Source of the DNA: a virus
Length of the DNA: 31,324 nucleotides
Direction: 5' to 3' (one strand)
Virus record (IMG/VR): IMGVR_UViG_3300042891_001383
Coordinates: 1-31,324 of that record
Program-made: the position numbers and the translations under genes
Notes under the pieces: generated by a model
Databases searched by the model: none
Told to the model about the DNA's origin: nothing
The model's input: only the letters and a program-made list of their open reading frames with translations
Shown here: one piece after another, positions 1-31,324 of the stretch
Layout of the letters: every line of letters begins with the position of its first letter
Position numbering within the stretch: position 1 is the stretch's first letter

Positions 1-759
1 TAAACGAATGTCATCGCCATGTATGTCAAATGAAAAATGCGACTTGCGTATTTGATCATTGAATTCAATTGCTTGAATACGAAGTAAATCTGCATGCATC
101 GGCATCATCATGAAATTAACTGAAGGAGAAAATCCTCCAAAGTCAAATGCATCTAATAAGCCTTGAGAACCTAAACCAGTACCAACAAATGGGTCAAAAT
201 ATCTAACTATTGCTGGTGGTGGTACATGTATTACTCGACGAATTTCAATTGAACTTGAATCGGATAATGTTTTTCCAATTGCAGCAAATGATTCTGAAAC
301 TGCTTGTCGTATACTATATGTTTGTTTTCCGGTAATAATATCAATTGAAGCAGAATACCATTTTGTATAACCTCCAGATTCAGCTTCTTGTCCATATGCT
401 TTACTTAATTTTACAATGTAATTAAGAGACGTTCCTACTTGTTTACCGGTAAAACTTCCATTACCTAGAAATGCTGCTCCGGTTTGAATACCCAATGTAT
501 TAATTAAATTATTTACAATGTTTGTTTGATTTACTTGATTTGAATATTCTATAGTAGCCGCTTCAAATGCTGTATAAAAATTTATATCTTCGAGTTCAAC
601 ATCCATTATTGGATAACCAACGGTACGTGCTGCATATATGGCAAATTTATCTGCATGATTTTGGAATACTGGATCAGCATCGAAATATCCAAAAGGCGTT
701 GAGCCAGTCGTAAATGATGAACTGCCGGGCCAAATTGGTTTATCTACACTGTAATCCAT
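1..759 (-). CDS. Partial structural protein (N-terminal 253 codons), unrecognised
   Basis: The frame is open from an ATG at 759 to the first base of the window with no stop, so this is the N-terminal part of a longer gene. The start is supported by AAAGGA 8 to 13 nt before the ATG and by a copy of the ATATTTATAT motif at 774-783. The protein begins MDYSVDKPIWPGSSSF and is mixed alpha/beta with Asn/Gln-rich and Met-rich stretches (NQVNQTNIVNN near residue 75; FMMMPM near residue 225). There is no signal peptide or membrane segment. Its place after the capsid gene and PhoH in a T4-like late region suggests a virion protein, perhaps a neck or head-completion protein, but I see no diagnostic motif. 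Confidence 0.7.
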   Translation of the reverse strand, partial: MDYSVDKPIWPGSSSFTTGSTPFGYFDADPVFQNHADKFAIYAARTVGYPIMDVELEDINFYTAFEAATIEYSNQVNQTNIVNNLINTLGIQTGAAFLGNGSFTGKQVGTSLNYIVKLSKAYGQEAESGGYTKWYSASIDIITGKQTYSIRQAVSESFAAIGKTLSDSSSIEIRRVIHVPPPAIVRYFDPFVGTGLGSQGLLDAFDFGGFSPSVNFMMMPMHADLLRIQAIEFNDQIRKSHFSFDIHGDDIRL

Positions 760-773
760 GGTATTTCCTTTTT

Positions 774-783
774 ATATAAATAT
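774..783 (-). promoter_or_regulatory. ATATTTATAT motif, candidate late promoter
   Basis: Exact ATATTTATAT on the coding strand, 14 nt before the ATG at 759 and overlapping the last base of the PhoH stop codon. It is one of eleven same-orientation copies in the window. Promoter function is inferred. Confidence 0.5.
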
Positions 784-1448
784 CAATATGATTCATTTAA
801 GAGTCGCAAAATCTCCGTTAACGCTTCATGTCTATGATTATCTTTTAAAATAATTTCATTCACAAAACGAGATTCTTTAATTTTAGGAACTTCATGTATT
901 GCTGAATCATTTTTAAATTTTAAATCTACTTGATGTTTATCTCCAGTTAATATCATTATACTGTCTTTTCCTAAACGCGATAAAACCATTTGTAATTGTT
1001 GTTTAGTTAAATTTTGAAATTCATCTACAATACAAATTGCATTATCAAAAGTACGTCCTCGAAAATGAGATAATGAAACTAATTCAATATTTTCTTCTTT
1101 TTCCATTTTATCTAATATCTCAGGTTTATTATAAACTTTACGCATATTAGATCTAATAGGAACTAACCATGGATCCATTTTTTCTGCTAATGAACCAGGA
1201 AGAAATCCATTATCTTCATTTGATACTGTTGGACGCGTTATAATAATTTTATTTACGCGTCTTTTAAAAAACATATCTAATGCAATTTGAACCGCTAACA
1301 ATGTTTTACCACTTCCTGCTTGTCCTAATAAAAAATTAAATGGCGTTTCAATAATTTTTGCTTTTGCTGTTTTTTGTTCGTCTGATAATGTAATTGAATA
1401 CTTAATATCATTCTTCGGTGGAGTTTTCTCCTTGTTTGGGGTAGCCAT
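783..1448 (-). CDS. phoH: PhoH-like P-loop ATPase
   Basis: A 221-residue PhoH-family protein, a P-loop NTPase related to the N-terminal part of superfamily 1 helicases. It has a Walker A GQAGSGKT at residues 42-49, the ITRPTV motif at 69-74 typical of PhoH, a Walker B with the acidic pair D142-E143 followed by FQN, and a TGD sensor motif at 168-170. It consists of the PhoH ATPase core alone, without PIN or KH domains, as is common in phages. AAGGAC lies 6-11 nt upstream of the start. It sits 13 nt after a small gene of unknown role and is the second gene of a short unit that begins after the gp23 terminator. PhoH is widespread in marine and other T4-like phages; its role during infection is unsettled, with RNA metabolism or phosphate stress proposed. 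Confidence 0.93.
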   Translation of the reverse strand: MATPNKEKTPPKNDIKYSITLSDEQKTAKAKIIETPFNFLLGQAGSGKTLLAVQIALDMFFKRRVNKIIITRPTVSNEDNGFLPGSLAEKMDPWLVPIRSNMRKVYNKPEILDKMEKEENIELVSLSHFRGRTFDNAICIVDEFQNLTKQQLQMVLSRLGKDSIMILTGDKHQVDLKFKNDSAIHEVPKIKESRFVNEIILKDNHRHEALTEILRLLNESY

Positions 1449-1461
1449 AACTGTCCTTAAT

Positions 1462-1737
1462 TTAATGTAATTTTGTAAGTGTTGATTCTTGCAGAGTCAT
1501 GTCTTTAAGAGTTTCAATTTTACCTAAACACATTTTTCTAACTGCATGAAATGATTCTCTAGGAGCATATGGTGTCATAATTTTTAGTGTTATACGTTCT
1601 TTATCAGGACCTAGGTCTTGTTCGATATGCACCATTAATACTAAACGAACTGCACGTATTCTATCTAATACATCAATTAATCTACCATCATAACGAATAA
1701 TCGCTTCCATGGAATATTTGTTTCTTTCTACTGCCAT
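1462..1737 (-). CDS. Small conserved-looking protein, unknown function
   Basis: A 91-residue protein not recognised as any named family. The predicted pattern is strand-helix-strand-strand-helix: a strand near AIIRYDG (12-18), a helix through IDVLDRIRAV, strands at VLMVHIEQD and ERITLKIMT, then a helix at ESFHAVRKMC. This could fit a small ferredoxin-like (ACT-like) fold, but that is only a pattern judgement. It has no signal peptide or membrane segment. It is the first gene after the terminator that follows the major capsid gene and has its own motif copy 9 nt before the ATG, so it probably starts a separate transcript that continues into phoH. Confidence 0.75.
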   Translation of the reverse strand: MAVERNKYSMEAIIRYDGRLIDVLDRIRAVRLVLMVHIEQDLGPDKERITLKIMTPYAPRESFHAVRKMCLGKIETLKDMTLQESTLTKLH

Positions 1738-1746
1738 ATCTTTATA

Positions 1747-1754
1747 ATAAATAT
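1747..1754 (-). promoter_or_regulatory. ATATTTAT motif, candidate late promoter after a terminator
   Basis: The coding strand reads ATATTTATTATAAAG, 9 nt before the ATG at 1737. It lies directly downstream of the gp23 terminator, where a new promoter would be expected if the 91-residue gene and phoH are to be transcribed. Confidence 0.5.
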
Positions 1755-1763
1755 TTGTATAGT

Positions 1764-1793
1764 AAAAAAGGGATGACCGAAGCCACCCCTTTT
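1764..1793 (-). terminator. Rho-independent terminator after the major capsid gene
   Basis: On the coding strand an 8-bp stem GGGGTGGC / GTCATCCC (two G-U pairs) closes a TTCG tetraloop with the favourable C(UUCG)G closing pair and is followed at once by six T residues. It lies about 50 nt after the gp23 stop codon. This is a textbook intrinsic terminator and would insulate the very strongly expressed capsid gene from the genes downstream. Confidence 0.9.
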
Positions 1794-1838
1794 CCTTTAA
1801 TTAGTTAAGTCTTTAAATCAATTAAAATTAATTAACTA

Positions 1839-3500
1839 TTAAAGAGTTTCTAATCCTCTTACGTATACTTTACCGTAGAACTCAGGACGAACCACTTTCT
1901 TCGCGTAACGTGTCATAACACCTTTACGTGGAGTGAAGTTAACTGGATCATATACAAGTGGAGTCATGATCAACGGAATATAAGGGCTAAATACAGCACC
2001 TGTTTCAAGGAATTGACTTCCTCTGAATCCCATTAGGATAATGTTCTCTTTCATGTATGGGTTTTTGTATACAGTGTATCGGTTATTAATTGCACCAATT
2101 TTTTGAACACCAGCAGCAAATTCTAATTTAGTTCCATCTGTATCAGCAGCGAATCCTGGGATAGACTCAAGGATAGTTGCTACTGCAGGAGATGTAACTA
2201 AGAAGTTAGCACCACCACGTAATGTTTTTTGGTGAATTTTATTAGATACTTTTTGAAGTTTTGTACCTAAAGTTTGGAACCATCCACCTTGAGTGTTATA
2301 GAATCCACCATTAGTTACAGTTTGAGCTGTAAAGTTAGATCCGGTCCAAATTTCATTGTTAACTGCTGACCAATACTCAGTTGTAGGAGCTGCAGAGATC
2401 AACATATCAAGGATTTCAAGATCGATTTCCATTGATACATACTCAGAAAGCATTGAAGTCAATTCAGCTTCAGCATCAATTGAGTGGTAAGCGTTCAAAT
2501 CTTGAGCAAACTCAGGTGTCCAAACTGCTTTCAATTTACGTGTTTTAGCAACAATCGGCTCTGATTGAAGTTCCAAGTTCAATTCTGGGATATCAATATC
2601 TGTACCGTTGTTAATACCTAAATTAGTACCAGATCCTTTGAATGGATTGTTATCTTCAAAATCACCTCTAGTAATATCCGTAGGTTGTTTGCTATATGTT
2701 ACAGTATATCCTGCAGTTCCACTTAATCCTAATGCACCAGATACGAAAAATTCAATCTTACCCGTTGATACATTGAATTTAGTAAATGCTGGAACAACGT
2801 TTGCTGCTGTATAATTAGAACCAGATGCAATTGTAAATGATCTAACTGCAGTCAAATCTGGATTAGTTAATGAAGCTGTACTTACGTAAATAACTGAGTA
2901 ACTAGCTAAAGCGTTGGTATATGCAGAATCAAAATTAACTGACCCAGATCCGGCACTAACTGCTGAAGCAGTTGTTGCAGCTACTCCTGTTGCAGTTGCG
3001 TCATTGATTGAATAACCAAAACGACCTGCTCCATAAAGACCTCCTGTCGGATCATCAGATGTATTAGTTACACCAAATAATGAATCATCAGACTCAGGCG
3101 AAGCAAATGGATGACCTGAAGTAGATACTGGATCTGTGTTATCATCATTAAATCCTGGTTGAGCTGTACCATATTTAAAGTCTAAATAAAATACTAGACC
3201 TGATGGCAAGTTCATTGGTTGAACTGATACGAATTCTTTTGCAGCAAATTCAGCAAAGATACGACGTACCAATGGAAGTGCTACACCAGCCCACTCTTCA
3301 GATCCTTCTGCTGTACCTGTTTGTGAAGCTTCTTTTACTAATTGTCTTGCTTGGTTTTCAAGCAATTGAGCCATACCTGCTCTTTCTGTCTCATTTCTAA
3401 GACCTTCTAAAAGTCCCGTTCTTTCCCACTTTGCAACTGTTGCTACTGATGCAGCACGTTGAGAAGCGTCTGGACTTTGTAATAATGAATTTAAACTCAT
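1839..3500 (-). CDS. 23: Major capsid protein (T4 gp23-like)
   Basis: A 553-residue major head protein that forms the hexamers of the T4-like shell after scaffold-directed assembly and proteolysis. The diagnostic gp23 block lies near residues 45-110: LLENQARQLVKEASQTGT, then WAGVALPLVRRIFAEFAAKE and FVSVQPMNLPSGLVFYLDFK. The C-terminal half keeps the conserved series around VAKTRKLKAVWTPEFAQDL and the ending YGKVYVRGLETL. Between about residues 110 and 295 is a long Ser/Thr/Gly/Asp-rich stretch that resembles the variable surface insertion region. In T4, gp21 removes an N-terminal segment; here VKE at about residues 56-58, just before ASQTGT, is a candidate cleavage site by position. A strong Shine-Dalgarno (AAAGGAG, 3509-3515) precedes the ATG. 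The gene follows gp22 by 31 nt and ends in a terminator. Confidence 0.97.
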   Translation of the reverse strand: MSLNSLLQSPDASQRAASVATVAKWERTGLLEGLRNETERAGMAQLLENQARQLVKEASQTGTAEGSEEWAGVALPLVRRIFAEFAAKEFVSVQPMNLPSGLVFYLDFKYGTAQPGFNDDNTDPVSTSGHPFASPESDDSLFGVTNTSDDPTGGLYGAGRFGYSINDATATGVAATTASAVSAGSGSVNFDSAYTNALASYSVIYVSTASLTNPDLTAVRSFTIASGSNYTAANVVPAFTKFNVSTGKIEFFVSGALGLSGTAGYTVTYSKQPTDITRGDFEDNNPFKGSGTNLGINNGTDIDIPELNLELQSEPIVAKTRKLKAVWTPEFAQDLNAYHSIDAEAELTSMLSEYVSMEIDLEILDMLISAAPTTEYWSAVNNEIWTGSNFTAQTVTNGGFYNTQGGWFQTLGTKLQKVSNKIHQKTLRGGANFLVTSPAVATILESIPGFAADTDGTKLEFAAGVQKIGAINNRYTVYKNPYMKENIILMGFRGSQFLETGAVFSPYIPLIMTPLVYDPVNFTPRKGVMTRYAKKVVRPEFYGKVYVRGLETL

Positions 3501-3508
3501 CGTTTGTT

Positions 3509-3515
3509 CTCCTTT
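3509..3515 (-). promoter_or_regulatory. Strong Shine-Dalgarno of the major capsid gene
   Basis: AAAGGAG on the coding strand, with 8 nt to the ATG at 3500. It is near-perfect in a genome region where many genes have no Shine-Dalgarno sequence. Confidence 0.85.
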
Positions 3516-3531
3516 GTTTTGTTTTTTTAAA

Positions 3532-4545
3532 TTAAATTAATCCTGCCAATTTCTTCCAACGGTTTGCCATTTCGAAACCTTCTGAAAGAATTTGTGTTGT
3601 TTGTTGCGATGGAGCAGTGGTTCTTGTTGGACGAGAAGCCGCTGATTCTTTTACCATCTTTCTTTTTTGTGTTGGTTTGTTAAAGCTTTCTGCCAATGTA
3701 GCAAATACTAATTTTGCTTCTCTAGGCGATATGGCTCTATCAAAATTTTCAATAACTTTCATTTTTTGACCTTCGTTCAAGTCAAAGTTACGGAACAACT
3801 TGTTAGTGTAAAGAAGTTTTGCATTAAGAAGATTTACTTCATTGATAACAGATTTAAGATGTTTAACGGTGCGATATGCTTCCATTAATGCTTCATCTTT
3901 TTCTTCTACTTGAGCTTCTAGTGCTGCAACCTTTTCAGATTCATCACCCATTTCAGCAACCATTCCTTCTTCTTCTGCTAGAATTGCTTCAATGATTTTA
4001 TTAATGTCATCACCGTCTGCATCATCTTGTTCATACATACCTTCCATTGGCATTTCATCTTCCGGCATTTCATTTTCATTATATGAACCTTCATGATACA
4101 TACCTTCTGTCTCTAGCTCTTCAGATCCCATTTCTAATTCTTCTAGAATTTCTTCTAAATTAAGATCATCTTCTTCTGCACCAACTTCCATTTCCTCTGC
4201 ACCAGCTTCCATTTCTTCTGCACCTCCGCCTAGGCCCAAATCGCCTTCATAATCATAGCTACCATCGTTGTCATAATCAACACCGATACCTAACATATCA
4301 GGCATATCGCCACCCATTTCCTCTGCACCAGCTTCCATGTCTGCTGCTCCTGCTTCTACATCTTCTGCACCAGCTTCTAACTCATCTTCTGCACCTTCGA
4401 TTTCTAATCGTAGTTGATTCATAAGACGATTTTCAAGTCTAGGAGCGAATGCTTCTTGTAGTGCAAGTTTTGCGTTTGCTAATGCTGTTTCTTTAACTGC
4501 TTTAGCATCTGCGATTGCTTGTTTTAGCAAATCAGATTTTGCCAT
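3532..4545 (-). CDS. 22: Prohead core/scaffold protein (T4 gp22-like)
   Basis: A 337-residue, very acidic protein placed directly before gp23, as T4 gene 22 is. Residues 1-50 form a helix. Residues 50-190 are dominated by Glu/Asp/Met/Gly repeats of the type EAGAEE or EVGAEE, with several copies. Residues 190-290 form a coiled coil with a conserved-looking core INEVNLLNAKLLYTNKLF. The tail is basic and Ser/Thr-rich with several L-x-E type sites (LAE, ILSE), which in T4 are the gp21 cleavage consensus. Scaffolds of this type fill the prohead and are degraded during maturation. The repetitive acidic middle is unusually long. The start is set by AAGGAG 7 nt upstream. It has its own transcription unit: a terminator and a motif copy separate it from bS21. 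Confidence 0.88.
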   Translation of the reverse strand: MAKSDLLKQAIADAKAVKETALANAKLALQEAFAPRLENRLMNQLRLEIEGAEDELEAGAEDVEAGAADMEAGAEEMGGDMPDMLGIGVDYDNDGSYDYEGDLGLGGGAEEMEAGAEEMEVGAEEDDLNLEEILEELEMGSEELETEGMYHEGSYNENEMPEDEMPMEGMYEQDDADGDDINKIIEAILAEEEGMVAEMGDESEKVAALEAQVEEKDEALMEAYRTVKHLKSVINEVNLLNAKLLYTNKLFRNFDLNEGQKMKVIENFDRAISPREAKLVFATLAESFNKPTQKRKMVKESAASRPTRTTAPSQQTTQILSEGFEMANRWKKLAGLI

Positions 4546-4552
4546 ACTAATT

Positions 4553-4558
4553 CTCCTT
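4553..4558 (-). promoter_or_regulatory. Strong Shine-Dalgarno of the scaffold gene
   Basis: AAGGAG on the coding strand, 7 nt before the ATG at 4545. Confidence 0.85.
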
Positions 4559-4618
4559 AAATTTGTTTTTTGGAAATAAGATTATTTGTAAATCTTAATA
4601 AGAATAAAAATATTATTA

Positions 4619-4643
4619 ACGCTATATAAAGAAAGAATAGCGT
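4619..4643 (-). other. Inverted repeat in the leader of the scaffold gene
   Basis: Seven-base arms (ACGCTAT / ATAGCGT) separated by an 11-nt loop. No T-run follows on the coding strand, so it does not look like a terminator. If transcription begins near the motif at 4653-4660, this would be a hairpin near the 5' end of the gp22-gp23 message and could stabilise it. Confidence 0.4.
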
Positions 4644-4652
4644 ATTCTACAA

Positions 4653-4660
4653 ATAAATAT
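4653..4660 (-). promoter_or_regulatory. ATATTTAT motif, candidate promoter for gp22-gp23
   Basis: The coding strand reads TTATATTTATTTG. Unlike the other copies it lies 107 nt before the start codon (4545) and just after the terminator of bS21. That position argues that the motif is a promoter and not a ribosome-binding element. Confidence 0.5.
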
Positions 4661-4681
4661 AAGCAAAAACTAAAAACCAGT

Positions 4682-4712
4682 AAAAAAGCCCTAACTTTTT
4701 AGGCTAGGGCTT
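4682..4712 (-). terminator. Rho-independent terminator after bS21
   Basis: On the coding strand, AAGCCCTA and TAGGGCTT form an 8-bp stem around an 11-nt loop, with the second arm running into a T tract. It begins about 20 nt after the bS21 stop codon and separates the gp20-to-bS21 unit from the scaffold and capsid genes. Confidence 0.88.
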
Positions 4713-4732
4713 AAAATACTATAAAAAATTAA

Positions 4733-4978
4733 TTAATCTCTATGTAAATCTTTAATTTTTTGAATATACTTTGCGTCAATTAATTGTTTTCTACGTTTAA
4801 CACTAGGTTTAATAAAAGTTTTATTGTCTTTAATTTTTTCTAAAACTCCTGCAGATTTTACTTTTCTTTTAAAAATTTTCATTGCGTGTGCAAAATCTTC
4901 TCGTGTCGTTCCTACTACATTTACTGCCGTAGCGTGGCCTGGTACAATTGCTTTGTGTTGTTTTTGTTTTTTACTCAT
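4733..4978 (-). CDS. rpsU: Phage-encoded ribosomal protein bS21
   Basis: An 81-residue basic protein whose residues 18-78 match ribosomal protein bS21: REDFAHAMKIFKRKVKSAGV aligns with the 'ALRRFKR.CEKAGV' core, and FIKPSVKRR with the 'F.KP...R' block. The ending, with DAKYIQKIKD, is closer to Bacteroidota bS21 than to the Arg-rich enterobacterial tail. It carries about 15 extra N-terminal residues, rich in Lys and His. bS21 binds the small subunit near the 3' end of 16S rRNA; in Bacteroidota it helps hold the anti-Shine-Dalgarno away from mRNA (established knowledge). The gene follows its neighbour by 11 nt, has no Shine-Dalgarno of its own (the leader is A/T only) and is followed by a terminator. 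A virion role is not excluded, but host ribosome modification is the simplest reading. Confidence 0.9.
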   Translation of the reverse strand: MSKKQKQHKAIVPGHATAVNVVGTTREDFAHAMKIFKRKVKSAGVLEKIKDNKTFIKPSVKRRKQLIDAKYIQKIKDLHRD

Positions 4979-4989
4979 TATAATTGTTT

Positions 4990-5505
4990 TTAAATTTTTC
5001 GCATAGGGCGTTTTGATGCAGCAGGTGGTAATTCTCTAGAAGGATTTGCTTCTCCTCTTACTCGAAATCTAAATGCTGCTAATTCTAAACGTTGTGCAAA
5101 ATATCCTTGAATGCGTTGTGCATCCTTTTCTGGATCTTCACCTAATCTAAAATAGAAATATCCATTCTTACCATTTTTAGATACCGTACGTTTAATTATA
5201 GTAAAACCTTTTTTTTCAGCCCATTGTTTGATGTCATCAGAAACATCTCGAGCTTGAGATGGATCTTTAATTGCATATTCTACGCCGCCTTGGTATTCAT
5301 CAATACCGTTAACGAGTTTAGCTTCATCAACAATTTCTTCATCTATTGCTTTGTTGATAGCAGTTCTTCGTTTTTTTAGATATGAATCTGTTTTATCGGT
5401 TTTGCCATCATTATTAATATCAGAGTCTTCTTTACCAACAGTATCCATTTTAGATTCCGTTAAACCAAAAAAGTCTCTATATAATTTTTTAAATGTATTC
5501 ATCAT
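4990..5505 (-). CDS. Head-region protein with EF-hand-like loop, unknown function
   Basis: A 171-residue protein not assigned to a named family. Residues 1-20 (MMNTFKKLYRDFFGLTESK) form an amphipathic segment ending in L-T-E, which resembles a T4 capsid-targeting sequence with a gp21 cleavage site. Next comes DINNDGKTDKTD (about 29-40), a calcium-loop pattern like an EF-hand or dockerin loop. The C-terminal half is mixed alpha/beta with FAQRLELAAFRFRVRG and ends in a basic proline-rich tail. AAAGG lies 5 nt before the first of two adjacent ATG codons, so either could be used. Its place among prohead genes suggests a core or internal head protein. That role is inference. Confidence 0.75.
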   Translation of the reverse strand: MMNTFKKLYRDFFGLTESKMDTVGKEDSDINNDGKTDKTDSYLKKRRTAINKAIDEEIVDEAKLVNGIDEYQGGVEYAIKDPSQARDVSDDIKQWAEKKGFTIIKRTVSKNGKNGYFYFRLGEDPEKDAQRIQGYFAQRLELAAFRFRVRGEANPSRELPPAASKRPMRKI

Positions 5506-5545
5506 ACTTACCTTTAATATAAAAAATTAATTTGCAATATCCAAA

Positions 5546-5962
5546 TTAACGAACTTCATAATATTTACTTAATCCTTCTCGGATATCGTCACATGCTGCT
5601 TCCATTCTGCGTTCATGAATCATTACTTCATTTGCACATTTTTGCATTTCAGTTAATGCTTTATTTACATAATCCATATGACGTTTTGCAGCAACTTTTT
5701 CTACCATATCCTCATCTGATTCTTGAATCATACGATTTGCAGTCTCAACCATTTTAGTTATTTTTGATACAGCTTCTTCTAAACGTTGACCTCTTGCACG
5801 TAATGTTTCTGCCATTGCAGAAAATGATCCTAAGTTTGCAGCAAGTGATTTTTTATCTTCTATAGATAATGGAGCTTCTTTTTGACTAAACACTGTTTCT
5901 TTATTCAGATTCATATCTCGTTCGTACAATAAGTCACGTAATGTTTGTAATTTGCTTTTCAT
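5546..5962 (-). CDS. Helical protein in the prohead gene cluster, unknown function
   Basis: A 138-residue protein predicted to be almost entirely alpha-helical, with Ala/Glu/Lys/Met-rich heptad-like stretches through residues 40-130 (for example MAETLRARGQRLEEAVSKIT). It has no signal peptide, membrane segment or catalytic motif. TAGGAT lies 7-12 nt upstream. The gene starts 3 nt after the prohead protease stop and is probably translationally coupled to it. Position and composition fit a prohead core or assembly factor comparable to the small core genes of T4, but I could not identify a counterpart. Confidence 0.75.
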   Translation of the reverse strand: MKSKLQTLRDLLYERDMNLNKETVFSQKEAPLSIEDKKSLAANLGSFSAMAETLRARGQRLEEAVSKITKMVETANRMIQESDEDMVEKVAAKRHMDYVNKALTEMQKCANEVMIHERRMEAACDDIREGLSKYYEVR

Positions 5963-5965
5963 ATT

Positions 5966-6595
5966 TTATATCCTACATTTACCATCTTCACATAATATCG
6001 ACGTAATAATACTATTTACGCCAGCATATTTGTTTGTTGTTATATTTTTATTTACCGATTCATTCATACCCGTAGGGCGCATAAAAGCACCATGAGTTGA
6101 AGGATTAGATACAAAGTCCCAACAAATCAATTCAAAATCTTCTTGTACTTCTACTACGCCTTCATTTCGTAATTCTTTAACTGACCCCATACCTCTACTA
6201 GAAATGCCCAATGTAATACCTGCTTTAAAAAGTGACTTTAAAATATTACCTGACGGTGTATCTAGTATTTGTACTGCTCCACACAAATCATTTCCTTTCC
6301 ACCATATCTTTAAAACATTATGAGAAACATTGTTTAAATTAACTACAGATGATTCTGGATGATCTAATTCTCCTAATGCTCTATGTTGATCAATATATTC
6401 TGTTTGATATCGTTTACATTCTCTTTCTAGAATATGTTTTGGATAAACTCTACCGTTTTGATTTTTTGCTCCAGCTCGTTGCAATACACCTTGAACAACA
6501 ACACCGCCCGGGATGCCATATGCTGCTCCAGATTGTTCGGTTAATGTACCGACAGGTTTAAATGGTATATATTCTACGATTAACTGCTTTGACAT
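5966..6595 (-). CDS. 21: Prohead core protease (T4 gp21-like)
   Basis: A 209-residue prohead serine protease of the T4 gp21 type (herpesvirus-assemblin-like fold). It cleaves scaffold and capsid precursors after L/I-x-E sites inside the prohead. The visible catalytic pieces are His79 in ELDHPES, Ser132 or Ser133 in GISSRGMG, and the DFVSNPST block with Asp160 near the end of the core. GRVYPKHIL near residue 50 is also typical. A G-T-L-T-E site at 16-20 and the C-terminal tail could be self-cleavage points. AGGAG lies 6 nt before the start. It overlaps no neighbour but is tightly packed, with a 1-nt gap from the preceding gene. Confidence 0.93.
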   Translation of the reverse strand: MSKQLIVEYIPFKPVGTLTEQSGAAYGIPGGVVVQGVLQRAGAKNQNGRVYPKHILERECKRYQTEYIDQHRALGELDHPESSVVNLNNVSHNVLKIWWKGNDLCGAVQILDTPSGNILKSLFKAGITLGISSRGMGSVKELRNEGVVEVQEDFELICWDFVSNPSTHGAFMRPTGMNESVNKNITTNKYAGVNSIITSILCEDGKCRI

Positions 6596-6596
6596 A

Positions 6597-7319
6597 TTAT
6601 TCTCCTAATGCTCTTACTCGTTCTGAAATTTTTATTAATCGTTCTGATATTTTAGTTAATGCACTATCTACAGATTTTCCATATCCTTCTCGAGCTATTC
6701 CAGCTTCCGTTTTTAATCTAGCTGTATTTGCTACAAGTTCTTCAACTTCTCGTAATCTTTTAGCTACTTCTTTAATAGTATATTTTATTTTACTAGAAGG
6801 TTTATCATCTCCTTTTTTAAAGTTACGATATGATTCTATAAGTTGTTCGTATTTGGAATCCATAGTTTCATATACATTTTTATCTGTTTTATTTTTTACT
6901 CCAGACCAATCATATTCAACTTGCGATTTTTCTGACATATGTGCCGATCGATCTGAATATTTTTTATATGATTTAGCATAAGGAACTGACGGATATTCGT
7001 ATTTTTTATGTTGCCATTTTGCGTCATCATCAGCAAATAGAAATTTATCTACATATTCTTCTTCATCAGATTCTGGTTTTTGATATTTTCCAATTTGATA
7101 TGTAGGAGGTGTATTAACAGATTCTTTAACGGGTTGCATTCCGCCTTGCGTGATAGTATTTTTATTTACTTTACCGATAAAGTTTTTAGACATATATGCA
7201 CCTGCACCGCCAGAAGTAGATGCTTCTTCTAATTCATCATTTGCAATATCATCAACAATTTCATCAGTTTTATCGACAGCTTCAAATGCTTCTTCTATTT
7301 GTTGTAAGAATGTTTTCAT
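6597..7319 (-). CDS. Probable internal head/core protein with capsid-targeting-like N-terminus
   Basis: A 240-residue hydrophilic protein, unrecognised by family. The start MKTFLQQIEEAFEA closely resembles the T4 capsid-targeting sequence of internal proteins (MKTYQEFIAE), with I-E-E placed where gp21 would cut. An acidic patch follows (DEIVDDIANDELEEA), then a Tyr/Lys/Asp-rich middle and a C-terminal coiled coil from about residue 165 to the end. It lies between portal and protease, where T4 encodes the core proteins gp67 and gp68. The ATG overlaps the preceding stop (ATGA), which suggests coupled translation. A prohead core or packaged internal role is inferred from N-terminus and position. 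Confidence 0.78.
   Translation of the reverse strand: MKTFLQQIEEAFEAVDKTDEIVDDIANDELEEASTSGGAGAYMSKNFIGKVNKNTITQGGMQPVKESVNTPPTYQIGKYQKPESDEEEYVDKFLFADDDAKWQHKKYEYPSVPYAKSYKKYSDRSAHMSEKSQVEYDWSGVKNKTDKNVYETMDSKYEQLIESYRNFKKGDDKPSSKIKYTIKEVAKRLREVEELVANTARLKTEAGIAREGYGKSVDSALTKISERLIKISERVRALGE
6602..6606 (-). promoter_or_regulatory. Shine-Dalgarno of the prohead protease gene
   Basis: AGGAG on the coding strand, 6 nt before the ATG at 6595. It lies inside the end of the preceding gene. Confidence 0.8.
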
Positions 7320-8170
7320 TTGTGTATCTCGTTTAATTCGTCAACTAAATCCATATAACGCATTAAATTTAATACGTGCGATTCTTTTATTTTTTTAATA
7401 GTCTCTACATTGCAAAGCATTTCCGAAAGATTTTCAACTTTAATTTTTACTACTTTATCATCAATGCGTTTTGCATGTTCTGATAATCGTTTCTTAATTG
7501 TTGGAATAATTCGTTGTACATATTCACGCAATGCTTCAGTATCATTAACGTGTGTAATATATTTGTTTAATAGTTGTTTTTGTGATTCTGATAATACTTC
7601 TGAATACGTGCTATTAAACTTGTCTATAAGAAGTTTATATGTTAATAATCTTACACTTTTATCTTGTTTAATGAATGATTCTAGAATTGAATCTCTTTGT
7701 TCAACTAATTTTGGTTTTGGCATTGCGTGCTCTAATAAAACATTTTTACACGCCATTATTTGTTTTGGATTTTCTGATTCTTCGTATTCAAATAATAAGT
7801 AAATAGAAGCTAATTCTTTATAATTATTAATATGAATTTTTGACATATTCTCAAACACAAAATTTTCAGAAATTTCTTTAACTAAATTATATTTTTGTCG
7901 CTTTAACGTATTATGATTAAGTTTTTTATGAGCTTCTTTAACCGTACGCATAAAATCTAATGCACGTGCTTCAGATTTATGATTTTCTTTGATTAATGCA
8001 TTATATAACTGTAATTCTTTTGATAATTCTGTATTTCTTCCGAAATATTTTTTTATTATATCAATTGTAATAGATTTGTCTGAAGTTAATGTTTCTGAAG
8101 TTAGTTTTCGCACTAACATTTCGAAAAGAATGCCGGTATTTTTGTATTTTGAATGTTTTAATTTTTTCAT
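7316..8170 (-). CDS. Helical protein between portal and protease, possible prohead core factor
   Basis: A 284-residue basic, mostly helical protein beginning MKKLKHSKYKNTGILFEML. It is rich in Lys, Glu, Leu and Asn, with no transmembrane segment or enzymatic motif. It has its own motif copy 20 nt upstream and no Shine-Dalgarno, and its stop overlaps the start of the next gene in an ATGA. Its position after gp20 equals that of the small T4 core genes, but it is much longer than gp67 or gp68, so no homology is claimed. I regard it as a conserved head-module protein of unknown activity. Confidence 0.75.
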   Translation of the reverse strand: MKKLKHSKYKNTGILFEMLVRKLTSETLTSDKSITIDIIKKYFGRNTELSKELQLYNALIKENHKSEARALDFMRTVKEAHKKLNHNTLKRQKYNLVKEISENFVFENMSKIHINNYKELASIYLLFEYEESENPKQIMACKNVLLEHAMPKPKLVEQRDSILESFIKQDKSVRLLTYKLLIDKFNSTYSEVLSESQKQLLNKYITHVNDTEALREYVQRIIPTIKKRLSEHAKRIDDKVVKIKVENLSEMLCNVETIKKIKESHVLNLMRYMDLVDELNEIHK

Positions 8171-8190
8171 ACCAATACGATACTTTTAAA

Positions 8191-8198
8191 ATAAATAT
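8191..8198 (-). promoter_or_regulatory. ATATTTAT motif, candidate late promoter
   Basis: The coding strand reads CATATTTATTTTAAAAG, 20 nt before the ATG at 8170 and just after the portal stop codon. Confidence 0.45.
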
Positions 8199-8199
8199 G

Positions 8200-10035
8200 T
8201 TATAAAATATTATTCTCATCTAATAAAGTTCCAGCATCTGTATCTGCTTCTTTATTTTTTGTCATAGATTCTGAAATAATTGAATATGATTTTCCGTATT
8301 TAGAATTTTTTAATTTTTTCAAAACGTTTTCATGTGCTAAATCTAATCTACGTTCTCGGCGTGGATCTGGTAAAAATGCAGACTTTTGATTTTCAACATC
8401 GAAGCTTTGATCTATTTCTTTTTTACCTGTAGGATCCCATCCAAATGCATTTTTATGTTGTCCAAATTTAATTCCTTCTTTTGGACGCCCACCTTTATCT
8501 TTATCTTCTACATCATCGGAACTCATGTGCATTGAAGCTAAATCGTGCGGTGTACCATATGATACTCCTGTTACCGCTGGATCATTTCCTTCTTGTTCAA
8601 GTTGATTTTGACGGAATCGCAATTTTAAATCTTCAATAACATTAGTACGTTCTTGTAACCATTGGTCTTCTGACATATTGAAAATATATTCATATATGTA
8701 TTTGTCCGAAACAAGTTTTGAATCTTTCATTGAAGTTGCCAATGTCATTTTTTCAGTCATCAGTGCAACTTTTTGTTGGTCATAAATAATTGATGGTGCT
8801 GTTAATTCTAATTCGAAACCAATTAAATCTTCATTATCATATCCTTGTGCATATAAATGTATGATTGCAATTTTATACAATTCCGAGACAACTATTTTTT
8901 GAATACGTTCGATTGTTCTAGCAAAACGTATATCCATTGATGCTAACGTAGTTTTACCTTCAACTGCTTCGGCATAACCTAAAAATGGTTTAGGAATTTT
9001 AAGAGCAGCCATCATTTTATCTTTAACATAATTGATGTCATCGATACCTGTAAAAGTCATACCCGGTAATGTATCAATTGATGTTTGAGATTGTCCGCCT
9101 CGCACTGGTAAATAATAATCTTCCAACATGTTGTTAAGATTAAACTTTAAATTGTAATTACCAGTATTTTGATCTACGTGAGGAATTTTTTTCATTTTAT
9201 TGATAACTTGTTCCATGAATGTATCAACTTCATTTGGTGGAATATTACCAATATCAATTTTAAAAATACGTTTTTCTGGTGCACGCATTATACGATGGAT
9301 AAGCATTGCATCTTCTAACATTGTAAGTTTTTGAAATTCTTTACGAGCTCCTTCTAACATTGATTTCCCATATGGTAAAAAGTTAGAATCCGATAACATT
9401 CTAAAATGTGCTACTTCAAAAACATCGTACATTAAATTAGGACTAGAAGCGTGGCGAAATTTGATTTTATAATCTCCAGATTCTTCATCAAATTCTTCCC
9501 AACGTTCTACTTCATAACTTGAAAATGGACGAGCATTTATAACGCCTATTTCTTCTGCAATATCTAGTTTTAAGAAAAAATCTCCGTATTTAGTCATGTT
9601 TCTAATCCATGGCCAAAGATTAAATTCTATATTTAATACATCATAAAATAAATTATAAAGTATTTTTTGAACTTGAGTTTTATTGCATTTAATAGTTAAA
9701 ATATCACCAAACTGATCTGCAAGGGTTGATTCATCTGCATATATATCTAGTGCAGCACTTATAATAGGATCTTTATCCATCATTTCGTAATCAGTATATA
9801 ACTGCATACGATTTTGATGCATATAATAATTCGAATCATATCCGCCAGACCCTCCTACACGGTGTCGATTTGATCCATGTAAACGAGTATATCTGTCAGC
9901 AACTTTGGTTTGATTGAGATTACCAAAAGATTGTAAACGGTTTGTATCTACAACTTTAATTTGATCTTTTCCATATGCCCGTACAATAACATTGGTGGAA
10001 AATAAATTCTGTAATCGTTTTCTTAATGATGCCAT
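8200..10035 (-). CDS. 20: Portal vertex protein (T4 gp20-like)
   Basis: A 611-residue portal protein that forms the dodecameric ring at one capsid vertex, nucleates head assembly and is the channel for DNA packaging. Family-typical blocks include YTDYEMMDKDPIISAALDIY (about residues 80-99), MTKYGDFFLKLDI (about 146-158), and a central clip/stem region with HRIMRAPEKRIFKIDIGNIP, then LKIPKPFLGYAEAVEGKTTL. The length is near that of T4 gp20 (524) plus an extended hydrophilic C-terminal tail. It directly follows the terminase gene, the same order as in T4 apart from the tail tube and sheath genes that T4 places between them. The motif at 10048-10057 precedes it and no Shine-Dalgarno is seen. Confidence 0.95.
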   Translation of the reverse strand: MASLRKRLQNLFSTNVIVRAYGKDQIKVVDTNRLQSFGNLNQTKVADRYTRLHGSNRHRVGGSGGYDSNYYMHQNRMQLYTDYEMMDKDPIISAALDIYADESTLADQFGDILTIKCNKTQVQKILYNLFYDVLNIEFNLWPWIRNMTKYGDFFLKLDIAEEIGVINARPFSSYEVERWEEFDEESGDYKIKFRHASSPNLMYDVFEVAHFRMLSDSNFLPYGKSMLEGARKEFQKLTMLEDAMLIHRIMRAPEKRIFKIDIGNIPPNEVDTFMEQVINKMKKIPHVDQNTGNYNLKFNLNNMLEDYYLPVRGGQSQTSIDTLPGMTFTGIDDINYVKDKMMAALKIPKPFLGYAEAVEGKTTLASMDIRFARTIERIQKIVVSELYKIAIIHLYAQGYDNEDLIGFELELTAPSIIYDQQKVALMTEKMTLATSMKDSKLVSDKYIYEYIFNMSEDQWLQERTNVIEDLKLRFRQNQLEQEGNDPAVTGVSYGTPHDLASMHMSSDDVEDKDKGGRPKEGIKFGQHKNAFGWDPTGKKEIDQSFDVENQKSAFLPDPRRERRLDLAHENVLKKLKNSKYGKSYSIISESMTKNKEADTDAGTLLDENNIL

Positions 10036-10047
10036 ATATTATTTTTA

Positions 10048-10057
10048 ATATAAATAT
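10048..10057 (-). promoter_or_regulatory. ATATTTATAT motif, candidate late promoter
   Basis: Exact ATATTTATAT on the coding strand, followed by TAAAAA, 12 nt before the portal ATG at 10035 and within the 47-nt gap after the terminase gene. Confidence 0.5.
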
Positions 10058-10082
10058 AACTAATTACAGAACCAAGCAAAAT

Positions 10083-11660
10083 TTATAACAGCCAAGTTAA
10101 ATTTTCATCATCTGTACCATTATTCCATGACCAACCCGTATCTTGACGTCGTTGATTGTTAGTATAAATTACAGGTTCTGTTTTTTTGAAATGTGATAAT
10201 GCACGTTTATTAAGCTCAATTCCATGTTGGCGAAGTTTAAGTGATGTGTCGCGTAACCATAAACCAATACAAAATGCCATTACCAAGTCATCGTTATATC
10301 CATTTTGTGATTGAGCTTTTCCATTAAGCCAAACAAAAACAAATAATTCTTGAATCAAACGTTTTGATCTAATTACGGGAGTTCGTTCTCGCATATACAT
10401 TTCTAGAGCTGAAATCATTAAAGGACGCGTACGCGATGTTGTTGAAACACCCGGAACCATTTGTGATTTGTCTTTTGTGTCATAACCTTTTTTAAGTTGT
10501 ACGTCTATATCAACATATCCGTCATCTTTATATGTATAAAATAAATTTTCATAGTTACGATCTAATGCAGGTTGAATTGCTGCCCAACCTATATTTGCAT
10601 TTTCAATTGCTAGAAGTGCATTGTTCCATTCTGTTGCAACTGATACAAGCATATTGCCAAAATCTTTAGGAGGAAGTTTTCCTTTGTATTCAGCAACTTG
10701 TGATACAGTTTCTACATCAATAACATGAAATGTTGACCAGTCGCCACCATCGCCTCGCGCAACGTCAGCTACTACTACATAATTTTTTTCGTAGTTAGGA
10801 TATTCCCAAATCCAATATGCATTATCATATCCTCTTCGTTCTATAGGATCAGAACATTTCGTTTCATATTCTAATAATATAGCACCATCTACTACAGTAT
10901 GTCCTGATGAAATAAAGTCACAATCACACTCTTGTGCAGCACCACGTTCACCCAAAAGTTGTGTTTGTTGTTCTCTCCACAGTTGATCTCGTTCTGGATG
11001 TACGGTCCAATGCAATTTGATTGTATGGAATCCATTTATCTCTTGTTCAGCTTCTGACCATACTGAATGAAACCAATTACCAACTCCGTTAGGTGTAGAC
11101 AATACGATTGCACCACCCCCCGTTGATAGGGTTGCTTGTGATGCTATCCATATTTCTTCAATGTTTCGTATGAACGCTGCTTCATCTATAATTAACAATG
11201 ATAATGCTTCAGAACGTGCACCAGTTGTTGCAGATGATACTGCTTTGATTTGCGAACCATTTTTAAATTTAAGCGATAATTTATTGTCTGCTTCAATATT
11301 TCCTTTCAGCCAACTTGGTAAATTGTCATGCATCACGCGCACTTTAGTTACTAAGTTTTTTGCTACTTCTTGAGTTGTTGCAATAACAAGTACGTTGAAA
11401 TCTTGTTTGAATAACATACTCCAAAGGGCAAACCCGGCTGACAAAGTTGATATACCTAACTGACGTGACTTAAGTATTACATTGTATCGGTTATCTCGTA
11501 ATTCAGTTAATGATGATTCCTGAAATGGAAATAAATTAAATTTTATCTTTCCTTTTTTAGGATGTTGTATGTAACAATATTGTCTCATAAAAAACACAGG
11601 ATCTTTAGCACACATTGCATATTGTTGCTGAATAATCTGTTTTATGTTTTGTTGAGACAT
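10083..11660 (-). CDS. 17: Terminase large subunit (T4 gp17-like)
   Basis: A 525-residue DNA-packaging motor with an N-terminal ATPase and a C-terminal RNase H-fold nuclease. ATPase: SRQLGIST at residues 65-72 is the variant Walker A of terminases, LLIIDEAAF holds Walker B with D159 and catalytic E160, and LSTPNG at 187-192 is the coupling motif. Nuclease: VVVADVARGDGGD with D299, AIENANIGW with E353, and the late acidic pair in GYNDDLVMAF supply the metal ligands. It is somewhat shorter than T4 gp17 (610), mostly at the termini. It starts 1 nt after the preceding stop and runs into the portal gene after 47 nt. No small terminase was identified with confidence upstream. Confidence 0.97.
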   Translation of the reverse strand: MSQQNIKQIIQQQYAMCAKDPVFFMRQYCYIQHPKKGKIKFNLFPFQESSLTELRDNRYNVILKSRQLGISTLSAGFALWSMLFKQDFNVLVIATTQEVAKNLVTKVRVMHDNLPSWLKGNIEADNKLSLKFKNGSQIKAVSSATTGARSEALSLLIIDEAAFIRNIEEIWIASQATLSTGGGAIVLSTPNGVGNWFHSVWSEAEQEINGFHTIKLHWTVHPERDQLWREQQTQLLGERGAAQECDCDFISSGHTVVDGAILLEYETKCSDPIERRGYDNAYWIWEYPNYEKNYVVVADVARGDGGDWSTFHVIDVETVSQVAEYKGKLPPKDFGNMLVSVATEWNNALLAIENANIGWAAIQPALDRNYENLFYTYKDDGYVDIDVQLKKGYDTKDKSQMVPGVSTTSRTRPLMISALEMYMRERTPVIRSKRLIQELFVFVWLNGKAQSQNGYNDDLVMAFCIGLWLRDTSLKLRQHGIELNKRALSHFKKTEPVIYTNNQRRQDTGWSWNNGTDDENLTWLL

Positions 11661-11661
11661 A

Positions 11662-12042
11662 TTATTTTAGAATTTCATTGATTAATATTCCGGAGCCTAA
11701 CGTAGTAAAAATACCTAAGCCGTACCAAATACTTTTATTATCATACCACTTAGGTTGTAAACGTTTTTCTCGTTCTACATATAAATCAATATTTTTTTGA
11801 AGCAATGCAACTTGTTGGTATTGTAATGCAATTTGTATAGAATCTAAATACATAACAGACTGTTGCTTTTTTATTATAAGTTGTTGTTTGGAAATAATAT
11901 CTGTATTTATTTCATCAACTTGCCAAAGTGAATCCAATGTATTTGAAATATCATTTAATTGTTGCTCCGTAAAACATGTATCCGGTGATGATTGAGAAAA
12001 TATACATAACGGAAATAATAATATAACTAATAACTTTTTCAT
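11662..12042 (-). CDS. Exported coiled-coil protein with C-terminal membrane segment, possible lysis factor
   Basis: A 126-residue protein. MKKLLVILLFPLCIFSQ (1-17) is a signal peptide with the 'FSQ' end often seen in flavobacterial secreted proteins. Residues 25-90 are Gln-rich and coiled-coil-like, and residues about 105-124 (WYGLGIFTTLGSGILI) form a C-terminal membrane segment. Its ATG overlaps the stop of the preceding membrane protein by 4 nt (ATGA). A pair of small membrane/periplasmic coiled-coil proteins in a late phage operon recalls spanins or holin-associated factors, but no lysis gene family is recognised, so the role stays open. Translation is probably coupled to the upstream gene. 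Confidence 0.75.
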   Translation of the reverse strand: MKKLLVILLFPLCIFSQSSPDTCFTEQQLNDISNTLDSLWQVDEINTDIISKQQLIIKKQQSVMYLDSIQIALQYQQVALLQKNIDLYVEREKRLQPKWYDNKSIWYGLGIFTTLGSGILINEILK

Positions 12043-12374
12043 TTCTTTTTTCTTTTATTAGTTTTATTTAGAATGTTTTCTTTAGCTTCTTTTGCAGTTT
12101 TGTTAGTAGTTACAGTTACTGTTTGTTTTTTATCTTTTAAATTTTTAACATCGGCAATTAGTTCTGCTAAATCTTGTTTAACTTGAGTTTTTTGATCTTC
12201 AATTGCTTCAATTTTACCAGATATTACATCAGCTTGTTGTTTGTTGTCATCAATTTTTTTGTCAGTTTTTGCAATTTGTTTATCATCATGTTTCTTTTTT
12301 GCTGCAACAGCAATTCCAAATAGTGCTAAAATTGCTCCTACTATAATAGCCCAATACTTTTTAATTGTTTTCAT
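12039..12374 (-). CDS. Small membrane-anchored coiled-coil protein, possible lysis factor
   Basis: A 111-residue protein using the ATG at 12374; a longer form from 12386 is possible. The shorter start is preferred because GGAG lies 6 nt before it and the longer form begins inside that ribosome-binding site. Residues 7-25 (YWAIIVGAILALFGIAVAA) are one membrane helix. Residues 26-90 form a Lys/Asp/Gln-rich coiled coil with repeated 'D.K..I.DNK' heptads, and the C-terminus is strongly basic (KRKKK). It overlaps the preceding gene's end and the next gene's start. The layout resembles an inner-membrane spanin or a tail/lysis accessory, but no family was identified. Confidence 0.72.
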   Translation of the reverse strand: MKTIKKYWAIIVGAILALFGIAVAAKKKHDDKQIAKTDKKIDDNKQQADVISGKIEAIEDQKTQVKQDLAELIADVKNLKDKKQTVTVTTNKTAKEAKENILNKTNKRKKK

Positions 12375-13011
12375 CTTGTTCTCCATTTAATCTTTTTATA
12401 AATCGTTCTTTAAATTCTGCAAAGCTTTTTTCTATTTTTTCTTCAAATTCCTCCGGGGTCATTTGTGCAGCCCAAGTTTCTAATTCTCCGTCTCCATTTA
12501 CAACAAACTTAGATGCTTGGGTATATGTTTGTTTAAGCATTTCAACATCTTTTTCTGCTTGTTGTAACCATGCTTCTGCATTTTGACGTACGCGTTGTTT
12601 TTCATATTCGGCATACGTTCCAGCTTTACGCATTTCATGTTCCCAATCAACAGTACAATCTAAACACATACCGTTCAATTTACGCATCTTTTCATCAGCT
12701 GTTTTTGGATTGAAACATGTACATGTGTCTTTACGACAATTAGGAAATTTACGAAGTTCATCTCGTACTTCTTGAAATACTTCTGTATTTTTTGTTTTGC
12801 GAACACGAAAGCCATCTTTTTGTTCAATGACCCAAATCATTCCCGCTGCATCAGTTTCTTCCCACATATCACCTACCTCGTGTCGTTCAGACTTACGAGC
12901 TACGGCTTCTGCATCTGAGAATCCCACTGTCTTTTTGCTTTGAAACTTGTGCGTGCCATCAATCATTTGTTGAATGGCTTTGATGTTTTGTAACTTGTTA
13001 GATTTTGGCAT
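12361..13011 (-). CDS. Putative zinc-binding protein upstream of the terminase
   Basis: A 216-residue protein, family not recognised. Residues 92-119 hold a cysteine cluster, C92, C97, C99, C116 and C119, spaced like a compact zinc-binding site (C-x4-C-x-C-x16-C-x2-C). The N-terminal 60 residues include an aromatic/acidic segment (GDMWEETDAAGMIWVIEQ), and residues 125-210 are predicted long helices. It lies two small genes before the terminase large subunit, near where T4 has the small terminase gp16, but gp16 has no such cysteine cluster and I do not assign it. The end overlaps the following small gene. Confidence 0.75.
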   Translation of the reverse strand: MPKSNKLQNIKAIQQMIDGTHKFQSKKTVGFSDAEAVARKSERHEVGDMWEETDAAGMIWVIEQKDGFRVRKTKNTEVFQEVRDELRKFPNCRKDTCTCFNPKTADEKMRKLNGMCLDCTVDWEHEMRKAGTYAEYEKQRVRQNAEAWLQQAEKDVEMLKQTYTQASKFVVNGDGELETWAAQMTPEEFEEKIEKSFAEFKERFIKRLNGEQDENN

Positions 13012-13014
13012 ATA

Positions 13015-13863
13015 TTATTTGTTTTTTAAATTTGCAGTAGCCGGCTTTATTTTAGCTAATCTTTGAAGAAATAATGTTTTAGCTATCATTAAATCTTTTT
13101 TGCCTAATGAAGATAATGCTTTTGCTAATGGATCAAAACTAGTGTCTACTAATGCATTAGGCCCTGATTGATCAGCTAATGTTTCTTCCCAATATTTTAA
13201 TGCAAGTTTTTGTTTTGCTATTTTTTCTTTTGCTTTATCTTCAGGTGTTTCTTCTTTTTCGCCTTGCGGTACCTCAGCTCCAGCTGCTGGTTCTTTTGGA
13301 GGTTCAGCTCCTGCCGGGGCCGGCGGTGTTGCTCCTCCTGCTGGTGGTGTTGCTCCTCCTGCTGGTGGTGTTGCTCCTCCTGCCGGGGCTCCTCCTGCCG
13401 GGGCTTCTGTTTCTTGTTCCGGTTTTTCTTCGTCTGGCGCCGGTGGTGTTGGAGTTTCTTGTTCGATTAATTGTTTAACGATCGTACGTCTGATATATTC
13501 TCTAATTAATCGCTCGCGTTGTTCTCTAGTTAAATTTTCTACTTTATCTTTAATAACATCAATCGTTTCTTTTTCTTCTTTGTCTTGACGTTTTTTAAAT
13601 ACTTTTGCAGCATGTTTTGCATCATATTCTCCGTCTTCTAAATCTTTATATAAACGATCATCAGCATTATATTTTACATCGTACTTTCCGTCATCTTGTA
13701 CGTTTTTATCAGTTTTACGTAAAACATTGCTTTGTTTTTGTTTAGTAGAATATGGATTCAATGCACCAGCTTTATCATCCGTTGTATAATCTTTTAAATC
13801 TTTTCTAGATTTGTATTTTGTATTTTCTGGTTTCTTGTATTTGCTTTTGTGTTTTTCAGCCAT
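13015..13863 (-). CDS. Low-complexity charged protein with Pro-Ala-Gly repeats, unknown function
   Basis: A 282-residue hydrophilic protein in three parts. Residues 1-135 are Lys/Asp/Glu-rich with a helix at LTREQRERLIREYIRRTIVK. Residues about 138-200 form a flexible linker, with tandem PAGGATP units at 155-185 encoded by near-identical 21-bp DNA repeats. Residues 210-282 form a basic helical domain. AGGAC lies upstream of the start and a motif copy sits 24 nt before it. The next gene follows after 3 nt. The architecture, two helical ends joined by a Pro/Ala/Gly tether, suits a virion or scaffolding linker; no function can be named. Confidence 0.72.
   Translation of the reverse strand: MAEKHKSKYKKPENTKYKSRKDLKDYTTDDKAGALNPYSTKQKQSNVLRKTDKNVQDDGKYDVKYNADDRLYKDLEDGEYDAKHAAKVFKKRQDKEEKETIDVIKDKVENLTREQRERLIREYIRRTIVKQLIEQETPTPPAPDEEKPEQETEAPAGGAPAGGATPPAGGATPPAGGATPPAPAGAEPPKEPAAGAEVPQGEKEETPEDKAKEKIAKQKLALKYWEETLADQSGPNALVDTSFDPLAKALSSLGKKDLMIAKTLFLQRLAKIKPATANLKNK
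13325..13404 (-). repeat. 21-bp tandem repeat inside a coding region
   Basis: Three consecutive 21-bp units on the plus strand (ggtgttgctcctcctgctgg plus t), at 13325-13345, 13346-13366 and 13367-13387, with a degenerate continuation. They encode the Gly-Gly-Ala-Thr-Pro-Pro-Ala repeats of the 282-residue protein, in frame. Copy number could vary between isolates by slippage. Confidence 0.9.
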
Positions 13864-13887
13864 TACTTGTCCTATTTTTTCTTATAA

Positions 13888-13897
13888 ATATAAATAT
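13888..13897 (-). promoter_or_regulatory. ATATTTATAT motif (with a second overlapping half copy), candidate late promoter
   Basis: The coding strand reads ATATTTATATTTATAAG: one full copy and an overlapping TATTTATA. It is 24 nt before the ATG at 13863 and overlaps the stop codon of the preceding gene by one base. Confidence 0.48.
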
Positions 13898-15921
13898 CAC
13901 CGTGCGTACTTTAATACCCCTAGTATTTGATTAACTGGTGCAAATGCTCCCGTGAGTTTGTATGTATTGCCGCCGTATACAAATACTACTCCTTCTGATG
14001 GCACAATTGCTTCAAACCCACCAAGTCGTTGTATACGACGTAATTCATGTTCTAGCTTTTTAATGCTATTAATATCTTGAGTTGTTTCTAATTCTCTAAT
14101 TAGATCAGCTAAATCTTTTTTCAATTCCTGTACAGATTGTGATGGATTTGCTGCTAAAAAGTTTTCTGCATTACGTAATACAACTGCACCTAACCGTAAA
14201 AATACGCTTTCGAATGGTTCCATGTTTTGTTTGTAATACGTTTTAAAGTCTTTTTTATCAAATTCAGTTACCCAAGCAGAAAATTCCGGATTTGTGATTT
14301 GTTTTTTAAGTGCGGCAATGTTTGCGGATTTGTCAAAAAATGCCCATCGATTAATTAATGCTGTTAATATTTCAGCCGGGATATCATATCCCAATGACTG
14401 TGCTTTTTCTCGTATCACATCTCCCCACCACGCTTTATGATAGTCAGAAACTAGATCCGTATCTTTCAATCCATATCTAGAACGTAATTGGTCAACTTCA
14501 TTAAAAAATGCAGCTTGTTGATCTTCAAAATCTGATATTCTACCGATTTTGATTCGTTGTGGCGGAATAAATGAAAACGTTTTTTGAAGATGTGCGTTTG
14601 CATCTTGAATAATACCTTGCAAAGCACCACCTCCAGTTAAGTCTGTTTGCATGGTATTACCTGCTTCATCATATTCAACTAGATTGTGAAATTGTAATAC
14701 TGCAACATCATATGAAATTACATTTTTAGTTGCAGGATAAATAATTTCCATGTTAGCAAATACACGTCCATTTTTAAAAATACCATTTAATACGTTCGGA
14801 TCTACACGATTGAATGCTTCTGCTAAATCTTCTGCGGCATTACCAAATGCATCTGATATAGGTCCTCGGCCTCCAAACTTATCTTGTATTTCTTGTACTG
14901 ACATTGGATTAATTACAGTGCCTTTGTTTCTAGCAAATCCAATTTGACCATTTTTATATGTTACTTGTATATTTTGACCATCAGTCTTTTCTGTTACTGC
15001 GGCTTCAATATCTAAATATCCACCTAATGCTCTTGAAATTATTTCTTTAACATCGCCAAATGAAAGTGCATGATCATCATATGGGTGTGCCATATGGCCT
15101 GCTGCACCTCCTTCTTTAATCATTTGAATTGCTTCAGTTAATGGAACACCTACAACAGTTTTTTCAAAATCTGCAAAATCATATACAAAAGGTTTACCAA
15201 AACTATTATTCAGAAACTTTTTAAGTTTTGCAATTTTCTGTTTGTGTTTTTCAGCCGTTTTCGGATCCATATATCCTTCTGTAACTGCATCAATATCTTC
15301 TTGTAAAATTTTAGTCCACCACGCTTTTGAAAATAATGCCTCTTGTATACCTGTTAATGTTTGCCATACATTTTTAATTTCAGAATCATTTTGTGCAGGA
15401 TATGCTTGTTTGAATGATGCATAATCTCCGTTTGCTAATGCTGCACGTACGGTGGTTGCTGAAATAGGTTGTCCTGTTGCATCTGTTAATGGATCAATAT
15501 CTAGATTCAATTCCGTTGCATCTACTCCTGCAGGTATTTTACGTCCTTGTTTATCTCCAATTGTTTTGTATTTATCTACATTTGGAACAAAGTCTTTGGT
15601 ACGTACGTAATCATCTCCTTTTGTTGATGCTGCCATTGCAAATCGGCCTTGCACATCAGTTGGAAGTGCAAATAAGTATTCATACGCAGCCATTATTGGA
15701 GAATTGAATTCTGTTGGTTGTATGGTGATGTTTGGATTGCGATTAATTAAATTGAATATATCAATTGTTTTTTCTCGGGTAATGCCGTCTCGATCTTTAG
15801 GTCCTATAAGTAGAATTACGCGATCGGTATCAGGATGTTGAGCATATCGTTCTGCTAATGCTAAATGAGCTCCGGTTAATGGTTTAAATCCTCCTGGAAA
15901 TAACGTTGTTATTTTATTCAT
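13897..15921 (-). CDS. Bifunctional nucleotidyltransferase / RNA-ligase-like protein
   Basis: A 674-residue fusion. Residues 1-165 are a cytidylyltransferase-like (HIGH superfamily) domain: FPGGFKPLTGAH at 8-19, where the usual HxGH appears as T-G-A-H, and ISATTVRAAL at 153-162, the counterpart of the ISSTxxR motif. From about residue 245 the protein carries RNA/DNA-ligase-type nucleotidyltransferase motifs: K312-T-D-G (motif I, the lysine that would take AMP), GFARNKG with R331, VFANMEIIYP near 387-396 (motif III-like), EGVVFVY at 643-649 (motif IV) and YKLTG with K655 (motif V). A long helical insertion lies between motifs III and IV. The first domain suggests nucleotide-cofactor synthesis, the second RNA or DNA end joining or adenylation. 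The motif at 15936-15945 precedes the start. The domain calls are from motifs; the substrates are unknown. Confidence 0.82.
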   Translation of the reverse strand: MNKITTLFPGGFKPLTGAHLALAERYAQHPDTDRVILLIGPKDRDGITREKTIDIFNLINRNPNITIQPTEFNSPIMAAYEYLFALPTDVQGRFAMAASTKGDDYVRTKDFVPNVDKYKTIGDKQGRKIPAGVDATELNLDIDPLTDATGQPISATTVRAALANGDYASFKQAYPAQNDSEIKNVWQTLTGIQEALFSKAWWTKILQEDIDAVTEGYMDPKTAEKHKQKIAKLKKFLNNSFGKPFVYDFADFEKTVVGVPLTEAIQMIKEGGAAGHMAHPYDDHALSFGDVKEIISRALGGYLDIEAAVTEKTDGQNIQVTYKNGQIGFARNKGTVINPMSVQEIQDKFGGRGPISDAFGNAAEDLAEAFNRVDPNVLNGIFKNGRVFANMEIIYPATKNVISYDVAVLQFHNLVEYDEAGNTMQTDLTGGGALQGIIQDANAHLQKTFSFIPPQRIKIGRISDFEDQQAAFFNEVDQLRSRYGLKDTDLVSDYHKAWWGDVIREKAQSLGYDIPAEILTALINRWAFFDKSANIAALKKQITNPEFSAWVTEFDKKDFKTYYKQNMEPFESVFLRLGAVVLRNAENFLAANPSQSVQELKKDLADLIRELETTQDINSIKKLEHELRRIQRLGGFEAIVPSEGVVFVYGGNTYKLTGAFAPVNQILGVLKYAR

Positions 15922-15935
15922 TTGTATTTCTTTTT

Positions 15936-15945
15936 ATATAAATAT
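15936..15945 (-). promoter_or_regulatory. ATATTTATAT motif, candidate late promoter
   Basis: Exact ATATTTATAT followed by AAAAAG on the coding strand, 14 nt before the ATG at 15921, in a 29-nt gap. Confidence 0.5.
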
Positions 15946-15950
15946 AGTAT

Positions 15951-18683
15951 TTATGAATCTACTGGCGGTGTGATTCCAATTGGCGGATTAATGCTACTAC
16001 CTACTCCTCTACTTGTACGATATACAACCCCTTTCATTTTAATATAATTACTAACATTTCCAGTAGCGTTATGATTTATAAGCATAAAGATTCTACAATA
16101 TTTACCCCAATATCTAGATAATGTATTATAATATGTAATAGAAGGCAATACATTGATTGTTGTAGAAGTGCCGCGCGTGGACGTTGCTGCGGCGCTTAAT
16201 AACGCGGTATTACTAGGAGATGATGACAAAGATTCCGGAGCGCTCCAATCATCATAATAATTAGCTGAAGGATTTGATGCTGTAAAACTCGAGGATTGTA
16301 TAAACCATTCTGCTTGTAATGTGCGGGTACCACCTGTTGCATTATAAAATTCAAACATTGCTGAAAATTGTAATCTAGTTTCCCCTGGTAAAATAAACGT
16401 TTCAAATATTGAAGCAGTTTGATATGTTCCGGTTAATGTACTAAAATCTCCAGTATATGAATATTCAGATCGATCAAAATAAACTACACGACCGATGTTC
16501 AAGCCATCTGCGAATTCATTGTTTGAATCAAATAAAATCTCTCCAATTGGGCTAATTGCTGTAAATGATGATGCAGTTACAGTTCCATTTGCATTTAAAA
16601 TAAATCCACTTGACGAAATTTCTAAATTACCATTGCTTCCACTAATATAGGTGCCATTTGGATTACCAAAAAAGAAATTATCTGTTGCAACATAAATTTC
16701 ATTATCGCTAGTTGAATATCTAAAATAACTGGAAGTGTTAAGATATAGTTCTAATCCAACGCCACTGTATGGTTGATTGTATTTTGATAACTGTCCGTTA
16801 AGTGCAGATCCACTCCACAATAAAAATCCTGGAAATCCGGAATCAAATCCTTCATAACCTAAAGATCTAACAAAACCAGAATTTGAATATCCACTTATTG
16901 CGATACCTGATTCTAATGAATCTGCAACATATAAAGATCCGGTAAGCATTGAATAATCGCCATCGATGTATCTATTACCGCCTTGCCAAGATTTGTCATA
17001 CAAGTATGACGTTTGTTTGCTAACAACACCATCAACATTGTAATATTCTACTTTGAATGAAATTTGATTGTTTGCCTTATGTGGTGTATTAATAAGTGAT
17101 CGGATTCTAGTATAATTTGGAGAATATCCAGCATCATTATCTGTAGTTGTTCGGACATCTGCAATTTGCCATTGACCTGCTTCTACTACAAATAGCAAGG
17201 CACCGGTGCCATCATAATTGCTTTCAAAGTTAAATACCACATCATCAAATCGTTGTGAATCTGAAGTTACTTCTAATTCTCCAATGCGTTTGCCTAATGT
17301 TCTAGGAAGTTCTTGATTAAAATAATCCGTTGGATCAAATGCTACTGCACTACCAGAAACGTATACTGATAAGCGAGGATTGAGGCCGGAGGCGTCTCTC
17401 GTACCTAATGCATCTATAGAAACTTTGTATGACGATGTTGCAATGAATATGCCATTGTATGCAGATTTATTTTGTACTACTAAAACTGAATTTTGAGCAG
17501 AAATATTAGTTGCACTTGTAATATTCATGGCATCGTTCAATGATGCAGTTGACCATGTAAGTGTCGGAGCTGTACCGGTAGTTTTACCTGTGTACGTAAA
17601 TCCTTCCCAATATGTGTTGATAATGCTTTGAGATGTAAATGTACCTATACTTTGGTCCGGAAATAGTGATGCTGTGCTAGTTACAAATATTTCCGTTTCT
17701 TCAAGTTCAACATCATTAACCAATTCCCAAGTCCCGACCGTTCCTTTATTGTTTGTATAAACCTTTATGCGAGATACATCGCCAGTTGCGGGTTCTAATC
17801 CTTTGATTTGCACTAGAGCAAATGATTGTGAATTTTCTGTTGCAACATATGTAGGTGTTTGTTCGTATGTCAGTGAAAATGCCGATGCAGCAAATTCTGT
17901 GTACACGTGAGGAAAAATACTTTGGCTACTATAAACCGTATATTCTTCATCTAATAATGCCGTAGTGTCAGATAATACTTTTTTTATCGTACTTGAGTAA
18001 GGAGCGGAAACCACCGGATAATTAGGAGTAGGAGAAGGATTTTGTGGAGTAGCAACTGTAATTGCGCCTGTCTTCATATCTCCGGTAAATTTACCCCCTA
18101 CGAGCTCTATTGCAGGTGCACCATTAAGTGTAAATAATCTTACTGTTCCTGTTGTGTATGTTGGAAATTGTTGACTGCCGGAATAGATTCGGTCCAATTG
18201 TACTCCAACTTGTTCTGATACCGTTACTTGTGGTAATTTAGAAAATATAATTTCAGATACGTTTGATACATTTGGATTAACAGGTACCGTACGACTCCAT
18301 TTGATATTCGGACGACCTTGCCATTCTTGAGGTACAGCTTGACCTTGTATGTTTTGTGCTTCTGCTAAAAGTGTTATGCTACAATCACCAGGGGATGTTT
18401 CTGCGTAAATATAAATTGCAATAACACGTGATTTGTCTTCATCAATATAATCTACAACTTCGGAATAAATTGGATCACCATTATAATCTAATACTTCAAT
18501 TCCTAATACTCCCCCAACACGTAAATTGGTAGGATGACCTCGAAGTTTAAATAGATTTTTACCAGCTGTTAAACGTGTAGGAAATTCAGTTATTTGAAAA
18601 TAGTCCGGCGATGTTAATGATGTATCTTGAAAATAAACCGGAACGAATTCTAAACCTTTATATACTGCTTCTTTGCGTTTCAT
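15951..18683 (-). CDS. Large beta-rich tail/fibre protein
   Basis: A 910-residue protein rich in Ser, Thr, Tyr, Gly and Asn, with almost continuous short beta strands, typical of phage tail fibre or baseplate-attached adhesion proteins. The N-terminal 170 residues (from YKGLEFVPVYFQDTS) look like an attachment domain. Around residues 660-710 there is a fibre-like series (NEIYVATDNFFFGNPNGTYI, then NLEISSSGFILNANGTVTAS) that resembles shaft repeats of host-specificity proteins. The C-terminal 200 residues resemble a jelly-roll. The ATG at 18683 is chosen over an upstream TTG at 18713 because the motif at 18701-18710 would otherwise lie inside the gene and the extra residues look non-structural. 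It directly follows the replication island. Confidence 0.82.
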   Translation of the reverse strand: MKRKEAVYKGLEFVPVYFQDTSLTSPDYFQITEFPTRLTAGKNLFKLRGHPTNLRVGGVLGIEVLDYNGDPIYSEVVDYIDEDKSRVIAIYIYAETSPGDCSITLLAEAQNIQGQAVPQEWQGRPNIKWSRTVPVNPNVSNVSEIIFSKLPQVTVSEQVGVQLDRIYSGSQQFPTYTTGTVRLFTLNGAPAIELVGGKFTGDMKTGAITVATPQNPSPTPNYPVVSAPYSSTIKKVLSDTTALLDEEYTVYSSQSIFPHVYTEFAASAFSLTYEQTPTYVATENSQSFALVQIKGLEPATGDVSRIKVYTNNKGTVGTWELVNDVELEETEIFVTSTASLFPDQSIGTFTSQSIINTYWEGFTYTGKTTGTAPTLTWSTASLNDAMNITSATNISAQNSVLVVQNKSAYNGIFIATSSYKVSIDALGTRDASGLNPRLSVYVSGSAVAFDPTDYFNQELPRTLGKRIGELEVTSDSQRFDDVVFNFESNYDGTGALLFVVEAGQWQIADVRTTTDNDAGYSPNYTRIRSLINTPHKANNQISFKVEYYNVDGVVSKQTSYLYDKSWQGGNRYIDGDYSMLTGSLYVADSLESGIAISGYSNSGFVRSLGYEGFDSGFPGFLLWSGSALNGQLSKYNQPYSGVGLELYLNTSSYFRYSTSDNEIYVATDNFFFGNPNGTYISGSNGNLEISSSGFILNANGTVTASSFTAISPIGEILFDSNNEFADGLNIGRVVYFDRSEYSYTGDFSTLTGTYQTASIFETFILPGETRLQFSAMFEFYNATGGTRTLQAEWFIQSSSFTASNPSANYYDDWSAPESLSSSPSNTALLSAAATSTRGTSTTINVLPSITYYNTLSRYWGKYCRIFMLINHNATGNVSNYIKMKGVVYRTSRGVGSSINPPIGITPPVDS

Positions 18684-18700
18684 TGAGTTTGATATCTTTA

Positions 18701-18710
18701 ATATAAATAT
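18701..18710 (-). promoter_or_regulatory. ATATTTATAT motif, candidate late promoter
   Basis: Exact ATATTTATAT followed by TAAAG, 17 nt before the ATG at 18683 and touching the stop codon of the recombination fusion gene. It would restart late transcription after the replication island. Confidence 0.5.
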
Positions 18711-21700
18711 CAAACATGATTAATCTTGCTAAATCCTTGAGTCTTGTTTACTTCTATAAGTGAATCTACCATATCTCGCATCGAATCGACGTGCGAAATA
18801 ACAATTGAAAAATCAAATTTAGTACGGAAATATTCAAACAAATTTATTAATGCTGAAATATGCTCGGAATCTAAAGTTCCAAATCCTTCGTCTATTGCAA
18901 TAAAATTAGGACGAGGTAATGCTGAAACATTGATAAGTGCTATGCGAATTGCTAGAGATGAAATAAAACGTTCCATGCCACTAGTTAATTCCAATGGCCA
19001 ATAATTATCCTCATCATATATGATATAACCATTAATGTTTTTTCCATCTGTATTCATTACCATGTTGAATTCAACAATTTGATTAAGTACATTGTTTATT
19101 TCAGCTTCTATTTTAGGAAGAGCTTTTGTAATCAATTCATATGGAATACCATCTCGTTTAACTGATTCTAAATAGAAACCATATGCTTTGTATTCAGTTT
19201 CAAGTTGTTGATAACGTTCCAATTGTTGCATTGCCGTAGCTTTTTGTGTTTTTGCTACTTCAATTGCCCCATAATTATTTTTAATTTGATTTTGAATTGT
19301 TTTAATTTGTTCCGATATATTTGCAATTTGTTTTTTGCATGCATCAATTTCAACATCAATTGTTTGATTGTGTTTAATTGCCGTTTCATTTTGCCGAAAT
19401 GATTCTTGTCGTTCAACTGCCGTTTCTAATTCAGATTCTCTAGTTTGCAAATCACTTTCTAAAATTTGAAGTTGCAATTCATTGCGTTCTTTTGTAATCG
19501 TCTTTGTTGCAATAGTATTACGTAACACGTTAAGTTGTTCTGTTTGTTCAAATACTGGACTTAATGTTTCTAGCCGTGCATTTAATTTGTCAATTTCTTT
19601 TTGTGTTATTTTTAATACATTTCTATCGCTATCAATTGTATCTTGGGCTTCGATTGCATTTTGAACGAATACGTTAGATGTACAGTATTTGCATTGCGGA
19701 TCATATTCATGGTCGGCAAGGTGATTAATCTTTTCTTGTTTTGCATTTACTATCTCCTGTTGTTTTCTTTGTATTTGTGTAAGTGTATTAACTTCTGTTT
19801 GTATTTTAGCATATTGCTTTGTTTGCGTGTCTATTTCTTCAACATCATATTCAACAAGTTGTTTTTTATGTGAATGTATGTCTGCTAATAATTGTTCTAA
19901 ATCTTGTTCTGCAGTTTCAATATCTGTTTGAATTGATTCAATATGTGCAATTAAATCTTGTTCTTGTTGTTTTAATTCTTCAATATCTGGACCGTTATAT
20001 GACGTCGGCATTTTTGTTTCAATCAATTCAACAATTCGTTCTTGCAACGTATTGCGTTGATCTTGCAATGCATCTTCTTCATTTTCTAATGCAGTAATTG
20101 TATCTTGGTTTGCAGTTATAACTGTATCAGAATTAATAATAATTTCGGCAAAATCTGTTTTTTTATAATCTTTTAAACGACCTGCCGTTTCTTTTATTTC
20201 ATCTGCAGCAAGTTGATAAAGTTGTTCAAATACTGTAATATCTAAAAACTGTGAAAGTAGGTCTTTGCGTTCTTTCTGAGACTTTTCAATAAAGTTATTA
20301 TTGTCTGCTTGAAGTGAAAATGCAGTTAAAATAAAATCATCATATGTACCTAAATAGCGACGTATATTTTTATTTGTATCACTGCGTTCTTCTCCATTTA
20401 GGTTTTCTGCGTCAGTATAAAAATCAACATCAACTTTTACATGCGTTTCTTTCTTTTTATTTTGCGTACCACGACGTTCAATTACGTAAGTAACGCCATT
20501 CATTTCAAAACGAAATAAACCACGAAACCATGTTTTTTTGTTGTTTAAAACTTCGTTTGCTTTGCCTGTTTTACTACATTTATCAAATATAGTATATGTT
20601 ATTGCATCTAACAAAGATGACTTACCAGATGTATTTGCAGCAAACAAACCGCACACATCAGACAAGTTTTCAAAGTTTAACACGTTGCCTTCACCATATG
20701 AAAACATGTTATCAAATTCAAATGATATTGGATGCCATGTTGTATGTCGTATAGATTCTACTGCAGGAAGTTTAGAATTAATTGTACGATTAATGTGTCG
20801 TATTGCATCTGTTTCTTCCGGTGTTGCTTGTGGAAAGTGTGAATCAATATAATCTGTTAATAACGTATTTTGATATTCAACATCCCGTACATTTCCTATT
20901 GCTAAACTAGATGTTGAGTTTGTAGCACCATGTTCAATTGTACGTTGAATTGTTATGTCTTGAACATTGTATTTTTTACGAATAGTTGCAATTAGTTTTT
21001 TCATTCCAGCTGCGCTAGTACCATTAAATTTGATTCTAACACGCGGTTTATTTGGCATTCGATGTGGATGTGATATAATTGTATCACCTTGAGTTTCTAA
21101 AGTAACATAGCCATAGTCATTGTCAATTTGCACAAAGTCTGCCGTTTTGCGTTGCAAGTCCCAAACCAATATTCCATGATCTAATGCTTCTCCATGATTT
21201 TGTTGAATTAAAGAACCTGGATATGCAATTGTACGAGCATCATCTAAAAACTGTGCCGGTTTATGAATATCGCCTAATAATGTAATGTCATGTCCTACAA
21301 ATAATTCTGTTGTTACATGTTCATTTGAAATTTGATAACCGATATCGGTCTTAGCAGTATTAACAGCGCCGTGATGAAGTGCAATTTTATATGACGCTGT
21401 AAAATCTTTTGCTCGTACATAATCTGCAGGCGTTTTATCAACTGCCATATGATTCCAAACGACTCCTCCTAATTCAAAAAGTCCGTTGTCTTTTACAAAA
21501 TGAATATTAGGATTACGAATAACATCTAGCACTGGGCTAACAGCATCAATACGATGCATATTGTTTAGATTCATGTCATGGTTACCTAGAATAACAACGG
21601 TAGGTATTTTGAATCCGTTAAAAAAATCAACTAGCATTTGAACTAGCTCTGGAGACATATCTAATTTGCTATGCACAATATCACCAGTAACAACTGCTAT

Positions 21701-21856
21701 ACTATTAGCAGTACTAGTTTGTGCAATGTATTCAAATAAGTTTTCAAATACTTGACGGTATTCTCCGTGTCTTTTTAATGTTCTAATATGTATGTCTGAA
21801 ATATGATAAATTTTATCTATTTTATCTATTCCAACATCAATTCGTTTTATGTCCAT
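18710..21856 (-). CDS. 47-46: Single-chain Mre11-Rad50-like nuclease/ATPase (gp47-gp46 fusion)
   Basis: A 1048-residue continuous reading frame joining the two subunits that T4 encodes separately as gp47 and gp46. Residues 1-370 are the Mre11/SbcD phosphoesterase: D21-I-H23, GD at 58-59, GNHD at 91-94, HH at 161-162 and GDIH at 195-198. Residues 375-1048 are Rad50/SbcC-like: P-loop AANTSGKSS around 406-414 (the first P-loop glycine is alanine), long coiled coils from about 575 and 730, a zinc-hook CKYC at C722 and C725, the ABC signature LTSGMERF near 957 and Walker B FIAIDEGFG near 985. The complex resects DNA ends for recombination-dependent replication. The gene overlaps the primase stop by 10 nt. 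Confidence 0.95.
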   Translation of the reverse strand: MDIKRIDVGIDKIDKIYHISDIHIRTLKRHGEYRQVFENLFEYIAQTSTANSIAVVTGDIVHSKLDMSPELVQMLVDFFNGFKIPTVVILGNHDMNLNNMHRIDAVSPVLDVIRNPNIHFVKDNGLFELGGVVWNHMAVDKTPADYVRAKDFTASYKIALHHGAVNTAKTDIGYQISNEHVTTELFVGHDITLLGDIHKPAQFLDDARTIAYPGSLIQQNHGEALDHGILVWDLQRKTADFVQIDNDYGYVTLETQGDTIISHPHRMPNKPRVRIKFNGTSAAGMKKLIATIRKKYNVQDITIQRTIEHGATNSTSSLAIGNVRDVEYQNTLLTDYIDSHFPQATPEETDAIRHINRTINSKLPAVESIRHTTWHPISFEFDNMFSYGEGNVLNFENLSDVCGLFAANTSGKSSLLDAITYTIFDKCSKTGKANEVLNNKKTWFRGLFRFEMNGVTYVIERRGTQNKKKETHVKVDVDFYTDAENLNGEERSDTNKNIRRYLGTYDDFILTAFSLQADNNNFIEKSQKERKDLLSQFLDITVFEQLYQLAADEIKETAGRLKDYKKTDFAEIIINSDTVITANQDTITALENEEDALQDQRNTLQERIVELIETKMPTSYNGPDIEELKQQEQDLIAHIESIQTDIETAEQDLEQLLADIHSHKKQLVEYDVEEIDTQTKQYAKIQTEVNTLTQIQRKQQEIVNAKQEKINHLADHEYDPQCKYCTSNVFVQNAIEAQDTIDSDRNVLKITQKEIDKLNARLETLSPVFEQTEQLNVLRNTIATKTITKERNELQLQILESDLQTRESELETAVERQESFRQNETAIKHNQTIDVEIDACKKQIANISEQIKTIQNQIKNNYGAIEVAKTQKATAMQQLERYQQLETEYKAYGFYLESVKRDGIPYELITKALPKIEAEINNVLNQIVEFNMVMNTDGKNINGYIIYDEDNYWPLELTSGMERFISSLAIRIALINVSALPRPNFIAIDEGFGTLDSEHISALINLFEYFRTKFDFSIVISHVDSMRDMVDSLIEVNKTQGFSKINHV

Positions 21857-22791
21857 AACAATCCCATTTTGAGCTCCATGATGCGCTCAAACGTTAAAAT
21901 ATCTGTATTCTCTATTATTTCTGTAATTCTTTGAAATCCCAATTCTGAAGCATCTTCACTTTGCAATTCAACAAAATGTACATTAAGTCCTTCAGCCATA
22001 AATTTTTCAGCTATTGACAATGCATTTTTCAAAGCATCAGCATCTAAACAAATATAAATGTCCTTAACTCGTTCTTCAATGATTTTCTTTTGCAAAGCAC
22101 CTTGAATTATTTTTCCAAAAAGTGGTATTGCATTACGTTTAACTGCAATTGCATCAAATGCACCTTCACAAAGTACAATTGGCTGTGACCAATTTATGAA
22201 CATTTCAAAACCAATAATGTCTTTTGAAATTTTTGGATTTTTATGTTTAAATTTGTCTGCTTTGTAAAATGCTCGGCTAACAAAATAATTTAATTGTCCA
22301 TCCTTATCATAACTAGGAATAATTATTTTACCGGAATATTCTCCAGATTCGCAATATCCTATTCGATATTTTAAAATATCAAAAACTGTAACACCTCTAT
22401 TAATTAAATAATACATTGCATTGCGATAATCCGGAGTATTTTTTTTAATCCAAAGTGGTGAATATTCTGATGGTAGTTGAATTGTTTCATTAACTTTAGA
22501 TTCTTTAATAGTAACGCGATACTTTGCTGATTCTATTATTCTGTTAAGTTGTTCATGACGTTCTTTAGGTAAATTTAATTGCTTAAATAATGAAGAAATG
22601 CTTTTACCTTTTTTGTCAGATATCCAACAATGCCATGTATAATTGCCAGCAGCATCGGGAGTTAAACGAATTTCTAATTTAGGTTTGTAATGTGAAGTAA
22701 ATGGAGAAAAGAAAGAAATATTACCACCAGATGTAGGTTTACCTTTACCTAATACCGATTCCAATAATTGAAGTAATTTTAGATTCTCCAT
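21847..22791 (-). CDS. DnaG-type DNA primase
   Basis: A 314-residue primase that would make RNA primers for lagging-strand synthesis. The RNA-polymerase basic subdomain is visible at GKIIIPSYDKDGQLNYFVSR (154-173). The Toprim domain has IVLCEGAFDAIA with E209 and DIYICLDADAL with D250 and D252 as metal ligands. The N-terminal 75 residues align in layout with the zinc-binding domain (FFSPF, then YTWHCW, then KSISSLF) but retain only one His-Cys pair, so the zinc site seems lost. The length is near that of T4 gp61 (342). No helicase domain is fused. It precedes and overlaps the Mre11-Rad50 fusion, and its promoter region is probably the 190-nt gap upstream. Confidence 0.88.
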   Translation of the reverse strand: MENLKLLQLLESVLGKGKPTSGGNISFFSPFTSHYKPKLEIRLTPDAAGNYTWHCWISDKKGKSISSLFKQLNLPKERHEQLNRIIESAKYRVTIKESKVNETIQLPSEYSPLWIKKNTPDYRNAMYYLINRGVTVFDILKYRIGYCESGEYSGKIIIPSYDKDGQLNYFVSRAFYKADKFKHKNPKISKDIIGFEMFINWSQPIVLCEGAFDAIAVKRNAIPLFGKIIQGALQKKIIEERVKDIYICLDADALKNALSIAEKFMAEGLNVHFVELQSEDASELGFQRITEIIENTDILTFERIMELKMGLLWT

Positions 22792-22981
22792 ACTATTAAT
22801 ATAAGAATATTCTGTAAGGAATCCAATTAAATAATATTAATATATGTTTGATACATACATTTCATTCCTGATCAAACGATTTCATTACATTAAATTTCAT
22901 TAACATTACATTCAATCTATTAATTAAATAAATTTCATTAATTATTCATGAATATATTAAAAATATTTTAAATATCAAACC
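22792..22981 (-). promoter_or_regulatory. AT-rich non-coding regulatory region upstream of the primase
   Basis: The largest gene-free stretch in the window (190 nt). On the coding strand it holds four direct copies of AATGAAAT (plus-strand 22859-22866, 22879-22886, 22894-22901, 22932-22939), a 7-bp inverted repeat GTTTGAT/ATCAAAC at 22846-22852 and 22871-22877 with a further arm at 22974-22980, and two palindromes, ATTCATGAAT at 22944-22953 and GAATATTC at 22805-22812. The late-type ATATTTATAT motif is absent. It plausibly carries an early or middle promoter for primase and gp47-46, or a replication start. No terminator is evident. Confidence 0.5.
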
Positions 22982-23464
22982 TTATCCAAAAAAACGTTTC
23001 GTATTTATTGGACTTTCTCCTGATTTAAGGCATTCTTCAAGCCATTCAGTTGGAATATCTTTTTTTGCAACGTGACGTATACCTAATTTTAATGCATATT
23101 CAGCATACGTAGTTTTACTTGTTTTTGACAAACGTTGATTCGGATTTTGAAATACCATACGAATATCAACACCAGGATTTGATTGTAATACATGTTTCAT
23201 TTTAGTACGATCTGCCGTAGTCCATCGTCCTTTTGTTTCAACAAACATGAATTGTCCATTGCGTTTTGTAAATACGAAGTCAGGCGTATATTTTGCTTTA
23301 CGCTCAGGTACTATATAATTTATGATTTCTGTTTCATATTTCAAATCATATGGAGTAGATTTTATTGCTTCTGCAACTGTATGTTCTAATCCAGATTTGT
23401 ATCCGTACTTAAGTGCCGTAGCTCGTTTCGAGTTCCCGGCGCTGTGAAAATGATTTTTTGCCAT
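22982..23464 (-). CDS. T7 endonuclease I-like Holliday-junction resolvase
   Basis: A 160-residue PD-(D/E)XK nuclease. Residues 24-32 (SGLEHTVAE) give E27, YTPDFVF gives D62, and FVETKGRW gives E76 and K78, matching in order and spacing the catalytic set of T7 endonuclease I. MVFQNPNQRLSKTSKTTYAEY in the C-terminal half is also typical of this family. The enzyme would resolve branched DNA made by recombination before packaging, the job done in T4 by the unrelated gp49. It lies 24 nt after an internal-protein candidate and is followed by the 190-nt non-coding region, so it may be expressed with the late genes upstream. Confidence 0.9.
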   Translation of the reverse strand: MAKNHFHSAGNSKRATALKYGYKSGLEHTVAEAIKSTPYDLKYETEIINYIVPERKAKYTPDFVFTKRNGQFMFVETKGRWTTADRTKMKHVLQSNPGVDIRMVFQNPNQRLSKTSKTTYAEYALKLGIRHVAKKDIPTEWLEECLKSGESPINTKRFFG

Positions 23465-23488
23465 AACTTGTTATTAAATTTAATATAT

Positions 23489-26059
23489 TTACTTATTACT
23501 CAAAACATCTCTATATACACCGCTTTTAATAGATGTAGTTGCTGACCAAAATGGAGATATTGCTTGTATTGCTGCTAATAATGTCGCTTTAAATGCAGGA
23601 CCTACCGCAGCTTTTGTTACATATGTTTTTTCTGTTACTGTTTTACCAAGCAATTTTGCTTGTAAACGTTTACCGCCATCAGACCAACCACTTCCTGTAC
23701 CTCGTAATATTGTAGCACCTTTTACTTTAACTATAATAGTTCCATCGTCGCGTACATGCAAAAATGCATTTTGATCAAATGCTGCTGGACTTCTTTTTAA
23801 TAAAAGAGTTGCATCAAACCACCAAACTTTAAGTTTACTATCATATGATGCTGTTACATTTAATGCTTTAGCAACGTCTTGTATAAAACGTTTAGGTGCC
23901 GGCTTTTGTGCTTGTGTACTAGTTTTTGTCGATGTCTTCGTTGTTGATTTGGTAGTAGTAGCTTTTGGTTTTAAAGATGGTTGTTCGGGAAGATTTCTAA
24001 AACTTAATTTATTAATACCAATTTGTAGATTCAGCGTTTTATCTTTCCATGCACCTGCATTGGCACGAATTGCTTGAAATAATGTATCAAATATTGCATC
24101 GCCTGCAGGTAAGTTACTTGTATATGTTCCGGTTTTCGTTATTAATTTTTTACCGCCTTCAGTCCATCCACTACCGATACCTTGTACAATTTGTTTACCT
24201 TCTGATGTAACAGAAATAGTACCATCATCGCGCATATGTAACAATCCATCTGCATCTATTTTTGCTGGTCCTCGTACAATACGTATTTCTAAATCAATAT
24301 ACCATACTTTTAACTTTTCACTGTAATATAATTTACCACCCGTTGCTTGAGCTATTTTATCAATACCTCGGCGTTGACCTAAAAGCGTTGCAGTATCAGA
24401 TTTTTTTGTTTTATCCGGTGCTTTAGCTTTTTCAGGTGTCTTAGATTTCGCAGGCTCGGTTGTTTTTGGAACAGTTTTAGTTGATGTAGATGTTGTTGTT
24501 TTAGGAACTTCTTTTTTTGTAGTAGTAACAGGCGTTGGAGTAGTAACAGCTGAAACATCAAACCCTGAAAAATCTTGTTCTCGTAAATTAAGTTCAAGAA
24601 GTATAGATTTCAATGAAAGTTTAGATTCTGATTTAATTGGAGATAATAATCTATCAATCAATTGTTCTGTTACGTCTGTTGAATTTTGTACTTTAAAAAA
24701 TCCTTTATTCAAATCACGTATTACAGCTTTTGATTTATTTCCCCAAATGCCATCAACTGGTTTTGCAATATTCGCAAAATCTTTAACAGATGGTATTATT
24801 TCTTTTAATGTATATTGTTTTCCATCTACCATAATCTTACTGTTTATTACGCGTTGCATAATAAGCTGCTGGAATACCTTTGCAGTTTCAGCATCTGGTT
24901 GTGTTTTATTAATTTCCGGTAATAATGCTAGTAATTCTTCTTTAGATAACGCTTTGTCTTCACCTTTATCCGTTTTAAATGACAATTTTTCTAAGCTACT
25001 AGACTGTGTTTCTTTTTTAGATTGTTCTTTACCACTAAAAAATGTGTCTAAATCTGTCGTTATTGGTTGTTTATCATTGATTTGTTTTACTAAACGATCA
25101 TATTGTTCTTTTGTTATGCGCCGGAATTGTGTAAAGCCTTTATATTTTGTATTCAAAGGCGTTGTTTCATCAATGAATTCGAATTCATCGACCGGACGAA
25201 ACATTTCAGATTCAAATTTCAACCACTCCGGTGTTGAATCAACGTAACGTGAATTTGAAAATAAACCATTGATTTCATCATATGTAACATTATTGCTATT
25301 AGTAGTAGTTTTAATATCAGTTTTTGGATTAAATGTATCTTTTAATTTAAACAATGTTATACGAGTTTCGCCGGCATTAACAAACGTATCGCCTGGCTTA
25401 AATCTAGATTCTTCTGTTTTTTCTTTTGTGTCTGATGAACTACTACCTCCGCCATCTTTTTTGACAACCACAATTTCTTTTTCATCACTACTAGGAGAAT
25501 CGGTAACTGTATTGTTTAAAATTTCTTTAATTTGATTAATTAATGTTTCTCCAGTACCTAAATCTACCGGGGTTTGAGATGTTTTTAGTTGATATATACG
25601 TTTAGCTTTTGGATCAATTGCTGCAATAAAAGATGATATCGTTGTTACAATACTTTGTCCTACATTACCTACTTCGCGAGGTGTTGAGCCTGGTTTAAAC
25701 AAATCTTCTACATTTTCAAAAATTGTTTCTCCGCGTCCAACTGATACTTTTTTTGTTTTTGGGTAAATTAAAATATCATTAACCATTTTTTTCGATGATT
25801 TTTTTAAATCATCACTAATAATATAATACCATTCACCATTTGCAAATGCCGATGTAGATCCAAATTGTGTATTTTTAGGACTATTTAAAACGTATAAAAC
25901 GTCTTGTATAGGCACTGGCGCATCATCATCCTTTCCTTGAAATTTAACACGAAAAACCCCAGCTAATAAATTAGCAGCTTTCGATATGATCGAATTAGGA
26001 GATTTTTTTAAAACATATTTAACATCTTCTGTTAATAATAATTTTTTTAAACTAATCAT
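23489..26059 (-). CDS. Multidomain protein with duplicated C-terminal domain, possible internal virion protein
   Basis: An 856-residue protein without an overall recognised family. The N-terminus MISLKKLLLTED resembles a capsid-targeting sequence ending in L-T-E. Residues 425-455 (FANIAKPVDGIWGNKSKAV) resemble a peptidoglycan-binding type 1 motif. An internal LSLKSILLELNLRE at 481-493 repeats the leader pattern. Two Thr/Lys/Pro-rich linkers (about 505-555 and 695-722) flank two copies of one domain, about 565-671 and 725-838, sharing KLKVW[YW], LH[MV]RDDGTI and G[IT]GSGW[TS][ED]GGK. AAAGG lies upstream and a motif copy sits 17 nt before the start. A role in the injected or cell-wall-contacting virion is possible but is inference. 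Confidence 0.78.
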   Translation of the reverse strand: MISLKKLLLTEDVKYVLKKSPNSIISKAANLLAGVFRVKFQGKDDDAPVPIQDVLYVLNSPKNTQFGSTSAFANGEWYYIISDDLKKSSKKMVNDILIYPKTKKVSVGRGETIFENVEDLFKPGSTPREVGNVGQSIVTTISSFIAAIDPKAKRIYQLKTSQTPVDLGTGETLINQIKEILNNTVTDSPSSDEKEIVVVKKDGGGSSSSDTKEKTEESRFKPGDTFVNAGETRITLFKLKDTFNPKTDIKTTTNSNNVTYDEINGLFSNSRYVDSTPEWLKFESEMFRPVDEFEFIDETTPLNTKYKGFTQFRRITKEQYDRLVKQINDKQPITTDLDTFFSGKEQSKKETQSSSLEKLSFKTDKGEDKALSKEELLALLPEINKTQPDAETAKVFQQLIMQRVINSKIMVDGKQYTLKEIIPSVKDFANIAKPVDGIWGNKSKAVIRDLNKGFFKVQNSTDVTEQLIDRLLSPIKSESKLSLKSILLELNLREQDFSGFDVSAVTTPTPVTTTKKEVPKTTTSTSTKTVPKTTEPAKSKTPEKAKAPDKTKKSDTATLLGQRRGIDKIAQATGGKLYYSEKLKVWYIDLEIRIVRGPAKIDADGLLHMRDDGTISVTSEGKQIVQGIGSGWTEGGKKLITKTGTYTSNLPAGDAIFDTLFQAIRANAGAWKDKTLNLQIGINKLSFRNLPEQPSLKPKATTTKSTTKTSTKTSTQAQKPAPKRFIQDVAKALNVTASYDSKLKVWWFDATLLLKRSPAAFDQNAFLHVRDDGTIIVKVKGATILRGTGSGWSDGGKRLQAKLLGKTVTEKTYVTKAAVGPAFKATLLAAIQAISPFWSATTSIKSGVYRDVLSNK

Positions 26060-26076
26060 TTATACCTTTATATAAA

Positions 26077-26084
26077 ATAAATAT
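26077..26084 (-). promoter_or_regulatory. ATATTTAT motif, candidate late promoter
   Basis: The coding strand reads AAATATTTATTTTATAT, 17 nt before the ATG at 26059, directly after the stop codon of the kinase-like gene. Confidence 0.45.
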
Positions 26085-26630
26085 TTACCAATCTACTAAT
26101 ACCATCTTTCCATTCCAAAGCATCATGTTACTAGAGCTAAAATCTAAATCTAAATCAAATTCATCAATTCCTGTTTTTTGTACATCTCGTTGTAAAGCTC
26201 GTAAGAAATTAACAAGTTTAACATCTGTATCACGAGCACCATCTGCATCTAAAAAATCAAATATCGAAACTTCACCGCCTTCAGCTCTAGCAAAATCTCC
26301 ATATCGTTTCATGAATTCATCTACCGTTTGTTTAATATTATCCGGCAGTGGTTCTGCATTTGCCATGATAAACATATGTTCTCGATCATTAACATAATAT
26401 ACTGGAATAAATGTAGTAAATTCATTCCAACGACCAGCAATCACTTTAGCTACTTCATACTCATCTCGTTCCGTAGTAACTTTAAAAACTTTGTCTTCAC
26501 CGTCAATTTCATATACTCGAGCATTATCGCCACTACCTATGAATCGAAATTGTTTATTTTTAATTTTATCAAGCAAACGATCAATTTCTTTTTCAGATAA
26601 TTCTCGTAAAAGTTGTTTTAATCGTATCAT
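26085..26630 (-). CDS. Compact protein-kinase-like protein
   Basis: A 181-residue protein with the hallmarks of a minimal kinase fold. FIGSGDNARVYEI (30-42) is a glycine-rich loop, VFKV holds the candidate ATP-binding lysine K50, and HMFIMANAEPLP (85-96) looks like a hinge. LDLDFSSSNMML (160-171) matches the catalytic-loop pattern D-x4-N (D163, N168), and MVLVDW ends with D180 in the place of the DFG aspartate. The chain stops right after it, so there is no activation segment or C-terminal lobe, as in small APH- or HipA-like phage kinases. Residues 1-12 (MIRLKQLLRELSE) resemble a capsid-targeting leader. The start overlaps the preceding stop by ATGA. Activity is not proven by sequence. Confidence 0.68.
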   Translation of the reverse strand: MIRLKQLLRELSEKEIDRLLDKIKNKQFRFIGSGDNARVYEIDGEDKVFKVTTERDEYEVAKVIAGRWNEFTTFIPVYYVNDREHMFIMANAEPLPDNIKQTVDEFMKRYGDFARAEGGEVSIFDFLDADGARDTDVKLVNFLRALQRDVQKTGIDEFDLDLDFSSSNMMLWNGKMVLVDW

Positions 26631-28246
26631 GATATATTCCTATCTAAATCTATTCTTATTAAAAAATTCATATCAACATCTGGTCTTTTACGTACTGGCT
26701 GTGCTAATTTACCAATTGCTAAAAGTTGACCTAAATTATCATATAAACCAATTGTAGTTATATATGGTGCAAATGCACTTCCGGTAGCAAATGATTTATA
26801 TGTTACATCATCATCTGCAGTTAAAGAGAGATTTGATGACATATTAAAATCTCCAGAATCAACTTTTGCAGTTACGCCCATTTCATAAATAGTTTTAGTA
26901 CTGCGATATGAAGCAGTATATGGTAAATTAATTATATCATCATATCGATAATCTGGACTAGATACAACTGCAATTCCTTGTTTAGCAAATATATTACCTA
27001 TATGATTTGTTTGCATCATAGTACCACCTTCGGTTCTATCTGCTAAATAACCTACTTGAGTTGAAGTTAATGATTTATTATAAATTCTAATTTCATCTAA
27101 TACACCCGTTAAATTCAATTCAGATTCAAATCCTCCGATGTATAATAGTCCTGTATTGTCAATACGAGCTGATGCAGTAAATGGAGAATTTGTATCAACA
27201 AGCAATACAGCTGACGCAGATGCATGAAGTGTACCATTAACATACATTTGCAAATTACTTCCGGATTTTTGACATACAACATGAGTCCATGCAGTTGTAG
27301 TTGCAGATGATGTAATTTGTGTTTTAAACGAAGTGCTACCAGCTGCAGAAAATACAATTTGATTGCTACCACTTAATTCAATACGAAACGGATATTGTGG
27401 TGTTAATGAGCTAGAAGCTTTTGTTGCAACAATCTTATTTACGCCGGTATTTGATGCTGAGATAAAAAATGAAATTGCATAATCATGATTTCTATCATAT
27501 AAACCATCTAATGTAGATTTAATATAACCAGTTCCATCAAATTTTGCAGCATATCCTATAGGACCTTGATATCCTGTTGTTGTAGTAACGCCTGATATAT
27601 AAGTAATACCTGCAGCCGTGTAAGTAATTCGATTAGTATCAAAATATTCATTGAAACCTTCATACCATTTAGTTTGAGTTACAATTGATGCAGTATTAAC
27701 AGATGCATCATATAAATTACCATACCGATCTGATTTGATATACAATGGAACATTAATGTTGTATGAACCTGTTCCGTAATATGCTGCACCATATACACTA
27801 CCTGAACTAAAACTTGCTGTTAACAAAAATGAAGTTGGTTTAATTCCTTCCCCTATTCGTACTTGCGGAAATGAAAGTATTGATGCTGATTGATATAAAA
27901 ATTTATTCGTACGCGTTAAATCAGTGGGACCATATGTTTTCATAGGTTCTGATTTATGTTTATAAAATAAATGATTAACAGAAAAATATGTTAGTGTTTG
28001 CAACGTTCCGTCAATATTAGACGCATCATTATATGTTAATGTTGTCCCTAATGCTGGTAACGTGTTAACATTTGAATAAATAGCTTGTAACGGCAATGCA
28101 CTAGAAGTTGCACTACCAGATATAACAATCCAAGATTTATAAGTTTGAAATGGATTAACTTTTACATCGGTTGAATCAATCCGTTTAAAGACTGTTGGAT
28201 ACACCCCAGTATAAGTATCTTGTTCTTGTATTTTTGATTCTGCCAT
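26627..28246 (-). CDS. Tail adhesin with LamG-like lectin domain
   Basis: A 539-residue structural protein. Residues about 232-403 form a concanavalin A/LamG-like jelly-roll: AAKFDGTGYI, YAISFFISAS, WTHVVCQKSGSNLQMYVNG, and the classic end LDEIRIYNKSLTSTQV. Such domains bind sugars or surface glycans, so this is a candidate receptor-binding protein. The last 90 residues share a module with the 427-residue protein encoded next upstream ([PT]YITT[IV]GLY and LLA[IV][GA]KL followed by LIR[IV][KD]LD). The terminator/motif element at 28253-28283 lies before it. The stop overlaps the kinase-like gene. Confidence 0.87.
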   Translation of the reverse strand: MAESKIQEQDTYTGVYPTVFKRIDSTDVKVNPFQTYKSWIVISGSATSSALPLQAIYSNVNTLPALGTTLTYNDASNIDGTLQTLTYFSVNHLFYKHKSEPMKTYGPTDLTRTNKFLYQSASILSFPQVRIGEGIKPTSFLLTASFSSGSVYGAAYYGTGSYNINVPLYIKSDRYGNLYDASVNTASIVTQTKWYEGFNEYFDTNRITYTAAGITYISGVTTTTGYQGPIGYAAKFDGTGYIKSTLDGLYDRNHDYAISFFISASNTGVNKIVATKASSSLTPQYPFRIELSGSNQIVFSAAGSTSFKTQITSSATTTAWTHVVCQKSGSNLQMYVNGTLHASASAVLLVDTNSPFTASARIDNTGLLYIGGFESELNLTGVLDEIRIYNKSLTSTQVGYLADRTEGGTMMQTNHIGNIFAKQGIAVVSSPDYRYDDIINLPYTASYRSTKTIYEMGVTAKVDSGDFNMSSNLSLTADDDVTYKSFATGSAFAPYITTIGLYDNLGQLLAIGKLAQPVRKRPDVDMNFLIRIDLDRNIS

Positions 28247-28252
28247 GATAGT

Positions 28253-28283
28253 AAAAACCCGTTATACATATAAATATAACGGG
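28253..28283 (-). terminator. Rho-independent terminator with a promoter-like motif in its loop
   Basis: On the coding strand CCCGTTATA and TATAACGGG form a perfect 9-bp stem (28258-28283) around an 8-nt loop, followed by TTTTT. It begins 19 nt after the stop of the 427-residue protein. The ATATTTATAT motif spans the 5' arm and the loop. Confidence 0.88.
28268..28277 (-). promoter_or_regulatory. ATATTTATAT motif inside a terminator hairpin
   Basis: Exact ATATTTATAT on the coding strand, 21 nt before the ATG at 28246, embedded in the terminator hairpin of the upstream gene. The two elements together would end one transcript and begin the next. Confidence 0.48.
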
Positions 28284-28302
28284 CTCAAATTACTGATGAT
28301 TA

Positions 28303-29586
28303 TTAGTAATCCAATTTAACTCTAATCAATGCTTCTCTTTGGAATGATTTCAATAATGGTTTAGAAAGTTTTGCAACTGCTAATAATTCTTGTGAATCAT
28401 TATATAAACCAACCGTTGTAATATATGTTTTAGGATCACCAATAAATGTTGATTGTGCTATTTGTCCAACACTTCCCGTAACATATGAAGGATTATTAGA
28501 AAAATTATATTCCGCATTTTTTACCCTTACAAAATAATGTGTACTTGTTACTTTTTCCGAATTACGTGCTAAGAAACCATATGGATCCGATGTCGATGGA
28601 TTAGTAACCATGGCTGAACCAGAAATAGAATGAAATAAAACAAAATGATTATTACCTTCTGAACTAGAACCAGTATTTGTAGCAAATCCTAATTGTTGAT
28701 CTAACATTTTACCGTCTAATATCATTGTTCCATAATCTGGATAAGCTAATCCATAGTATACAGGTGCAGATGGATTAAATACTCCTCCATTAATTGAACC
28801 AGAAACGATATTGTAAATTTTACCAGAATCACCAACTGTAGCTGATGAAATTGATGAATCATCGATAAGTGTAATAAGTGATGACCCTGTAACAACTGAC
28901 CCTGTTGCATTTAAAGCTCGAGAACTTATACTACGTAGTGGTAATTCAAAATTACCTGCATCTAAACGTTCTTTTAATCGATTACGTTTGAAGTTAACTA
29001 CATAGATATAATCAGTACTTCCAGAACCCGCAGTTGTAAAACGAGTATCAGTTGGTGAAAGTAAAAGTTGTCGGTATTGTGAATAAATTGCTTTACTAGG
29101 AGAATCATTAAGTTGACCTTGAGAGTCAGATCCACTACCTAATGCATGTCCAAATGCCAAAGAAAATTGTACTGCCGAACCTGTTTCTGTAGTAGCTTTA
29201 TGATAAACATCAACATAATATCTACGTTGTGATGTAGTTTGCGTTGATCCTGTAAAAAATGTTTCTAAACTAGCTACATTATCAGACCATAATCCTGCAG
29301 TAACAGTTTCAGTCTGATTTGAAATAACATCATTAACGGCATCAAATTTAGTATATGTTCTACCGTTACGAGCTAATATTTGTGTTTGTTGTTGTTCTGC
29401 AACAATTTGATTAGCAAGTTGTTGAGCCAATTGCCGTACTTGTTCTGTAATTGCTGATGTATTTGCTGGAGTGATAATCGGAGATGTTACTGCATCTCGA
29501 GTTGGTGTTGCTGCAGCAGCTTGATTTAGATTAATCCTAGGTACACCACCTTGTTTTGGTTGTTGTTTTAACTTTGTATAATTCAT
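28303..29586 (-). CDS. Structural tail protein sharing a C-terminal module with the LamG adhesin
   Basis: A 427-residue protein. Residues 1-70 are Gln/Ala/Thr-rich and partly helical (AITEQVRQLAQQLANQIVAE), and the remainder is Ser/Gly/Thr-rich beta structure with YYVDVYHKATTETGSAVQFS and YIYVVNFKRNRLKERLDAG. The last about 75 residues resemble the end of the next protein: a conserved aromatic segment, TYITTVGLYNDSQELLAVAK, and a closing LIRVKLDY. This suggests that both attach to the same tail or baseplate site. It has no catalytic motif or signal peptide. A terminator follows it. T4 counterpart not recognised. Confidence 0.82.
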   Translation of the reverse strand: MNYTKLKQQPKQGGVPRINLNQAAAATPTRDAVTSPIITPANTSAITEQVRQLAQQLANQIVAEQQQTQILARNGRTYTKFDAVNDVISNQTETVTAGLWSDNVASLETFFTGSTQTTSQRRYYVDVYHKATTETGSAVQFSLAFGHALGSGSDSQGQLNDSPSKAIYSQYRQLLLSPTDTRFTTAGSGSTDYIYVVNFKRNRLKERLDAGNFELPLRSISSRALNATGSVVTGSSLITLIDDSSISSATVGDSGKIYNIVSGSINGGVFNPSAPVYYGLAYPDYGTMILDGKMLDQQLGFATNTGSSSEGNNHFVLFHSISGSAMVTNPSTSDPYGFLARNSEKVTSTHYFVRVKNAEYNFSNNPSYVTGSVGQIAQSTFIGDPKTYITTVGLYNDSQELLAVAKLSKPLLKSFQREALIRVKLDY

Positions 29587-29598
29587 TTCTTTAACCTA

Positions 29599-30249
29599 TT
29601 ATATAGTTGCCGTAGTTGCTTTTTTAACAGTTACATTAATAGTTACACTGCCACCAGTTTCATTACCAATTACAGTAATAGTTGCGGTCTTATCTTCAAT
29701 CATTTGTGTTTTAGCAACAATGCGGAATTCAAATCCAGCAACTGCAACACTTTGTGCATCTTCATTATCACCAATAAAACGAGGCGTTGTTGGAAGAGTT
29801 GAATTTTGTAATGCTCTTGTTACTTGAATATCACAAACCGTTGAATCTGACAATATTGCGGTATATCCTAGATTAGCATTTCCGCCTTGGAAGTTGCTTG
29901 TATTAGGAGCAATGATAGAACTATCTCCTGGAGCTGCTAATGTAATTGCGGTATTTCCAACAGTTACAACCGGTATATTAGTTGATTGTTTTGGCAATGT
30001 AATTAATTTGTATTTTAACGCCTGTGTTTCATCCGGAATTGCTTCTGTAATTGGCATATTTTCGATAATAGTACCATAATAGTCAGTTCCTAGTGGATGA
30101 TCTGGATTCCATAATGAATAATCAATTTCATCATCCCCTAATGCAAACTGCGTAATTTGAAATGCATTTCCGCCTTTTGCAAGTAATTCTCGACCTTTTA
30201 ATGTTAGAATTGCGTCGATCGTAACGCTAGAATTATCTAAGTATCCCAT
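29599..30249 (-). CDS. Structural (baseplate/tail) protein, unassigned
   Basis: A 216-residue protein beginning MGYLDNSSVTIDAILTLKGR, followed by a conserved-looking block ELLAKGGNAFQITQFALGDD (21-40) and EIDYSLWNPDHPLG. The C-terminal third (from about 150) is beta-rich with TATITVIGNETGGSVTINVT, which looks like an Ig-like fold. Proteins with this N-terminal block occur, to my recollection, next to tail genes in T4-like phages of other lineages, but no function is established. AAGG and a motif copy precede the start. It sits between a large partial structural gene and the 427-residue tail protein. Confidence 0.8.
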   Translation of the reverse strand: MGYLDNSSVTIDAILTLKGRELLAKGGNAFQITQFALGDDEIDYSLWNPDHPLGTDYYGTIIENMPITEAIPDETQALKYKLITLPKQSTNIPVVTVGNTAITLAAPGDSSIIAPNTSNFQGGNANLGYTAILSDSTVCDIQVTRALQNSTLPTTPRFIGDNEDAQSVAVAGFEFRIVAKTQMIEDKTATITVIGNETGGSVTINVTVKKATTATI

Positions 30250-30268
30250 AATGTTTTAACCTTATTTC

Positions 30269-30278
30269 ATATAAATAT
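30269..30278 (-). promoter_or_regulatory. ATATTTATAT motif, candidate late promoter
   Basis: Exact ATATTTATAT followed by GAAAT on the coding strand, 19 nt before the ATG at 30249. Confidence 0.5.
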
Positions 30279-30292
30279 ACACGTTATAAATT

Positions 30293-31324
30293 TTATACCA
30301 ATACAAAACTTCCTTGTTCGCCATTGTTTTGATATATTAATTGATTCGGATTTGCTGTTCTCCATTCAACTACCGGACCGCCATCCGTTGTTTGAGTTGA
30401 TGCAATATTAAATCCAGGAGATGTAAGTTTTGCCCCCGAATAACGCTGATTATCAATACCTGTCGGTAAATAATCACTAAATTGCGATGCCGTATAACTT
30501 GCTGTTGAATTTAAAATTATTTTGTATTTTGTATATTCTGATTTTACACTGCCAGTTATAGCAGGACATAAACCTTCACTACGCCAATAAGGAGTAGATG
30601 ATGTAATATATGTACTACCGGATCTAATTAAATATTCATATGAATATGTTGTGCCATCATATTTTTCAGCTTGCGATGCCGTTAAATACATTTGCCATTG
30701 ATCATCATCGATAGCTGATATTGATAATATATCTCCATCTACCGATCCTAGATATTGCAAATAATCTCCAGATGCTGTTGGATGAGTTTCTTCAATCAAT
30801 GCATAATATGTAGAATCAAAACGTTTTATTTGAGGAACTATTGTATCTTTGCTACGTTCTAATACATTTGGTTGTATTAATATACCAGTAAGTTTATCGG
30901 CTCGAGCTGGAAGTAGTTGTTCTAATTGTTTGAAAAATGACAAATCAAACAATGTAAACATTTTGATATATGCATTGATATCATTTCTGTCTGCATATTT
31001 TTTCCAATATCCTTGTGCTGCTTGAATCAATCTAGGATATGATTTTGCTTCAGTTTCTCCCGGATCGCCAATATATTGATCTAAATCTGTAAATCCTAGT
31101 TGTGCAATGATATCTTCATCAATCATTGTTTGTGGAGAAAAATATACTCCTAATTTTTTACTGTCTAATGGCGCTCGATCAAATTGGCTACGTTCTGCTC
31201 TAGTTTTAACATCTAACGTGCCAACTAAATCATTTGATTCAATTCGTATTTTGTTGTCATCAAATGTACCAGCCCCTAATGATATAGCATCATAATAATA
31301 TGTTTCTTCAATTGAATCATATGG
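30293..31324 (-). CDS. Partial structural protein (C-terminal 343 residues)
   Basis: The reading frame is open through the window edge: the ATG at 31126 is internal, because 66 further codons upstream are free of stops and similar in character (DLVGTLDVKTRAERSQFD). The visible part contains a helical stretch with GDPGETEAKSYPRLIQAAQG and MFTLFDLSFFKQLEQLLPAR, then ADKLTGILIQPNVLERSK, followed by a Tyr/Ser/Thr-rich beta region with many short strands and an ending GEQGSFVLV. The mixture of a helical part and repetitive beta part suggests a large baseplate or tail protein. No named family is assigned. The full gene extends beyond position 31324. Confidence 0.8.
   Translation of the reverse strand, partial: PYDSIEETYYYDAISLGAGTFDDNKIRIESNDLVGTLDVKTRAERSQFDRAPLDSKKLGVYFSPQTMIDEDIIAQLGFTDLDQYIGDPGETEAKSYPRLIQAAQGYWKKYADRNDINAYIKMFTLFDLSFFKQLEQLLPARADKLTGILIQPNVLERSKDTIVPQIKRFDSTYYALIEETHPTASGDYLQYLGSVDGDILSISAIDDDQWQMYLTASQAEKYDGTTYSYEYLIRSGSTYITSSTPYWRSEGLCPAITGSVKSEYTKYKIILNSTASYTASQFSDYLPTGIDNQRYSGAKLTSPGFNIASTQTTDGGPVVEWRTANPNQLIYQNNGEQGSFVLV

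Follow-up and report, generated by a model that had tools for sequence, protein, structure and literature searches.

bS21 is the commonest ribosomal protein encoded by phages, and its purpose there is unproven. To our knowledge, Bacteroidota are the one bacterial group in which bS21 is known to control the reading of Shine-Dalgarno (SD) motifs.

In Flavobacterium johnsoniae, Tyr54 of bS21 stacks on A1534, adjoining the anti-SD, and has been called uniquely conserved in Bacteroidia; ribosomes of this organism without bS21, or with a C-terminally truncated or Y54A bS21, translate SD-bearing messages better (PMC9976891). Among phages, bS21 genes located beside head genes in Bacteroidetes phages have already been published together with a model of late-stage ribosome takeover (Chen et al. 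2022, PMC9723584), and the same study places the N-terminal helix of bS21 over the anti-SD. Incorporation of a phage bS21 into ribosomes is also on record, that of Pelagibacter phage HTVC008M entering E. coli 70S ribosomes (PMC6375957), as are the N-terminal extensions of the rpS21 of huge phages (Al-Shayeb et al. 2020, PMC7162821).

The locus presented here comes from a 31-kb IMG/VR virus record (IMGVR_UViG_3300042891_001383), and the whole stretch analysed, 31,324 nucleotides, is referred to as the window. Its bS21 is like that of Chen et al. in standing beside TerL, portal, protease and major capsid protein (MCP) genes, in the aromatic residue at the Tyr54 position, in its similarity to Bacteroidetes bS21 and in the late redirection of host translation proposed for it. 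However, the gene of Chen et al. is on the opposite strand, whereas the window bS21 and its close relatives are on the strand of the head genes. The opposite-strand relatives found here have no extension and no SD use, while the window bS21 is extended, ends the protease unit and goes with SD use.

A basic N-terminal extension is shared with the huge-phage rpS21, but in the accessible part of that source SD prediction is tied to rpS1 and not to rpS21, and the MSKKQKQH..VPG family and its SD link are not described. HTVC008M, a phage of the SAR11 host lineage, likewise encodes a bS21. F. johnsoniae host bS21 (PDB code 7jil) has the same core region and Tyr54; Flavobacterium-type host bS21 nevertheless differs from the phage protein in its autoregulatory SD of -16 to -17 kcal/mol, the lack of an extension and other residues at positions 14, 18, 23, 24 and 30.

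By MCP and TerL, the cultured phages closest to the window are immuto of Flavobacterium (NC_055915) and Mel-JY01 of Microcystis (PP395634), and both have a similar head-gene order. Unlike the window, immuto is without bS21 and without SD motifs, and Mel-JY01 has a bS21 with no aromatic residue at the Tyr54 site, with SD use present. Judged by its sequence, the window bS21 is a distinct variant, characterized by location on the strand of the head genes, the MSKKQKQH..VPG extension, the Bacteroidia-type Tyr71 and the lack of an autoregulatory SD. No tie between phage bS21 and SD use was found in searches of the full text of open-licence papers.

The bS21 gene, its neighbours and its extension

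The record belongs to a T4-type myovirus, presumably of aquatic bacteria; it encodes a capsid protein of the gp23 type and a protease of the gp21 type, together with portal, terminase and PhoH. In the order of transcription the window contains the portal, a 284-aa and a 240-aa protein, the protease, a 138-aa and a 171-aa protein, bS21, a terminator, a 337-aa scaffold-like protein, the capsid protein, a 91-aa protein and PhoH. The relatives share this order and strand (TerL-portal-h284-h240-protease-h138-h171-bS21-scaffold-MCP-h91-PhoH).

1839..3500, minus strand: major capsid protein gp23 (MCP), PF07068, E=2.2e-74
3532..4545, minus strand: putative scaffold (gp22-like), 337 aa, an acidic protein between the protease unit and MCP
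4733..4978, minus strand: bS21 gene, 81 aa, PF01165 and TIGR00030, F. johnsoniae bS21 as best solved match
4990..5505, minus strand: conserved 171-aa ORF immediately before bS21, position kept in relatives
5546..5962, minus strand: conserved 138-aa ORF between the protease and the 171-aa ORF, position kept in relatives
5966..6595, minus strand: prohead protease gp21, PF03420, E=8.5e-33

The bS21 ORF runs from 4978 to 4733 on the minus strand, the plus-strand frame of the same stretch being full of stops, and its product is MSKKQKQHKAIVPGHATAVNVVGTTREDFAHAMKIFKRKVKSAGVLEKIKDNKTFIKPSVKRRKQLIDAKYIQKIKDLHRD. An earlier note, made from the sequence alone, had identified this product as bS21 and had named a profile search without a match as a possible refutation. 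The identity is borne out by matches above the curated cut-offs to PF01165 (E=1.9e-11, 43.9 bits vs a cut-off of 27) and to TIGR00030 of NCBIfam (36.3 bits vs 28.95), with F. johnsoniae bS21 as the best solved relative (7jil chain z, E=5e-7, 33.2 bits). Relatives of the protein were collected, with 80 kept and 117 confirmed, and since the 80 show conserved gene order and strand, the gene is not a chance ORF. It is under purifying selection, with dN/dS of 0.06–0.42 relative to the window copy. The AlphaFold model (pLDDT 81.6) contains helices at residues 3–10, 26–43, 45–51 and 58–80; a Foldseek search with this model gave no significant match of any kind.

The same note had placed the gene between protease and scaffold. 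It does follow the protease unit and precede the scaffold, but the two small ORFs of 138 and 171 aa intervene after the protease, and the scaffold is named from its position and acidic composition, a profile search with ORF 3532–4545 having given no match. Elsewhere in the window, the large protein encoded at 26627–28246 contains a domain of the concanavalin A-like type (Laminin_G_3) and is a candidate for a tail protein or one that binds the receptor.

4928..4978, minus strand: N-terminal extension, residues 1–17, MSKKQKQHKAIVPGHAT, near-invariant in 30 representatives
4766..4768, minus strand: codon for Tyr71, the equivalent of F. johnsoniae bS21 Tyr54 by alignment

The Lys/His-rich extension noticed earlier comprises about 17 residues. 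Its pattern M[SN]KKQKQH..xVPG is near-invariant among the relatives (30 representatives), with conservation matching any part of the core; the search for relatives used MSKKQKQH as one of its seeds, which bears on this invariance, and relatives retrieved by MCP instead of this seed possess an extension too. In the alignment all same-strand phage bS21 have an extension of 10 residues or more, whereas opposite-strand phage bS21 and the majority of bacterial copies have none. In one locus (L368) a different bS21, unextended and non-aromatic, is encoded at 868–1083, 4 kb upstream of a capsid gene that is without SD.

The C-terminal half had been described as Bacteroidota-like, and the Tyr54 equivalent is indeed kept. 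Among 127 phage copies this site is Tyr in 82, Phe in 19, His in 1, Arg in 24 and Lys in 1 (Y/F/H 102/127, Arg/Lys 25/127), and the A-x-[YF]-x-Q context is retained along with the aromatic residue in most bS21-carrying phages. SD use is still seen with the same-strand copies that have Arg or Lys. Same-strand Arg/Lys copies, those of the L353–L435 group and L083, are possibly adapted to hosts outside Bacteroidia.

In the alignment of phage copies, the residues by which the C-terminal helix touches the ribosome are conserved. In the core, the same 127 copies were compared with 44 Bacteroidota bS21 sequences. Near-complete differences, from Bacteroidota to phage, are Asp24 to Lys (126/127), Arg30 to Glu/Asp and Arg14 to Phe/Tyr; further ones are Arg18 to small residues and Phe23 to Val/Ile/Leu. 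Some Bacteroidota genomes have two rpsU-like genes (L520 and L521 in G214 and G119; also G134 and G053).

Start region, terminator and Shine-Dalgarno motifs

3509..3515, minus strand: SD AAAGGAG of the MCP gene, distance to the ATG 5–10 nt in nearly all relatives, mode 7–9
4553..4558, minus strand: SD AAGGAG of the scaffold gene, reaching -6 kcal/mol or stronger in 99% of 73 relatives
4686..4712, minus strand: intrinsic terminator directly after bS21, hairpin and T run
4979..5003, minus strand: SD-less start region of the bS21 gene, 0/80 relatives with SD
6602..6606, minus strand: SD AGGAG of the protease gene, overlapping the end of the upstream ORF

The autoregulatory SD of the host type is absent from the phage bS21 genes. 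Flavobacterium-type host rpsU has the known extended SD in 80/80 cases at -16 to -17.2 kcal/mol, and the median anti-SD pairing before the gene is -2.3 kcal/mol in the phages vs -17.2 in these hosts.

The terminator starts 20 nt past the bS21 stop codon, which makes bS21 the last gene of the prohead-protease unit. It was found in 35/45 distinct relatives vs 0/45 shuffled controls, and the changes in its stem are compensatory. Since the bS21-less immuto has an intrinsic terminator at the same pre-scaffold junction (L082, 7970–8099), the bS21 gene sits at a transcription boundary. After this terminator of immuto, GenBank annotates a doubtful ORF of 30 residues. In the window, an inverted repeat, ACGCTAT..ATAGCGT (4619–4643), lies after the bS21 terminator and before the scaffold gene and may form a hairpin in the scaffold-capsid leader.

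Within the window a strong, well-placed SD precedes only the capsid, scaffold and protease genes. In the relatives the capsid SD reads AAGGA or AAGGAG and the protease SD reaches -6 kcal/mol or stronger in 100%. Of the 68 families shared within the window clade, 18 consistently have an SD, those with annotation being capsid, scaffold, protease, sheath, tail tube, baseplate hub, GroES, single-strand binding protein (SSB), UvsX and glycosyltransferase; terminase, portal and bS21 never have one. A restriction of SD to head genes was considered and dropped, as UvsX, SSB and GroES carry SD too, and SD use is not late-only because the replication genes UvsX and SSB are among those preceded by it. 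No SD was found at the protease, scaffold or capsid genes of immuto.

Co-variation of Shine-Dalgarno use with the extended bS21

SD use in these phages follows the same-strand, extended bS21, a relation that is new in this analysis. The loci compared were re-sampled by capsid protein, to escape sampling bS21 carriers only, and an SD at the capsid gene was counted at -4 kcal/mol or stronger in loci covering the region from protease to capsid. It was present in 95% of 130 loci with same-strand bS21 vs 9% of 88 bS21-less loci, and in 100% of 30 further bS21-carrying loci in which the region is partly cut. For the tail sheath gene the counts were 12/12 vs 0/7, once loci whose start was cut or ambiguous had been set aside.

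Genome-wide, motifs at gene starts were related to those in a mock window further upstream. This ratio, uncorrected for kinship or host, was 1.5–8.6 in 13 genomes with bS21 vs 0.13–1.12 in nine without, with no overlap; for T4 it was 8.2. Whole-record scans detected no bS21 in immuto or in the bS21-less contigs of 27–297 kb (G012, G013, G015, G016, G431–G433, G436, G438). Most of the genomes compared are fragments, and a simple ORF script served for gene calling, so that start choice may mislead; in L331 and L697 a better start would restore the SD.

The capsid tree contains about six gains or losses of bS21, and the SD at the capsid gene shifts likewise in most of them. Loci L694 and L695 (G435 in the genome comparison), with both bS21 and SD, are nested on this tree among rows without either. 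Sign tests on these switches were not significant, about six independent switches being too few. Exceptions occur in both directions, with no SD at the capsid gene of bS21-carrying L375, L482 and L717, and an SD-like capsid start in the bS21-less group of L414, L423 and L432. The latter three and L416 (G016) form a bS21-less clade with an AAGGA-like motif before the capsid gene, and the genome G016 is not SD-enriched overall.

The presence of bS21 as such was rejected as the correlate, for phages with the opposite-strand, unextended protein show no SD use: among 80 genes the motif was counted at 2 starts vs 1 in the mock window, and their capsid genes have no SD. Nor was SD use seen in the sampled Bacteroidota genomes (20 vs 26 mock of 305 genes). 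This co-variation lends indirect support to the proposal of the earlier note that phage bS21 could alter the choice of messages for translation, and it turns the selection of phage messages into a specific, testable rule, namely an SD motif together with an extended bS21.

Probable host and proposed action on the ribosome

The window clade probably infects Bacteroidota, as supported by Tyr71, by Flavobacterium bS21 being the best solved match and by the sister position of the clade to the relatives of Flavobacterium phage immuto. Since no relative of the window bS21 was found in 84,980 GTDB genomes, there is no link to a host through metagenome-assembled genomes. Comparison of 20 kb of the window with 395 Bacteroidota genomes gave only short A/T-rich CRISPR-like matches; the best one of spacer length (L553) was rejected, as it lies beside a gene in a GC-rich contig, and 1.2 kb of sequence there showed no array. 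The Bacteroidota promoter motif TAnnTTTG was uninformative as a host marker, with no enrichment even in immuto, and a Pfam scan of the relative G001 revealed no Bacteroidota-only domain among the families shown.

Relatives with this bS21 place an SD before the genes of their most abundant virion proteins, a signal to which the likely host group normally pays no heed. The co-variation suggests, short of proof, that the phage retunes the ribosome in favour of its own messages. The reading tentatively preferred here, which we hold to be possible and short of probable, is that the extended bS21, made with the head genes, replaces host bS21 so that SD-bearing phage messages initiate preferentially. 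The setting would be a group of hosts in which the anti-SD is normally kept hidden by the ribosome. The SD-less bS21 message would first be read by unmodified host ribosomes and would escape the SD-based feedback on host bS21. The phage protein, with its Bacteroidia-type C-terminal helix as the anchor, would then take the place of host bS21 on the 30S platform, a step for which the entry of HTVC008M bS21 into E. coli 70S ribosomes provides a precedent (PMC6375957). Finally, the altered helix 1 and the basic extension may leave the 16S 3' tail free for pairing, which would give preferred initiation on the SD-bearing messages of MCP, scaffold, protease, tail sheath and tube, GroES, SSB and UvsX. 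The kept Tyr71 argues against full release, as it predicts continued sequestration of the anti-SD; for release, the altered helix 1 and the extension would need to overcome its effect.

A bolder version, held with less confidence, is that the N-extended bS21 acts as a switch turning SD-blind Bacteroidota ribosomes into SD-reading ones, so that virion messages and other abundant messages of the phage would have SD motifs missing from those of the host, an initiation code private to the phage, with loss of bS21 followed by genome-wide loss of SD. If retuning is true, the phage would be taking over translation through specialised ribosomes and a defined cis signal, and the extended phage bS21 would be a tool for switching on SD reading in Bacteroidota.

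The main rival to ribosome retuning, only slightly less likely in our view, is a switch of host, with bS21-carrying lineages infecting SD-using bacteria, bS21-less lineages infecting SD-blind Bacteroidota, and bS21 merely correlated with host type. It agrees with the 25 of 127 copies that have no aromatic residue, and with SD frequencies of 18–59% in the bS21-carrying genomes, which overlap those of T4 (59%) and HTVC008M (34%). Mel-JY01, which has bS21 and SD but not the aromatic residue, was recorded from Microcystis, so its SD use could be host-driven. However, most bS21-carrying phages keep the Bacteroidia-specific Tyr54 equivalent within A-x-[YF]-x-Q, and the affinities of the window clade and of its bS21 are with Flavobacterium phages and the Flavobacterium protein. 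Nor does a host switch alone account for the joint changes of bS21 and SD at several points of the tree.

It is unlikely that the phage protein only keeps ribosomes complete, through dosage, turnover or evasion of host regulation, with the choice of messages unchanged. Such a role would suit the retained Tyr71 and C-terminal anchor, the missing autoregulatory SD and the purifying selection, but it leaves the near-fixed charge changes of the core, the invariant extension and the SD association unexplained. That the basic protein binds RNA or DNA outside the ribosome or is packaged with the head, as suggested for phage bS21 (PMC9723584), would fit the head-operon location and the basic extension, but is very improbable given the conserved ribosome contacts of the C-terminal helix and an SD association that such a role would not lead one to expect.

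The relative G001 encodes a ClpS-like adaptor together with GroES (L093–L095). Degradation of host bS21 by phages of this kind has been speculated on in print, and a Clp adaptor could have a bearing on it.

Follow-up and report, generated by a model that had tools for sequence, protein, structure and literature searches.

Why should a T4-like phage fuse a HIGH-superfamily nucleotidyltransferase (NTase) to a ligase-like enzyme in a single polypeptide, and why should the gene for this polypeptide lie between structural genes? The question is raised by a 674-codon open reading frame at 13897-15921 on the minus strand (an earlier note on this DNA had given no strand) of the window, by which we mean the whole 31,324-nucleotide stretch that was analysed, some 31 kb of a T4-like phage known from a virus record. 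The explanation towards which we lean, at slightly better than an even chance, is that the fusion is the precursor of two enzymes that are held inside the phage head, split by the head protease and ejected into the host, probably for the immediate repair of RNA, in particular tRNA. NTase and ligase resemble cargo of a T4-type head more than they resemble a single bifunctional machine. For the window protein itself we infer packaging, cleavage and ejection, as well as the substrates of both enzymes.

The gene and its neighborhood

The translations in the window include PhoH, the gp23 capsid protein, a gp22-like scaffold, a gp21-type protease, portal, terminase, gp46/47-like proteins and a primase, with family models backing the capsid, protease, portal and terminase calls. 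The fusion gene lies between structural genes, amid those for the head and for packaging, and a gene for a Peptidase_S77 prohead protease is found about 7 kb away in the same cluster. Neither tRNA genes nor Rfam RNAs were found in the 31 kb of the window. The genes to which the argument refers are:

13897..15921, minus strand: NTase-ligase fusion gene, 674 aa (P0001), from the ORF translation and its relatives
1839..3500, minus strand: major capsid protein gp23 (Pfam Gp23, 2.2e-74)
5966..6595, minus strand: gp21-type prohead protease (Peptidase_S77), candidate processing enzyme (Pfam 8.5e-33; phrog_207)
26085..26630, minus strand: kinase-like protein with a strict capsid-targeting-type N-terminus, MIRLKQLLRE (phrog_15752, E 0.0017)

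In a separate gene of the window (4990-5505, minus strand), residues 16-77 of the product form an N-terminal module (..DINNDGKTDKTDSYLKKRR) common to several unrelated PHROGs, including the cytidyltransferase phrog_764, and this segment may represent a mobile unit that recurs in phage proteins.

The N-terminal nucleotidyltransferase domain

15352..15921, minus strand: HIGH-superfamily NTase domain, residues 1-190 (AlphaFold2, Foldseek, PDB profile, hhalign)
15865..15876, minus strand: TGAH (T/HxGH motif), residues 16-19, invariant in 30 sequences
15445..15465, minus strand: ISATTVR motif, residues 153-159, with S154 and R159 invariant

Conservation was gauged over the window protein and 29 full-length representatives less than 88% identical to one another (n=30), in all of which T16-G-A-H19, S154 and R159 are retained. 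A Foldseek search with the NTase half matched NMN/NaMN adenylyltransferases (NadD/NadM) and PPAT with E 1.8e-5, and a profile search of the PDB was led by PPATs (E 3e-4); the Pfam match (E 0.0024, 18.5 bits) falls under the cut-off of 21. The window-clade and phrog_395-type NTases are clearly linked by profile-profile comparison only (hhalign, 95.9%, E 5.7e-9). On the predicted model, residues 1-190 qualify as a HIGH-superfamily NTase with the NMNAT/PPAT fold and T/HxGH and ISxTxxR-type motifs. The replacement of the first His of the signature by Thr had earlier been read as a sign of an unusual substrate; however, PPATs normally bear Thr in T/HxGH, and PPATs are the best sequence matches of this domain. 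The departure from the usual motif is instead Ala18, at a position where Gly is normal. A stand-alone relative of the window-type NTase is encoded at 6001-6621 in L085, from Prevotella Lak phages, with 28% identity and FHDGH replacing LTGAH.

The C-terminal ligase domain

13900..15111, minus strand: ligase-fold domain, residues 271-674 (AlphaFold2, Foldseek, alignments A1 and A5)
14977..14988, minus strand: ligase motif I, K312-T-D-G315, with the predicted adenylylated Lys, invariant
14929..14931, minus strand: R331, after motif I, invariant
14746..14757, minus strand: ligase motif III, ANME, residues 389-392, E392 invariant
13984..13995, minus strand: ligase motif IV, EGVV, residues 643-646, E643-G644 invariant
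13957..13959, minus strand: ligase motif V, K655 (YKLTG), invariant

In the same 30 sequences K312-T-D-G315, R331, E392, E643-G644 and K655 are invariant, and the catalytic five are invariant or nearly so over the alignments; an HMxHP segment ahead of motif I is conserved in the ligase family as well. Modelled alone with AlphaFold2, the ligase half reached a pLDDT of 88.8 and a pTM of 0.86. The first 23 PDB neighbors recovered with Foldseek are, without exception, RNA or DNA ligases, the best of them being T4 Rnl1 (E 8e-4, prob 0.97); the TM values are only about 0.2, presumably because of a long helical insertion between motifs III and IV, the helices of which run from 430 to 632 in the AlphaFold2 model. 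No Pfam ligase model scored above its curated cut-off (PF09414 gave 15.3 bits against 27), and the best of 43 members reached E 0.0021 against the models of the Rnl1 and Rnl2 families (PF09511, PF09414). No DNA-ligase OB domain was recognised in the ligase half. Since sequence-only matches remain under the curated Pfam cut-offs, the domain assignments rest on motifs, conservation and fold. By these, residues 271-674 are predicted to be a ligase-superfamily enzyme, that is, a covalent nucleotidyltransferase, which by every sequence test made lies outside Rnl1 and Rnl2.

Several other candidates for a closer affinity were discarded. Comparison of the ligase profile with T4 Rnl1 by hhalign gave a non-significant 0.5% with motif III alone aligned, a search with the profile by sequence only found no significant PDB family, and weak matches to P1 DarA (E 0.2) and to PurA were taken as chance.

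The motifs of both halves stand at the residues where the earlier note had located them, and motifs, conservation and fold searches agree with its view that an NTase-like and a ligase-like domain are fused in one chain. The helical insertion that it had pointed out is real, and structure prediction with fold searches, which it had suggested, returned an NTase fold for the N-terminal half and a ligase fold for residues 300-660, so that at fold level the outcome which it had named as a refutation did not arise.

The linker and a predicted prohead-protease site

15112..15351, minus strand: linker, residues 191-270, with three of the protein's four (L/I)xE(A/G) sites (pLDDT and site scan)
15298..15321, minus strand: WWTKILQE, residues 201-208, conserved linker segment, W201 and W202 invariant
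15109..15120, minus strand: predicted prohead-protease site I268-K-E270|G271 (family (L/I)xE|G consensus)

An AlphaFold2 model built on alignment A4 consists of two confident domains joined by a disordered linker, with pLDDT below 50 at 193-222 and 243-280. To survey the junction, the residues preceding the ligase domain were aligned for 80 distinct sequence contexts. The P3 position is occupied by Leu (50) or Ile (30) and by nothing else, P2 varies widely, P1 is Glu in 78 of the 80 contexts and P1' is Gly in 79; the two contexts without Glu are the distant L084 and the nearer L098. In T4, gp21 cleaves after L/I-X-E (PMC9026906), and the (L/I)-x-E|G ahead of the ligase domain, which in the model falls within the linker predicted to be disordered, corresponds to this prohead-protease consensus, which leads us to predict cleavage. 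Conservation of E-G-G could instead serve the function of the ligase. As a positive control we considered the capsid protein's own processing site, for which there are two conserved candidates, V-K-E|A/S and L-L-E|G, so that the P3 preference of the protease was not cleanly confirmed. The WWxxILQE segment (201-208) resembles an internal capsid-targeting sequence, a likeness that is suggestive only.

We also considered the linker segment HxxKI..FVYDF as a mobile module; no copy was found outside the fusion family among the loci examined. Likewise, a general excess of (L/I)xE(G/A/S) near the N-termini of neighboring gene products was sought over 168 protein clusters and not found.

Relatives and domain architectures

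Relatives are encoded in 276 viral stretches, a conservation of both domains well beyond what chance would give, and the fusion is not a one-off, at least 74 viral loci having a full-length version. More distant relatives are found in a cyanophage and in jumbo phages. The Microcystis cyanophage Mel-JY01 has a ligase half of 38% identity joined to a phrog_395-type NTase, and in an uncultured phage of 484 kb the ligase shares its chain with a ParB-like segment and an NTase of the phrog_3041 type. A 462-kb phage encodes the ligase as its own gene, the next gene ending in a HIGH NTase-like segment, and L153 has two separate genes, a ligase followed after about 250 bases by a phrog_395 NTase. Four marine-type homologs (L142, L144, L145, L148) are proteins of 1,000-1,300 aa that begin with the NTase and end with the ligase, further domains lying in the middle; the middle region of L145 holds a Zn_protease-like domain (PF05618). 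BLASTP found no match to the window-clade NTase in these four. Some phages encode the ligase without the NTase. The repeated occurrence of NTase and ligase as fused or adjacent units argues for one shared process.

The extra segments in the marine-type set comprise the Zn_protease-like PF05618, phrog_36119, ParB-like and weak ART-like segments, some of which follow (L/I)xE sites. A cellular origin of the family was considered and rejected: of 84 candidate stretches from 84,980 genomes three encode relatives, among which L152 adjoins phage head genes and L153 looks phage-derived. One related contig (G004) carries an ordinary second RNA ligase and a kinase-like gene elsewhere, so a packaged enzyme would not simply duplicate it. 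In a viral structure library the relatives are labelled only as 'Cytidyltransferase-like domain-containing protein', and our literature search found neither a paper on a cytidylyltransferase-RNA ligase fusion nor any account in which an NTase and a ligase together form head cargo.

Capsid-targeting tags in related phages

The first ten residues of IPIII direct proteins into the T4 head, with residues 4 and 7 of the capsid-targeting sequence required for targeting and residues 8 and 10 for processing (PMC9026906). We expressed this rule as the pattern M..h..h[ILV].E, which in a 48-kb stretch of T4 with 66 genes finds IPII and IPIII only. The virion proteome of the cyanophage S-CREM2, published from mass spectrometry (PMC10665884), offers an independent comparison, for which the rule was fixed before the scan save that Met was allowed at position 8, a change that added no match. 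The tag is present on 5 of 219 S-CREM2 genes, and the products of four of these five were detected in virions: a SAM hydrolase, a 78-aa protein, an APH-like kinase and a phrog_395 cytidylyltransferase. When the comparison is confined to non-structural genes of at least 70 aa, virion detection was 4/4 for tagged against 22/129 for the rest (Fisher p = 0.0012), the N-termini of gp6, gp12, gp14 and gp154 having been known to us before the full scan. The cytidylyltransferase, gp154, begins MKNFSSFLTE|A and is of the type related by hhalign to the window NTase; by analogy this lends plausibility to virion carriage, the evidence concerning the NTase of another phage and not the window ligase. The authors of the proteome propose that such enzymes are carried in the virion, co-purification being possible (PMC10665884).

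Tags also occur on ligases of the present family. The stand-alone ligase of L152 carries one (MKSLIQYISE...ILE|GG) and sits amid tagged genes directly upstream of the genes for prohead protease and capsid. L152 comes from a 410-kb phage contig, of which 160 kb were sampled; there the tag was found in 44 of 189 genes, where shuffled sequences would yield 0.44. Many of these tagged genes belong to one paralogous set, others being unrelated. The stand-alone ligases of L083 and L149 have a 13-residue variant of the tag. For a window-clade relative with a 160-kb record, the tag is present in 6 of 175 genes against 0.32 expected. Only the stricter 10-residue pattern stood out, in particular genomes, and not a looser N-terminal (L/I)xE(G/A/S). 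The window fusion protein itself lacks an N-terminal capsid-targeting sequence, and its frame is closed upstream, being open for only 4 codons before the ATG. In one relative (L046) a leader, MKSILQEFKQHLTEQ, precedes the NTase, which is no more than suggestive.

The 410-kb contig (ONIZ01000001.1, L162-L169) is binned as an uncultured Firmicutes MAG; its at least 44 tagged genes among the 189 sampled include tandem arrays of one family (MKKLNQFITEKFRLSKDN...), and this jumbo phage probably packages a very large set of proteins in its head. In the window, the product of 26085-26630 is a kinase-like protein of 181 aa (phrog_15752, T7 0.7-like), S-CREM2 virions likewise holding a tagged kinase, and judging by its N-terminus it is a candidate second cargo. 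A further gene, 23489-26059 (minus strand), encodes an 856-aa protein, unassigned to a family, with a near-tag N-terminus, MISLKKLLLTED, and two mutually similar C-terminal regions.

Proposed mechanism and alternatives

During maturation of the prohead the gp21-type protease would cleave the (L/I)xE|G sequence on the C-terminal side of Glu270, perhaps along with further linker sites, freeing an NMNAT/PPAT-like NTase and a lysine-adenylylating ligase with the RNA-ligase fold. Both enzymes would remain in the capsid and then enter the cell with the DNA. There the ligase would most likely reseal cleaved host RNA, such as tRNA cut by anticodon nucleases, before any phage translation, and the NTase would most likely adenylate a small mononucleotide such as NMN, aiding the supply of NAD+. 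We prefer RNA repair on three grounds: RNA ligases have the closest folds, the mending of cut tRNA by phage ligases is established (PMC7824862), and an anticodon nuclease, by halting translation, could prevent the making of a repair enzyme, an obstacle that a ligase carried in the capsid would escape. Anti-defence joining of RNA, which the earlier note had raised, is a live option.

That note had also suggested that the fusion might first produce a nucleotide cofactor and then consume it. A rival of this kind would be a stable bifunctional cytosolic protein, made during infection and neither packaged nor cut, in which the NTase makes or recycles an NAD+-like cofactor while the ligase domain works on RNA at that same stage. 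The missing N-terminal tag of the window protein, the retention of the full-length fusion in 74 loci and the likeness of the NTase to NadD/NadM/PPAT are all in keeping with it, but we regard it as unlikely: the linker is disordered and bears a near-invariant protease consensus, tagged stand-alone ligases exist, and the gene is set amid head and packaging genes. The predicted disordered linker with its protease consensus, together with the existence of ligases without an NTase and of NTases and ligases as adjacent separate genes, leaves the make-and-use scheme unsupported.

Packaging and cleavage would equally suit a ligase that acts on DNA, sealing nicks in the incoming phage genome or joining its ends. 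Delivery alongside the DNA fits such a role, and the lack of any DNA_ligase_A_M match in three related contigs may mean that the phage has no other ATP-dependent DNA ligase, although these contigs are incomplete and the search was directed, through DNA_ligase_A_M, at the ATP-dependent type. As RNA ligases lead the structural neighbors and the OB domain of DNA ligases is not seen, we hold this to be rather improbable. Still less probable is a virion assembly factor like T4 gp63 (Rnl1), with the ligase fold kept in a structural cluster mainly for assembly. T4 rnlA, the best PDB match, is annotated both as RNA ligase and as tail-fibre attachment catalyst, and the present gene does lie between structural genes; yet its full catalytic set is invariant, the partnership with an NTase would be left unexplained, and a tail factor would need no targeting tag. 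The head-cargo precursor therefore remains our preferred reading.

Phage RNA ligases are usually viewed as expressed after infection. If the head-cargo model is true, the cell would contain the ligase as soon as infection begins, before any phage-made protein. More broadly, and with somewhat less than an even chance of being right, T4-type tags and prohead-protease sites may mark out a store of enzyme cargo that is widespread among marine, freshwater and jumbo phages and for the most part unannotated. The NTase-ligase would then be a virion-delivered nucleic-acid repair kit with a new ligase family, arising from a precursor split by the head protease and active before phage translation. The tag rule, which combines the T4 targeting residues with L/I-x-E, singles out known virion proteins when applied to an independent proteome, and provides a simple and testable means of listing injected enzymes across thousands of metagenomic phage genomes.

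Comparison with known systems

Phages are already known to package host-modifying enzymes (Alt, IPs), to encode RNA ligases and to make polyvalent proteins. With T4 RNA ligase 1 (gp63/RnlA) and the Rnl1/Rnl2/Rnl3 enzymes, its best structural neighbors, the window ligase shares the KxDG nucleotidyl-Lys motif and motifs III, IV and V, but it differs from them in scoring below the Pfam cut-offs, in its helical insertion between motifs III and IV, in its HMxHP segment and in its fusion to a HIGH NTase. The phage 'cytidyltransferases' of PHROGs 395/3041 are likewise HIGH-superfamily NTases, with a ligase partner in Mel-JY01, L142 and L084 and a ligase neighbor in L153; the window clade, in contrast, has TGAH, and the virion-detected gp154 of S-CREM2 is a separate gene. 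The NMN adenylyltransferase fusions of phages (NadM, NadR) also join a HIGH NTase to a second enzyme domain, but their partner is a Nudix or kinase domain (PMC7824862, PMC9503650) whereas here it is a ligase. Polyvalent proteins (PMC5512222) are multidomain and thought to be packaged and injected, much as the marine homologs, at up to 1,300 aa, include protease-like and other domains; the portions of that report considered here describe no NTase-ligase pair. With IPI-III and Alt of T4, which are packaged in the head, processed by gp21 and ejected, the present system shares the L/I-x-E rule, a gp21-type protease and, on relatives, the 10-residue tag; it departs from them in that the cargo is an NTase and a ligase, and in that the window protein, which has no N-terminal tag, carries its site between two enzyme domains.
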